This document shows, piece by piece, positions 1-41,423 of a DNA stretch of 41,423 nt. The stretch is from Fimbriiglobus sp. (GTDB lineage Bacteria > Planctomycetota > Planctomycetia > Gemmatales > Gemmataceae): the NCBI GenBank assembly GCA_025352235.1, contig JANXTU010000101.1, positions 1-41,423 of the forward strand. Direction: 5' to 3'. How positions within the stretch are numbered: the stretch's first letter is position 1; each line of letters begins with the position of its first letter. The notes beneath the pieces are model-generated. The model was not told the origin of the DNA. It saw only the letters and a program-made list of their open reading frames with translations, and searched no databases. Both the position numbers and the translations under genes were made by a program.

Positions 1-152
1 GCCAGGCCACCAAGGTGATGCCTAACTCCGCCGCCGTTTGCTGCACGATCTTGGCCCGGTGCCACGGGGCGCCGTCCCAAATCGCCACGACCTCCCGGCC
101 ATCCCAGGTCCCTGTCGCGGTGGAAGTGCGATTCGTCGACGCAAATCAGGAC
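1..152 (-). pseudogene. IS630-type transposase fragment, cut by window edge
   Basis: Read on the minus strand, two stretches typical of IS630-type DDE transposases can be seen. The first, around 152-115, reads CVDESHFHRD and resembles the first catalytic Asp block. The second, around 112-1, reads VVAIWDGAPWHRAK and then a segment ending ELGITLVAW; this is the second catalytic Asp block with its W-D-G-A-x-x-H signature. The two blocks lie in different frames and are almost adjacent, whereas intact enzymes have several tens of residues between them, so an internal deletion with frame change is inferred. The fragment continues past the left edge of the window. It abuts or slightly overlaps the plus-strand IS3 remnant. 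The second motif is the firmer of the two. Confidence 0.6.
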
Positions 153-1024
153 AAGCTGCAAGCGGTGCAGCTCGTCACCGAGACGGGCTTCTCTTACGCG
201 GAGGCCGCCCGACAACTCGGGCTCCGCGACACCCAGATTCGCACCTGGAAGAAGCAGTTCGACGCCGAGGGTACGAAGGCGTTTCCCGGCCGGGGCAACC
301 GCAGCGTGATCGACGAGGAACTCCACCGCCTGCGGGCCGAGAACAAGCGACTGCTGCAGGAGCGTGATCTCCTAAAAAAGCGGCGGCGTTCTTTGCCAGG
401 GAGTCGACCTGAGATACGATGTGATCCATCGCCAGTCTTCGCTTTTTCCGGTGCGACTGATGTGCGAGGTGCTCGAAGTCTCACCGTCGGGTTACTACGA
501 CTGGATCGAGCGACAACCCAGTGTCACCGAGTTGCGCCGCGACGAGTTGGCCGCGGAGATCCGGAAGATCCACCCGACGCGGGAGGGTTGGCTCGACCTC
601 GCAGTCGTCGAAGACCTGGACTCGCGTCGCGTGGTTGGTTGGTCGATGGGAGCAACGATGGAGAGCCGCCTCGTGGTCGACGCCTTGGAGATGGCGGTCA
701 AGCAGCGATTCCCCGACGCCGGCTTGGTGGCGCACTCGGACCGGGGCAGCCAAGTACGCTAGCGAGCACTACCAACGGGCCCTAGCCGAGAAGGGCATCA
801 CCTGCAGCATGAGCCGCAAGGGAGACTGCTACGACAACGCGCCGATGGAGTCGTTCTTCGCAAGCCTGAAGAAGGAACTCGTCCACCACGAAAACGACCC
901 GACCCGCGACGCGGCGAAGGCGAGCCTGTTCGAGTCCCTCGAAGTCTTCTACAACCGAATGCGCCGACACTCGTCGCTGGGGTACGTCGCCCCGACGGAG
1001 TTCGAATATTCCGAAAACTCTTAA
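135..1024 (+). pseudogene. IS3-family transposase, broken by several lesions
   Basis: The N-terminal part (about 138-384) is an OrfA-like HTH with the motif AEAARQLGLRDTQIRTWKKQ followed by a leucine-zipper-like stretch ending ERDLLKK. At 374-380 lies AAAAAAG; the expected OrfA tail [12 protein letters not shown] is found in the -1 frame, so either one A was lost or this is a programmed slippery site. The OrfB part starts near 412 in a third frame. Near 590-597 the text jumps from IHPTRE to [19 protein letters not shown], which skips the region carrying the first catalytic Asp (W-x-x-D-I-T). At about 751 an extra A in HSDRGSQ shifts the frame again; the remainder (YASEHYQ to the stop at 1024) carries the catalytic Glu in NAPMESFFASLKKE. 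The second Asp and Glu are present and the first Asp is missing, so the gene is judged inactive. Confidence 0.85.
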
Positions 1025-1053
1025 CTGCGCCCTGTTTTTCGTGGGGAAGTCCT
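135..1053 (+). mobile_element. Degenerate IS3-family insertion sequence
   Basis: The segment holds an OrfA-like helix-turn-helix part, an OrfB-like integrase part and, after the stop at 1022-1024, a stretch at about 1027-1053 (T-run, then GTGGGGAAGTCC) resembling the terminal inverted repeat of IS3-family elements. No left inverted repeat was recognised; the left side merges into an IS630-type fragment. The coding part is broken (see the pseudogene entry), so the element is not expected to move on its own. Confidence 0.6.
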
Positions 1054-1082
1054 TGATTCAGTCTTGAACGGCCAAATATAGC
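1053..1082 (+). promoter_or_regulatory. Possible sigma-70-type promoter upstream of the esterase fusion
   Basis: TTGATT (1053-1058) and TATAGC (1077-1082) are separated by 18 bases and each matches four of six consensus positions. A start near 1089 would give a leader of about 110 bases. The match is weak and lies just outside the IS3 remnant, so it could be coincidental. Confidence 0.25.
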
Positions 1083-1201
1083 CCGATGGTACTTGCAGCT
1101 TGACCAGCAAATGTGAGAATCGCACCTGCAAAGCCGCTGAATTTCTCATAAGGCAAACCACAACATATGACAAGCTTCACCGCCACTCAGGAAGTTCATT
1201 C

Positions 1202-3802
1202 ATGAAGTCACTCATGAGTACTTGGATCGCCCTAGGCTTCGCGTTGTTGTCGTCCCAGATCCGCGTCGAGGCTCAAGAGCATCCCGATCGAATCGTTCAG
1301 CCGGGCGTACCCCAAGGGAAGGTTACCTCGGGGCAATTGACCGAAAGTAAAATCTATCCGGGCACGAAGCGCGACTACAGCGTCTACGTGCCGGCTCAAT
1401 ACAAGGCCGAAGAACCCGCGGCCCTCATGGTCTTCATGGACGGCAGCGGCTACGCGAACACCAAAGATGGCTTTCGGGTGCCGGTCGTGTTCGACAACCT
1501 CATCCATCAAAAACTGATGCCCGTGACGGTTGCCGTATTCGTGAATCCGGGCACGGTCGCGGCGACGGTCCCCGGTGCGGCGGACCGCAGCAATCGCTCG
1601 TTCGAGTACGATTCTGTGGGCGATACCTACGCGAAGTTCCTCATCGACGAATTCCTGCCCGTAGCGCTCAAGGGGCTGAACGTATCCAAAGATCCCGCGA
1701 AGCGGGGAGTGTGCGGGATTTCGTCGAGTGGGATCTGCGCCTTCACGGTCGCTTGGGAAAAGCCGGAGCAGTTCGGCCTGGTGCTGAGTCACATCGGCAG
1801 CTTCACCAACATCCGCGGCGGCTGGGTCTACCCGGGCCTCGTGCGCAAGACGAAAGCCAAACCTAAGCCGATCAAGGTTTATCTTCAAGATGGCAAAAGC
1901 GACCTCGACAACTTGCATGGCAACTGGCCGCTTAGCAATCAAGATCTCGCCACGGCCCTCCAATTCGCGGGTTACAAGTACAAGCTCGAAATGACCGACG
2001 GCGGGCACAGTGGCAAATTCGGCGGCGAATTGCTTCCGGAATCGCTGAAGTGGCTCTGGAACGACAAAGCGGATAGCACAAAACTTCCGCACGTCGAAAC
2101 GAAGCCGGAATGGAAGCCCCATCCGGACGCGGTGGCACAAGACGGCGTACCGAAGGGGATCGTTTTGCAGATGCCCGTTTTCGAATCGAAGATCTTTGCC
2201 AAAACGACCCGCGATTGGTCGATCTACGTGCCGGCTCAATATAAGGCCGACAAGCCGGCGGCGTTGATGGTGTTTCAAGATGGCGAGGGCATGAAAAATG
2301 ACAAAGGTCGCTGGCGAGTGCCGATCGTATTCGACAACCTGATTGCCCGCGGCGATATGCCGGCGACGATTGCCGTTTTCCTTAATCCGGGGCACGAGAT
2401 AGAAAAGCCGCGGCAGAACGGCGCGCACTCCAATCGCAGCTTGGAATACGACAGCCTCGGCGATCGCTACGTCCGTTTCTTGGTCGAGGAGATCATCCCC
2501 GAGGTGAAGAAGAAGTACACGATCTCGGACGATCCCGAGATGCATGCCATCGGCGGTTCCAGTTCGGGCGCGATCTGCGCATTCACCTCGGCTTGGGAGC
2601 GGACCGACATCTTCCGCAAGGTCTATTCGAGCGTCGGCAGTTTCACGAATCTCCGCGGCGGCGACGTTTATCCGTCGTTGGTGCGCAAGACCGAAATCAA
2701 GCCGATCCGGGTTTACATGGCCGACACGAGCGGCGATGTCGACAACGCCTTCGGAAGTTGGCCGTGGGCCAATCAGCAAATGGCGTCGGCTTTGAAATAC
2801 ATGGGCTACGACGTCCGCTTCGATTGGGCCGAGGGTTACGCCCACAATTCGGACTTCGGCGGTTCCAAGTTCCCCGATGCGATGAAGTGGCTCTGGCGCA
2901 AGGACAAGCCCACACCGGTGCTCGACACCAAAGGGGACCTCGGCGGCGACCTAACCCTTCTGAATTTGTTGATTCGAGATCAGTCGTGGGAAGTGGTCGC
3001 CAAGGATCTCGGCTTCGCGGACGGGCTGTGTACCGACAAATCCGGCAACCTCTACTACTGCGATATGAAGGCTTCGTCCGTGGTTCGGATGAGCGCCGCC
3101 GATGGCACGAGCAAAGTCATCTGCAAAGAGTCGGTGAGCGGTCTCAAATTCAGTCCGGATGAATCGGTTCTCTACGCCTGCCAAGGGGCGAAGTCCCGCG
3201 TGATTTCGATCAACCCCGGCAGCGGCGAAGTGAAGGTCGTCGCCGAGGGGGTCAAACCGAACGACCTCGCAGTGACGAAAGACGGCTTCATCCTGATTAC
3301 GGAGACCGCGGCGAAACAGGTCACCCGGATCGATCCGAAGAATGGCCAAGTCAAAGTCGTGGACACGGGCATCGGCAAGCCGAACGGCATCGCGATCTCC
3401 AACGATGGCGGCACGCTGGCCGTGTCCGATTACGGCGGGACACACACTTGGACCTTCCGGGTCAACAAAGACGGAATCCTCGACGCCAAGATGCCGACGA
3501 TGCCGATGCGCCTGCCGATCAATTCCAAAGGCGAGTTCAAATTCAACCAACCCCCACCGTATGTGGAAAACGCCCAAGGCGACGGTATGGCGGTCGACAA
3601 AGCCGGGCGCGTTTATGTGACGAGCGGTCTTGGTGTGCAAATCTTCGATCCGACGGGCCGCCCGTGCGGTGTGTTGCCGAAAGTCGACAACGATCAACCC
3701 ATGACGTCCTGCGTCTTGGCTGGCTCCGATCACAGCACCCTCTACATCGCACACGGGTCGAAGATCTATCGCCGCAAGCTGACCGTTGTGAAACCGAAGT
3801 AG
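1202..3802 (+). CDS. Secreted fusion: two esterase domains plus SMP-30/gluconolactonase propeller
   Basis: The chosen ATG at 1202 is preceded by AGGAAG (1189-1194) at good spacing and begins a clear signal peptide (MKSLMSTWIALGFALLSS, cut probably after VEAQ); an upstream in-frame ATG at 1100 would bury it. The 866-residue protein has three parts. Residues ~35-310 and ~325-590 are two copies of an esterase-D/enterochelin-esterase-like alpha/beta hydrolase. Each has a nucleophile elbow (GISSSG, Ser174; GGSSSG, Ser453) and a late His (His269 in DGGHSGKFGG; His548 in GYAHNSDFGG). Residues ~600-866 form an SMP-30/gluconolactonase/NHL-like beta-propeller (FADGLCTDKSGNLYYCD, KPNGIAISNDGG). Planctomycetes often carry esterase or SMP-30 domains in secreted sugar-degrading enzymes; hydrolysis of a carbohydrate ester followed by a lactone is an inference. 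The gene stands alone ahead of the DUF1592/DUF1552 pair. Confidence 0.85.
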   Translation: MKSLMSTWIALGFALLSSQIRVEAQEHPDRIVQPGVPQGKVTSGQLTESKIYPGTKRDYSVYVPAQYKAEEPAALMVFMDGSGYANTKDGFRVPVVFDNLIHQKLMPVTVAVFVNPGTVAATVPGAADRSNRSFEYDSVGDTYAKFLIDEFLPVALKGLNVSKDPAKRGVCGISSSGICAFTVAWEKPEQFGLVLSHIGSFTNIRGGWVYPGLVRKTKAKPKPIKVYLQDGKSDLDNLHGNWPLSNQDLATALQFAGYKYKLEMTDGGHSGKFGGELLPESLKWLWNDKADSTKLPHVETKPEWKPHPDAVAQDGVPKGIVLQMPVFESKIFAKTTRDWSIYVPAQYKADKPAALMVFQDGEGMKNDKGRWRVPIVFDNLIARGDMPATIAVFLNPGHEIEKPRQNGAHSNRSLEYDSLGDRYVRFLVEEIIPEVKKKYTISDDPEMHAIGGSSSGAICAFTSAWERTDIFRKVYSSVGSFTNLRGGDVYPSLVRKTEIKPIRVYMADTSGDVDNAFGSWPWANQQMASALKYMGYDVRFDWAEGYAHNSDFGGSKFPDAMKWLWRKDKPTPVLDTKGDLGGDLTLLNLLIRDQSWEVVAKDLGFADGLCTDKSGNLYYCDMKASSVVRMSAADGTSKVICKESVSGLKFSPDESVLYACQGAKSRVISINPGSGEVKVVAEGVKPNDLAVTKDGFILITETAAKQVTRIDPKNGQVKVVDTGIGKPNGIAISNDGGTLAVSDYGGTHTWTFRVNKDGILDAKMPTMPMRLPINSKGEFKFNQPPPYVENAQGDGMAVDKAGRVYVTSGLGVQIFDPTGRPCGVLPKVDNDQPMTSCVLAGSDHSTLYIAHGSKIYRRKLTVVKPK

Positions 3803-3855
3803 GAGATCATCGGAGGGAAGTCGGGGCAGCCGCCTCGGCAACACAAAGGAAAGAA

Positions 3856-3885
3856 TAGACTGGACGGCGGCGGAGGTGGTATAAT
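3856..3885 (+). promoter_or_regulatory. Sigma-70-type promoter of the DUF1592/DUF1552 operon
   Basis: TATAAT (3880-3885, perfect) follows TAGACT (3856-3861, four of six matches to TTGACA) after an 18-base spacer. Predicted start of transcription is near 3892, about 60 bases ahead of the chosen ATG at 3951. This argues against the longer reading frame that begins at 3891. Confidence 0.5.
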
Positions 3886-3950
3886 TTTTCTTGGTGATTG
3901 CGCAACGGGCTTACGCGTGTCCAAGCATGCTCAGGACGAAAAGCGAACCT

Positions 3951-6554
3951 ATGAAGCTTTTAAAAATCGCCGTTTTGCTGGCACTCGGATTTGCCGGTGC
4001 GATTCACGTCGCCGATGGTCAAGAGTCGCGGAGTACATTGGAAGCGGCCAAAGAACAGGGGCGCAGCAAATCGAGATATTTGAGAGAGACCAAGGCCGCG
4101 ACGGATACCAGCGATACGATCCCCAAGGCTAACATTGCCGACTATCAGAAGTCGGTGGAACCGATCCTCACGAAGAGCTGCGTGAACTGTCACGGTCCGA
4201 AGAAGGCCAAGGGCCGACTTCGCATCGACCAACTCAACCCAGACCTACTTGCCGGCCCCGATGCTGAGAAATGGCGAGAGGTCTATAGCGCTCTCAGCAA
4301 ATCGGAAATGCCCCCAGAAAACGAGCCGGAGTATGCACTCGCCAGCGCGGATCGGGGCAAGGTGGTTGATTGGCTCAGCGAGGAATTGAATAAGGCGTCG
4401 ATCGTACGTCGCAATAGCAAAGAACATTCGTCGTTTCGTCGATTGACGAAGTACGAATACGACTATGCCCTGCAGGATCTGCTTGGCGTTCCTTATTCCT
4501 TGGCGAACAAACTCCCGCCGGAAACCAAGACGGAAGACGGTTTCAAGAACAGCTCGGAATTGCTGCAGATTTCGGGCATGCAATTCGAGACCTATCGCGA
4601 GATCGCATTGAAAGCGATCAAACGGGCGACCGTGAGCGGTCCGCGTCCCAAAGCCGTCACCTACACTGTCTCAATGCAGAAAGAGATGGATGAAGTCGGA
4701 AAAAATGCCAAAACGTTCGACCAGAGCGAAGCCAGCTATCGCAAATACAAGAATCAACAGCACCTCTTGAACCGGGAGACAGGCAAGGGCGTTCCGTTCT
4801 CCCCAGTAAAAGCGACGCCTCAGGCCGGAGCGGTTGCCGGGCAAATTCCTACCGTTTCACCCGTTGTCCTCGTGTTTCCCGAAGGCAACGAGCTGAAACT
4901 GAATCTGGATCGCTTTCTTCCCGACGAAGGCATTATGCGCGTGCGCATTCGTGCCGGACGCTCGACGATGAACCCGGACGAGTATGCCAGCCTAAGGCTC
5001 CTGCTCAGTGCCCACACCAGCAACGATGCCAATTTCACGCAGGTCATCAGTCCACGCGATATCCCAGTGACGGCATCGGCCGACAAACCGCAGTTTCTTC
5101 ACTTCGATATCCCGCTGAGCGATATCCAACGCAACCCCTTTCGGAAACTGACCACCACATTCCCGAGACGGGATGAGTTCCTACACATTCGTAATGTGTC
5201 CAATGCCACCGGAGGGGAAGAGCGTCTCAAAGTCCTCATCGAGCATATCGAAATCAGTGCGCCGTTCTACGAGCAATGGCCGCCGAAAACACACACCGAC
5301 ATTTTTATCGAGAGTGCAAACAAGGGAGATGAAAACGTCTACGGCCGCGAAGTGCTGAATAAATTCCTCCGACGCGTCTGGCGTCGACCAGCCCATTCGC
5401 AAGAAATTGACAAGTTCATGGCCCTGTTTGCGAAGTATCGGCCGGAGTTCTCAACTTTCGAAGATGCCATGGTGGAAGTGCTGGCGACGTCATTGGCCAC
5501 GCCGGAGTTCCTCTATTTGACACAACGAGCGACGAGCGACGAAAACAAGTTGCCGGCCAAGATCAGTGAGATGGAGTTGGCCAGTCGCTTGTCCGTATTT
5601 TTGTGGTCGAGCCTACCGGATGAAGAACTATTGAAACTCGCGGAGCAGGGAAAGCTTCGAAAGCCCGAGGCCTTGGCCGGCCAAGTGAAACGCATGCTGG
5701 CGGACCCGCGTTCGAGACGATTCTCTCAGAATTTCGTCGAGCAATGGCTGGGTCTGGATGGCCTCAACAGTGTGACGCACGTCCCGGCTGGCCCATTGAA
5801 AGATGCGATGCAGGAAGAGCCGATCGCCTTCTTCGAGGAAGTCCTCAGGCACAACCACAGCATCATGGACTTCATCCATTCGGATTACGCCGTGATCAAC
5901 GAACGGCTGGCGGCCCACTACGGGATTCCGAAGGTTTACGGCCCCCATTTTCGCAAAGTGCCAATCGCCCCGCACATGAATCGCGGCGGACTCTTGACGG
6001 GCGCAGCCATCCTCGCCATGAACTCCGACGGTAAGGATTCCCATCCGCTGAAGCGGGGTGTGTGGATGTTGAAACGAATCCTTCACGATCCGCCACCTCC
6101 GCCTCCGCCGGATGTCCCGGAAGTCGACCTGACGAATCCGGAGATTCTCAAAATGACTTTGAAAGAACGGATCGCCGATCACCGGAACAAGCTGGCCTGC
6201 GCATCGTGTCACTCCCGGATCGACCCGTGGGGAATCGCATTTGAGAACTACGATGCCCTCGGCGTCTTCCGGACCCACATCAAGAACAAGCCCGTCGATG
6301 CTACATCCGAATTGTTCAATCGGCAAACGCTGGCCGGGATGGATGGGCTCAAACGCTATCTGCTGACGGACCGACAGGATCAATTCGCCCAAGCGATGGT
6401 GTCGAAGTTGATGGCCTATGCCCTTGGCAGGCCGCTCACTTTTGGCGATCGCGCGGAAATCGAAAACTTGACCGCGCAGTTCCGACGACGCGATGACGGC
6501 CTGCGCGACCTGATCCAACTGATCGTGAACAGCAACCTCTTCAACTCGAAGTGA
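3951..6554 (+). CDS. Secreted PSCyt1/DUF1587/DUF1592/DUF1588/DUF1585 cytochrome-type protein
   Basis: The start at 3951 opens a signal peptide (MKLLKIAVLLALGFAGAIHVADG); in-frame codons before it lie over the predicted promoter. The 867-residue product shows the standard planctomycete architecture. A cytochrome-type haem site CVNCH lies at residues 77-81. A DUF1587-like segment (FRRLTKYEYDYALQDLLG) lies near 160, a DUF1595/DUF1592 region (FLRRVWRRP, then LATPEFLYL) near 467-640, and a DUF1588 region (LTGAAILAMNSDG near 680, then PPPPPPPDVPEVDLTNPE) follows. A second CASCH is at 750-754 and a DUF1585 tail (MAYALGRPL) near 820. The two CxxCH motifs suggest two covalently bound haems in the periplasm or at the cell surface. 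The family is very abundant in planctomycetes and has no established reaction. It is followed 16 bases later by its usual DUF1552 partner, so an operon is inferred. Confidence 0.92.
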   Translation: MKLLKIAVLLALGFAGAIHVADGQESRSTLEAAKEQGRSKSRYLRETKAATDTSDTIPKANIADYQKSVEPILTKSCVNCHGPKKAKGRLRIDQLNPDLLAGPDAEKWREVYSALSKSEMPPENEPEYALASADRGKVVDWLSEELNKASIVRRNSKEHSSFRRLTKYEYDYALQDLLGVPYSLANKLPPETKTEDGFKNSSELLQISGMQFETYREIALKAIKRATVSGPRPKAVTYTVSMQKEMDEVGKNAKTFDQSEASYRKYKNQQHLLNRETGKGVPFSPVKATPQAGAVAGQIPTVSPVVLVFPEGNELKLNLDRFLPDEGIMRVRIRAGRSTMNPDEYASLRLLLSAHTSNDANFTQVISPRDIPVTASADKPQFLHFDIPLSDIQRNPFRKLTTTFPRRDEFLHIRNVSNATGGEERLKVLIEHIEISAPFYEQWPPKTHTDIFIESANKGDENVYGREVLNKFLRRVWRRPAHSQEIDKFMALFAKYRPEFSTFEDAMVEVLATSLATPEFLYLTQRATSDENKLPAKISEMELASRLSVFLWSSLPDEELLKLAEQGKLRKPEALAGQVKRMLADPRSRRFSQNFVEQWLGLDGLNSVTHVPAGPLKDAMQEEPIAFFEEVLRHNHSIMDFIHSDYAVINERLAAHYGIPKVYGPHFRKVPIAPHMNRGGLLTGAAILAMNSDGKDSHPLKRGVWMLKRILHDPPPPPPPDVPEVDLTNPEILKMTLKERIADHRNKLACASCHSRIDPWGIAFENYDALGVFRTHIKNKPVDATSELFNRQTLAGMDGLKRYLLTDRQDQFAQAMVSKLMAYALGRPLTFGDRAEIENLTAQFRRRDDGLRDLIQLIVNSNLFNSK

Positions 6555-6570
6555 GTTTCAGGAACAGACG

Positions 6571-7968
6571 ATGAACAATAAATCCGAATCGCTGAGCCGG
6601 CGGAATTTCCTTCGTGGGACCGGGGTCGCATTGGCCCTGCCGTGGTTCGAAACATTCGCCGCGGGCGCTCCCAGTGCGGACGAGATTCCCAAGCGGTTTC
6701 TCAGCGTTTATCACCCGGATGGTGTGGGTATCCCGCTCAAGTCCGATCCGGCGTGGAAGGACTGGAGCTGGTTCCCTCGGGGTGGCGAAAAGGATTTTGA
6801 ATTGACGAAAGTGCTCGATGTGCTCAAGCCGTTGCGCAATGACATCACGATTTATTCCGGGTTGTCGCATCCCGCCGCGCGACAGGTCCACGGCCATTCC
6901 AATGCCGATCAGTATTTGACGGGTGCGCCCATCGGTGGTTCGGGCCCGTATCAGAATTCGATCTCGCTCGATCAGGTCTATGCGGAGTACTCCGGAGATT
7001 TCACCCGCTACTCTTCGTTGGTCCTGTCGACGAATGGAGGCGTTGGCGGCCCGCGTGGCGCCCAGACGCAGTCCTTCAATCGGGAAGGGCGGGCGATCCC
7101 CGCGATGAATAAACCCAAAGACATCTTCGACATGCTATTCGTGACGAGTGGTAAAGATGCGGCCGCAAAACTAGCGAGAAGCAAGAGTGCCCTGGATTTT
7201 CTGACCGAAAACACTCGCTCCTTGGCACTCGAACTCTCCAAGAAAGATCAAGAGACCCTCAAGCAGTATCTCGATGCAGTGCGCGATACCGAACTGAAGC
7301 TCGCGAAGGCGCAAAAGTGGATCGATACGCCGACCCCCAAGGTTGATACTCGCAACCTGCATCTGGATGCTGAGCCCAAAGAAGCTAAACTCTATTTCCA
7401 GACGATGTATGAACTGATCTATCTCGCCTTCCTGAGCGATTCGACCCGCGTGGCGACATTTCAGTTGGGTCGCGAGAATGGCGAAGGTCCACACGATCTG
7501 CTCTCACTCGCCGTCGGGCTTGGCGCGGCTCATGGCCTGACTCATGAGGTCAAAAAGCCCAACGGCTGGAAGAACCTGGGCACCTACAATCGGTACCAAG
7601 CCGAGGAATTCGGTCGCTTCGTCCAGAAACTCAAAGATACGCCCGAGCCGACCGGCAAAGGAAATATGCTGGATAACACGTTCGCCATGCACGGTTCGGC
7701 GTCCAGCAGTTTTCACCTCTCCCGCAACTATCCCATCATTTCCGCAGGTGGGAAAAACTTCGGCTTCACCAATGGGCGGTATCTCAAGTTCGGCAAAGGA
7801 AATGAAGACAATCAAGCCGGCGCAGGAATCGACACGGATGTGGGATGGCAAGGCAAGCTCGAAGTGGAAGAGCTTCCGCTGGCGAAGCTTTTCGTCACGA
7901 TCTTGCAGAAGCTCGGTATCAAGACCGACTCGTTCGGTGGGTACACCGGATCATTGAATCGGGTTTAA
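6571..7968 (+). CDS. DUF1552 family protein with Tat signal
   Basis: The 465-residue protein starts with a twin-arginine signal (LSRRNFLRGTGVALALPW), so export in folded form by the Tat pathway is expected. The rest matches the DUF1552 family in length and layout: an N-terminal stretch with FLSVYHPDGVG, a HGHSNADQYLTG segment, the LSLDQ-like ISLDQVYAEY, a helical middle, and a C-terminal FAMHGSASSSFHLSRNYP segment. DUF1552 genes almost always follow DUF1592-type cytochrome genes in planctomycetes, as here with a 16-base gap and AGGA (6560-6563) as ribosome binding site. The shared history implies a joint function at the periplasmic face, but the reaction is unknown. Confidence 0.92.
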   Translation: MNNKSESLSRRNFLRGTGVALALPWFETFAAGAPSADEIPKRFLSVYHPDGVGIPLKSDPAWKDWSWFPRGGEKDFELTKVLDVLKPLRNDITIYSGLSHPAARQVHGHSNADQYLTGAPIGGSGPYQNSISLDQVYAEYSGDFTRYSSLVLSTNGGVGGPRGAQTQSFNREGRAIPAMNKPKDIFDMLFVTSGKDAAAKLARSKSALDFLTENTRSLALELSKKDQETLKQYLDAVRDTELKLAKAQKWIDTPTPKVDTRNLHLDAEPKEAKLYFQTMYELIYLAFLSDSTRVATFQLGRENGEGPHDLLSLAVGLGAAHGLTHEVKKPNGWKNLGTYNRYQAEEFGRFVQKLKDTPEPTGKGNMLDNTFAMHGSASSSFHLSRNYPIISAGGKNFGFTNGRYLKFGKGNEDNQAGAGIDTDVGWQGKLEVEELPLAKLFVTILQKLGIKTDSFGGYTGSLNRV

Positions 7969-8030
7969 TTCAAACGCGCACGCGGCGCCTGTCCCCGGGG
8001 GCGGATTGGGAACTCTCGATTCGCCCCGAT

Positions 8031-8204
8031 GCGGCGTTCCGCGAACTCCGGCAGCGCCAGCCCGACGTCCAAGTGATCCTGACGAGCGGCTTCAACCAAG
8101 AAGAGGCCACCGCCGGCTTCGCGGGCAAGGGCTTGGCCGGCTTCCTCCGCAAGCCATTCGTCGCGCAGGAACTTTACGGCTTGGTGCACTCCGTGCTGGG
8201 GTAG
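8031..8204 (+). pseudogene. C-terminal fragment of a response-regulator receiver domain
   Basis: The frame reads AAFRELRQRQPDVQVILTSG and then GKGLAGFLRKPFVAQEL before a stop at 8202-8204. This is the second half of a CheY-like receiver as found at the end of hybrid histidine kinases, including the conserved switch Ser (LTSG) and the Lys-Pro pair (RKPF). The phosphoacceptor Asp and everything upstream are missing. The codons before 8031 in this frame run into the DUF1552 gene in another frame and show no family resemblance. It is best read as a relic of a gene cut by insertion or deletion. It sits directly next to the nuclease/NTPase island. Confidence 0.7.
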
Positions 8205-8208
8205 CCGG

Positions 8209-8757
8209 TCAGCTGCGGGATGCTCTGCGGTATTCGTCCAAGTCCCCGGCTCCGATCGAGTTCGCGGGGACGAGCCGATAGTGCTTTTCGTCGACCACCG
8301 AAAGTTCGCCTTCGCTCTCGATCAATTCGAACATCACGATGGTTTCACCGAGTTCATCTTCGACGAACTGCACCGCGACCGGACGCGGCACCAACAGCGG
8401 GAATTTGTAGCGGCACAGCGCCAAGTCCTGCATCACCTGCCCGGTGTTGATTTGATCCTTCCCACCCTTGGCTTGCACCGGGATCACGAATTGGTCGCCC
8501 GAGTTGGTGACGGCGACATAGACTTCATCCGTTTCGATTTGGCCGAATCCCGGGACAAATGCGCGGCAGTTCTGGTGGATCGATGTGGCGATGGAATTGA
8601 AGAAGCGGTCGATCAACCGGTTGTGCCGGATTTTTGCGAGCAGCAGGCACTTCTCGTCGAGGGCGTACCGAGAGACCATTGAAGGAGTTTCGTCGATCAC
8701 GGAGAGACGGAACCGCGCTGGATTCGGGGAAATTCGATTCTTTCGTGTCGGTGGCAT
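8209..8757 (-). CDS. Putative PD-(D/E)XK-type endonuclease
   Basis: This 182-residue protein has a core that looks like a restriction-endonuclease fold: Glu75 and Asp77 in GQIETDEVYV on one strand and PVQAKGGKD (Gln95-x-Lys97) on the next, which fits the E/D...(D/E/Q)-x-K layout. Further conserved-looking features are RHNRLIDRF (44-52), QDLALC (110-115) and a C-terminal EKHYRLVP. From memory of similar bacterial proteins, relatives may carry a longer N-terminal region, so the gene could be N-terminally short; no coding continuation is visible upstream of 8757. It lies divergent from the DUF2075-type nuclease-NTPase gene with 105 bases between starts and 4 bases beyond the receiver fragment. 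A role in DNA cleavage or phage defence is inference. Confidence 0.6.
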   Translation of the reverse strand: MPPTRKNRISPNPARFRLSVIDETPSMVSRYALDEKCLLLAKIRHNRLIDRFFNSIATSIHQNCRAFVPGFGQIETDEVYVAVTNSGDQFVIPVQAKGGKDQINTGQVMQDLALCRYKFPLLVPRPVAVQFVEDELGETIVMFELIESEGELSVVDEKHYRLVPANSIGAGDLDEYRRASRS

Positions 8758-8862
8758 AGCTACAACCTTGAAGAATACTCGGAATTCGGCCGCAGCACGG
8801 CAATATTCACGTACAACTTACATCTGTCATGGTCCAGAACATTTTGGAGCTGAAAAAAACAG

Positions 8863-10848
8863 ATGCGCAGCTACTATTCCGACCGAATCGAAATCTTTGT
8901 CGACAAATCTCAAGATGCCGTTTTAGGAGCGATTGCGAGGGCGAACGAATTCCCACTTGAACCCACGCAACGGGATTCATGGCATTATCAAATATCGTTG
9001 CTGCAAAAGATTCTATCAGAGTACAAGGGGCGTGGAAAGGTGCACTTCGAATTCACAGTCCCCCGCTTAGGCAAGCGGATCGATGCTGTCGTTATCATCG
9101 ACGCCATTGTCTTGGTTCTAGAGTTCAAAGTGGGCGAATCGGCGTTCGCAACGTACGCACACGATCAAGTTTGGGATTACGCGCTGGATTTAAAGAACTT
9201 TCACGAAGCGAGCCACTCTCGGTTCGTTGTGCCCATCCTGATCGCGACCGACGCCGATCCGCGTGAGCCGGTGGCTTTCCAAATTGATCACGATCAACTC
9301 GTTCGGCCGATCCGTTGCAACGCCGACGAATTGGGCGGCGTCATCCGGCGGGCCATCGCCGAACTTCCCCGCGACAAATCTATCTGCGACGAATGGGAAA
9401 AGGGACGGTATTGCCCGACGCCTTCGATCATCGAAGCCGCAATGGCATTGTACAACGGACACAAAGTCGCAGAAATATCGCGGAGCGACGCCGGTGCTGT
9501 CAATTTGTCCGAGACTTCGCAATCGGTCTCGGACATCATCCGCTTGTCGCGCGAGAAATCGCAGAAATCGATTTGCTTCGTCACTGGGGTCCCGGGTGCT
9601 GGAAAGACGCTGGTCGGCCTGAATATCGCGACCCAACACATTGATAAAATGAGCGAATTGTACAGTGTCTTTCTATCGGGCAACGGCCCACTCGTGGCGA
9701 TTCTTTGCGAAGCACTCGCACGGGATCGCTTGCAAATTGCGAAGGCCCGAGGCATCCGGCTTCGGAAGGGTCAAACCAAGAGCGAAGTCAAGTTATTCAT
9801 CCAGAATATCCATCACTTTCGGGACGATTGCCTTAACAATGGCGAATCTCCGCCGATCGAGCACGTTGTATTGTTCGACGAAGCGCAACGTGCATGGAAT
9901 CACGAACAGACCGCTAGCTTTATGAAACGAAAGAAAGGCCGCGCAAATTTCCCCGTATCGGAGCCGGAATTCTTGATCTCTTGCATGGATCGTCACAAAG
10001 ATTGGGCGGTAATCGTATGCTTGGTAGGCGGCGGACAAGAAATTAATACCGGCGAAGCCGGTATTTCGGAATGGATTCGTTCCGTCGTCCGATCCTATCC
10101 CGATTGGCATCTATACATTTCGGGCCGACTTTCCGATAGCGAGTACCGGGCGGATGAGACTCTCAAAGCGATCAAAGATCGCCCCAACGTGGTTTATAGC
10201 GATCCCTTACATCTTTCGGTCTCTATGCGATCCTATCGGGCTGAAAACGTCTCGCTGTTGATTAAACAACTATTAGATCTGGATATCCCGAACGCCGAAA
10301 AGACGTTCCGTCAGATTTCGTTGCAATACCCGATTTGCTTGACTCGCAACCTCGACGATGCGAAGGTTTGGCTCAAGGGTAAGGCCCGAGGAAGCGAGCG
10401 ATTTGGAATCGTCGCTTCCTCGCAAGCGCAGCGGCTGAAACCGCACGCGATCGACGTCCGCTCCCCCATAGATCCCATCCATTGGTTTTTGGATGGAAAG
10501 AACGACGTGCGATCTTCGTATTACCTCGAAGACGTGGCGACCGAATTCCAAGTCCAAGGCTTGGAATTGGATTGGACATGCGTGACGTGGGACGCGGATT
10601 TGCGTCTTCACAACTCGGCTTGGGATTATAAGTCGTTTTGCGGTCACCGTTGGACGAACGTCAAGAAGCCTTCTCGCAAGCAGTATCTTCTGAATGCTTA
10701 CCGCGTATTGCTCACCCGTGCGAGGCAGGGGATGGTGATATTCGTACCTCCTGGATCGGCGGAAGACCCGACTCGATTGCCAGCTTTCTACGACTCCACG
10801 TACGATCTTTTATGCCGTATTGGTATCCCCCCGATTCCATCGAAGTGA
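8863..10848 (+). CDS. DUF2075-type P-loop NTPase with N-terminal nuclease-like domain
   Basis: The 661-residue protein combines two parts. Residues ~1-200 look like a PD-(D/E)XK nuclease: Asp74 in RIDAVVIID and Glu87-Phe-Lys89 in LVLEFKVG. Residues ~225-661 form a helicase-like NTPase of the DUF2075/Schlafen-associated type: Walker A GVPGAGKT near 241-249, Walker [13 protein letters not shown] near 335-346, [15 protein letters not shown] near 560-575, and a late [17 protein letters not shown] motif like superfamily-1 motif VI near 613-630. The start is ATG 8863; the ribosome binding site is weak (GGAG at 8846-8849 is rather far). The stop lies 8 bases from the convergent FAH gene. Base composition looks lower in GC than in the surrounding genes, suggesting transfer. 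Nucleic-acid remodelling coupled to cleavage is inferred. Confidence 0.8.
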
Positions 10849-10856
10849 TCTCGCCA

Positions 10857-11711
10857 TCACCCCACCGGGTTCGACAGGGTGCCGATGCCGGTGATGGTGA
10901 TGTCCACGGTGTCGCCGGTGGAGAGGGAGAACGCGTCCGGGGGGACGATGCCGGTGCCGGTCATCAGCAGGACGCCGTGGGGGAAGGCGTTCTCTTTGCC
11001 GAGCCATTCGACCAAATATTCCGGTGTGCGATTCATCTGGGCGATGCTCGTGCTGCCGTCGAAGGCGACCGCACCGCCGCGACGGATGACCAAGCGAATT
11101 TCGCAGGCGGTCAGTTCGGGGATGGCATCGGCCAAGGTCACCCACGGGCCGACGGCACACGAGCCGGTGTAGATTTTGGCCTGTGGGAGGTAAAGCGGGT
11201 TCTCCCCTTCGATGTCGCGCGAGCTGACGTCGTTGCCGACGGTGTAGCCGACGATCTTCAAACCGGGCGTGACGACGAGTGTCAGTTCCGGTTCGGGGAC
11301 GTTCCATTTGCTGTCGGCGCGCACGCGGATCGGGTCGCCGGGGTGCGTCACGCGTTCGGGGGTCGCCTTCATGAACAGCTCCGGCCGGGCGGCGCTGTAG
11401 ACCTTGTCGTAGAACTGCGCCGCGCCAGCCGACTCTTCCTCACGGGCCACTTTGCTACGCTTGTACGTGACTCCCGCGGCCCAAATTTCTTGGCGGTCGA
11501 CCGGCGCGAGGAACGTGACATCGGCGACGGGCACACCGGCGCCGCCGGGGTGGAGCAAGGCGACGAGGGCACGCGGGTTTGGGGCGTGCAAAATATCGGC
11601 GAGGGTCTCGACCCCCGGCACGCGAGCGAGGTCGAGCGGGTAAGCGGTGGCGTCTTCGATCGAAGCGACGCCAACACGGCCGAGGGAGGTGCGGAACTTC
11701 GCCAGCTTCAT
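10857..11711 (-). CDS. Fumarylacetoacetate hydrolase family protein
   Basis: The 284-residue protein has the FAH fold signatures: WAAGVTYKRSKVAREEE (77-93), FMKATPERV (113-121), the metal-ligand pair Glu140/Glu142 in VPEPEL and Asp161 in GYTVGNDVSSRDIEG. The segment NPLYLPQAKIYTGSCAVGP (171-189) resembles the AraD1/2-dehydro-3-deoxy-D-arabinonate dehydratase branch rather than fumarylacetoacetase itself, so a dehydratase for a 2-keto-3-deoxy sugar acid (pentose oxidation) is the more likely role. This sub-assignment is inference. A metal ion such as Mg2+ is expected in the site, and the protein should be cytoplasmic. The gene is monocistronic here and convergent with the DUF2075-type gene. 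Confidence 0.85.
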   Translation of the reverse strand: MKLAKFRTSLGRVGVASIEDATAYPLDLARVPGVETLADILHAPNPRALVALLHPGGAGVPVADVTFLAPVDRQEIWAAGVTYKRSKVAREEESAGAAQFYDKVYSAARPELFMKATPERVTHPGDPIRVRADSKWNVPEPELTLVVTPGLKIVGYTVGNDVSSRDIEGENPLYLPQAKIYTGSCAVGPWVTLADAIPELTACEIRLVIRRGGAVAFDGSTSIAQMNRTPEYLVEWLGKENAFPHGVLLMTGTGIVPPDAFSLSTGDTVDITITGIGTLSNPVG

Positions 11712-11775
11712 AACATTCGACCGTGTGTGTGGGACAGCTATGCTTTATGACGAACGGAGGCGAACTCATCGGAAA

Positions 11776-14082
11776 TCACTTCGGAACGTCCCAAATTCGG
11801 GCGAAACCATCGCGGCCACCGCTGAAGAGGCGGGTACTATCGCTGCCGAAGCGGACGACGTGCGCCGCCTGTTTATGGCCTTTGAACTTCAGCAGTTGCT
11901 CTCCGGATTTCGGATCCCAAACCCGCACACTGCCGTCTTGCCCAGCCGACGCCAAGATCAATTCTTTGCCGCGCATTCCGAAGGACAGCGACCAAATATC
12001 GTTCTCGTGGCCTTTGAGTTCTCGCAGTTCGAAACCCGAGTTCAGGTCCCAAATCTTGACGATGCCCTCCCAACCGGCCGCCGCGATCAGGCCGTCGTCC
12101 GGTGACAGTGCGACCGCGTAGATCGGGCCTTTCTGAATCGGTAGTGTTAAACGCGGTTTGGTGTCGTCGTTCATCAGGTTCCAAATCTTGACGGTTTTGT
12201 CCGACCCGGCCGATGCGATCGTCTGGCCTTCTTTGTCGAACGCGATGGCCGTGACCGTGCCGCCGTGGTTGTATTTGCGGATCGGTTTCTCGTCTTGGAT
12301 GTCCCAGACGAAAACTTCGCCGGTCTGGTCGCCGGTGGCAATGGACCGGCCGTGCCCGGCCACGGCCACGCAACGGACGCCGCTGCTAGCCGGCAGGCTT
12401 TTGGCCGAACTGCGTTTGTCGGTGTCCCAGATTTTGACGGTGCCGTCGTCGCTGGCAGAAACGAATCGTTGCCCGTCGGGGAAGTATTCGAGACCCCAAA
12501 CCGGCCCGGTATGCTCTTCGAGCGTGAATCGGATCTTCCGGTCGGCGACGTTATAGACGACGATCTTCCCGTCTTCCAGACCCATGACGAGGGTCTGACC
12601 ATCCGGACTGGAGGTCAGGGACCAGACCGGGCCGGAGTTGCCGGGATACGGGTCATTGGCCGCGATTCCCTCGTCGATTGGGGCGACAATCGGGTTTTCC
12701 GGAAGCGGCGGCGCGACGGCGGTTTCGGGGATCGACTGCGCGATGTAACCGAAGCCCGTGCCGATGAAGATTCCGACCAAGAAGGGGATGGCCATCAGCA
12801 GAGCGAACTTCATCTTCCACTTGCGGATCGCCCGCCGCGAGAGCGACGACGGGTGATTCAGTGCGCACGGTTCGGACGAAGCGATTTCACACGCCTGGGA
12901 ACGGTGCTTCGAGACGAACGGCGCGAGTTCCGCAGCCAGTTCAGCCGCGGAGGCATACCGGTCGTCCGGGTTCTTGCTGAGCAACCGATCGATGACGTCC
13001 TCAAACCATTTCGGCACGTCGGGGCTGTATTTGTTCAGCGCGACGTGCGGTTCATCGGCGACGCGGCGTAGCACCGCCAACGGCGTCTTTCCTTCGAACG
13101 GGGGCTTGCCCGCCAAGGCTTCGTACAGCACGACGCCCAGGCTGAAGAGGTCGGCGCGGTGGTCGGCTTCGTCGCCCTTGGCTTGTTCCGGGGCCATATA
13201 TAGCGGCGTGCCGGACACGAAGCCGGTTTTGGTGAGGCGCAGATCTTCGGCGGCGCGGGCCAAGCCGAAGTCGGTGAGCTTGAGGCGGTCGTCCGGCGAT
13301 TCCAACAGCATGTTGCCGGGCTTGATATCGCGGTGGATCAGCCCGCTGGCGTGCGCGGCGGACAATCCGGCGGCGGCCTGGGCCGCCAAGCGCACGACGT
13401 CTTTCAACGGGAGTTTGCCGACGCGTCGCAGCCTCTGTTCCAAAGATTCCCCGGCGACGAGCTGCATCACGAAGAAGGGTAGACCGGACTTCGGATCCTC
13501 GTCGACTAAGTGGACCGCGACGATGTTTTCGTGGGACACCGCAGCGGCGGCCCTGGCTTCGCGCGTGAAACGCTGGCGTGCGGTGACGTTGCTGCCGAGG
13601 TTCGGATCGAGGAGTTTCAGGGCGACATCGCGCTGCAAACTCGGATCGTAGGCATGGAGGACGACGCCCATGCCGCCGCGACCGACGACCCGGACGATGT
13701 CGAAGGTGCTGAGGCGCCCGAGCAATTTCGGATCGGGCGATTTGTCGAGGAAGTCGAGTTTGAGTTCGTCGGTCCGTTCGATTCGGACGCGGCCCGACAA
13801 AGTCGATGTCCCGGCAACGTCGTCAAGGGCTTTCCAGAGCGCCGAGTGCCGCGAAGCGGAATCGGCTTCGATGCCGCGCAGGGCTTCGGTTAACACGGGG
13901 ACTTCCGCCGTGGCCAGTTTGTCGAGCCGCTTCTGGCAGCCCTCGCACTCGCCGACGTGCTCGGTGACCTGGTCGAACCGATCGATCGGTGTGTCGCCGG
14001 CGCGAATCAACTCTTCGAGTTCGGATTCCGGCGGGCAATCGACCCGGGAACAGGTCGGCATTTTTAAGATCGTGGTCGCCAT
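11776..14082 (-). CDS. Ser/Thr protein kinase with zinc-finger N-terminus and WD40 propeller
   Basis: The 768-residue protein is a receptor-like kinase. Residues 10-56 look like an anti-sigma-type zinc finger (Cys16 with His42-x3-Cys46-x2-Cys49). Residues ~127-390 are a Hanks-type kinase with GRGGMG (134-139), Lys156 in VALKLL, catalytic HRDIKPGN (Asp252), DFGLAR (271-276) and GTPLYMAPEQ (291-300). A transmembrane helix lies at ~425-447. Residues ~484-768 contain seven WD40-like repeats, enough for one seven-bladed propeller, on the far side of the membrane. All catalytic residues are present. The gene follows the ECF sigma gene after 10 bases, so the zinc-finger part may bind that sigma factor and the kinase may control it; sigma-kinase pairs of this kind are known in planctomycetes. 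Confidence 0.93.
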   Translation of the reverse strand: MATTILKMPTCSRVDCPPESELEELIRAGDTPIDRFDQVTEHVGECEGCQKRLDKLATAEVPVLTEALRGIEADSASRHSALWKALDDVAGTSTLSGRVRIERTDELKLDFLDKSPDPKLLGRLSTFDIVRVVGRGGMGVVLHAYDPSLQRDVALKLLDPNLGSNVTARQRFTREARAAAAVSHENIVAVHLVDEDPKSGLPFFVMQLVAGESLEQRLRRVGKLPLKDVVRLAAQAAAGLSAAHASGLIHRDIKPGNMLLESPDDRLKLTDFGLARAAEDLRLTKTGFVSGTPLYMAPEQAKGDEADHRADLFSLGVVLYEALAGKPPFEGKTPLAVLRRVADEPHVALNKYSPDVPKWFEDVIDRLLSKNPDDRYASAAELAAELAPFVSKHRSQACEIASSEPCALNHPSSLSRRAIRKWKMKFALLMAIPFLVGIFIGTGFGYIAQSIPETAVAPPLPENPIVAPIDEGIAANDPYPGNSGPVWSLTSSPDGQTLVMGLEDGKIVVYNVADRKIRFTLEEHTGPVWGLEYFPDGQRFVSASDDGTVKIWDTDKRSSAKSLPASSGVRCVAVAGHGRSIATGDQTGEVFVWDIQDEKPIRKYNHGGTVTAIAFDKEGQTIASAGSDKTVKIWNLMNDDTKPRLTLPIQKGPIYAVALSPDDGLIAAAGWEGIVKIWDLNSGFELRELKGHENDIWSLSFGMRGKELILASAGQDGSVRVWDPKSGEQLLKFKGHKQAAHVVRFGSDSTRLFSGGRDGFARIWDVPK

Positions 14083-14092
14083 TCTCGGTGCC

Positions 14093-14701
14093 TCACCAAT
14101 GCTCGGCTTCGGCCATCAATTTTTGAACTTCGTCTCGCAGACGGGCCAATACCCGGCTTTTGGCCACGTAGACCGCACCGGACGTCATCTTCAGCGATTC
14201 GCCGACTTCCACGGCCGGTCGCCCTTCCACTGCGGTTCCCAAGAAGGCTTGCCATGTCGCCGGTTGGAACTCGTGTTTCACCCGGTCCATCGCCTTGGAC
14301 GATAACCGGCGCTGGTACTCGAGTTCCCAATCAGCCTCAGCCTCGTTGGACGGATCGGCGTACGATTCGAGCCGCTCTTGCGAACCCACGTCGCCGGCGG
14401 CGCGGGGCCGGCGCTTCTGGGCCGACAGGAAGTTGTAAATTTTGTTCCGCGTGACCGTATACAGCCAACCGCGGAAGGTGCCTTTTTTCGGGTCGTACAC
14501 CATTCGGTCCGCATTGCGGGCGACGCTGCGGAGGACTTCCTGCACCATGTCGGCGGCGTCGGAGTCTTGCAGGCCGCGTTTGCGGGCGAAGCCGTACACG
14601 ACGGGTCCGTAAAGCTGGACGAATTCGGTCCATGCTTCGGAGTCGTCGATGTCTTTGAGCCGCACGAGCAAAGTCGCGCGGGTGAGCGGGGCCTCCGCCA
14701 T
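14093..14701 (-). CDS. ECF-type RNA polymerase sigma factor
   Basis: The 202-residue protein has region 2 (AWTEFVQLYGPVVYGFARKR, then DAADMVQEV, then FRGWLYTVTRNK at ~74-85) and region 4 (LGTAVEGRPAVEVGESL, then TSGAVYVAKSRVLARLR at ~175-191). There is no region 1 or 3, as in ECF sigma factors. It is the first gene of a two-gene operon with the membrane Ser/Thr kinase, which is the probable partner controlling its activity. Its targets cannot be read from the sequence. Confidence 0.93.
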   Translation of the reverse strand: MAEAPLTRATLLVRLKDIDDSEAWTEFVQLYGPVVYGFARKRGLQDSDAADMVQEVLRSVARNADRMVYDPKKGTFRGWLYTVTRNKIYNFLSAQKRRPRAAGDVGSQERLESYADPSNEAEADWELEYQRRLSSKAMDRVKHEFQPATWQAFLGTAVEGRPAVEVGESLKMTSGAVYVAKSRVLARLRDEVQKLMAEAEHW

Positions 14702-14780
14702 TCGTCACCCGACCGGAACCGAGGAAGGAACGGGCAGAGCCGACATTCTAGAAGGTTCTCGGCCCGGCTAGCCAAGTCCG

Positions 14781-15431
14781 TCACGCGATCCGTTCGACAA
14801 TCTCCCCGAGGGCGTAGCGGATTTTCTTCAAACCCGCGGAAGCATCGTTCGGATGGCGGGTGCCCGCTGTGACCACGACGCGGGCCGCGTACCCTTTCGA
14901 GGTCAGCCCCAAGATCTCGTCGTACTTGTCGGGCAAGAAGCCTTCCATCGGGCAGGCGTCGATGCCCAAGAGCGCCGCGGCCGTGAGGAAGTTGCCCAGC
15001 GCGATGAACACTTGGCGCGACATCCAGATGTCGATGTCGGCGGCGGACGGCCGGGTCAAACTACCGACGATCATTTTCTTGTAAGCGTCGAGGGAACCGG
15101 CCGGGAGGCCGCGAATTTCGGTCGAGAACGAGGCGAGTTTTTCGGCGTCCGCGACGCCGACGTCGGTTTTCACGGCGAAGACCACCAAATGGGACGCCTC
15201 GACGATCTGCCGCTGCCCCCAAGAATGTGGGAGCAATTGTTCCCGCATCGCCGGATTTTCGACGACGAAAAACTTCCAAGGTTGAAGGCCGTAGGACGAC
15301 GGTGTCAGCACCAAGGCTTCTTCGAGGGCGTTCCAAGTGGCCGCGGGAATCTTCGCAGTCGGGTCAAACTTTTTGACGGCGTAGCGCCACTTCAAACTCG
15401 CGAGCAATTGATCCGGGGAAACGCTGGACAT
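14781..15431 (-). CDS. Nitroreductase family NAD(P)H-dependent oxidoreductase
   Basis: The 216-residue protein has the FMN-binding nitroreductase pattern: N-terminal LKWRYAVKKFD (13-23, basic cluster for the FMN phosphate), LTPSSYGLQPWKFFVV (41-56), a central helix MSRQVFIALGNFLTAAALLG and the GIDACPMEGF segment. It resembles the NfsB/YfkO branch, which reduces nitro compounds or quinones with NAD(P)H. Length is normal for the family. The C-terminal GTRHPNDASAGLKKIR fits too. A candidate promoter with a dyad in its spacer lies at 15468-15498, hinting at control by an inducer-sensing regulator. Confidence 0.9.
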   Translation of the reverse strand: MSSVSPDQLLASLKWRYAVKKFDPTAKIPAATWNALEEALVLTPSSYGLQPWKFFVVENPAMREQLLPHSWGQRQIVEASHLVVFAVKTDVGVADAEKLASFSTEIRGLPAGSLDAYKKMIVGSLTRPSAADIDIWMSRQVFIALGNFLTAAALLGIDACPMEGFLPDKYDEILGLTSKGYAARVVVTAGTRHPNDASAGLKKIRYALGEIVERIA

Positions 15432-15467
15432 GGAGGCTCTCGGCGGGGACGGGAGTTACTGCTGTAG

Positions 15468-15498
15468 ATATTACCGGGATTCGCCCGGTCTCTTTCAA
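15468..15498 (-). promoter_or_regulatory. Possible promoter with dyad in a 19-base spacer, upstream of nitroreductase gene
   Basis: On the minus strand TTGAAA (15498-15493) and TAATAT (15473-15468) are 19 bases apart. A perfect inverted repeat ACCGGG-N5-CCCGGT (15473-15489) lies in the spacer. Long spacers with a dyad are the hallmark of promoters controlled by MerR-family activators; no MerR gene is present in the window. The same dyad could serve as a weak terminator for the upstream transglutaminase gene. Confidence 0.35.
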
Positions 15499-15528
15499 GT
15501 TCTCCGAATGGCGTTTCGATGACTCCGA

Positions 15529-16584
15529 TCACTTTTTCACTTCGACCGTCCAGCCTTCTTTGTCGATCCGCTTGTCCATTTTCCCGCTGCCGGTGACCCA
15601 AAACGCCGGTTCTTGAAGGTTGTGGATCGCCTGTTTGCCGAATGCGCCGGTATCGAGTTGGAAGTTCGGATCGATATGCAAGGTCAGGAAATCGCCGGCG
15701 TCGTGCCCGAAGTACGCGAGTCCCTCTTTCGATTTGTCGTGCAATATGCTCACGGACAAATCGACCGGCACCCAACCGACGCCCGGCGCAAAGAATTCGG
15801 CTTTCACATGCCATTGGAAATAGAGGGCGTCGCCTAGTTTCTCGTCCGCTTTTGCGGATTTGGCCCAGCGTCCGTAGAGCGTCCGTGCCGGGACGCCGTT
15901 GGCCCGCATCACCGCGGTGAAGAGGTGCGACAACCCGCCGCAATCGGACTTACCCCCTTCGCAAACGGCGCTCGCTTTGCGATCCATCCCCGCTTTGAAA
16001 TCGTACGTGTGGCTGGCGCGTAACCCGAGGAAAACGCGGCGAGCGAAGGGAATCTCGGCCTCGTCTTCGCCCTTCGTGTAGCCCGCGGCCTTCCACCATT
16101 TTTGGAAGCCGGCCTCTTTGAAATCGATGTCCCCGTGTTCGGTGAGGGCTTCGCGGACTTCTTGCGCCGTCAGCGGTTTGACCTCAGCCACCGGGCCGTC
16201 GCCGGCTTCGACCAAATGGCGGTGGAACAGCGTCGCGGTGTACGACACTTTCATCGACAGCTTGGTTTTCAAATCGTCCGTCTTCGCCGGCACTTTGGCG
16301 AGCAGCGCGGACCGGGCGAGCGGGCTTTTGTCCTTCACCTTCTCGGCACCGGGGAAATCGAACACCGTCTTCGGGTTCTTCTGTCCGGGCAGTTCCGGGG
16401 CGACGGCCGCGAACGCGATCCATTCCTTCGCCTGCAAGTCCGCGAACTTCGCGGAGTAGGTGAGCGTCCCCGTGACAGTCTGCTGCTCCGCGAGTTCGAG
16501 CTTGTACTTCGTCTGGCCCGACGCAGAGCCGAGCCAAACTGCACCGACGAGAACCGCCGCGAAACCGTGCCCGTAGATCGCCAT
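15529..16584 (-). CDS. Secreted transglutaminase-like cysteine protein
   Basis: The 351-residue protein begins with a signal peptide (MAIYGHGFAAVLVGAVWLGS, ending near ASGQ). Residues ~180-285 form a transglutaminase-core domain with the catalytic triad visible: Cys215 in KSDCGGLSHLF, His259 in FQWHVKAEFF and Asp275 in VGWVPVDLS. Bacterial proteins of this type are usually proteases or peptide-bond modifying enzymes outside the cytoplasm, not cross-linkers. The N-terminal 160 residues resemble the beta-rich leader domain often found before such cores. It is divergent from ubiA with 74 bases between starts. Confidence 0.87.
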   Translation of the reverse strand: MAIYGHGFAAVLVGAVWLGSASGQTKYKLELAEQQTVTGTLTYSAKFADLQAKEWIAFAAVAPELPGQKNPKTVFDFPGAEKVKDKSPLARSALLAKVPAKTDDLKTKLSMKVSYTATLFHRHLVEAGDGPVAEVKPLTAQEVREALTEHGDIDFKEAGFQKWWKAAGYTKGEDEAEIPFARRVFLGLRASHTYDFKAGMDRKASAVCEGGKSDCGGLSHLFTAVMRANGVPARTLYGRWAKSAKADEKLGDALYFQWHVKAEFFAPGVGWVPVDLSVSILHDKSKEGLAYFGHDAGDFLTLHIDPNFQLDTGAFGKQAIHNLQEPAFWVTGSGKMDKRIDKEGWTVEVKK

Positions 16585-16658
16585 GTCGAAATCTCTGTGC
16601 CGGGGAACTGCAGTTGGTGTATTCCGATCACGTCCGCGCGTCGCACTACAATGGCCGC

Positions 16659-17540
16659 ATGCTCGCCACCGCCTGCAAACTGCTCGAACTCATCCGGTTC
16701 AGCCACACGATCTTCGCGCTGCCGTTCGCGCTGATGGCGGCGGCGCTCGCTTGGGAGACCGAACCCTTCCGCTGGCTCGACCTTTTGGGCATCCTACTCG
16801 GCATGGTGTTGGCGCGCTCGGCGGCGATGGCTTTCAACCGCTTGGTCGACCGTCGGATCGATGCTGGCAACGCCCGCACCGCGAAGCGCCACCTCCCGGC
16901 CGGCACGCTGAGCGTGCCGTTAGTACTGGGATTCACCGTCGTCACGTCGGTCGGCTTCCTCGCGTCCACCCTGCTCTTCACCCTGCGGGAACCGGCGAAC
17001 GTTTGGCCGTTGATCCTCGGCGGGCCCGTGCTGTTGTTCTTATTAGGCTATTCCTTGGCCAAGCAATTCACGAGCCTCGCGCACTTCTGGCTCGGCGCGG
17101 CGTTGATGCTCGCACCGCTTGCGGCGTGGATCGCCATCCGGGGCTTGGTCGATCTCGAAACCCCGGCGTTGATCGGGGCGGTCGTGCTCTTCTGGGTGGC
17201 CGGGTTCGATATTCTGTACGCCTGCCAAGATGCCGACTTCGACCGCGCCGCTGGGTTGCACAGCGTGCCTGCTCGCTTCGGCATCCGCCGGAGCCTGCGC
17301 ATCGCGGCGGGGTGTCACGCGATCATGTTCGTCTTGTTGATTTTGCTCGGGTCTGTCTGCCCGCATCTCGATTGGGTCTATTCCGCGGGCCTTGTGCCCA
17401 TCGGAATGCTGCTGGTCTACGAGCACCTCATCGTCAAGCCGGGCGATCTCACTCGCGTGAATCAGGCCTTCTTTTTGGTCAACGGCATCATCGGCTTCGG
17501 GCTGTTGGCGCTTGTGCTGCTGCAACTCGGGGTGGGGTAA
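16659..17540 (+). CDS. UbiA family prenyltransferase
   Basis: ATG 16659 is preferred over an in-frame start at 16614 because it puts RFSHTIFALPFALMA near the N-terminus as in the family. The 293-residue membrane protein has the two Asp-rich motifs that bind prenyl diphosphate and Mg2+: Asn60-x3-Asp64-x3-Asp68 (NRLVDRRID) and DADFDRAAGLHSVP (~191-204), plus about eight to nine hydrophobic helices. It is closest in look to 4-hydroxybenzoate polyprenyltransferase and to MqnP of the futalosine menaquinone route. Since planctomycetes generally make menaquinone, MqnP is the more likely role, but this is inference. The downstream gene starts 3 bases after its stop. Confidence 0.9.
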   Translation: MLATACKLLELIRFSHTIFALPFALMAAALAWETEPFRWLDLLGILLGMVLARSAAMAFNRLVDRRIDAGNARTAKRHLPAGTLSVPLVLGFTVVTSVGFLASTLLFTLREPANVWPLILGGPVLLFLLGYSLAKQFTSLAHFWLGAALMLAPLAAWIAIRGLVDLETPALIGAVVLFWVAGFDILYACQDADFDRAAGLHSVPARFGIRRSLRIAAGCHAIMFVLLILLGSVCPHLDWVYSAGLVPIGMLLVYEHLIVKPGDLTRVNQAFFLVNGIIGFGLLALVLLQLGVG

Positions 17541-17543
17541 ACC

Positions 17544-18437
17544 ATGGCATTCCTCGACCGTTTCGCCGCCGCGAGAACCGCTGAGAACCCCCTCGGGTTG
17601 CAGCTGCTCTTCTTCGCTCCGCCGACACTCATGACCGATGACATCCTGAAATTCCTGCGGAACGAGCCGGAGTTGACGCAGGCATCCGGCGAAGTTGTCC
17701 GCGTCGCGGATGTCCCCGGCGCGAACCAATTCATCGGCGGCGATGGTCCACCGGCGTCCGTCCTCGGCCTGTTTTCGTGGGGCGATCACGCGGTGAAGCT
17801 CGCACAGTTCGACGCGCCGATGCCCTACGGCCCCGTCGAAACTTGCGTCGGCCCGGCGTTGCTACCACCTCCGATGAAGGTCGATGCCAAGCAACATCAA
17901 GCCCATCTGTTGCTGTTTTACGCCGGGACGCACCCGGATGTCCGCGAGCAATTCGCGGCGCTGTGCGTCGTCGCGGGTGCACTCGCCCGCTGCGACGGGG
18001 CCATCTGCATTTTGAATGAAGACGCCCGCACCGCCTGCCCGGCCTTCGATTTGATCCCCGATGCCGGAGAGGACGCGCTGACCACGTACCGGCAACTGCC
18101 GATCCCCTATCTGCTCGGCGGCTTCACGAAAATGACCGTCGGCGATGCCGGGGTGCTCTGGGTGCGGACCTTCGCCAACTACCGCCTCGGCCTGCCCGAA
18201 CTCGCGATTCGGATGGCCGACCACCGACAGACGGCCCGCATCTTCCAACTCTTCACCGGCATCGCCGGGTATTTGCTGGAAACCGGGGAAAAACTGACCG
18301 CCGGCGAAAGCCTCGACCTCGGCGACGGTGCGACGTACGCCCTCCGCGAGCCGACGGAAACCGAGGAGTTCTTGACTTCAACTGGACCACTGCTGGTTTT
18401 GGAAGGGGAATCGGAGAATTCCGCCGCGATTCCTTGA
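17544..18437 (+). CDS. DUF4261 domain protein
   Basis: The 297-residue protein has the look of DUF4261: an N-terminal FFAPPTLMTDDI segment, a middle with HLLLFYAGTHPDVREQFAALC and RCDGAICILNED, and a C-terminal RMADHRQTARIFQLFTGIAGYLLETG. No catalytic motif can be recognised, and no signal peptide or membrane segment is seen, so it should be cytoplasmic. It is probably translated together with ubiA (3-base gap; ribosome binding site GGGTGGGG inside the ubiA end), which gives no clear hint of its task. Function unknown. Confidence 0.8.
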   Translation: MAFLDRFAAARTAENPLGLQLLFFAPPTLMTDDILKFLRNEPELTQASGEVVRVADVPGANQFIGGDGPPASVLGLFSWGDHAVKLAQFDAPMPYGPVETCVGPALLPPPMKVDAKQHQAHLLLFYAGTHPDVREQFAALCVVAGALARCDGAICILNEDARTACPAFDLIPDAGEDALTTYRQLPIPYLLGGFTKMTVGDAGVLWVRTFANYRLGLPELAIRMADHRQTARIFQLFTGIAGYLLETGEKLTAGESLDLGDGATYALREPTETEEFLTSTGPLLVLEGESENSAAIP

Positions 18438-18480
18438 CAACGCGAAATTGGAGCTTATTTGTATTAGTGGATTAAATCTC

Positions 18481-20982
18481 TCACTCGTCGCCGAACAGAC
18501 CCGGCTCGATCACGCGGACCTTCATTTTCAGCAGCTCCGGCGGTTCCACCGGTCGCTTGACTTTCGGCTTCGCCGGCCCCCGAGCCGGAACTTTCGCCGG
18601 TGTTTCCAAAGTCGCCAAGACCGCGTTGGCCCGCTGTAGCACCGGCTCTGGCACCCCGGCCAATCGGGCGACGTGGATGCCGTAGCTCTTGTGGGCGTTA
18701 CCCGGTTCGATGCGGTGCAGGAAGATCACGTCGTTTTCCAACTCTTCGACGCGCACGTTGTAGTTCCGCAAGCGGGGCAGGGTGGCATCGAGTTTGGCCA
18801 GTTCGTGGTAATGCGTGGCGAACAACGCTCGGGCGCCGACGACATCGTGCAGGTATTCGGTGATGGCCCACGCCAGCGACACGCCGTCGTAGGTGCTCGT
18901 CCCCCGGCCAATTTCGTCGAGGATCACGAGGCTGCGGTTCGTGGCGTTGTTCAAGATGTTCGCGGCTTCGGTCATCTCGACCATGAACGTCGATTGCCCC
19001 CGGCCGAGTTCGTCCGATGCGCCGACGCGGGTGAAAATCCGGTCGGTCACGCCGATGGTCGCGGCGGTCGCCGGGACGAAGCTACCGATATGGGCGAGCA
19101 GCGTCAGCAGCGCCGCTTGGCGGATGAAGGTCGATTTCCCCGCCATGTTCGGCCCCGTGATGAGCCAGAACAGGCCGCCATCGGGTGACAAGTCGATGTC
19201 ATTGGGGACGAATGTCCCGGGAGGCAGCAGTTGATCGAGCACCGGGTGCCGCCCGGCTTCAATGCGCAGAATCGGTTCGTCGACGATGGCCGGACGGGTG
19301 TAGTTCCGCGCCGAGGCAAGTTCGGCCAACCCCGCCAAGAAGTCAACTTCGGCGAGGACGTCGGCCGTTTGCAATAGGCTCGCGGTCTCGGACGCGACGA
19401 GGTCGCGGACCTTCGCGAACAGCTCGAATTCCAGGGCTTTGGCTTTATCCTGCGCGCTCAGGACCTTCTCCTCGTACTCCTTGAGCATCGGCGTGATGTA
19501 GCGCTTGCCGTTCTTCAGCGTGCGTTCGTGGGTGTAGTCGGCGGGGACGCGGGTCTCGTTGGCGTTGGTGATCTCGATGAAGTAGCCCATGACGTCGGTG
19601 AAGCCGACCTTCAGGCTGTTGATGCCGGTGCGGGCGATCTCTTGGGCTTGGAAGCGGGCGATCCATTCTTTGCCGTCGCGGGACAGCCGCCGGAGTTCGT
19701 CGAGTTCCGCCGAATGGCCTTCGCGGATCAACCCGCCGTCCTTGGGGGAGTAGGGCGGGTCGTCGACGATGGCTTTTTCGAGCAGCTCACGGATCTCGGG
19801 TACGAGGTCGAGTTTCTCTTCGAGGTCTTGAATCGCCGCCGCCTTGCGACCCACTAGCTTCGCCTTCAACTTCGGCAAGGAGCGCAGTGTCCGCAGGATT
19901 GCACCCAGATCCTTGGGGTTGGCCCGGGCCGTGGAGACCCGCGTCGTCAGGCGGTGCAAGTCGGCCGTGGCGTTGAGCAACTCGCGCAGGTCACCGCGGA
20001 AGCCGTGGTCGTTCAGCAATTCCTCGACCGCGTCGAGCCGCGACAGAATCGCCGAGGACGAGTTCAACGGCGAGAGCAAACTGTCGTGCAGGAAGCGCGC
20101 CCCCATCGGCGTGACGGTGCGGTCGATGCGCGACAGCAGCGATCCTTCGCGTTGGTTGTCGCGCAGCGTGCGCGTCAGTTCCAAGCTGCGCCGGGTGACT
20201 TCGTCGAGCACCAAGTGCGATTCGGGCCGGTAACGCATCAGGCGCGGGATGTGGCCGAGGCTCGTCTTCAGCGTCGTTTCGAGGTAGATGACAAGCGCCC
20301 CGGCGGCCGTCAGACAGGGCTGGCCATCCTCGAATCCGAAACCCGTGAGCGTATGGACTTGGAACTTGTTCCGCAGGGCTTCGACCGCCGTCGTCGGGTC
20401 GAAGGTCCAACCCGGCCGCGGGGTGATCGACTTCGGGCCGGCCCCCGCGAAGTGCGGTTCGATCACCGTGAGGGATTCTTCGGACAGCAAACACTCGGCG
20501 ACGTTCAACCGCCCGAGCTCCTCGGTCAACTGATTCTCGGCGATGTCCATCGCGGCGAACGTCCCGGCCGTGAGGTCGAGCCAGGCGAGGCCGAAATGAC
20601 CCGACTTCGTGCGCGCGATCGCGGCGAGGTGGTTGGGCCGGCGCGGATCGAGGAGTTCATCTTCGGTGACGCTGCCCAACGTCACGACGCGGGTCACTTC
20701 GCGGCGGATGATTTTCTTGCCGTCATTGGGCGGTTCCATCTGCTCGGCGACCGCGACGCGGTACCCGGCCGCGAGCAACTGGCGCAATTGGTGATCCAGC
20801 TTGGCGAGCGGGAACCCCGCCATCGGGTGCTCCTCGCGCTTGGTCAACGTGAGGCCGCAGACTTTGTGGCAGACCTCGGCGTCTTCGTCGAAGAGTTCGT
20901 AAAACTCGCCGTTTTGGAAGAGCACGATCATGCCCGGATAGGCATCCTTCGCGGCGCGGAATTGCTGCATCATCGGGGTCAT
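18481..20982 (-). CDS. mutS: DNA mismatch repair protein MutS
   Basis: The start at 20982 gives the canonical opening MTPMMQQFRAAKDAYPG; a longer frame from 21078 would overlap fhcB and adds unrelated residues. The 833-residue protein shows the mismatch-recognition F-x-E motif in GEFYELF (~27-33), connector and lever regions, and a C-terminal ATPase with Walker A ITGPNMAGKST (~608-618), STFMVEMTEA, Walker B VILDEIGRGTST and THYHEL. MutS binds mismatches as a dimer and recruits MutL using ATP. It lacks nothing obvious. It is the last gene of the minus-strand run TPR-fhcB-mutS (46-base gap after fhcB), an arrangement without obvious functional logic. Confidence 0.97.
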   Translation of the reverse strand: MTPMMQQFRAAKDAYPGMIVLFQNGEFYELFDEDAEVCHKVCGLTLTKREEHPMAGFPLAKLDHQLRQLLAAGYRVAVAEQMEPPNDGKKIIRREVTRVVTLGSVTEDELLDPRRPNHLAAIARTKSGHFGLAWLDLTAGTFAAMDIAENQLTEELGRLNVAECLLSEESLTVIEPHFAGAGPKSITPRPGWTFDPTTAVEALRNKFQVHTLTGFGFEDGQPCLTAAGALVIYLETTLKTSLGHIPRLMRYRPESHLVLDEVTRRSLELTRTLRDNQREGSLLSRIDRTVTPMGARFLHDSLLSPLNSSSAILSRLDAVEELLNDHGFRGDLRELLNATADLHRLTTRVSTARANPKDLGAILRTLRSLPKLKAKLVGRKAAAIQDLEEKLDLVPEIRELLEKAIVDDPPYSPKDGGLIREGHSAELDELRRLSRDGKEWIARFQAQEIARTGINSLKVGFTDVMGYFIEITNANETRVPADYTHERTLKNGKRYITPMLKEYEEKVLSAQDKAKALEFELFAKVRDLVASETASLLQTADVLAEVDFLAGLAELASARNYTRPAIVDEPILRIEAGRHPVLDQLLPPGTFVPNDIDLSPDGGLFWLITGPNMAGKSTFIRQAALLTLLAHIGSFVPATAATIGVTDRIFTRVGASDELGRGQSTFMVEMTEAANILNNATNRSLVILDEIGRGTSTYDGVSLAWAITEYLHDVVGARALFATHYHELAKLDATLPRLRNYNVRVEELENDVIFLHRIEPGNAHKSYGIHVARLAGVPEPVLQRANAVLATLETPAKVPARGPAKPKVKRPVEPPELLKMKVRVIEPGLFGDE

Positions 20983-21028
20983 GGCGTCAAGATAGCCGGG
21001 GGCGGGCGAATCGGAATCGGGAAGTTGT

Positions 21029-22288
21029 TCAAACCGTCCCGGACAACCGCCGGTGGATCTCCCCCAACACGTCCGCATCGCTCGGGCTGTCCGAAGGCAG
21101 TAGCACCCTCAGCGGGATCGCGATTTCGTCCATGCGGTAGGCGGTGCCGGGGCGATGGATGCCGTAGACGGCGGTCGGGAAGAAGAGTGTTCCGCGCCCT
21201 TCGTCCTCCGTCGGTCGGGCTCCGCCGATCACGATCATCGGGAGATCGCGGAGGGCGGCCTGCGCGTTCGAGGGAAGGTCGAAGATGGTTTCGGAACCGA
21301 GGATCAGAGCGGCGTCGACTTCGCCCCTCGCCAGCAATTCCGGGGCGGTGAACTCGCCGGGGTTGTAACGGGGGTAGCCGGTGGCGAAGTTGACGCCGAA
21401 GGGGTAGCCGGTTTGCCACGTGAGCACCGAATCGGCCCCGGCGATGTCGCCGTAGCGGCGCAGGCGCCGGGCGTAGAACCGCCGGCGCGTGTCGGGTTCG
21501 GTGTGGTCATTGAGATCGGTGACGAGTTGCAACAGCGCTTCGACGGTGCGGTGCGCCAACCGGCCGCGGGTCAGGCCGGAGCCGAAGAAGACGACGCCGA
21601 AGCGGCCAGCCTTCATCCGCGCGGCGAGGGCGACCAGTTCTGGACTCGCCTCGCAGGCGATCCCCTTCGCCAGCATGCGCAGCGTCCAAAGGGCGTCCCA
21701 GTTACGGTCGGGCGGAATTCGGAGGAGGATTTCGGCGATTTTGGCGGTCGCGGTTTCCTCGGAATCGACGACGAAGATCGGTGCCGCCGGCGGGCAATAG
21801 CGTTCGATGTGCCGGGGGTGCGTGGCGACGGGGTCGCAACCCCAGAAGAGGACGAAGTCGGCCCGCTGTTTCACTTCGCCGAGGGTGCAGGTCGATTCGC
21901 CGACTTGCTGCAACGCGACGATGGACGGGGCATGGCCACTGCTGGCGGTCGTGTCGATGGTCGCGCCGAGGAAATCGGCGAGGGCCACGGCCGCACGCTG
22001 GCCTTCGGTGGTGCTGCGCGAAAGACCGTAGACGAGGGGCGCCCGCGCGGCTTTCAGGATCGCGGCGGCACGGGCGTACGCCACGTCCCAATCCACCGGA
22101 ATACCGTTGAGTTCCGGCCGGCCGTCGATGTGGGAAGTCTGTCCGAGGAACCAAGGGCGTGCGAGATCGCACGCTCCTTCGGCCGCGACGATCCGACCGC
22201 CTTCGGCAGTGACCCGGAGATCGTCGCAGACGCAACCGCAGACGGTGCAAGCGACGTCGGTCCGGACGATGCGACTTCCGAGTTCCAA
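21029..22288 (-). CDS. fhcB: Formylmethanofuran dehydrogenase subunit B (Fhc complex)
   Basis: The 419-residue protein begins with a cysteine cluster Cys14-x2-Cys17-x-Cys19-x-Cys21-Asp-Asp (CTVCGCVCDD) typical of FwdB/FmdB/FhcB, followed by the molybdopterin-oxidoreductase-like fold (VYGLSRSTTEGQRAAVALAD; FVLFWGCDPVATHPRH; TWQTGYPFGVNFATGYPRYN). In planctomycetes and methylotrophs this subunit belongs to the formyltransferase/hydrolase complex, which takes formyl from H4MPT to formate. The start must be TTG at 22288: no ATG precedes the Cys cluster in frame, and AAGGA lies 8 bases upstream within the end of the TPR gene, whose TAA stop is one base away. Translation is therefore coupled to the TPR gene. 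The other Fhc subunits are not in the window. Confidence 0.9.
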   Translation of the reverse strand: MELGSRIVRTDVACTVCGCVCDDLRVTAEGGRIVAAEGACDLARPWFLGQTSHIDGRPELNGIPVDWDVAYARAAAILKAARAPLVYGLSRSTTEGQRAAVALADFLGATIDTTASSGHAPSIVALQQVGESTCTLGEVKQRADFVLFWGCDPVATHPRHIERYCPPAAPIFVVDSEETATAKIAEILLRIPPDRNWDALWTLRMLAKGIACEASPELVALAARMKAGRFGVVFFGSGLTRGRLAHRTVEALLQLVTDLNDHTEPDTRRRFYARRLRRYGDIAGADSVLTWQTGYPFGVNFATGYPRYNPGEFTAPELLARGEVDAALILGSETIFDLPSNAQAALRDLPMIVIGGARPTEDEGRGTLFFPTAVYGIHRPGTAYRMDEIAIPLRVLLPSDSPSDADVLGEIHRRLSGTV

Positions 22289-22289
22289 G

Positions 22290-23603
22290 TTATTTGTCCT
22301 TGTCGTCGGCCGCTTTCAGGCTCGCTTTGGCTTTGCGGAGCTTCTCGGTGATCTTCTTGCGGCGCTCGGTGTCACGCTTCGAGATGTCTTCAAATTTCAG
22401 GGCTTTGCCCCAGAGTTCGATGGCTTTCTTAGTGTCTTTGTTGGCGAGGTGGGCGTCCGCGAGGTGGTCCCAGATCTCCATGTGCTGGCCTTCTTCTTCG
22501 TCCTGGCTCGCTTCTTCTAAGTACTTGATCGCCTCGTCGTATTTTTTGAGTTTGTAGAGCACCCAACCGAGGCTGTCGACGTACCCGGCGTTCACTTTCT
22601 TGGCGAGGTCGGCGTCGATCTTTTTTTCTTCCAACAGCTTCGCGCGGGCCTTGGCGTCGAGGTCGAGCGCGTCGCGGATGAGCTTCTCGGACTCTTCGAA
22701 TTTCTGGTCGTTGTCGGCCCAGATGAAGCCGAGGTCGTTTTTGTAGGTCGCGTTGTCGGGGACTTCTTTCACGAGTTCTTGGAGGATCTTCGTGGCTTTG
22801 TCGATCTCTTTTTGGTCGACGTGCAGGCCGACGATGAGGTACCGCACGCCGCGGCCGATCTTGGTTTTGACATCGTCTTTGAGCTTCTTATCGCCTTCGA
22901 GTTTCTTGAGCGACTCGTAGTACACTTCGATGGCTTGGTCCATTTTCTCGGCTTCGCGGAGGACGTAGCCCTTGAGTTGCAGCGAATACCAGCCGCCTTT
23001 TTCGAGTTTGATCACGGCCTCGGCCATGTTCAAGGCTTCGTCGTGGTCGCCGCGGCGGGCCTTCGATTGGATCATCCGCTCGATGGCGAGCGACTTCATC
23101 CGGCCGAGTTCCTCGCCGTCGTCTTGGTTGTTGAGCAACTCCGCGCAGAGTTCCTCGACTTCGACGAACTTCTTTTGATCCCAGTTGAGGTCCAGCAGAC
23201 TGTCGTAAGCTTCGGCGAGCTTCTTGCCGCTTTCGATCTTGAGGGCGTTGGCTTTGCAAAACTTGTAGAAGACTTCGGCGGTCTTGTATTCCTTGAAGTT
23301 GTGCGCGACTTTGCCGAGGACGAGGGCCGCGTTGAATTTGAAGGGCGCGTCCTTTTCCTTGGCTTCGGTCTGCATTTTGACCGCGATATCGACGAGGCGC
23401 TTGCCGGCGACTTTATCTTTGATCAGTTCGGTGAGTTTGGCCTGCATGGCCGTCTCGTCCGAGAGGTCGTTCAATTTGAGGGCTCGCTCTTTCAACTGGT
23501 CGTCGGTCGCGGGCGCCGGCACGGGGGCCGCGGCTGTAAAGCTGCCCAGAATCAAGGCCGACAGCCAAACGGCGACGGGCGCCCGCCATTGCAGAATCGT
23601 CAT
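22290..23603 (-). CDS. Secreted tetratricopeptide-repeat protein
   Basis: The ATG at 23603 has AAGGGA six bases upstream; a GTG just before it is less likely. The 437-residue protein opens with a signal peptide (AVWLSALILGSFTAAAPVP). The mature part is lysine- and glutamate-rich and built of helical pairs of TPR type, clearest in SLGWVLYKLKKYDEAIKYLE, IWDHLADAHLANKDTKKAIE and YKTAEVFYKFCKANALK. Such proteins act as scaffolds for protein-protein contact in the periplasm; the partner is unknown. Its stop is one base from the fhcB start, so the two are co-translated even though FhcB should be cytoplasmic. Confidence 0.85.
   Translation of the reverse strand: MTILQWRAPVAVWLSALILGSFTAAAPVPAPATDDQLKERALKLNDLSDETAMQAKLTELIKDKVAGKRLVDIAVKMQTEAKEKDAPFKFNAALVLGKVAHNFKEYKTAEVFYKFCKANALKIESGKKLAEAYDSLLDLNWDQKKFVEVEELCAELLNNQDDGEELGRMKSLAIERMIQSKARRGDHDEALNMAEAVIKLEKGGWYSLQLKGYVLREAEKMDQAIEVYYESLKKLEGDKKLKDDVKTKIGRGVRYLIVGLHVDQKEIDKATKILQELVKEVPDNATYKNDLGFIWADNDQKFEESEKLIRDALDLDAKARAKLLEEKKIDADLAKKVNAGYVDSLGWVLYKLKKYDEAIKYLEEASQDEEEGQHMEIWDHLADAHLANKDTKKAIELWGKALKFEDISKRDTERRKKITEKLRKAKASLKAADDKDK
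22297..22301 (-). promoter_or_regulatory. Ribosome binding site that fixes the TTG start of fhcB
   Basis: On the minus strand AAGGA sits inside the last codons of the TPR gene, followed by CAAATAAC and the TTG start. The 8-base spacing is optimal and supports reinitiation by ribosomes ending the TPR gene. Confidence 0.65.
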
Positions 23604-23651
23604 CACAAGTCCCTTTCCGAGAAACCGGAGAATCTCACAACCAGGTCTATA

Positions 23652-24452
23652 TTACCTTGGGGCCGTCCGCGGTGCTATCCGGGTTCGTCGGTACTCCCGG
23701 CCGAGGTACCAGTCGACCGCCCACGGGGCAAAGCGATTGGCGAGCACGAGCGCCCGGCCGATGCCCGTGAGGGTGATTTCGGCTTTGTCGTGTTCGATCG
23801 CCCGGCACATCGCTCGCGCCACCGTGGCTGCGGGCATCCGACGCCCGGCCTTCGGCGTGCCAGCGGCGCGTTCGACCATATTCTCTTGGAACGCGGTCTC
23901 GGTCGGGCCGGGGTTGACGACCAGCACGCCGATGCCGAGCTTCCATAACTCGGGGCGGATCGCGTCGCTGAGGCCTTGTACCGCGAACTTGCTGGCGCAG
24001 TACTCCGAGTAGCGCGGGAAGCCGCGCCGGCCGAAGATCGACGACACGTTGACGATCAGCGGTTGCACGCCCTTTTGCAATTCGGGGATGCCGAGCCGGG
24101 TGAGTTCGGCGAGGGCGAAGAAGTTGACTTCTAGAATCCGGCGGAGCGTTTCGGGGCCGGTATCGCCGAAATGGCCCGTCGCCCCGATGCCGGCATTGTT
24201 CACGAGAATATCGAGCCCGCCGAGGCGTTCGACGGCGAACCCCAGCATCGCCGCGCGGTCGGCCGGTTCAACGACATCGCCGGTGACCGTCGCGATTCCG
24301 GAAGGTTCCAACTCCTGCAACGCTTCCGTATTCCGGGCCGTGGCGACGACTTTCGCCCCCCGGTTCGCGGCTTCGAGGGCGAAGGCGCGGCCGATGCCCT
24401 GCGACGCGCCCGTTACCAGAATCCGTTTGCCGGCCAATGTTCGCGTCGCCAT
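23652..24452 (-). CDS. Short-chain dehydrogenase/reductase
   Basis: The start at 24452 gives MATRTLAGKRILVTGASQG; a longer frame upstream only overlaps the divergent nagA-like gene. The 266-residue protein is a classical SDR: cofactor loop TGASQGIG (14-21), NNAG (85-88), Asn110, catalytic Ser138 in NVSSIFG, Tyr151-x3-Lys155 (YCASK) and PGPTET. Arg40 after the second strand (VVATAR) suggests NADP(H). The substrate cannot be told; the C-terminal FAPWAVDWYLGREYRR tail fits the branch of fatty-acyl or membrane-associated SDRs such as DltE/SadH, which is a weak hint. Starts of this gene and the nagA-like gene are 40 bases apart, so they share a promoter region. Confidence 0.9.
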   Translation of the reverse strand: MATRTLAGKRILVTGASQGIGRAFALEAANRGAKVVATARNTEALQELEPSGIATVTGDVVEPADRAAMLGFAVERLGGLDILVNNAGIGATGHFGDTGPETLRRILEVNFFALAELTRLGIPELQKGVQPLIVNVSSIFGRRGFPRYSEYCASKFAVQGLSDAIRPELWKLGIGVLVVNPGPTETAFQENMVERAAGTPKAGRRMPAATVARAMCRAIEHDKAEITLTGIGRALVLANRFAPWAVDWYLGREYRRTRIAPRTAPR

Positions 24453-24492
24453 GCCCGTCCCCGTTCGTGCGTCTGCGGGATAGCATACGGGG

Positions 24493-25662
24493 ATGGTGCG
24501 ATTCACGAACGCGACTCTGATTCTGCCGGATCGTTTGCTGCCGAGCGCCGGCTTCGCCATCGAGGCCGGGCGGTTCGTCGCGATCGGCGGCATCGATTCC
24601 GGAATCGATCTCGGCGGAGCGCTCGTCTCGGCGGGCTTCGTGGAACTGCACGTCCACGGCGGAGCCGGGGCCGATTTCATGGACGGCACCCCGGAGGCGT
24701 TCGAGGCCGTCTGCCGGTGCCACGCCCGCCACGGGACGACGAGCCTGACGCCGACGAGCACCGTCGCCACGCGGGCCGATTACCGGCGCTTCCTCGAACT
24801 CTGCGAGCATTTCGAAACGCACCCGACCGGCGGGGCGCGCTCGCTCGGCGGGCACTTGTATGGGCCGTACTTCCACCCGGCGGCGAAGGGCTGCCATCCG
24901 GACGCCGATTTTCTGACGCCCGAGCCGGAACAAGATGACCGCCTGCTCGACTACGCCGGTCGCGGGTTGACGACGTTGACCATCGCGCCGGAAACACCCG
25001 GTACCGAACGGCTCGTGAGAGCGGCCCGCGCACGCGGATTGCTCGTGACGGCCGGGCATTCGTTCTGCACCTTCCCGGAGATGGAAACCGCCGTGGGCTG
25101 GGGCGTCCGCCACGTCGACCATCTATTCTGCGCGATGTCGGACCGGGCCCGTTTGCGGCCGGGCCAAGCGTACCCGATGCGGGCCGGGGTCATGGAAGCG
25201 ACCCTCTACTTCGACGAACTGACGACCGAAGTGATCGCCGACGGCGGGCATCTCTCGCCGGAGCTGTTGCGGCTCGCGTACAAAATCAAGGGGCCGGATC
25301 GGCTGGCCCTCGTCACCGATTCGATGCGCGCGGTCGACTGCCCCGACGGCGAATACTGGTTCGGCCCCACCGGCACGGGCGAGTTGATCCAGCGGAAGGG
25401 AAACCTCGGCGTGACCCTCGACGGCGCCGGCCTCGCTTCCGGGGTGATGGGCATGGATCATGGCGTATGGACGATGCTGGCGGCGACCGGGGCGCCGCTG
25501 CCGGACGTCTTCCGCATGGCGACGCTGACCCCCGCGACCATCCTCGGCCGGCAAGACGACCTCGGGAGTTTGGCCGTCGGCAAACGCGCCGACTTCATCG
25601 TCTGGAATGCCGACCTGACCGTGCGCGACGTTTATCTCGACGGTGAAAGGATCGCACCATGA
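24493..25662 (+). CDS. nagA: N-acetylglucosamine-6-phosphate deacetylase-like amidohydrolase
   Basis: The 389-residue protein follows the NagA layout: metal motif HVHGGAG (His53, His55), TAGHS (His189), HVDHLFCAM (His210), and catalytic Asp276 in LVTDSMRA, ending with GSLAVGKRADFIVWN. NagA removes acetate from GlcNAc-6-phosphate in amino-sugar recycling. One point is unusual: the segment GGHLYGPYFHPAAKGCHP has Tyr123 where characterised NagA enzymes have the Glu metal ligand of HLEGPF. The enzyme may therefore bind metal differently or use another acylated sugar. Its stop overlaps the next start in ATGA. Symbol given by family; substrate not certain. Confidence 0.82.
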   Translation: MVRFTNATLILPDRLLPSAGFAIEAGRFVAIGGIDSGIDLGGALVSAGFVELHVHGGAGADFMDGTPEAFEAVCRCHARHGTTSLTPTSTVATRADYRRFLELCEHFETHPTGGARSLGGHLYGPYFHPAAKGCHPDADFLTPEPEQDDRLLDYAGRGLTTLTIAPETPGTERLVRAARARGLLVTAGHSFCTFPEMETAVGWGVRHVDHLFCAMSDRARLRPGQAYPMRAGVMEATLYFDELTTEVIADGGHLSPELLRLAYKIKGPDRLALVTDSMRAVDCPDGEYWFGPTGTGELIQRKGNLGVTLDGAGLASGVMGMDHGVWTMLAATGAPLPDVFRMATLTPATILGRQDDLGSLAVGKRADFIVWNADLTVRDVYLDGERIAP

Positions 25663-27323
25663 TCACTTTCGACGAAGCGGTGCGGTTGCACCTCGCGGGC
25701 CGGTGGGACGAAGCGGAAGCGGCCTATCGGGCGATCCTGGCGGCGAACCCGGAGCGGGCGACGATCCACCAGAATCTGGCTCGCTTGTTGCTGGAGAACG
25801 GACGGTTCCCCGAAGCGATGGATGCGCTCGAAGCCGCGCTCGCACTGGAACCGAAATCGGTGGAACTGGCGCTGCTGAGCGGGCGCGTCTGGATCGAACT
25901 CGGGGACTTTTCCGAAGCGGCCGGCTGGTTCCAGCGCGTCCTGCGGCTGGAACCGGACAACGCCGACGCCCGCTGTCAACTCGGTGTCATCTCGCTGGAA
26001 ATCGGCGATCCGGAGAAGGCCGAGTGGCACTTTCGCGCCTTGCTGGAAGCGGAGTCGGAGCACGTCGGTGCCCGTCACGGGCTCGCCCGCGCGCTGCTCG
26101 ATCAAGGCGATGCGGCGGGGGCCGTGCGCGAGCACCGAGAGGCCATCCGTGTGCAACCGCAACTGCCGGCGTTGCACTCGTCGCTGGGGCAGACGCTGGC
26201 GAACTCGGGCGATCTCGACGGGGCGGCCGAAAGCTTCCGCGCCGCCTTGCGGTTGAATCCGAAATTCGTCCCCGCGCTCGGTGGCTTGGCCACGACCCTG
26301 CGCGGGAAGCTGCCGGACGGCGAACTCGAACCGATGGTGCGCTTGCTCGAGGCGGCGTGGATGCCACCGGAGAAACGGGCGACGCTGCATTTCGGGTTGG
26401 GCCAAGTGTACGACGGTCGGGGCGACTACCAGCGCGCCGCCGAGCACGCGGCGCTCGCCAACCGCGAGCAGGCCCGCGCCCACGGCGAGCGGGACCAAAC
26501 CTACGATCCGGCCGAGTACCGCAAATACATCGACAACCTCATCGGACAGTTCACGCCCGAATTCTTCGCCCGCACGCGCGGATTCGGCTCGGAGAGCCGC
26601 CGGCCGATCTTCATCGTCGGTATGCCGCGCTCAGGGACGACCCTCGTCGAACAAGTGCTCGCCAGCCACCCGGCCGTGTTCGGCGCCGGCGAACGCCGCT
26701 TCGTCAACCTCGGCTTCTCGGCGCTCCCCGCGGCGACCGATTCGGCGAAACCGCCGGCCCACTGTCTGCCGGTTGTCACCGCGGAGATCGTCCGGCGGAT
26801 CGCCAATTGGCACCTCGGCCAATTGGACAAAGCCGATGCGTACCGCCTCCGCATCGCGGACAAAATGCCCGACAACTTCGCCCTGCTCGGGTGGATCGCC
26901 ACGCTCTTTCCCGAGGCGACGATTCTGCACTGCACCCGGGACGTGCGCGATGTCGCGGTGTCGTGCTGGGTCACGAATTTCAGCCAGATCCGCTGGGCGA
27001 ACGACTTGGGGCACATCGCTCAACGCGTGAACGAATACCGGCGCATCATGGCCCACTACCGGGCGGTGCTGCCGGTGCCGGTGCTCGAGGTCCCGTACGA
27101 AGCGATGGTGTCCGACTTGGAAGGGACGACCCGACGGATGCTCGAGTTCGCCCGGTTGGATTGGGACGCGAACTGCTTGACGTTCCACGAGACCGAGCGC
27201 TTGGTGAAGACCGCGAGCGTGGCGCAAGTCCGTCAGCCGATCTACCTAAAAAGCGTTGCGCGTTGGAAGCGTTACCAGGAGGCACTGGCCCCATTTCTGG
27301 CGATGCTCACCGATCCGCCCTGA
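25659..27323 (+). CDS. TPR-repeat sulfotransferase
   Basis: The 554-residue protein has about seven TPR units in residues 1-270 (for example WDEAEAAYRAILAANPE, FPEAMDALEAALALEP) and a sulfotransferase domain in ~312-554. The PAPS 5'-phosphosulfate loop is FIVGMPRSGTTLVEQ (318-332), and the VRDVAVSCW segment near 428 gives the 3'-phosphate site. The C-terminal YLKSVARWKRYQEALAPFL fits the protein-tyrosine-sulfotransferase-like family common in planctomycetes and proteobacteria. It would transfer sulfate to protein or glycan. The start overlaps the nagA-like stop (ATGA), with AAGGA at 25647-25651, so the two genes are translationally coupled. Confidence 0.92.
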   Translation: MITFDEAVRLHLAGRWDEAEAAYRAILAANPERATIHQNLARLLLENGRFPEAMDALEAALALEPKSVELALLSGRVWIELGDFSEAAGWFQRVLRLEPDNADARCQLGVISLEIGDPEKAEWHFRALLEAESEHVGARHGLARALLDQGDAAGAVREHREAIRVQPQLPALHSSLGQTLANSGDLDGAAESFRAALRLNPKFVPALGGLATTLRGKLPDGELEPMVRLLEAAWMPPEKRATLHFGLGQVYDGRGDYQRAAEHAALANREQARAHGERDQTYDPAEYRKYIDNLIGQFTPEFFARTRGFGSESRRPIFIVGMPRSGTTLVEQVLASHPAVFGAGERRFVNLGFSALPAATDSAKPPAHCLPVVTAEIVRRIANWHLGQLDKADAYRLRIADKMPDNFALLGWIATLFPEATILHCTRDVRDVAVSCWVTNFSQIRWANDLGHIAQRVNEYRRIMAHYRAVLPVPVLEVPYEAMVSDLEGTTRRMLEFARLDWDANCLTFHETERLVKTASVAQVRQPIYLKSVARWKRYQEALAPFLAMLTDPP

Positions 27324-27328
27324 GCGGA

Positions 27329-27937
27329 CTATTTCTTCTCCGCCTTCCCGGCCGTGTACTTCTTCAGATTCAAGATGGTGCGCTGCCCACCCATGGCGTA
27401 CGTGAGTCGGACGATCCCGATCCCTTCGGCGAAGTGGAACTCCGTTTGCGTTTCGGTCCCCGCGATGGTGCCGCTGCCCGTGACCTTCACCGCTTTGTGC
27501 TTGCCGGCCGGGACTTCGATTTCTTCCAACCCGTCGAGCTTGAACAAGAAGTCGACTTTATGCGCCCCGACTCGGCACTTCGTCGCCCACTCGGTTTCTT
27601 TCTGGATGCCGAACTTCAGGATCAGGACCGCCGGCTCGATCTTGGTGCCGTTGATGTGCGTGCGGTAGACGCCTGTTTCGTCGACGCGGATCGCCTCCGT
27701 CGCAACCTCGGCCCCGTTGACTTCACTCGCGAGGACCCCCGTGCGTACGCCGGCTTTCTCTGTGTAGTCTTTCACTTTCACCGTGACCGCGATTTCGCCG
27801 GCGAGATATTCCCACTCGGTGCCGGGGAGGAGCGGATAGTAGTCCGGGAACTTTTGGAGGATCTCCTTGGGCACCGGCGCCGCCTGGGACGCCGGTGCGA
27901 GCAGGACAGAGACGAGGGCCAGCAGAACGAATCGCAT
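27329..27937 (-). CDS. Secreted protein of unknown function
   Basis: A 202-residue protein with a signal peptide (MRFVLLALVSVLLAPASQAA, then PVPKE). The mature part opens with FPDYYPLLPGTEWEYLAGE, then alternates short beta strands (TVKVKDYTEKAGV; FHFAEGIGIVRLTYAM) to a lysine-rich end. The pattern LPGTEWEY with a late EGIGIVR recalls small beta-barrel or lipocalin-like periplasmic proteins similar to DUF3108-type proteins, but no family can be named with certainty. It is convergent with the sulfotransferase gene with 5 bases between stops. Confidence 0.75.
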   Translation of the reverse strand: MRFVLLALVSVLLAPASQAAPVPKEILQKFPDYYPLLPGTEWEYLAGEIAVTVKVKDYTEKAGVRTGVLASEVNGAEVATEAIRVDETGVYRTHINGTKIEPAVLILKFGIQKETEWATKCRVGAHKVDFLFKLDGLEEIEVPAGKHKAVKVTGSGTIAGTETQTEFHFAEGIGIVRLTYAMGGQRTILNLKKYTAGKAEKK

Positions 27938-28035
27938 GGGGAAGCTCCGGCGAGGTGTAGGAGTCTACCAGCGGGGCGGCGCCGAGACAAACGCGAAGTC
28001 GGCGGAAATGCCGTCGGTCGTGTATATTGATTTGG

Positions 28036-28042
28036 AAAGGAG
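28036..28042 (+). promoter_or_regulatory. Strong ribosome binding site of the antitoxin gene
   Basis: AAAGGAG is followed by an 8-base spacer and ATG at 28051. It fixes the antitoxin start and excludes a non-ATG start at 28027. TATATT at 28023-28028 could be a -10 box, but no matching -35 was found and the box is close to the site. Confidence 0.6.
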
Positions 28043-28050
28043 TTGCGTAT

Positions 28051-28248
28051 ATGAGCGTTCGAGAAATTGAAGCCGCGGTCCGTCACCTACAACCATCCGA
28101 TCTGGATAGCTTCGCTCATTGGTTCGAAGAATATTTGGCGGATGCATGGGATCGGCGTATCGAAGGTGACATCGCTGCCGGCCGGCTGGACGACGCGGGC
28201 CGTGAAGCCGATGCGCAATTCGATGCGGGTCGGTGCACGACGTTATGA
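28051..28248 (+). CDS. Putative antitoxin of a type II toxin-antitoxin pair
   Basis: A 65-residue protein: MSVREIEAAVRHLQPSDLDS, then FAHWFEEYLADAWDRRIEGD, IAAGRLD and a final FDAGRCTTL. This acidic helical pattern (L-x-x-F-x-x-W-F-E-E-x-x-A-x-x-W-D-x-x-I-E-x-D-x-x-A-G-R-L) is that of small RelB/ParD-like antitoxins lying ahead of ParE/RelE-fold toxins. It would wrap the toxin and autoregulate the operon. The stop overlaps the toxin start in ATGA. Confidence 0.75.
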   Translation: MSVREIEAAVRHLQPSDLDSFAHWFEEYLADAWDRRIEGDIAAGRLDDAGREADAQFDAGRCTTL

Positions 28249-28502
28249 ACCACTTTGCCACCCCGGAATTTTGGTTTCACTATCGTCAACTACCAGAAGC
28301 CATCCGTGAGTTGGCCGATAAGAATTTCGCTCTGCTCCGCGGTGATTTTTCGCATCCTTCCTTGCGGCTCAAAAGAATCGGAGCGTATTGGTCGGTCCGA
28401 GTCGGTTTGCATTTCCGAGCATTGGCTCGCGCCCGTTCCGAAGGTGCGGTTTGGTTCTGGATCGGTCATCACAGCGAATACGATCGGATACTGCGAGCTT
28501 GA
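28245..28502 (+). CDS. Putative ParE/RelE-fold toxin
   Basis: An 85-residue protein starting at the ATG that overlaps the antitoxin stop. ATPEFWFHYRQLPEAIRELA, HPSLRLKRIGAYWSVRVG, FRALAR, and WFWIGHHSEYDRIL match the small RelE/ParE-like toxin fold, with the final H-x-E-Y-D-R-I typical of this branch. Such toxins cleave mRNA at the ribosome or block gyrase; which applies here cannot be read. The dozen bases of spacing and overlap mark a bicistronic module; it sits 21 bases before the E1-beta gene, so read-through into that gene is possible. Confidence 0.78.
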   Translation: MNHFATPEFWFHYRQLPEAIRELADKNFALLRGDFSHPSLRLKRIGAYWSVRVGLHFRALARARSEGAVWFWIGHHSEYDRILRA

Positions 28503-28523
28503 CTCGTCGATGGATCTGAAACC

Positions 28524-29582
28524 ATGGCCACCCTCGTCCAAGCGATCCGGCTCGCCCTGCACTACGGCGAGACCCACCTCGGCGTCACCGATGTTTTCGG
28601 CGAGGACGTCGGCCCTCCGCTTGGCGGCGTCTTCACCGCGACGCAGGGTCTCGCCACGGCGTGGAACACCCCCCTCGACGAGCGCGGTATCCTCGGCACC
28701 GCCATGGGACTCGCCTACGCCGGGGCCAAGCCAGTCGCCGAGATCCAATTCTGCGATTACGCTTTCAACAGCATCGACCTGCTGAAGGTCGCCGGCAACC
28801 AACGCTGGTGCAGCGCCGGCGGATTCGCCATGCCCATCGTCGTGATGACGCCCAACGGCGCCGGTATCCGCGGCAGCGTTTACCATAGCCACAGCTTCGA
28901 GAGCTGGGCCTCGCGCTTAGCCGGGTGGAAGATCGTCATGCCGTCGAATCCGCTCGACGCCTACGGGCTAATGCTCAGCGCGATCGCCGACCCGAACCCG
29001 GTGCTCGTACTCTTGCCCAAGGCGCTCATGCGTGTGAAGGGGGATAAACTCCTCCCCGGCGAACCGGCCGACGCGGACGAACTCGCCCGGCGGATCGACG
29101 CCCCGGTCAACGATCGCGCCAACTGGACCCCCGACTGGCCCGAGATGCGCGAGCACTTCATCCCCATCGGCGAGGCGAGTTTAGTGCGCGAGGGGACCGC
29201 GGCGACGGTGATCAGCTACGGCCGGCCGATGCCGATGTGCGTGAAGGCCGCGGACGAATTGCAACGCGACTACGGCTTGCAGTTCGACGTGATCGACCTG
29301 CGCAGCATCTTCCCGTACGACTGGGACATGCTGTCGCGCAGCATCGAAAAGACCGGCCGGGTCATGTTCGTGAACGAAGACACGGAGGTGACCAACTTCG
29401 GCGAGCACCTGCTGCGCCGCACCATCGAGGACCATTTCTACGACCTTCTGGTGCAGCCGAAGTTGCTGCAGGGCAAGCACCTCCCCGGCATCGGCATGAA
29501 CCAAGTTTACGAAGACAACAGCGTGCCGCAGTACGCCGAGATTCGCGACGCGATGCGCGCCCTGGCCACCGAAGCAGCGTGA
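28524..29582 (+). CDS. 2-oxoacid dehydrogenase E1 component, beta subunit
   Basis: The 352-residue protein has the transketolase pyrimidine-binding domain (DVFGEDVGPPLGGVFTATQG; GTAMGLAYAGAKPVAEIQF; YHSHSFESW) and the C-terminal transketolase domain (AATVISYGRPMPMC; DVIDLRSIFPYDWDML; GRVMFVNED). This is an E1-beta of the pyruvate or branched-chain (2-oxoisovalerate) dehydrogenase type, about the usual length. It needs an E1-alpha to work and none lies beside it in the window. It is convergent with the 29593-30168 gene behind sucB, so it is not part of the sucAB transcript. Confidence 0.9.
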   Translation: MATLVQAIRLALHYGETHLGVTDVFGEDVGPPLGGVFTATQGLATAWNTPLDERGILGTAMGLAYAGAKPVAEIQFCDYAFNSIDLLKVAGNQRWCSAGGFAMPIVVMTPNGAGIRGSVYHSHSFESWASRLAGWKIVMPSNPLDAYGLMLSAIADPNPVLVLLPKALMRVKGDKLLPGEPADADELARRIDAPVNDRANWTPDWPEMREHFIPIGEASLVREGTAATVISYGRPMPMCVKAADELQRDYGLQFDVIDLRSIFPYDWDMLSRSIEKTGRVMFVNEDTEVTNFGEHLLRRTIEDHFYDLLVQPKLLQGKHLPGIGMNQVYEDNSVPQYAEIRDAMRALATEAA

Positions 29583-29592
29583 TGGCCGAGCT

Positions 29593-30168
29593 TCACCCCA
29601 ACCCCAAGATCACCGGCAATCCGATGGCTGCGGCCAACTTCGCGCGGCCTTCGGCGGACCAGGCCGGTTCCCCGTCCGGCCAGAGTGGGCTGTCCGCTCC
29701 TGCGTAGTCGGCGGCCAGCAATTCTTCGGGGATGCGGCCGCTGGCGTGGGCGACGCGCAGCGCTTGCATCGCGGCGGCGGCAATCTTGGGGGCGGCGCTG
29801 AGCCGAGAGGCGTCGGTGGCGAACGCGGCAGCGGCGAAGGCGAGTTCGGCGTCCTCTGCGGCTTTGGAGTGGCCGAGCAGCCGGACGATTCCCGCGGCTG
29901 CGTTCGCCGCGCCGCGGGCCAATTCGGCGGCGAGATCGAGCGTGAATCGCGAGACCCGTTCCCCCAGCGTGTACGCTTCGACCACGCTCACCACGGCAGA
30001 GGTGGCGTGGAACCACTCGAGCGCCTCGGGTCCATACTCGGTCGTCCCCTCGGCGATCACCGGCGCGAGCCGGGCCGCTGCCCGCAACGCGAGGCGCACC
30101 GTGACGGCCTTCGGCCGCAGGGCCAATTCCGTTTCGATGACCTTCCAACTCGGCAGTGACTCGGCCAT
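29593..30168 (-). CDS. Alpha-helical protein of unknown function
   Basis: A 191-residue protein, alanine-rich and predicted all-helical, with no recognised motif, signal peptide or membrane helix. GGAAG seven bases upstream supports ATG 30168; an earlier ATG at 30189 overlaps the sucB stop in ATGA but has its GGAAG only one base away. Either way the gene is probably co-transcribed with sucA-sucB, which could tie it to 2-oxoglutarate dehydrogenase, though no role can be named. Codon pattern resembles its neighbours, so it looks real. Confidence 0.7.
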   Translation of the reverse strand: MAESLPSWKVIETELALRPKAVTVRLALRAAARLAPVIAEGTTEYGPEALEWFHATSAVVSVVEAYTLGERVSRFTLDLAAELARGAANAAAGIVRLLGHSKAAEDAELAFAAAAFATDASRLSAAPKIAAAAMQALRVAHASGRIPEELLAADYAGADSPLWPDGEPAWSAEGRAKLAAAIGLPVILGLG

Positions 30169-30185
30169 GGATTTACTTCCGGAAC

Positions 30186-31364
30186 TCATACTTCCAGCAG
30201 CATGCGCTCGGGGCTTTCGACGCAGTCTTTGATGCGGACCAAAAACTGCACGGCGTCTTTCCCGTCGATCAGGCGGTGGTCGTAGCTGAGGGCCAAGTAC
30301 ATCATCGGGCGGATGACGATGGCGTCGTTGACCACCATCGCGCGCTTCTGAATGTTGTGCATCCCGAGGATGGCCGTCTGGGGCGGGTTCAAAATCGGGG
30401 TGCTCAGCATCGAGCCGAAGATGCCGCCGTTGGTGATGGTGAAGGTGCCGCCTTCGAGGTCCTTCATGCCGATCTTGTTGTCCTTGGCGCGCTTGGCCAC
30501 GTCGGAGATGGCCTTCTCGATTTGGGCGAAGTGGAGCTTGTCCGCGTCGCGGATCACCGGCACGAATAGACCCTTCTCGGTGCTGACAGCGACGCCGATG
30601 TCGTAGAAGTTTTGCATGACGACATCGGCGCCGTCGATGCGGGCGTTGACCATCGGGAATGCTTTCAACGCTTCGATGGCGGCCTTCACGAACACCGACA
30701 TGAATCCGAGTTTGACGCCGTGCTTCTTCTCGAATCGCTCGTTGTATTTGGTGCGAAGCTCCATGATGGCCGACATGTCGACTTCGTTGAACGTCGTCAG
30801 TGTCGCGGTCGTGCTCTGGCTCTCCAGCAACCGCTCGGCGGTACGTTTGCGGATGTTGGACATCGGCTGGCGGACTTCGCGATTCGGATTCGCGACGGCG
30901 ACCGGAGCTTGCGGTCGGGCCGGGAGGAGCAACGGCGCTTCGACAGGCTTGGCTTGGAACGTCAGTACGTCGTCTTTGGTGATGCGGCCGCCGGGGCCGG
31001 TCGGTGCGATCTTCGACGCATCGAGATCGCCGTCGCGGATCATCGCCGAGGCTGCGGGGGATTGGACGGCTTCCGCTTTCTGAGTGACTGGTGGCGCCGG
31101 CTTCGGCGGCGGTTCGACACTCGGCTTGCCGGCCGGGTCGATGCTGCCGACGGTCGAACCGACGGGCACCGTTTCCCCGGCGGGCTTCGCGATGGTCAGC
31201 ACACCGGCGGCCGGCGCGGGGACTTCCACCGTGAGTTTGTCGGTTTCGAGTTCAAAAAGGATTTGATCCGCCTTGACGCTCGCCCCGCTGGCCACGAGCC
31301 ACTTGGCGATGCGGCCTTCGGTCACGGCATCGCCGGCTGCTGGAACGGTCACCGCTACGGCCAT
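30186..31364 (-). CDS. sucB: Dihydrolipoyllysine succinyltransferase, E2 of 2-oxoglutarate dehydrogenase
   Basis: The ATG at 31364 has GAGGAG 8 bases upstream; frames beginning earlier run through the sucA end. The 392-residue E2 has a lipoyl domain (residues 1-77, lipoylated Lys43 in [14 protein letters not shown]), a proline-rich linker, a peripheral-subunit-binding segment ([20 protein letters not shown]), and a catalytic acyltransferase domain ending in [16 protein letters not shown] (His363, Asp367). It transfers the succinyl group from lipoate to CoA. It follows sucA after 17 bases. Confidence 0.96.
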
Positions 31365-31381
31365 GGTCGAAACTCCTCGGT

Positions 31382-34324
31382 TCAAACGAATTCGGCGTCG
31401 GTGCCTTGCGCACGGCTCAGGTACGCGCGCTGGATCAAGTCGCACTGCTCGAACTTGTGCAATTTCTCGGAGCCGACGGCCGGGCTGGCGCTCGGATCGC
31501 GGCCGACGTAGCGCACATTCAAGCCGAGTTCGCGGAGTCGCGGTTCGACGAAGAACCACGCCCCGTTGTTGTGCGATTCTTCTTGCACCCAGACGAACTG
31601 CTCCGCCTTCGGGTAGCGGGCGAGCACCGCCTTCAGTTGCTCCGCCGGCCACGGGTAGAGTTGTTCGATCCGGACGATGGCGACGTGGTCGAGGTTCCCG
31701 AGCGGCATCTTTTCGACTTGCTTGCCCATCGGTTTCTCGGCATGGCCATCGACGCGGGCTTTGTTCAAATCGTGGTAGACCTTCCCGGTGCAGAGGATCA
31801 CGCGGGTGATCGTTTCCTTGGCCTCATCGGCCAGCACTTCGTGGAAGCGTCCCGAGATCAGATCTTCGACCGGCGACGTACTGGAGCGAGCGTTGGCCTT
31901 CGGCGTCATCAGGATCAACGGTTTGCGGAAGTTCCGTTTCACTTGACGGCGCAGGGCGTGGAAATATTGGGCCGGCGACGTGAAGTGCCCGACTTGGATA
32001 TTGTCTTCGGCGCACAGTTGCAAGTAACGCTCGATGCGGGCCGAGGAGTGCTCCGGACCTTGGCCTTCGTAGCCGTGGGGTAGGAGCATCACGAGTCCGC
32101 TGCCGCGGTTCCACTTCGATTCGCCCGAGGCGACGAACTGATCGATGATGACCTGGGCACCGTTGGCGAAGTCGCCGAATTGGGCTTCCCAAAGGACGAG
32201 GGTTTGCGGGTCGTCGAGGGTGTAGCCGTATTCAAAGCCGAGCACGGCGGCTTCGCTGAGGAAGCTGTTGAAGACATCGAATGGCGCGGTCGGGAACGGG
32301 AAGTTCGCCAGCGGGCAGAAGGGTTTGCCGTCGTTGGCATCGTAGTAATAGGCGTGGCGGAAACTGAACGTCGCCCGCCGGCTGTCCTGCCCGCTGAGGC
32401 GGACGGGGTGATCGTCCATCACGAGCGATCCATAGGCCATCGCTTCGGCCGTGCCCCAGTCGACTTTGCCGCGGGCTTTGATTTCGTCGCGCCGTTTGTA
32501 GGGGCTATCGCCGCTGGGATAGCGGTGTTCCTTCTTGGCCTCGTCCCAGATTTTATCTTGCAAGTTTTTGTGCAGGGCGAAGCCGGCGGGCAGGTTCACC
32601 AACTGATCGGCGATGGTATCGAGGACCCCCCCCGCGACGCCGGTCTCGCAGGGGGCGTGCGAATATTCGTGGGTCATCCCCTTCCACCGGCCGCCCAACG
32701 AAGGCATGAACTGGATCAGGTGGTGGGTTTGCTCGTCGGCTTTCTCGACCTCTTTGGCCTTCTTGAGGGCCGCTTCCAATTCGCCGTCGGACTTCCGGTA
32801 CTCCTCGGCCGCATCCGCGACCGCGGCGCCTTTGAACAGGTGGTCGACCTGCGTCAATTCGTCGTCGGATGTCAAGCCGTCCGCGATGAGCTGGCGGGCA
32901 TAAATCGGCACGATCGTCTGCTGGTCGCGGTACTTCTCTTGGATCTTGCGGTGTTCGACCGGTTGCGTCATCGAAGCGTCGTCGTTCTCGTTGTGGCCCA
33001 TCTTGCGGTAGCAAATCAAGTCGATGACGACGTCGCTCTTGAAGGCTTGGCGGTATTGGATGGCCAGTTCGGCCACGGCGATGCAGGCGTCCGGGTCCTC
33101 GGCGTTCACGTGGAAGATCGGCGCTTGGATGAACTTGGCGATATCGGTGCAGTACTCGGTGCTGCGGGCGTCGCGGGCCTGCGTGGTGAAGCCGATCTGG
33201 TTGTTGACGACGATATGCACGGTGCCGCCGATGCGGTAGCCGTGGAGGTTGGCCATGCCCAGCGTCTCGGGGACGAGACCTTGGCCGGCAAAGGCGGCGT
33301 CGCCGTGGAGGACCAACGGCACGCCGCGGGCCCGTTCCTCGTCTTTGTGGACGCGCTGTTTGGCGCGGACGCGCCCGGCCACAACGGGATTGACCGCCTC
33401 AAGGTGCGACGGGTTCGGCGTGAGCGTGAGGTGGACCGGATGGCCGTCTTCGGTCGTGATGTTGGACGAGTATCCCATGTGGTACTTCACGTCGCCGTCG
33501 GTCTCGACCGCGTCCGGGTGGTACGGGTCGAGGAACTCGATAAACAATTCTTCGAACGGCTTCTTCAAAATGTTCGTGAGCACGTTCAACCGGCCGCGGT
33601 GGGGCATGCCGATGACGAACTCGAGCACGCCGAGTTTCGCCCCGGTCTGGATGATGGCGTCCATCATCGGGATCAGCGTTTCGCCCCCTTCGAGGCCGAA
33701 GCGTTTCTTCCCGAGGAACTTCACCTGCAGGAAGTTCTCGAACTGTTCGGCCCGCCTGAGCAAATAGAGGGTGCGCAGGCGTTTTGCCGGCGTCAGATGC
33801 GGCTGGTTGTGGTTCGGTTCGATCCGCTCCGCGAGCCACTTCCGCGCCGCGAAATCTTGGACGTGCATGTACTCGACGCCGATCGAGCCGCAGTACGTTT
33901 GCTTCAAAGCTTCGATGAGCGCGCCGAGGGTTTCGGCCCCGGCGATGCTGAAGAACATCGACGCGTCGACTTGCTTGGCGATATCCTCGCGGCTGAGGGC
34001 GAAGCGGTCGTGGTCGAGTTCCCAGGGCGTCGCCGGCGGTTCGGCATTCAACGGATTGGTATGGGCGATGAGGTGCCCGGACATCCGATAGGCGTTGATC
34101 AACCGCACGGCCGCCGTCTGCAAACGAGCCTCGACCGGCAGGTTCGTGAGTGGAGCGGGGCGGTGTCCGTTGCTGCTGAAGCCCCCCGCTTGGCCGTAGT
34201 AGTCCGCCCCCGTGAAGAGATAGTGCAGGCTCTCATCGACGGCGCGGTGATCGCCGCGCCACACCCGATATTGGTCTTCGAGGAATTCCCGGTTGAACGG
34301 GTCGGACAGATTCGGGCCTGGCAT
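31382..34324 (-). CDS. sucA: 2-oxoglutarate dehydrogenase E1 component
   Basis: The 980-residue protein starts [20 protein letters not shown], close to known SucA N-termini (W-E-x-Y binding region). Thiamine-diphosphate and catalytic blocks are visible: [12 protein letters not shown] (~240-251), [50 protein letters not shown]-like region, [16 protein letters not shown] and the C-terminal [13 protein letters not shown]. It decarboxylates 2-oxoglutarate and passes succinyl to the E2 lipoate. Length is in the family range (about 900-1000). It heads the operon sucA-sucB-unknown gene. Confidence 0.97.
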
Positions 34325-34534
34325 GTCGGCGGAACTCCACGCGAAGCGAAAACCGGCACGGGGCGATCGATAGCTACCGTTATAATTATTCTAGGAGAGA
34401 ATCGCCCGCGGACAGTGACGCAATGAGTCTTGTTCGACCGGAACCCACAGGCCGACCGGTGACTCTCCGTTTGCAGTCCTCGATTCCGGACTAAAATAGA
34501 AACGTCGAACTCGCCGACCTTCCCGAGTGCCGCC
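34325..34534. other. Divergent intergenic region between sucA and cytochrome c gene
   Basis: The 210 bases hold an AT-rich patch with a TATAAT on the plus strand at 34381-34386, but no -35 fits at 17 bases. A weak pair for the cytochrome gene is TTGCAG (34471-34476) and TAAAAT (34492-34497) with a short 15-base spacer. For sucA on the minus strand, TAGAAT- and TATAAC-like boxes lie in the same patch. No coding sequence is seen. Confidence 0.35.
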
Positions 34535-35518
34535 ATGATCGAAACCGTCTCCCCACCCACGATCCCATTCCGGTTGCGTCTGTTGATGCGAGGATTCCTG
34601 TTCGCCGCACCGTTCGTCTTGATCGGCGGCGTGATGTGGGGCGGCTTCCGAGTCTGGCCGCTGCTTTCGGCTCAGCCGGCGGGGCCTTATTCCCAATCGG
34701 GGCTGGCGCCGACCACTTCGTTGCCCGATGTCAATCCGGAGAATCCAGACGGCTACAAACTCTTCCAATTCCACTGCGCCAATTGCCACGGGGCCCACGG
34801 GGACGGCGTCGGCCTCGCCGGGTTGACGCCGCGGGCCCGCTACTTTGGCTATGACAAATTCAAATTCGTCAGCACTACGAACGCGGCCAAGACCGGCGGG
34901 GGTATGCCGACGGACGACGATATCCACGGCGTCCTACGGCGCGGCATCGCCGGTTCGCCGATGCCCTCCTTCGGCCACCTTCCCGAATCGCAACTGCGGG
35001 CGCTCGCGGCACAAGTGCGCAAGTTCGTGCGCGTCGAGGTCATCGTGGCGCGGTTGAAAGACATCGTGAAGGCGAAGGCCATGCTCAGCGACGAAGGCTT
35101 CGAGGAGAAATCGGATTGGAGCCCGGCGGCGTTGGACAAGATGCGGCTGATGGCCACGAAGGAAGTGGAAGCGGGTTTGAGCTTCGAGTTGCCGACCCCT
35201 TTCCCGCAGAGTACCCCCGAAGCCGTGGCCCGCGGCAAATTGGTGTTCGAGAAAGCCGCGTGCGTCTCGTGCCACGGGGCCAATGGGCTGGGAGACGGAC
35301 CGCAATCGAAGGATGCCAAGTTTCTGAACGAGAACGGAACGAAAGCCGTCCCGCGCGACCTCACGGCCGGCTTGTTCAAAGGCGGCGACTCCCCGCATCA
35401 CATTTACTTGCGCGTGTTCCTGGGGATCCCGGGCACGCCGATGCCGATGAGCGGACTGACGGTCTCGCAATCCGACTTGATCGATCTGGTTCACTTCGTG
35501 AAATCGCTGGATCGGTGA
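34535..35518 (+). CDS. Membrane-anchored dihaem cytochrome c
   Basis: The 327-residue protein has an N-terminal hydrophobic segment (~18-40, FLFAAPFVLIGGVMWGG) that serves as anchor or uncleaved signal. Two cytochrome c domains follow. The first has Cys81-Ala-Asn-Cys84-His85 in FHCANCHGAHGDG with GGGMP later as probable Met-ligand region. The second has Cys243-Val-Ser-Cys246-His247 in AACVSCHGANGLGDG with GTPMPMSGL later. Haem is bound covalently on the outer face of the membrane. It is likely an electron carrier for respiration, in the style of the cytochrome subunits of alternative complex III or terminal oxidases, but no partner genes are beside it. Transcription ends at the hairpin at 35533-35560. 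Confidence 0.88.
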   Translation: MIETVSPPTIPFRLRLLMRGFLFAAPFVLIGGVMWGGFRVWPLLSAQPAGPYSQSGLAPTTSLPDVNPENPDGYKLFQFHCANCHGAHGDGVGLAGLTPRARYFGYDKFKFVSTTNAAKTGGGMPTDDDIHGVLRRGIAGSPMPSFGHLPESQLRALAAQVRKFVRVEVIVARLKDIVKAKAMLSDEGFEEKSDWSPAALDKMRLMATKEVEAGLSFELPTPFPQSTPEAVARGKLVFEKAACVSCHGANGLGDGPQSKDAKFLNENGTKAVPRDLTAGLFKGGDSPHHIYLRVFLGIPGTPMPMSGLTVSQSDLIDLVHFVKSLDR

Positions 35519-35532
35519 GCCTTTCAACGTAA

Positions 35533-35560
35533 GAAAGCCCGACGCATTCGCCGGGCTTTC
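35533..35560 (+). terminator. Hairpin terminator after the cytochrome c gene
   Basis: A perfect 9-base inverted repeat, GAAAGCCCG (35533-35541) and CGGGCTTTC (35552-35560), with a 10-base loop, begins 15 bases after the cytochrome stop. There is no T-run after it beyond the three T in the stem. It ends two bases before the ATG of the next gene. Confidence 0.6.
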
Positions 35561-35562
35561 GT

Positions 35563-38046
35563 ATGTTCGGATTCGATAGCGATCCCCTTCGCGGTGCGGA
35601 GAAAGCCTTGATCGATACGAATGCTCCGCTCCTGCTCCCGGAGCGTTTGACGGCGGCGATCGCTCGAATCCGTGTTTGCGAACAAAACGTGTTGGACCGT
35701 CCACTCTCAGCGTGGTCGCTAACCGACGATCGCCACGTTCCGCAGATGTACCTCGCGCGCCCCGTGCGAGACTTGCTTACGCTCACTTATGAAGAACTCG
35801 AAAACACCCCGAGTTTAGGCCGAACCCGCATCGAGAAACTCGTGGAGGTCATGGAAAGGATCAATTCTGGCGGCGATTCGAAACCGTTTCCGGGCTCCAA
35901 TTCTGAACGCCGGTTTTTGGACATCCAAGCCGAATTGAGCGGCTCCGACGCGACGGCTTTGGCGCGGCCTTTCGAATCGTGGGTGCTGGCCACCGACAGC
36001 CACCTCCCGCAAAGCTATTTGAGGCGATCGCTTTCGGAAATCCTTTCCAGCCGGTATGAACAATTGGTTCGGGAACCGGGGGTCGGTGCCGGGAAGATCG
36101 AAAGAGTTTTGGATGTCCTCGAGCGTTGCGCAGCGGAATTGAACCCCGATCGGCACCCGATTCGGGAGTCGCCACCCAGCGATTCGGGCGGACGGCAAAC
36201 CACGGTCGAAAACATCACCGAGACGGAATGGCGGAAGTGGTGCGACCGGATCCGGCTCCACCGATTGGAACGCGATAACCTCGGTCGCTACGCCGGCTGT
36301 TTGAACGATCTGCCGCAAGGACTATGGACTGTGCCGCTGGGGGAATATGCAAATCGGTCCTTGCACGCCATCCGGGCCCTGCCGAACCACGGTCCCGTCC
36401 GCGTGTCCGATGTCCTCAAGGTATTCGCGCGCATCTTCGAATCGATCCGGGAGAATCCGGGCGAGGGCTTTTTGTCGGTGCGGCTGTTCGCTCCGCAGAT
36501 CCGCGACGTCGTTTTGTGGGCCGAAGGAATTCTGCGGAGCGGGGGCATTCCGGACGAAGCCTCGATCCGCGCCGGCTTCTTAACGCCGATCTTCGCGTTG
36601 TTGGAAGAGGACTTGGGACGGGATAAAGCGGCGATGCTGCGGCGGCGGATGGGATTGGACGGGCCAGTGGAAACGCTCGAGCAGATCGCGATCGGCGCCG
36701 GGGTCACCCGCGAACGGATCCGGCAGATCGCGGCGAAAGCGGCGAGCGCCATCGAAGTCCGATGGCCGGAGGGACGATATCTTCTCGACGGCGTTTACAC
36801 CCTCTTCAAAAGCTCACCGGATGCCGATGGGCAAATCGACCTCTTACGGGGCGTGTTCGACGCTTGTTTTTCTATCGATGTCGTCCGTGAGAGTTCCCGG
36901 AGCGACGTGCTCGCCGCATGGGATCGCGCGGGGCGGGCGAAGTTGACACCGATGGCGCGGTCGGCGGTACGATCTTGGGCCGGCGGCGAGTTTCCGGCCA
37001 TCCCCGCCAATGCGGTGCTAAACGGTTTGGAGGAACACGGGTTGCGCCGCGACGGTCCCGATGGCGAGGACCTGTATTACACAAACGACCCACTCGACAA
37101 GCTCCTCCTCCACCTCATCTCGATCGCCGACCCGATGCCGCTCGCGGAACTGACCGGCTTTTTGGAAGGGGATGAGCGGAACGCGAAAATGCGCTTGGAG
37201 CGCGACCCGCGCTTCGTCGAAGACGAGTTTAAACGGGTGACGCCCGCCGAGCGATGCGGTTTCCGACGCGTCGATGGACGATGGACTTTGCGGCTCGAAC
37301 CGGCAGGGGTCACCGCGCCGCGGGACGAATCGATCGCCGTGATCGCACTCATCCACCTCATCGTCGGCGGCTTGACCCACGCCGGCATCTGCGACGCCAC
37401 CGTCTGGGGCGTCCACCGTTTCGCCGGCGACCAGCTCGCGAAGCTGTTCGGAGCGAAGTTGCCGGCCGCCCTGACCCCGTTCGTTTTGGCGCGGATGTTC
37501 GTGGTCCACTCCGACGGCCTCGTCCGGCCGATGCGCCGGAGGAGGCTCCGTTGGGACGCGCCCCGCGGTTCGATCCGTCCGCGCGGCAAATGCGGTTGGG
37601 TCGACCACGTCGCCACCACCGCTGGCGTCCCGTTGACGTTCGACGAACTCGACGCCGCGCTGAGGGTCCACTTTCAAGATTACGAATGGTACGTTTTAAA
37701 GCAGCTCGATCAGCTCGACGACGAAGAGGGAGAGACGGAATTCGGCTATCAGTACCTCCAAGGCGTATCGAACGCCGTGCCGGGGATGCTCATTCCCGCC
37801 GGTTGGGAGTTCGATTCCTCGTTGGTCAATGTTTCCGCGGGTGTTCGGCTCGCCGTGGCGAAGCTGGTGCGCATGAGCAAACGGGCGCCCGTTCCCAAAG
37901 GATATCTGCGTCGAATCCCTTGGATGATTCGACTTTGCGAAGTGGTCGCACCCGCGACGATGCGTTGGTCGGAAGAGCCGATACCCGAAGATCTGCCGGG
38001 CGATATTTGCCAATCCCCGCCGATTCCGGCGGAAAATTGGGAATAG
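35563..38046 (+). CDS. Unknown protein with two alpha-CTD-like modules and a sigma-70 region-4-like HTH
   Basis: The 827-residue protein has no catalytic motif I recognise. Residues ~46-100 and ~135-188 are two copies of one module with the shared frame R-P-(L/F)-x2-W-x-L-x2-D-x-H-x-P-Q-x-Y-L-x-R, then Y-E-x-L-x3-P-x-(L/V)-G and I-E-x5-V-x-E-R; the second half (LLTLTYEELENTPSLG) resembles the helix-hairpin-helix of the RNA polymerase alpha C-terminal domain. Residues ~370-401 (LEQIAIGAGVTRERIRQIAA) match sigma-70 region 4.2. The C-terminal half has further HTH-like segments but no known domain name. DNA binding at promoters is inferred. The start is uncertain: ATG 35563 abuts a terminator and has no ribosome binding site, while TTG 35608 has GGAG 6 bases upstream. 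Confidence 0.8.
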   Translation: MFGFDSDPLRGAEKALIDTNAPLLLPERLTAAIARIRVCEQNVLDRPLSAWSLTDDRHVPQMYLARPVRDLLTLTYEELENTPSLGRTRIEKLVEVMERINSGGDSKPFPGSNSERRFLDIQAELSGSDATALARPFESWVLATDSHLPQSYLRRSLSEILSSRYEQLVREPGVGAGKIERVLDVLERCAAELNPDRHPIRESPPSDSGGRQTTVENITETEWRKWCDRIRLHRLERDNLGRYAGCLNDLPQGLWTVPLGEYANRSLHAIRALPNHGPVRVSDVLKVFARIFESIRENPGEGFLSVRLFAPQIRDVVLWAEGILRSGGIPDEASIRAGFLTPIFALLEEDLGRDKAAMLRRRMGLDGPVETLEQIAIGAGVTRERIRQIAAKAASAIEVRWPEGRYLLDGVYTLFKSSPDADGQIDLLRGVFDACFSIDVVRESSRSDVLAAWDRAGRAKLTPMARSAVRSWAGGEFPAIPANAVLNGLEEHGLRRDGPDGEDLYYTNDPLDKLLLHLISIADPMPLAELTGFLEGDERNAKMRLERDPRFVEDEFKRVTPAERCGFRRVDGRWTLRLEPAGVTAPRDESIAVIALIHLIVGGLTHAGICDATVWGVHRFAGDQLAKLFGAKLPAALTPFVLARMFVVHSDGLVRPMRRRRLRWDAPRGSIRPRGKCGWVDHVATTAGVPLTFDELDAALRVHFQDYEWYVLKQLDQLDDEEGETEFGYQYLQGVSNAVPGMLIPAGWEFDSSLVNVSAGVRLAVAKLVRMSKRAPVPKGYLRRIPWMIRLCEVVAPATMRWSEEPIPEDLPGDICQSPPIPAENWE

Positions 38047-38047
38047 G

Positions 38048-38086
38048 CCCGCAGCGGTCGTTAAGCCGCTTCGGTTTCGCTGCGGG
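38048..38086. terminator. Two-way hairpin between convergent genes
   Basis: A perfect 9-base inverted repeat, CCCGCAGCG (38048-38056) and CGCTGCGGG (38078-38086), encloses a 21-base loop that itself can pair (AAGCCG with CGGTTT). It lies directly after the stop at 38044-38046 and overlaps the end of the opposing oxidoreductase gene. No T-run follows on either side, so its efficiency is uncertain. Confidence 0.45.
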
Positions 38087-39158
38087 ATTGCTCGAACAGC
38101 TTCCCGGCGGGCGTCGGCATGTCGTTCGGGCCGGTAGGGCCTTCGAATTCGTTGTTCCAGGTATGGGCGCGGAGGCTGGCGAGGATTTTCTCGGCCAGAG
38201 CCAAAGCGTCCCGCCCGCATTCTCCCGTGACTCGGGGCCGGCGACCGAACTTCACACAATCGACGAAGTGCCGGAGTTCCGAAGTCAGTTGATCCCACTT
38301 GCGGTCGCCGTCGACATTGAGCACCTCCAAATGCCGGCCGAAGATTTCGTCCTTCAACCGCGCCTTGGCCCCGGAATCCATTCGCTCGGGGCGAAGCCCG
38401 TGGCGCCGCAGGTCGTCGGATTGTTGAACCAGCGAGAGCTTGCGGGTGACGAAGTCGATGCCGGCGTAGCCTTCGGGCGCCCAGATCCGCATGCGGCGCT
38501 TCGGCCTCGCCGCGATGCGGCTGGCCGTGACGTGAGCGACGCAGCCGCTTTCGAACACGATGCGGGCATTCACCATGTCTTCGTGGCCGCCAAATACGGC
38601 GGCGCCCACTGCGGACACATCCCGCACCGGGGAACCGACGAGGGCCAACAGCAAATCGAGGTCGTGGATCATGAGATCGAGGACGGCCCCGATGTCGATG
38701 GAACGCCCCGTGTATGGCCCGTGCCGTTCGGCTTCGATGAACTTGGCCGTGATCGGCCGCTTCACCAGTTCTTCGAATGCCGGGTTGAAGCGTTCGATAT
38801 GACCGACTTGGAAGGGAACGTCGGCCGCGTAAGCGAGGGCGATCAGTTCGTCGGCCTCCGCGACCGTCTTGCAGACCGGTTTTTCGACTAGGACCGGAAC
38901 GCCGCTCCGGAGAAAATCCGCGGCGACGGCGTGGTGAAACGCGGTGGGGGTGGCAATCGAAACGGCATCGACTTCGCCCAACAGGGCGTGGTGCGAACTG
39001 TACGGCTTCGTCCGCAGCTTTTTGGAGACGCTCGCGGCTTGGTTGGGATCGTGATCGACCACCCCGACGAGATCGACGTCCGGAAATTGGGAGAGGATGC
39101 GGGCGTGGTGTTGGCCGAGGTGGCCAACGCCGACGACGGCCATGCGAAAGCGGGTCAT
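38061..39158 (-). CDS. Gfo/Idh/MocA oxidoreductase, GnnA-like
   Basis: The 365-residue protein has an N-terminal Rossmann fold (VVGVGHLGQHHAR, 8-20; DHDPNQ after the second strand, suggesting NAD), the EKP signature (92-94) and the catalytic region VGHIERFNPAF (118-128) with DLMIHDLDLL (161-170). The HIERFNP pattern is typical of family members encoded in lipid A gene clusters, including UDP-GlcNAc 3-dehydrogenase GnnA, which starts the pathway to 2,3-diamino lipid A sugars. It lies just downstream of lpxC in the same direction, which supports an envelope role. Whether it is really GnnA is inference, as the partner aminotransferase GnnB is not seen. Confidence 0.85.
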   Translation of the reverse strand: MTRFRMAVVGVGHLGQHHARILSQFPDVDLVGVVDHDPNQAASVSKKLRTKPYSSHHALLGEVDAVSIATPTAFHHAVAADFLRSGVPVLVEKPVCKTVAEADELIALAYAADVPFQVGHIERFNPAFEELVKRPITAKFIEAERHGPYTGRSIDIGAVLDLMIHDLDLLLALVGSPVRDVSAVGAAVFGGHEDMVNARIVFESGCVAHVTASRIAARPKRRMRIWAPEGYAGIDFVTRKLSLVQQSDDLRRHGLRPERMDSGAKARLKDEIFGRHLEVLNVDGDRKWDQLTSELRHFVDCVKFGRRPRVTGECGRDALALAEKILASLRAHTWNNEFEGPTGPNDMPTPAGKLFEQSRSETEAA

Positions 39159-39249
39159 GCCGTCCTAGCCTCTGAGCCTGTCGACCGGGCGGGCATCCGT
39201 GCCAGCCGGGCGATGATGGTAGATTTTTTTGGGTGCTCTGCCAAGCCCA

Positions 39250-40200
39250 TTAGGCTGCCCGATGGCGACGGCCGGGGAAAATCGCCCGGCGCAGAGCCGG
39301 AGGAACTCCCGGAACCGGAGCAATATCCGCGCCGGCGGCGCGAGCCCGACCAATCAAAGCCTTGGCGAGGCTGACGTTCAGCGAATGTCCGGATCGGTAG
39401 GCTACGACATGACCGATAAGATCGACCCCGCACAAGGAAAGATCGCCGATGAGATCGAGGACTTTGTGCCGGGCGGGTTCGTTGGCGTGCCGGAGTTTGT
39501 TATCGATAAGACCGTGCGTCCCGAAAACGAGAAGGTCTTTAGCCGTGAGGTGCCGGCCGACGCCGACCGCGCGGAGGGTGAGGGCCTCCCGTTCGAGGAC
39601 GAACGTCCGGCAATTTGCGACTTCTCGGGCGAACGTCTCCGGGGAAACAGTCATCGTGTGCGATTGTTTGGGAATGACCGAGTCGGCGCCGTAATCGAGG
39701 ATATAGGTGGCGAGGAGTTCGTTCGGGGACCCTTCGGGAGCTGGATGCACGGCGACCGTGGCTCCGCCTTGCTGAACCACGACGGATTCTTCCACCGCCC
39801 ACACCGAGCGACGGGCCGAGAGCAGCTCGTAACCCGATTCGAGGACGGCGTCCACGAATCCGGCCGCGGAGCCATCGAGGCCCGGGGGTTCCGGACCGTC
39901 CACTTCGATGACGCAATTGTCGACGCGGAGGCCGGCGAGAGTCGCCAAAAGGTGCTCGACTAAGGTCACAGCCGATTCGCCGCCGCCGAGGGTGGTTCGG
40001 CGCTGGGTGCTCGTGACCCACTCGGCCCGGGCCGGGATCACGGGGTAACCGGGTCGATCGGAGCGCACGAACACAACGCCGGTATTCTCCGGTGCCGGAT
40101 GCAATTTGACTTGGACCGGAGCGCCAGTGACCAAGCCCGGGCCGGAGATTACGGCCGGTCGGGCGAGAGTCCGCTGATGTCGGTAACCCATTTTTAACAT
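39250..40200 (-). CDS. lpxC: UDP-3-O-acyl-N-acetylglucosamine deacetylase
   Basis: The ATG at 40200 has GAGG 8 bases upstream; earlier in-frame codons look non-coding. The 316-residue protein has all LpxC site residues: Glu82-His83 (VEHLLATLAG), DGPEPPGLDGSAAGF (101-115), CRTFVLERE (197-205), His245 and Asp249 in RHKVLDLIGDL, and His272 in SGHSLN. These fit the zinc ligands His79, His238 and Asp242 and the catalytic Glu78 and His265 of the E. coli enzyme. LpxC carries out the committed step of lipid A synthesis. Length is normal, and there is no fused FabZ domain. Confidence 0.96.
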   Translation of the reverse strand: MLKMGYRHQRTLARPAVISGPGLVTGAPVQVKLHPAPENTGVVFVRSDRPGYPVIPARAEWVTSTQRRTTLGGGESAVTLVEHLLATLAGLRVDNCVIEVDGPEPPGLDGSAAGFVDAVLESGYELLSARRSVWAVEESVVVQQGGATVAVHPAPEGSPNELLATYILDYGADSVIPKQSHTMTVSPETFAREVANCRTFVLEREALTLRAVGVGRHLTAKDLLVFGTHGLIDNKLRHANEPARHKVLDLIGDLSLCGVDLIGHVVAYRSGHSLNVSLAKALIGRARAAGADIAPVPGVPPALRRAIFPGRRHRAA

Positions 40201-40310
40201 ATCGTCCGCCTCGTCACCGTGCCATCCGATCGGCAAATTCTCATCGCCGGAAGGCACTTCGACCTGTTCGCCGTCGCCCGGACTCCATTCGTGGCTCGAG
40301 GGAAAACACA

Positions 40311-40340
40311 CCCCGGCGATAGTTATAGTAATCGTCGGGG
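40311..40340 (-). terminator. Possible terminator after the OmpH/Skp-like gene
   Basis: A 10-base inverted repeat with one mismatch, CCCCGGCGAT and ATCGTCGGGG, encloses AGTTATAGTA. On the minus strand it lies about 40 bases after the stop at 40380 and is followed by GTGTTTTCC, a short T-run. It lies about 110 bases ahead of lpxC. The loop contains TATAAC on the minus strand, which might also serve as a -10 box for lpxC. Confidence 0.4.
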
Positions 40341-40379
40341 CAGATTTCCAGATCTACTCAGAACCCGCAGTTTCCAACT

Positions 40380-41081
40380 TTATTTCTGGCCACCCGTCGG
40401 CACGACCGGCCCAGCGGTCGGGATCGGAAACGCCGCCGGAACCGGTCCCGGCGCGACGAAGTACTTGTTCAGCGTCCCGATGAGGACATCGGTCACATCG
40501 GCCGATTTCGATACGTAAAATGGGATCGCGGCCGGGGGACGCATCATCAGATCGACCATCAGCGGCGACGCTTTTTCTTCCGCAGTGACGGCGTCCGGAT
40601 AGGCGAAGACGACGTCGTACCCGTTGGTTTCGACGATCGAACCGACGGCGCGTTGGATTTCCGTGAAGAGGTTTTTCAGGTGGGCGGCCGATTCTTCATC
40701 GAGCTGTTTGCGGGCCAACCGCTCTTTATCTTCGAACAACCGCTGTTTATCGCGCATCGCGACGACGATTTGATCTTGGACATCCTTGCGGGGTTCTTTT
40801 TCCGCTTTGGCTTGCAGCTCGACGATTTCGTTGCGCAGCTTGCCCAGTTCCCCGGCGGCCGTGATCCGCTTGTTGTTCATGGTGACGGCGTAGAACTGCC
40901 ATTTCTGGAAGTCCTTCATCACCTTCGCCACGTTGAACACGGCCACGCGGGTCGGGTCGGTGCGGGCCGGTTTGGCCGCGGCCACCCCGCCCGCAGGCGT
41001 TTGGGCGTAGACTTGACCCGTGACGTACAATCCGAGACCGAGCGCCACCAGCGCCCCCAACAGTAACATCGTCCGTTTCAT
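40380..41081 (-). CDS. OmpH/Skp-like periplasmic chaperone
   Basis: The ATG at 41081 has GGAGG 8 bases upstream and opens a signal peptide (MKRTMLLLGALVALGLGLYV, cut near VYAQ). The 233-residue protein has RVAVFNVAKVMKDFQKWQ at ~45-62 (OmpH/Skp start pattern V-A-V-x-D-x-x-K-V), a long charged coiled coil at ~70-145 and ETNGYDVVFAYPDAV at ~153-167, the usual end of Skp cores. A proline-rich tail of about 25 residues is extra. Skp-like proteins hold unfolded outer-membrane proteins in the periplasm. In many bacteria it sits between bamA and lpx genes, as here with lpxC downstream. Confidence 0.85.
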   Translation of the reverse strand: MKRTMLLLGALVALGLGLYVTGQVYAQTPAGGVAAAKPARTDPTRVAVFNVAKVMKDFQKWQFYAVTMNNKRITAAGELGKLRNEIVELQAKAEKEPRKDVQDQIVVAMRDKQRLFEDKERLARKQLDEESAAHLKNLFTEIQRAVGSIVETNGYDVVFAYPDAVTAEEKASPLMVDLMMRPPAAIPFYVSKSADVTDVLIGTLNKYFVAPGPVPAAFPIPTAGPVVPTGGQK

Positions 41082-41109
41082 ACTCGCGCCCTCCTCTGGC
41101 GGTTCCGGA

Positions 41110-41144
41110 GATCGACCGGGGGTGTTCCAAACCCCCGGTCGATC
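41110..41144. repeat. Perfect 14-base inverted repeat in the leader of the OmpH/Skp-like gene
   Basis: GATCGACCGGGGGT (41110-41123) and ACCCCCGGTCGATC (41131-41144) pair perfectly around the loop GTTCCAA. On the minus strand the hairpin ends about 15 bases before the ribosome binding site. No T-run follows on either strand. It would form in the 5' leader transcribed from the promoter at 41193-41221 and could protect, attenuate or control the message. Confidence 0.7.
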
Positions 41145-41192
41145 CCGTGGTCGGTTCGACTTCCTAACGACAACACGCACACTGAGGCGGGT

Positions 41193-41221
41193 CTTTTAGC
41201 CGCGCCAAGTCCGCGCGTCAA
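41193..41221 (-). promoter_or_regulatory. Sigma-70-type promoter of the OmpH/Skp-like gene
   Basis: On the minus strand TTGACG (41221-41216, five of six) and TAAAAG (41198-41193, four of six) are exactly 17 bases apart. The predicted start of transcription near 41186 gives a leader of about 105 bases that includes the 14-base hairpin. Confidence 0.6.
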
Positions 41222-41423
41222 TCCGAAGGATGCGCTGGCCAGCCACCAGGGCGCAACTAAATTCTCTTGGTGGGCGTCATGCCGCCGTGTACCAGTAGGC
41301 CTCCCATTGCCGGGAGTGCCGGACGCACACCCTGCTAGATCACCCTGGCTGAATCGGGCTTCCATCTGATGGTTCACTCTGTCATCTTCTCGGACGGACG
41401 CAAGCCGGTACCCGAGGAGGAGA
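41222..41423. other. Non-coding right end of the window
   Basis: No credible gene is seen in these 200 bases. GAGGAGG at 41414-41420 on the plus strand, three bases from the edge, looks like a ribosome binding site and may belong to a gene that starts just outside the window, divergent from the OmpH/Skp-like gene. Confidence 0.3.

What the first reader, a model, noticed from the sequence alone, without database searches (positions are those of the whole stretch)
8209..10848. Divergent nuclease and DUF2075-type nuclease-NTPase pair: candidate defence module
Two genes share a 105-base divergent control region. One encodes a small protein with E-x-D...Q-x-K residues of a PD-(D/E)XK fold; the other carries an N-terminal D...E-x-K nuclease-like domain fused to a helicase-like NTPase with Walker A, Walker B and motif-VI-like signatures. 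They are wedged between a receiver-domain relic and an FAH gene whose stop is only 8 bases away, and their base composition looks lower in GC than the neighbours. I do not recognise this pair as a named defence system. The defence role is inference from domains and context.
Basis: partly seen in the sequence, partly recalled or inferred. Interest (0 to 1): 0.75.

Follow-up and report, generated by a model that had tools for sequence, protein, structure and literature searches.

The report
Candidate defence nuclease-helicase beside decayed restriction gene
One gene here is an intact copy of a widespread, already catalogued but untested suspected anti-phage nuclease-helicase, and the "partner" nuclease next to it is the broken remnant of an ordinary restriction enzyme, so this is not a new two-gene defence system.

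Summary
The ORFs, 105-base divergent gap, 8-base gap to the FAH gene, low GC and nuclease/NTPase motifs are all real. The interpretation as an unnamed two-gene defence module fails. The 661-aa gene (8863-10848 +) matches PADLOC's single-gene candidate PDC-S41 end to end (E 1.9e-281). It has a PD-(D/E)XK-type nuclease domain followed by a Schlafen-group-3 SF1-like helicase domain, is intact and conserved, occurs in 47 of 392 sampled genomes of the phylum, and is patchily spread across phyla. The 182-aa gene (8209-8757 -) is the C-terminal nuclease part of a type II restriction enzyme (PADLOC REase_II, profile 90-259 of 260). Full-length relatives are about 260-307 aa with an N-terminal, probably DNA-binding domain, and nearly all sit directly after a methyltransferase gene. 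Here that domain and the methyltransferase are gone, and 12 of 54 near-invariant positions are changed. Best reading: a horizontally acquired PDC-S41 beside a restriction-modification fossil, probably acting alone as an ATP-driven nuclease on phage DNA. Its defence role and mechanism are inference, since PDC genes are mostly unvalidated.

The parts
8863..10848 (+). PDC-S41 protein, 661 aa: PD-(D/E)XK-like nuclease domain (about residues 34-128, catalytic set E63/D74/E87-x-K89/Q102) followed by SLFN group 3 (former DUF2075) SF1-like helicase/NTPase domain (235-629)
   Evidence: PADLOC PDLC05014 PDC-S41 E 1.9e-281, residues 1-658 on profile 1-653/657; Pfam PF09848 E 8.2e-77; AF2 model pLDDT 80.4; Foldseek best hits SLFN11/SLFN14, Sen1, Upf1; 3 of 233 near-invariant positions changed, family median 2
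8209..8757 (-). N-terminally truncated type II restriction endonuclease remnant, 182 aa: the PD-(D/E)XK-type nuclease domain only; the N-terminal wHTH-like domain (about 92-110 aa) and the adjacent methyltransferase gene are missing
   Evidence: PADLOC REase_II PDLC03404 E 2.6e-54 on profile 90-259/260; relatives 283-307 aa beside MTase genes; alignments start at relatives' residue 110-118; AF2 model of a full-length relative; 12 of 54 near-invariant positions changed
8758..8862 (.). 105-base AT-rich divergent intergenic region (43.8% GC); not a native REase promoter region, since intact relatives lie downstream of their MTase gene
   Evidence: comparison
8006..8204 (+). remnant of a response-regulator receiver domain (C-terminal half only); debris next to the island, not part of the system
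   Evidence: Pfam Response_reg 60-108/111, E 4.1e-5, below cut-off

Best explanation
The locus is an intact, horizontally spread single-gene defence candidate (PDC-S41) sitting next to the decayed fossil of a type II restriction-modification system; the two are not a functional pair. Shown: PDC-S41 is a nuclease domain fused to an SF1-type helicase/NTPase with all motifs conserved, and the small gene is an orphan, truncated, eroding REase. Inferred (about 40%): PDC-S41 works alone as an ATP-dependent nuclease-helicase that loads on phage replication or repair intermediates (single-stranded or branched DNA), with ATP hydrolysis moving or licensing the N-terminal nuclease to cut that DNA, or host DNA in an abortive response. 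This is the mode proposed for Nhi, Hna and AbpAB.
For: PDC-S41 full-length match and SLFN-g3 helicase. Conserved nuclease and helicase motifs in 45 relatives. AF2 model with the alpha-beta-beta-beta-alpha-beta order of PD-(D/E)XK nucleases at residues 34-128; helicase half like SLFN11/SLFN14/Sen1/Upf1. Patchy occurrence: 0 of 3 other same-genus genomes, 9 of 99 relatives including own, 47 of 392 in the phylum. Nearest tree row is from another phylum; the Planctomycetota label needs at least 12 changes. Some PDC-S41 copies lie inside restriction cassettes: C5 methylase, Z1, DUF4420, Vsr. REase: only profile 90-259 of 260; a methyltransferase gene is adjacent in all 7 family relatives and 21 of 22 viral loci; none in the window; no homologue of the family's C5 methylase in the 90%-complete genome, only an 81-aa C-terminal C5-methylase piece on another contig. 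12 of 54 near-invariant positions lost against at most 6 in any relative. 0 of 116 other PDC-S41 loci carry the REase.
Against: The truncated REase ORF has no stop or frameshift, keeps E-x-D...Q-x-K and begins with ATG near the domain boundary, so it could still be made as a stand-alone nuclease. PADLOC-hit enrichment near PDC-S41 was not clear against far genes of the same contigs. Most PDC systems have no experimental validation (PMC12988326). The Foldseek match of the REase family to PD-(D/E)XK structures is weak (best E 0.008).
Confidence: 0.8

Rival explanations
1. A recently assembled two-gene module: the REase's nuclease domain lost its DNA-recognition domain and was captured as a partner nuclease steered by the PDC-S41 helicase.
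For: Truncation lies at the boundary between the modelled N-terminal domain and the nuclease domain; ORF and catalytic residues are intact; divergent arrangement with a 105-base gap.
Against: No second example in 116 PDC-S41 loci; PDC-S41 is normally without a fixed partner and already has its own nuclease domain; 12 of 54 near-invariant positions changed, clustered N-terminally, as expected of decay.
Confidence: 0.07
2. PDC-S41 is a housekeeping DNA-repair nuclease-helicase (Dna2-like) rather than a defence protein.
For: Nuclease plus SF1-helicase order recalls Dna2 (from general knowledge); helicase fold close to Sen1/Upf1/SLFN; strong sequence conservation, 55-65% identity across phyla.
Against: Absent from most genomes, including all 3 other same-genus genomes and all but 1 of 14 control genomes; mixed phyla on the tree; placement in restriction cassettes; PADLOC candidate status.
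Confidence: 0.13
3. PDC-S41 acts as a transcript- or tRNA-directed abortive-infection nuclease like Schlafens.
For: Shared SLFN-g3 helicase domain; SLFN11/SLFN14 are the top fold matches.
Against: No SLFN/AlbA_2 RNase domain was found by Pfam at E below 1; the N-terminal domain has a PD-(D/E)XK layout, typical of DNA nucleases.
Confidence: 0.15

Closest known systems
PADLOC PDC-S41 (PDLC05014), single-gene phage defence candidate
   Same: End-to-end match, E 1.9e-281, all conserved motifs
   Different: Nothing in the gene itself; the neighbour is a REase fossil
Type II restriction endonuclease family PADLOC REase_II (PDLC03404), R-M operons with C5 methylase and often Vsr (e.g. Paracoccus seriniphilus p12374)
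   Same: Nuclease domain, catalytic E-x-D...Q-x-K; 42-57% identity to relatives
   Different: Lacks the N-terminal domain and the methyltransferase; eroded conserved positions
Nhi / AbiO nuclease-helicase immunity
   Same: General layout of nuclease plus helicase as single-protein immunity; weak match around Walker A/B (E 5e-5 to 8e-5)
   Different: No full-length homology; match limited to residues 224-358
Human Schlafens SLFN11/SLFN14 (group 3)
   Same: Helicase domain PF09848 and fold
   Different: N-terminal nuclease is PD-(D/E)XK-like, not the Schlafen RNase core
AbpAB (E. coli)
   Same: Nuclease with D...Q-x-K active site and helicase both needed for defence, triggered by phage SSB on ssDNA (PMC10732053)
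   Different: Two proteins, different nuclease (Cap4 type) and helicase (DEAD-box-like) families; analogy only

Membership tests
PADLOC PDC-S41 | Full-length match to PDLC05014 | tested here: met
   E 1.9e-281, residues 1-658 on profile 1-653/657
PADLOC PDC-S41 | Single-gene system: no fixed partner gene | tested here: met
   No neighbour cluster in more than 4 of about 117 loci; an HNH gene found by profile in 6 of 117
PADLOC PDC-S41 | Anti-phage activity | not testable with these tools
   PDCs are described as mostly unvalidated (PMC12988326)
Type II R-M (REase_II PDLC03404) | Nuclease domain with catalytic motif | tested here: met
   E75, D77, Q95, K97 kept
Type II R-M (REase_II PDLC03404) | Full-length protein including N-terminal domain | tested here: not met
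   Profile 90-259/260 only; N-terminal part not found anywhere in the genome
Type II R-M (REase_II PDLC03404) | Cognate methyltransferase adjacent | tested here: not met
   Present in relatives, none in the window; no homologue of the family's C5 methylase in the genome
Two-gene REase + PDC-S41 module | Recurrent co-occurrence in other genomes | tested here: not met
   0 of 116 other PDC-S41 loci; no genome has both in the 99-relative searches except the window's own
Schlafen | SLFN group 3 helicase domain | tested here: met
   PF09848 E 8.2e-77
Schlafen | Schlafen RNase core (AlbA_2/SLFN) | tested here: not met
   No such Pfam match at E below 1
Nhi/AbiO | Full-length homology to the Nhi or AbiO model | tested here: not met
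   Only residues 224-358 match, E 5e-5 to 8e-5
Defence-island resident | Excess of defence genes next to PDC-S41 over distant genes | tested here: inconclusive
   124 near genes matched 92 PADLOC models, 115 far genes 47; per-gene counts not available, models redundant

The most novel reading that the evidence does not exclude
The REase nuclease domain, freed from its recognition domain, has been captured as a divergently transcribed accessory nuclease of PDC-S41, a first step in building a new two-component nuclease-helicase defence system.
Probability: 0.05. Interest if true: 0.6.

Novelty: new member of a known kind. Interest (0 to 1): 0.25.

Why it matters
It adds an intact copy of a broadly spread, strongly conserved but experimentally untested defence candidate, with a clear domain model (PD-(D/E)XK nuclease plus Schlafen-group-3 helicase) that can be tested by simple active-site and Walker mutants. 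It also shows how a restriction fossil next to a candidate gene can look like a new paired system.

Tried and rejected
Paired-module idea: rejected by co-occurrence. Missing REase N-terminus elsewhere in the genome: not found. Family C5 methylase elsewhere in the genome: not found; a generic C5-methylase search found only an 81-aa C-terminal piece on another contig. Clean empty-site comparison in the same genus: not possible, because the FAH gene has different neighbours in each relative. Defence-island enrichment by PADLOC scans near versus far: inconclusive. PDB sequence searches gave no useful hits. The one phage and four plasmid records with PDC-S41 relatives were not pursued. Paper searches for PDC-S41 and DUF2075 with defense found nothing.

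Full report
Observation. The segment has the lowest GC of all windows of its length in the 41.4 kb (53.2% against a mean of 61.4%), but this is due to the 661-aa gene (52.6%) and the gap; the small gene is like the left flank. The window is contig C90 of a 5.49 Mb, 613-contig, about 90%-complete planctomycete assembly (phylum inferred from the PSD/PSCyt-domain genes and relatives).

The 661-aa protein. It matches PADLOC's PDC-S41 model over its whole length (E 1.9e-281) and Pfam's Schlafen group 3 DNA/RNA helicase domain, formerly DUF2075, at 235-629 (E 8.2e-77). In 45 relatives, E63, D74, E87-x-K89, Q102 and the helicase motifs are invariant. The AF2 model (mean pLDDT 80.4) has helix 34-54, strands 59-65, 72-79 and 82-89, helix 97-113 and strand 121-128, with D74 and E87/K89 on adjacent strands: the PD-(D/E)XK order. 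Foldseek's best solved matches are human SLFN11 and SLFN14, then Sen1 and Upf1, i.e. SF1 helicases; overall TM-scores are low (about 0.3). The window copy departs from only 3 of 233 near-invariant positions (family median 2): it looks intact.

Distribution. 9 of 99 relatives searched (own genome included) and 47 of 392 genomes of the phylum have it, none of the three other same-genus genomes; a capped GTDB scan confirmed 513 encoding stretches in many phyla. On a 109-row FastTree tree the Planctomycetota label needs at least 12 changes, and the window copy's nearest row is from Chloroflexota. This is patchy, horizontally spread presence. PDC systems are single-gene candidates found by "guilt-by-embedding" and mostly without experimental validation (PMC12988326, citing Payne et al. 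2024 bioRxiv). In keeping with that, copies lie next to a C5 methylase plus a Z1 gene (L005), between a C5 methylase and a DUF4420 PD-(D/E)XK gene (L102, L104), or beside Vsr (L103). A crude near/far PADLOC comparison was inconclusive.

The 182-aa protein. It matches PADLOC's REase_II, but only positions 90-259 of 260 (E 2.6e-54). Relatives in the same family have open frames of 287-307 aa. In all seven of these and in 21 of 22 viral-contig loci a methyltransferase gene lies directly upstream; a Paracoccus plasmid shows the annotated operon HTH - Vsr - C5 methylase - endonuclease. Tblastn alignments of the window copy begin at relatives' residue 110-118. The AF2 model of a full-length relative (pLDDT 88.6) shows an N-terminal mainly helical domain with a beta hairpin, wHTH-like (my reading of the secondary structure), ahead of the nuclease domain; the window copy lacks just that domain. 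Its N-terminal sequence is not found elsewhere in the genome, and the family's C5 methylase is not found; only an 81-aa C-terminal C5-methylase piece exists on another contig. The window copy is changed at 12 of 54 positions that at least 95% of relatives share; no relative exceeds 6 and most have 0 to 2. It is an orphan, truncated and probably decaying REase. An intact ORF with catalytic residues remains, so residual activity cannot be excluded.

The pair. Among 127 loci held when tested, REase homologues were found only in the loci fetched for the REase itself and in the window's own. That leaves 0 of 116 other PDC-S41 loci, 95 of the 117 total with at least 1 kb on both sides and 1.27 Mb of flank in all. 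In the 99-relative searches no genome except the window's own has both genes.

Mechanism. Shown by sequence: one polypeptide joins a PD-(D/E)XK-type nuclease with an SF1-like NTPase, all motifs kept. Inferred: ATP-dependent engagement of phage DNA intermediates and cleavage. Analogous systems are AbpAB, whose nuclease has a D...Q-x-K active site and is triggered by phage SSB on ssDNA, and Nhi and Hna, which are also SSB-activated (PMC10732053). PDC-S41 is not a member of Nhi by the test made here; AbpAB and Hna are analogies only. Rivals are a Schlafen-like RNA-directed mode and a repair role.

Verdict. Real features, ordinary reading: a known defence candidate next to a restriction fossil, in a spot that also holds a half receiver domain. 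Interest is modest.

Noticed in passing
L003:683-1498, L025:11986-12966, L037:8633-9898, L070:2-673, L111:528-1643, L063:5453-6295: An HNH endonuclease-like gene (HNH_2 confirmed by Pfam in L003 and L025) lies directly next to PDC-S41 on the same strand in 6 of 117 loci, and this profile matched nowhere else in the 1.27 Mb of flanks. It may be a minor two-gene variant of PDC-S41.
   Followed up: partly
L005, L102, L104: PDC-S41 sits next to a C5 methylase and a Z1 gene, or between a C5 methylase and a DUF4420 PD-(D/E)XK gene, i.e. embedded in restriction-modification cassettes.
   Followed up: partly
L017, L018 versus L012-L016: The same REase family is paired with a C5 methylase in most loci, but in two genomes with a different gene holding a TSPPY motif (N4/N6-type methylase by inference; no Pfam hit), suggesting a methylase swap.
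   Followed up: no
window 3929-7969: The PSD/DUF1552 gene cassette is 77.6% identical at DNA level to one in another genus (G004), with no match as strong in the same-genus genomes; similarity ends at the DUF1552 stop, just left of the debris region.
   Followed up: no
window 8006-8204: Only the C-terminal half of a receiver domain remains here, further debris in the same gap between conserved genes.
   Followed up: partly
G000:C415:11176-11418: An 81-aa C-terminal piece of a C5 methylase, the only PF00145 match in the genome; not a homologue of the REase family's methylase at E 0.001.
   Followed up: no

What the first reader, a model, noticed from the sequence alone, without database searches (positions are those of the whole stretch)
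35563..38046. 827-residue protein joining duplicated alpha-CTD-like modules to a sigma region-4-like HTH
Two modules of about 55 residues share a strict pattern and look like the helix-hairpin-helix of the RNA polymerase alpha C-terminal domain, which binds UP elements and activators. A later segment (LEQIAIGAGVTRERIRQI) matches sigma-70 region 4.2, which binds -35 boxes. Having both in one large protein with no sigma region 2 suggests a promoter-binding regulator of unknown type rather than a sigma factor.
Basis: partly seen in the sequence, partly recalled or inferred. Interest (0 to 1): 0.72.

Follow-up and report, generated by a model that had tools for sequence, protein, structure and literature searches.

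The report
Orphan member of a phage-defence DNA-binding family
The gene encodes a large protein built only of DNA-binding parts borrowed from the transcription machinery, and its closest long relatives sit beside a known bacterial anti-virus system, so it looks like an overlooked defence component that here has been separated from its partners.

Summary
The 827-codon ORF (35563-38046, +) carries two clearly duplicated RNA polymerase alpha-CTD-like modules, a third divergent one, then a sigma region 4, with no sigma region 2. A model adds four winged-helix-like domains; no catalytic domain was found. Solved structures most like modules 2-3 are alpha-CTDs (best Z 5.4); those most like residues 328-438 are sigma region 4 (Z 8.5). 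Short homologues (~365 aa) are chromosomal genes in many Planctomycetia. Long forms sharing the whole C-terminal half are rare, and the window belongs with them. Of eight distinct long forms, four lie beside PbeABCD phosphorothioation defence genes, one beside a Druantia-type helicase, one at a contig end, and two (window and a congener) stand alone. Matching alpha-CTD/sigma-4 proteins flank PbeA in five of 14 plasmid loci examined. I think the family supplies the DNA-recognition subunit of some Pbe-type defence systems, and the window copy (Fimbriiglobus, Gemmataceae) is an orphan kept without its partners. The promoter-regulator reading is partly supported. The papers I could search do not describe this component; PglW, BrxL, DndH and MzaA are related precedents. 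A decoy sensor of phage attack on RNA polymerase is the boldest reading not excluded.

The parts
35563..38046 (+). ORF, 827 aa, long-form alpha-CTD-like/sigma-4/winged-helix protein
   Evidence: homologues; AF2 model
35608..35610 (+). likely alternative start (TTG, GGAG 6 nt upstream); residues 1-40 have pLDDT under 50
   Evidence: sequence; inference
35533..35560 (+). terminator-like inverted repeat (GAAAGCCCG/CGGGCTTTC) after the cytochrome c gene, ending 2 nt before the listed ATG
   Evidence: sequence printed; read by eye
35689..35868 (+). alpha-CTD-like module 1 (residues 43-102)
   Evidence: duplicate of module 2, 0 of 2000 shuffles
35947..36141 (+). alpha-CTD-like module 2 (residues 129-193)
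   Evidence: VIA-align to RNAP alpha-CTD, Z 5.4, rmsd 2.1
36274..36450 (+). divergent third module (residues 238-296)
   Evidence: family-level hhalign to module 1, probability 95%
36574..36762 (+). sigma region 4 HTH (residues 338-400), recognition helix TRERIRQ
36760..36876 (+). conserved RWPEG motif and two helices (residues 400-438), modelled close to where sigma-4/beta-flap-tip chimeras carry the flap helix
   Evidence: rows 1-5; motif; placement inferred
36898..37080 (+). predicted winged-helix domain 1 (residues 446-506)
   Evidence: secondary structure; 2mh2 Z 6.7 over 448-508
37084..37293 (+). predicted winged-helix domain 2 (residues 508-577)
   Evidence: SelB winged helix 1wsu_A, Z 7.4 over 508-568
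37330..37554 (+). predicted winged-helix domain 3 (residues 590-664), with the long-form signature DATVWGVHRF
   Evidence: secondary structure; conservation; no fold match tested separately
37531..37557 (+). long-form signature M-R-R-R-R-L-R-W-D (residues 657-665)
   Evidence: alignment; used as search pattern
37591..37797 (+). predicted winged-helix domain 4 (residues 677-745)
   Evidence: secondary structure; no fold match tested separately

Best explanation
The protein is a non-catalytic, multi-domain DNA binder: three alpha-CTD-like modules, a sigma region 4 and four winged helices. It belongs to the long-form branch of a planctomycete family whose other members, where context can be read, mostly lie in PbeABCD (CxC ABC-ATPase) phosphorothioation defence loci. 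Most likely mechanism in those loci (inferred): it recognises DNA, perhaps by sequence and modification state, and positions or licenses the PbeA HKD-nuclease/helicase and PbeC ATPase there, i.e. a specificity or scanning subunit. In the window's genome no good PbeA or DndC match was found, so this copy is an orphan. It probably persists as a stand-alone DNA-binding regulator, or serves a system still to be found. Shown: architecture, branch, neighbourhoods. Inferred: DNA binding, partnership, mechanism.
For: Fold. Long-form neighbourhoods: Rhodopirellula SM50 (long form immediately followed by PbeA, frames overlapping 4 nt, then PbeB-, PbeC- and PbeD-like ORFs), Fimbriiglobus GL140, G122 and G232 (DndC in both). 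All 3 genomes with a strong PbeA match among 297 class genomes have an adjacent sigma-4 protein. Matching proteins beside PbeA in plasmids of Ruegeria, Pontibrevibacter (135), Rhizobium NXC14 (16), Aurantiacibacter (77) and Arthrobacter (78, 119): 5 of 14 PbeA neighbourhoods examined, out of 28 records found. Aurantiacibacter and Arthrobacter pass Pfam cut-offs for both alpha-CTD and sigma-4. hhalign is co-linear from sigma-4 into the winged helices for G134 (probability 94.6) and from before sigma-4 into them for Arthrobacter (93.2). The window groups with long forms, not short forms (90/82; with G003 99/95). The recognition helix is [TS][RK]ER[IV]RQ in 8 of 8 long and 2 of 2 mid forms but RARxYQ in 34 of 36 short forms. 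Precedent: PglW of BREX has an alpha-CTD-like domain plus three wHTHs (PMC12839542, passages).
Against: The window copy has no defence partner nearby, and neither it nor G003 has a strong PbeA or any DndC match in its genome (G000 is about 90% complete). Nine of 14 PbeA plasmid neighbourhoods, one archaeal, have no detectable sigma-4 protein within 5 kb, so it is not essential to Pbe. Neighbourhood is not function; no DNA binding or interaction was tested. Solitary relatives also occur on Mycolicibacterium and Mycobacterium plasmids. alpha-CTD Z-scores are below 8.
Confidence: 0.45

Rival explanations
1. A promoter-binding transcription factor: sigma-4 reads a -35-like box and the modules touch upstream DNA or RNA polymerase, so it regulates the defence operon or host genes.
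For: The recognition helix TRERIRQ type is kept in 8 of 8 long forms, as in RpoD (alignments); a solitary chromosomal copy and widespread solitary short forms (47 of 297 class genomes carry a strong match, most of them short forms) fit a regulator; archaeal Pbe in Haloprofundus lacks it.
Against: The modules carry Asp near the place of the alpha-CTD Arg265 (inferred); the model suggests the sigma-4 face that binds the beta flap may be covered by residues 404-438; eight tandem domains are more than a simple operon regulator needs.
Confidence: 0.25
2. An RNA polymerase mimic that senses phage takeover: sigma-4 and alpha-CTD are parts phages attack (T4 AsiA and Alt/ModA, recalled), and decoy copies in a defence locus could trip the nuclease when hit.
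For: Exactly these two RNAP parts are combined, repeatedly, next to nucleases; no region 2 match was seen in the members given to Pfam.
Against: No direct evidence; the short forms and solitary copies are unexplained; the planctomycete modules have drifted far from alpha-CTD; one paper search found nothing on it.
Confidence: 0.1
3. A decaying leftover of a lost Pbe locus with no present function.
For: Strong PbeA and DndC matches are missing from G000 and G003; the neighbourhoods in G000 and G003 differ.
Against: Intact 827-codon frame; 51% amino-acid identity to G003 over 703 codons with fewest changes at codon position 2 (0.28) and most at position 3 (0.55), which suggests constraint since they split.
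Confidence: 0.1
4. A planctomycete housekeeping DNA-binding protein like the short forms, recruited to defence loci only secondarily.
For: Short forms have recurring chromosomal neighbours and occur in many families.
Against: The window lies on the long-form side of the tree and has the whole long-form C-terminal half, absent from short forms.
Confidence: 0.1

Closest known systems
PbeABCD / CxC ABC-ATPase phosphorothioation defence (PMC6459918, passages; PMC10853773, section 16 and passages)
   Same: Long-form relatives are encoded beside PbeA, PbeC and dnd_assoc_4 (PbeD-like) genes, with Dnd genes
   Different: The alpha-CTD/sigma-4 protein is not among the components listed in section 16 of PMC10853773; the window copy has no Pbe genes
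PglW of type 2 BREX (PMC12839542, passages)
   Same: alpha-CTD-like domain followed by three winged helices in a defence protein
   Different: PglW has kinase and ATPase-like modules and, in the passages read, no sigma-4; ours has no enzyme domain
MzaA of the MZA system (NF041931)
   Same: Sigma region 4 in a large defence-associated protein
   Different: The match covers region 4 only (27.1 bits against a cut-off of 800)
DndH variant and BrxL with sigma-type HTH (PMC10853773, PMC12839542, passages)
   Same: A sigma-type HTH used in a defence protein
   Different: Those are ATPases/translocases; ours is DNA-binding modules only
RNA polymerase alpha-CTD and sigma-70 region 4
   Same: Fold, and for sigma-4 also sequence
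   Different: No alpha-NTD, no sigma region 2; alpha-CTD contact residues probably not kept

Membership tests
sigma-70 family sigma factor | region 2 (promoter melting, core binding) | tested here: not met
   No region 2 match in Pfam, NCBIfam or PDB searches
sigma-70 family sigma factor | region 4 HTH | tested here: met
   PDB profile E 8.2e-11, Z up to 8.5; Pfam score below cut-off in the window protein itself
RNA polymerase alpha-CTD fold | alpha-CTD fold | tested here: met
   Top VIA-align rows, Z 5.4 to 4.5; Z below 8, so fold level only; sequence alone is weak
RNA polymerase alpha-CTD fold | DNA-contact residues such as Arg265 (recalled) | tested here: inconclusive
   Asp145 falls near that place by the aligned ranges; not checked on coordinates
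PbeABCD locus component (the window copy) | encoded with PbeABCD | tested here: not met
   Not in the window; no PbeA match at 1e-60 and no DndC match in G000
PbeABCD locus component (long-form relatives) | encoded with PbeABCD | tested here: met
   4 of 8 distinct long forms
MzaA | NCBIfam equivalog cut-off | tested here: not met
   27.1 against 800 bits
HARE-HTH | Pfam PF05066 | tested here: inconclusive
   Not listed for the window protein; weak in the Ruegeria and Arthrobacter proteins, E 0.11 and 0.12
PglW | protein kinase domain | tested here: not met
   No kinase match in Pfam

The most novel reading that the evidence does not exclude
A fifth, undescribed component of bacterial Pbe-type defence that imitates two RNA polymerase parts (alpha-CTD and sigma region 4), with sigma-4 held by its own flap-like helix, and serves as a built-in decoy or sensor for phage attack on the host polymerase, firing the nuclease when the mimic is bound or modified; the window shows a copy set free from its system.
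Probability: 0.1. Interest if true: 0.92.

Novelty: new variant of a known kind. Interest (0 to 1): 0.6.

Why it matters
If right, Pbe-type phosphorothioation defence, whose mode of action is disputed (PMC10853773, section 16), has an overlooked DNA-recognition partner in several phyla, built from transcription parts. That makes testable how such systems choose their DNA, and whether they watch the host's RNA polymerase. It also explains a group of proteins annotated only as 'sigma factor-like helix-turn-helix'.

Tried and rejected
Tried and led nowhere: the search for related loci in genome contigs with the single protein and in viral contigs with two alignments; structure search against viral proteins, no match under E 0.001; phage records, matches around region 4 only; paper searches for the architecture (no papers; a listing, of which I looked into PMC12458937 and PMC12839542; nothing on point in the listing). 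The passages of PMC12458937 that matched my terms do not mention such a protein in Druantia. Foldseek gave no PDB match under E 0.001 for either model; VIA-align carried the fold evidence. Winged-helix domains 3 and 4 were not tested on their own.

Rejected: sigma factor (no region 2); ordinary sigma-factor paralogue (other hits in G000 cover only the region-4 part); phage gene; chance repeat (0 of 2000 shuffles). Many of the 121 class genomes match only at the region-4 part of the profile, at E around 1e-7, probably ordinary sigma factors; I counted only the 47 with E below 1e-50, by hand from the listing.

Rows left out: identical sequences were dropped (51 hits to 46 proteins). The phylum search (12 of 392 genomes, two of them long forms, both already known) was not used for counts.

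Full report
Observation. The 827-codon ORF at 35563-38046 (+) is intact. Its first two modules (residues ~43-102 and ~129-193) are a real duplication, 0 of 2000 shuffles reaching the score. A third module at ~238-296 is visible at family level: profiles of the first and last module types match at hhalign probability 95%, E 2.7e-8. Sigma region 4 lies at ~338-400 (Pfam E 9.8e-4, below its cut-off; PDB profile E 8.2e-11). No sigma region 2 and no enzyme domain were found.

Fold. An AlphaFold2 model from seven sequences (pLDDT 77, pTM 0.44) shows the modules, the region-4 helices and, by secondary structure, four winged-helix units at about 446-506, 508-577, 590-664 and 677-745. VIA-align gave sigma region 4 up to Z 8.5 and, for the first two winged helices, 2mh2 (Z 6.7) and SelB (Z 7.4). 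Units 3 and 4 rest on the secondary structure pattern only. A second model of residues 108-300 (pLDDT 84) has RNA polymerase alpha-CTDs at the head of the list (9 of the first 11 rows as I read them; best Z 5.4, rmsd 2.1 A, 58 residues). Z is under 8, so this is a fold-level statement. By sequence alone the alpha-CTD link is weak here (E 0.47 and 0.61; hhalign probability 21%), but two proteins of matching architecture, from Aurantiacibacter (E 1.3e-10) and Arthrobacter (E 8.6e-6), pass the Pfam alpha-CTD cut-off together with sigma-4.

A model-based lead: the five best structure rows are chimeras of sigma-4 with the polymerase beta-flap-tip, aligned over 83-96 of 85-97 residues and reaching model residues 436-441, while ordinary sigma chains stop near 399-414. 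I infer that the helices after the conserved RWPEG motif lie where the flap tip binds. Coordinates were not inspected.

Family. A core profile finds strong matches (E under 1e-50) in 47 of 297 class genomes. Most are short proteins of about 365 aa. Among 20 neighbourhoods fetched, a glycosyltransferase-like gene recurs in four and an FMO-like gene in five. Long forms have an extra C-terminal half with signatures such as DATVWGVHRF and MRRRRLRW. A scan of genome contigs with these signatures returned seven loci. On a 46-row tree the eight long and two mid-length (510 aa) proteins lie on one side of a branch (90/82), with window and G003 together (99/95). The sigma-4 recognition helix separates the groups: [TS][RK]ER[IV]RQ in 8 of 8 long and 2 of 2 mid forms, RARxYQ in 34 of 36 short forms. 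By record title the congener is Fimbriiglobus, placed in Gemmataceae by the tree listing.

Neighbourhoods. Of eight distinct long forms, four lie with Pbe genes: G122 and G232 (DndC present), Fimbriiglobus GL140 and Rhodopirellula SM50. One lies beside a DruE-like helicase (L078; PADLOC DruE3 E 1.6e-203). One is at a contig end (L047/L076). Two stand alone: the window and G003. Neither of these two genomes has a strong PbeA match or any DndC match (the weak PbeA-profile hits at about 1e-29 cover the helicase part). The next congener, G002, whose Gfo/Idh gene is 91% identical, has no long form and a different gene beside its Gfo/Idh gene. Of 297 class genomes, three have a strong PbeA match, and all three have a sigma-4 protein beside it; the third (G134) is a more distant 748-aa protein.

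Beyond planctomycetes. The best plasmid matches of the window protein were 'sigma factor-like' proteins of Ruegeria and Rhizobium in dnd/Pbe loci. Of 28 plasmid records with a PbeA relative I looked at 14 neighbourhoods. Five have such a protein (Ruegeria, Pontibrevibacter, Rhizobium NXC14, Aurantiacibacter, Arthrobacter). Nine do not within 5 kb, one of them archaeal. In Aurantiacibacter the partner modification gene is a methyltransferase. Solitary relatives lie on Mycolicibacterium alvei and Mycobacterium avium plasmids, and one sits among helicase genes in Microbacterium.

Reading. The simplest account is a DNA-recognition subunit that some Pbe-type systems use, with the window holding an orphan. 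Precedents in print, from passages read: PglW has an alpha-CTD-like domain and three winged helices, and BrxL a sigma-type HTH (PMC12839542); some DndH proteins have a sigma-type HTH (PMC10853773); MzaA is called a sigma factor (PMC9523054). Section 16 of PMC10853773, which lists the components of CxC/Pbe systems, does not name an alpha-CTD/sigma-4 protein. The two earlier papers most likely to mention it (Aravind and Iyer 2012; and a 2020 ABC-ATPase survey whose identifier I recalled) are not held, so absence from print is not shown.

Against this reading: the copy in hand has no partner, most Pbe plasmid neighbourhoods looked at lack the protein, and nothing biochemical was tested. The regulator reading remains open, and a decoy reading cannot be excluded.

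Noticed in passing
window 8863-10848 (+): 661-aa protein: Schlafen group 3 helicase domain (Pfam 8.2e-77) and PADLOC candidate defence gene PDC-S41 (E 1.9e-281), about 25 kb from the gene studied
   Followed up: partly
G000:C107:4770-5213 and similar places in other genomes: Separate planctomycete proteins of roughly 450-580 aa with tandem strong alpha-CTD matches (E about 1e-20), longer than RpoA; function not examined
   Followed up: no
L077/L078: Long form fused to about 1000 further residues without Pfam match, followed by a 1793-aa DruE3-like helicase; a possible Druantia-type locus
   Followed up: partly
L153:5554-7455, L154:5707-7470: Solitary relatives of the Arthrobacter alpha-CTD/sigma-4 protein on Mycolicibacterium alvei and Mycobacterium avium plasmids, annotated hypothetical
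   Followed up: no
L053, L150, L151 (G083): One genome carries five matches to the short-form profile, two of them adjacent genes with degraded region 4
   Followed up: no
L149 (G134): Pbe-like locus with a phosphoadenosine phosphosulfate reductase-like gene nearby (read by eye) and a 748-aa sigma-4 protein with a possible alpha-CTD-like stretch
   Followed up: partly
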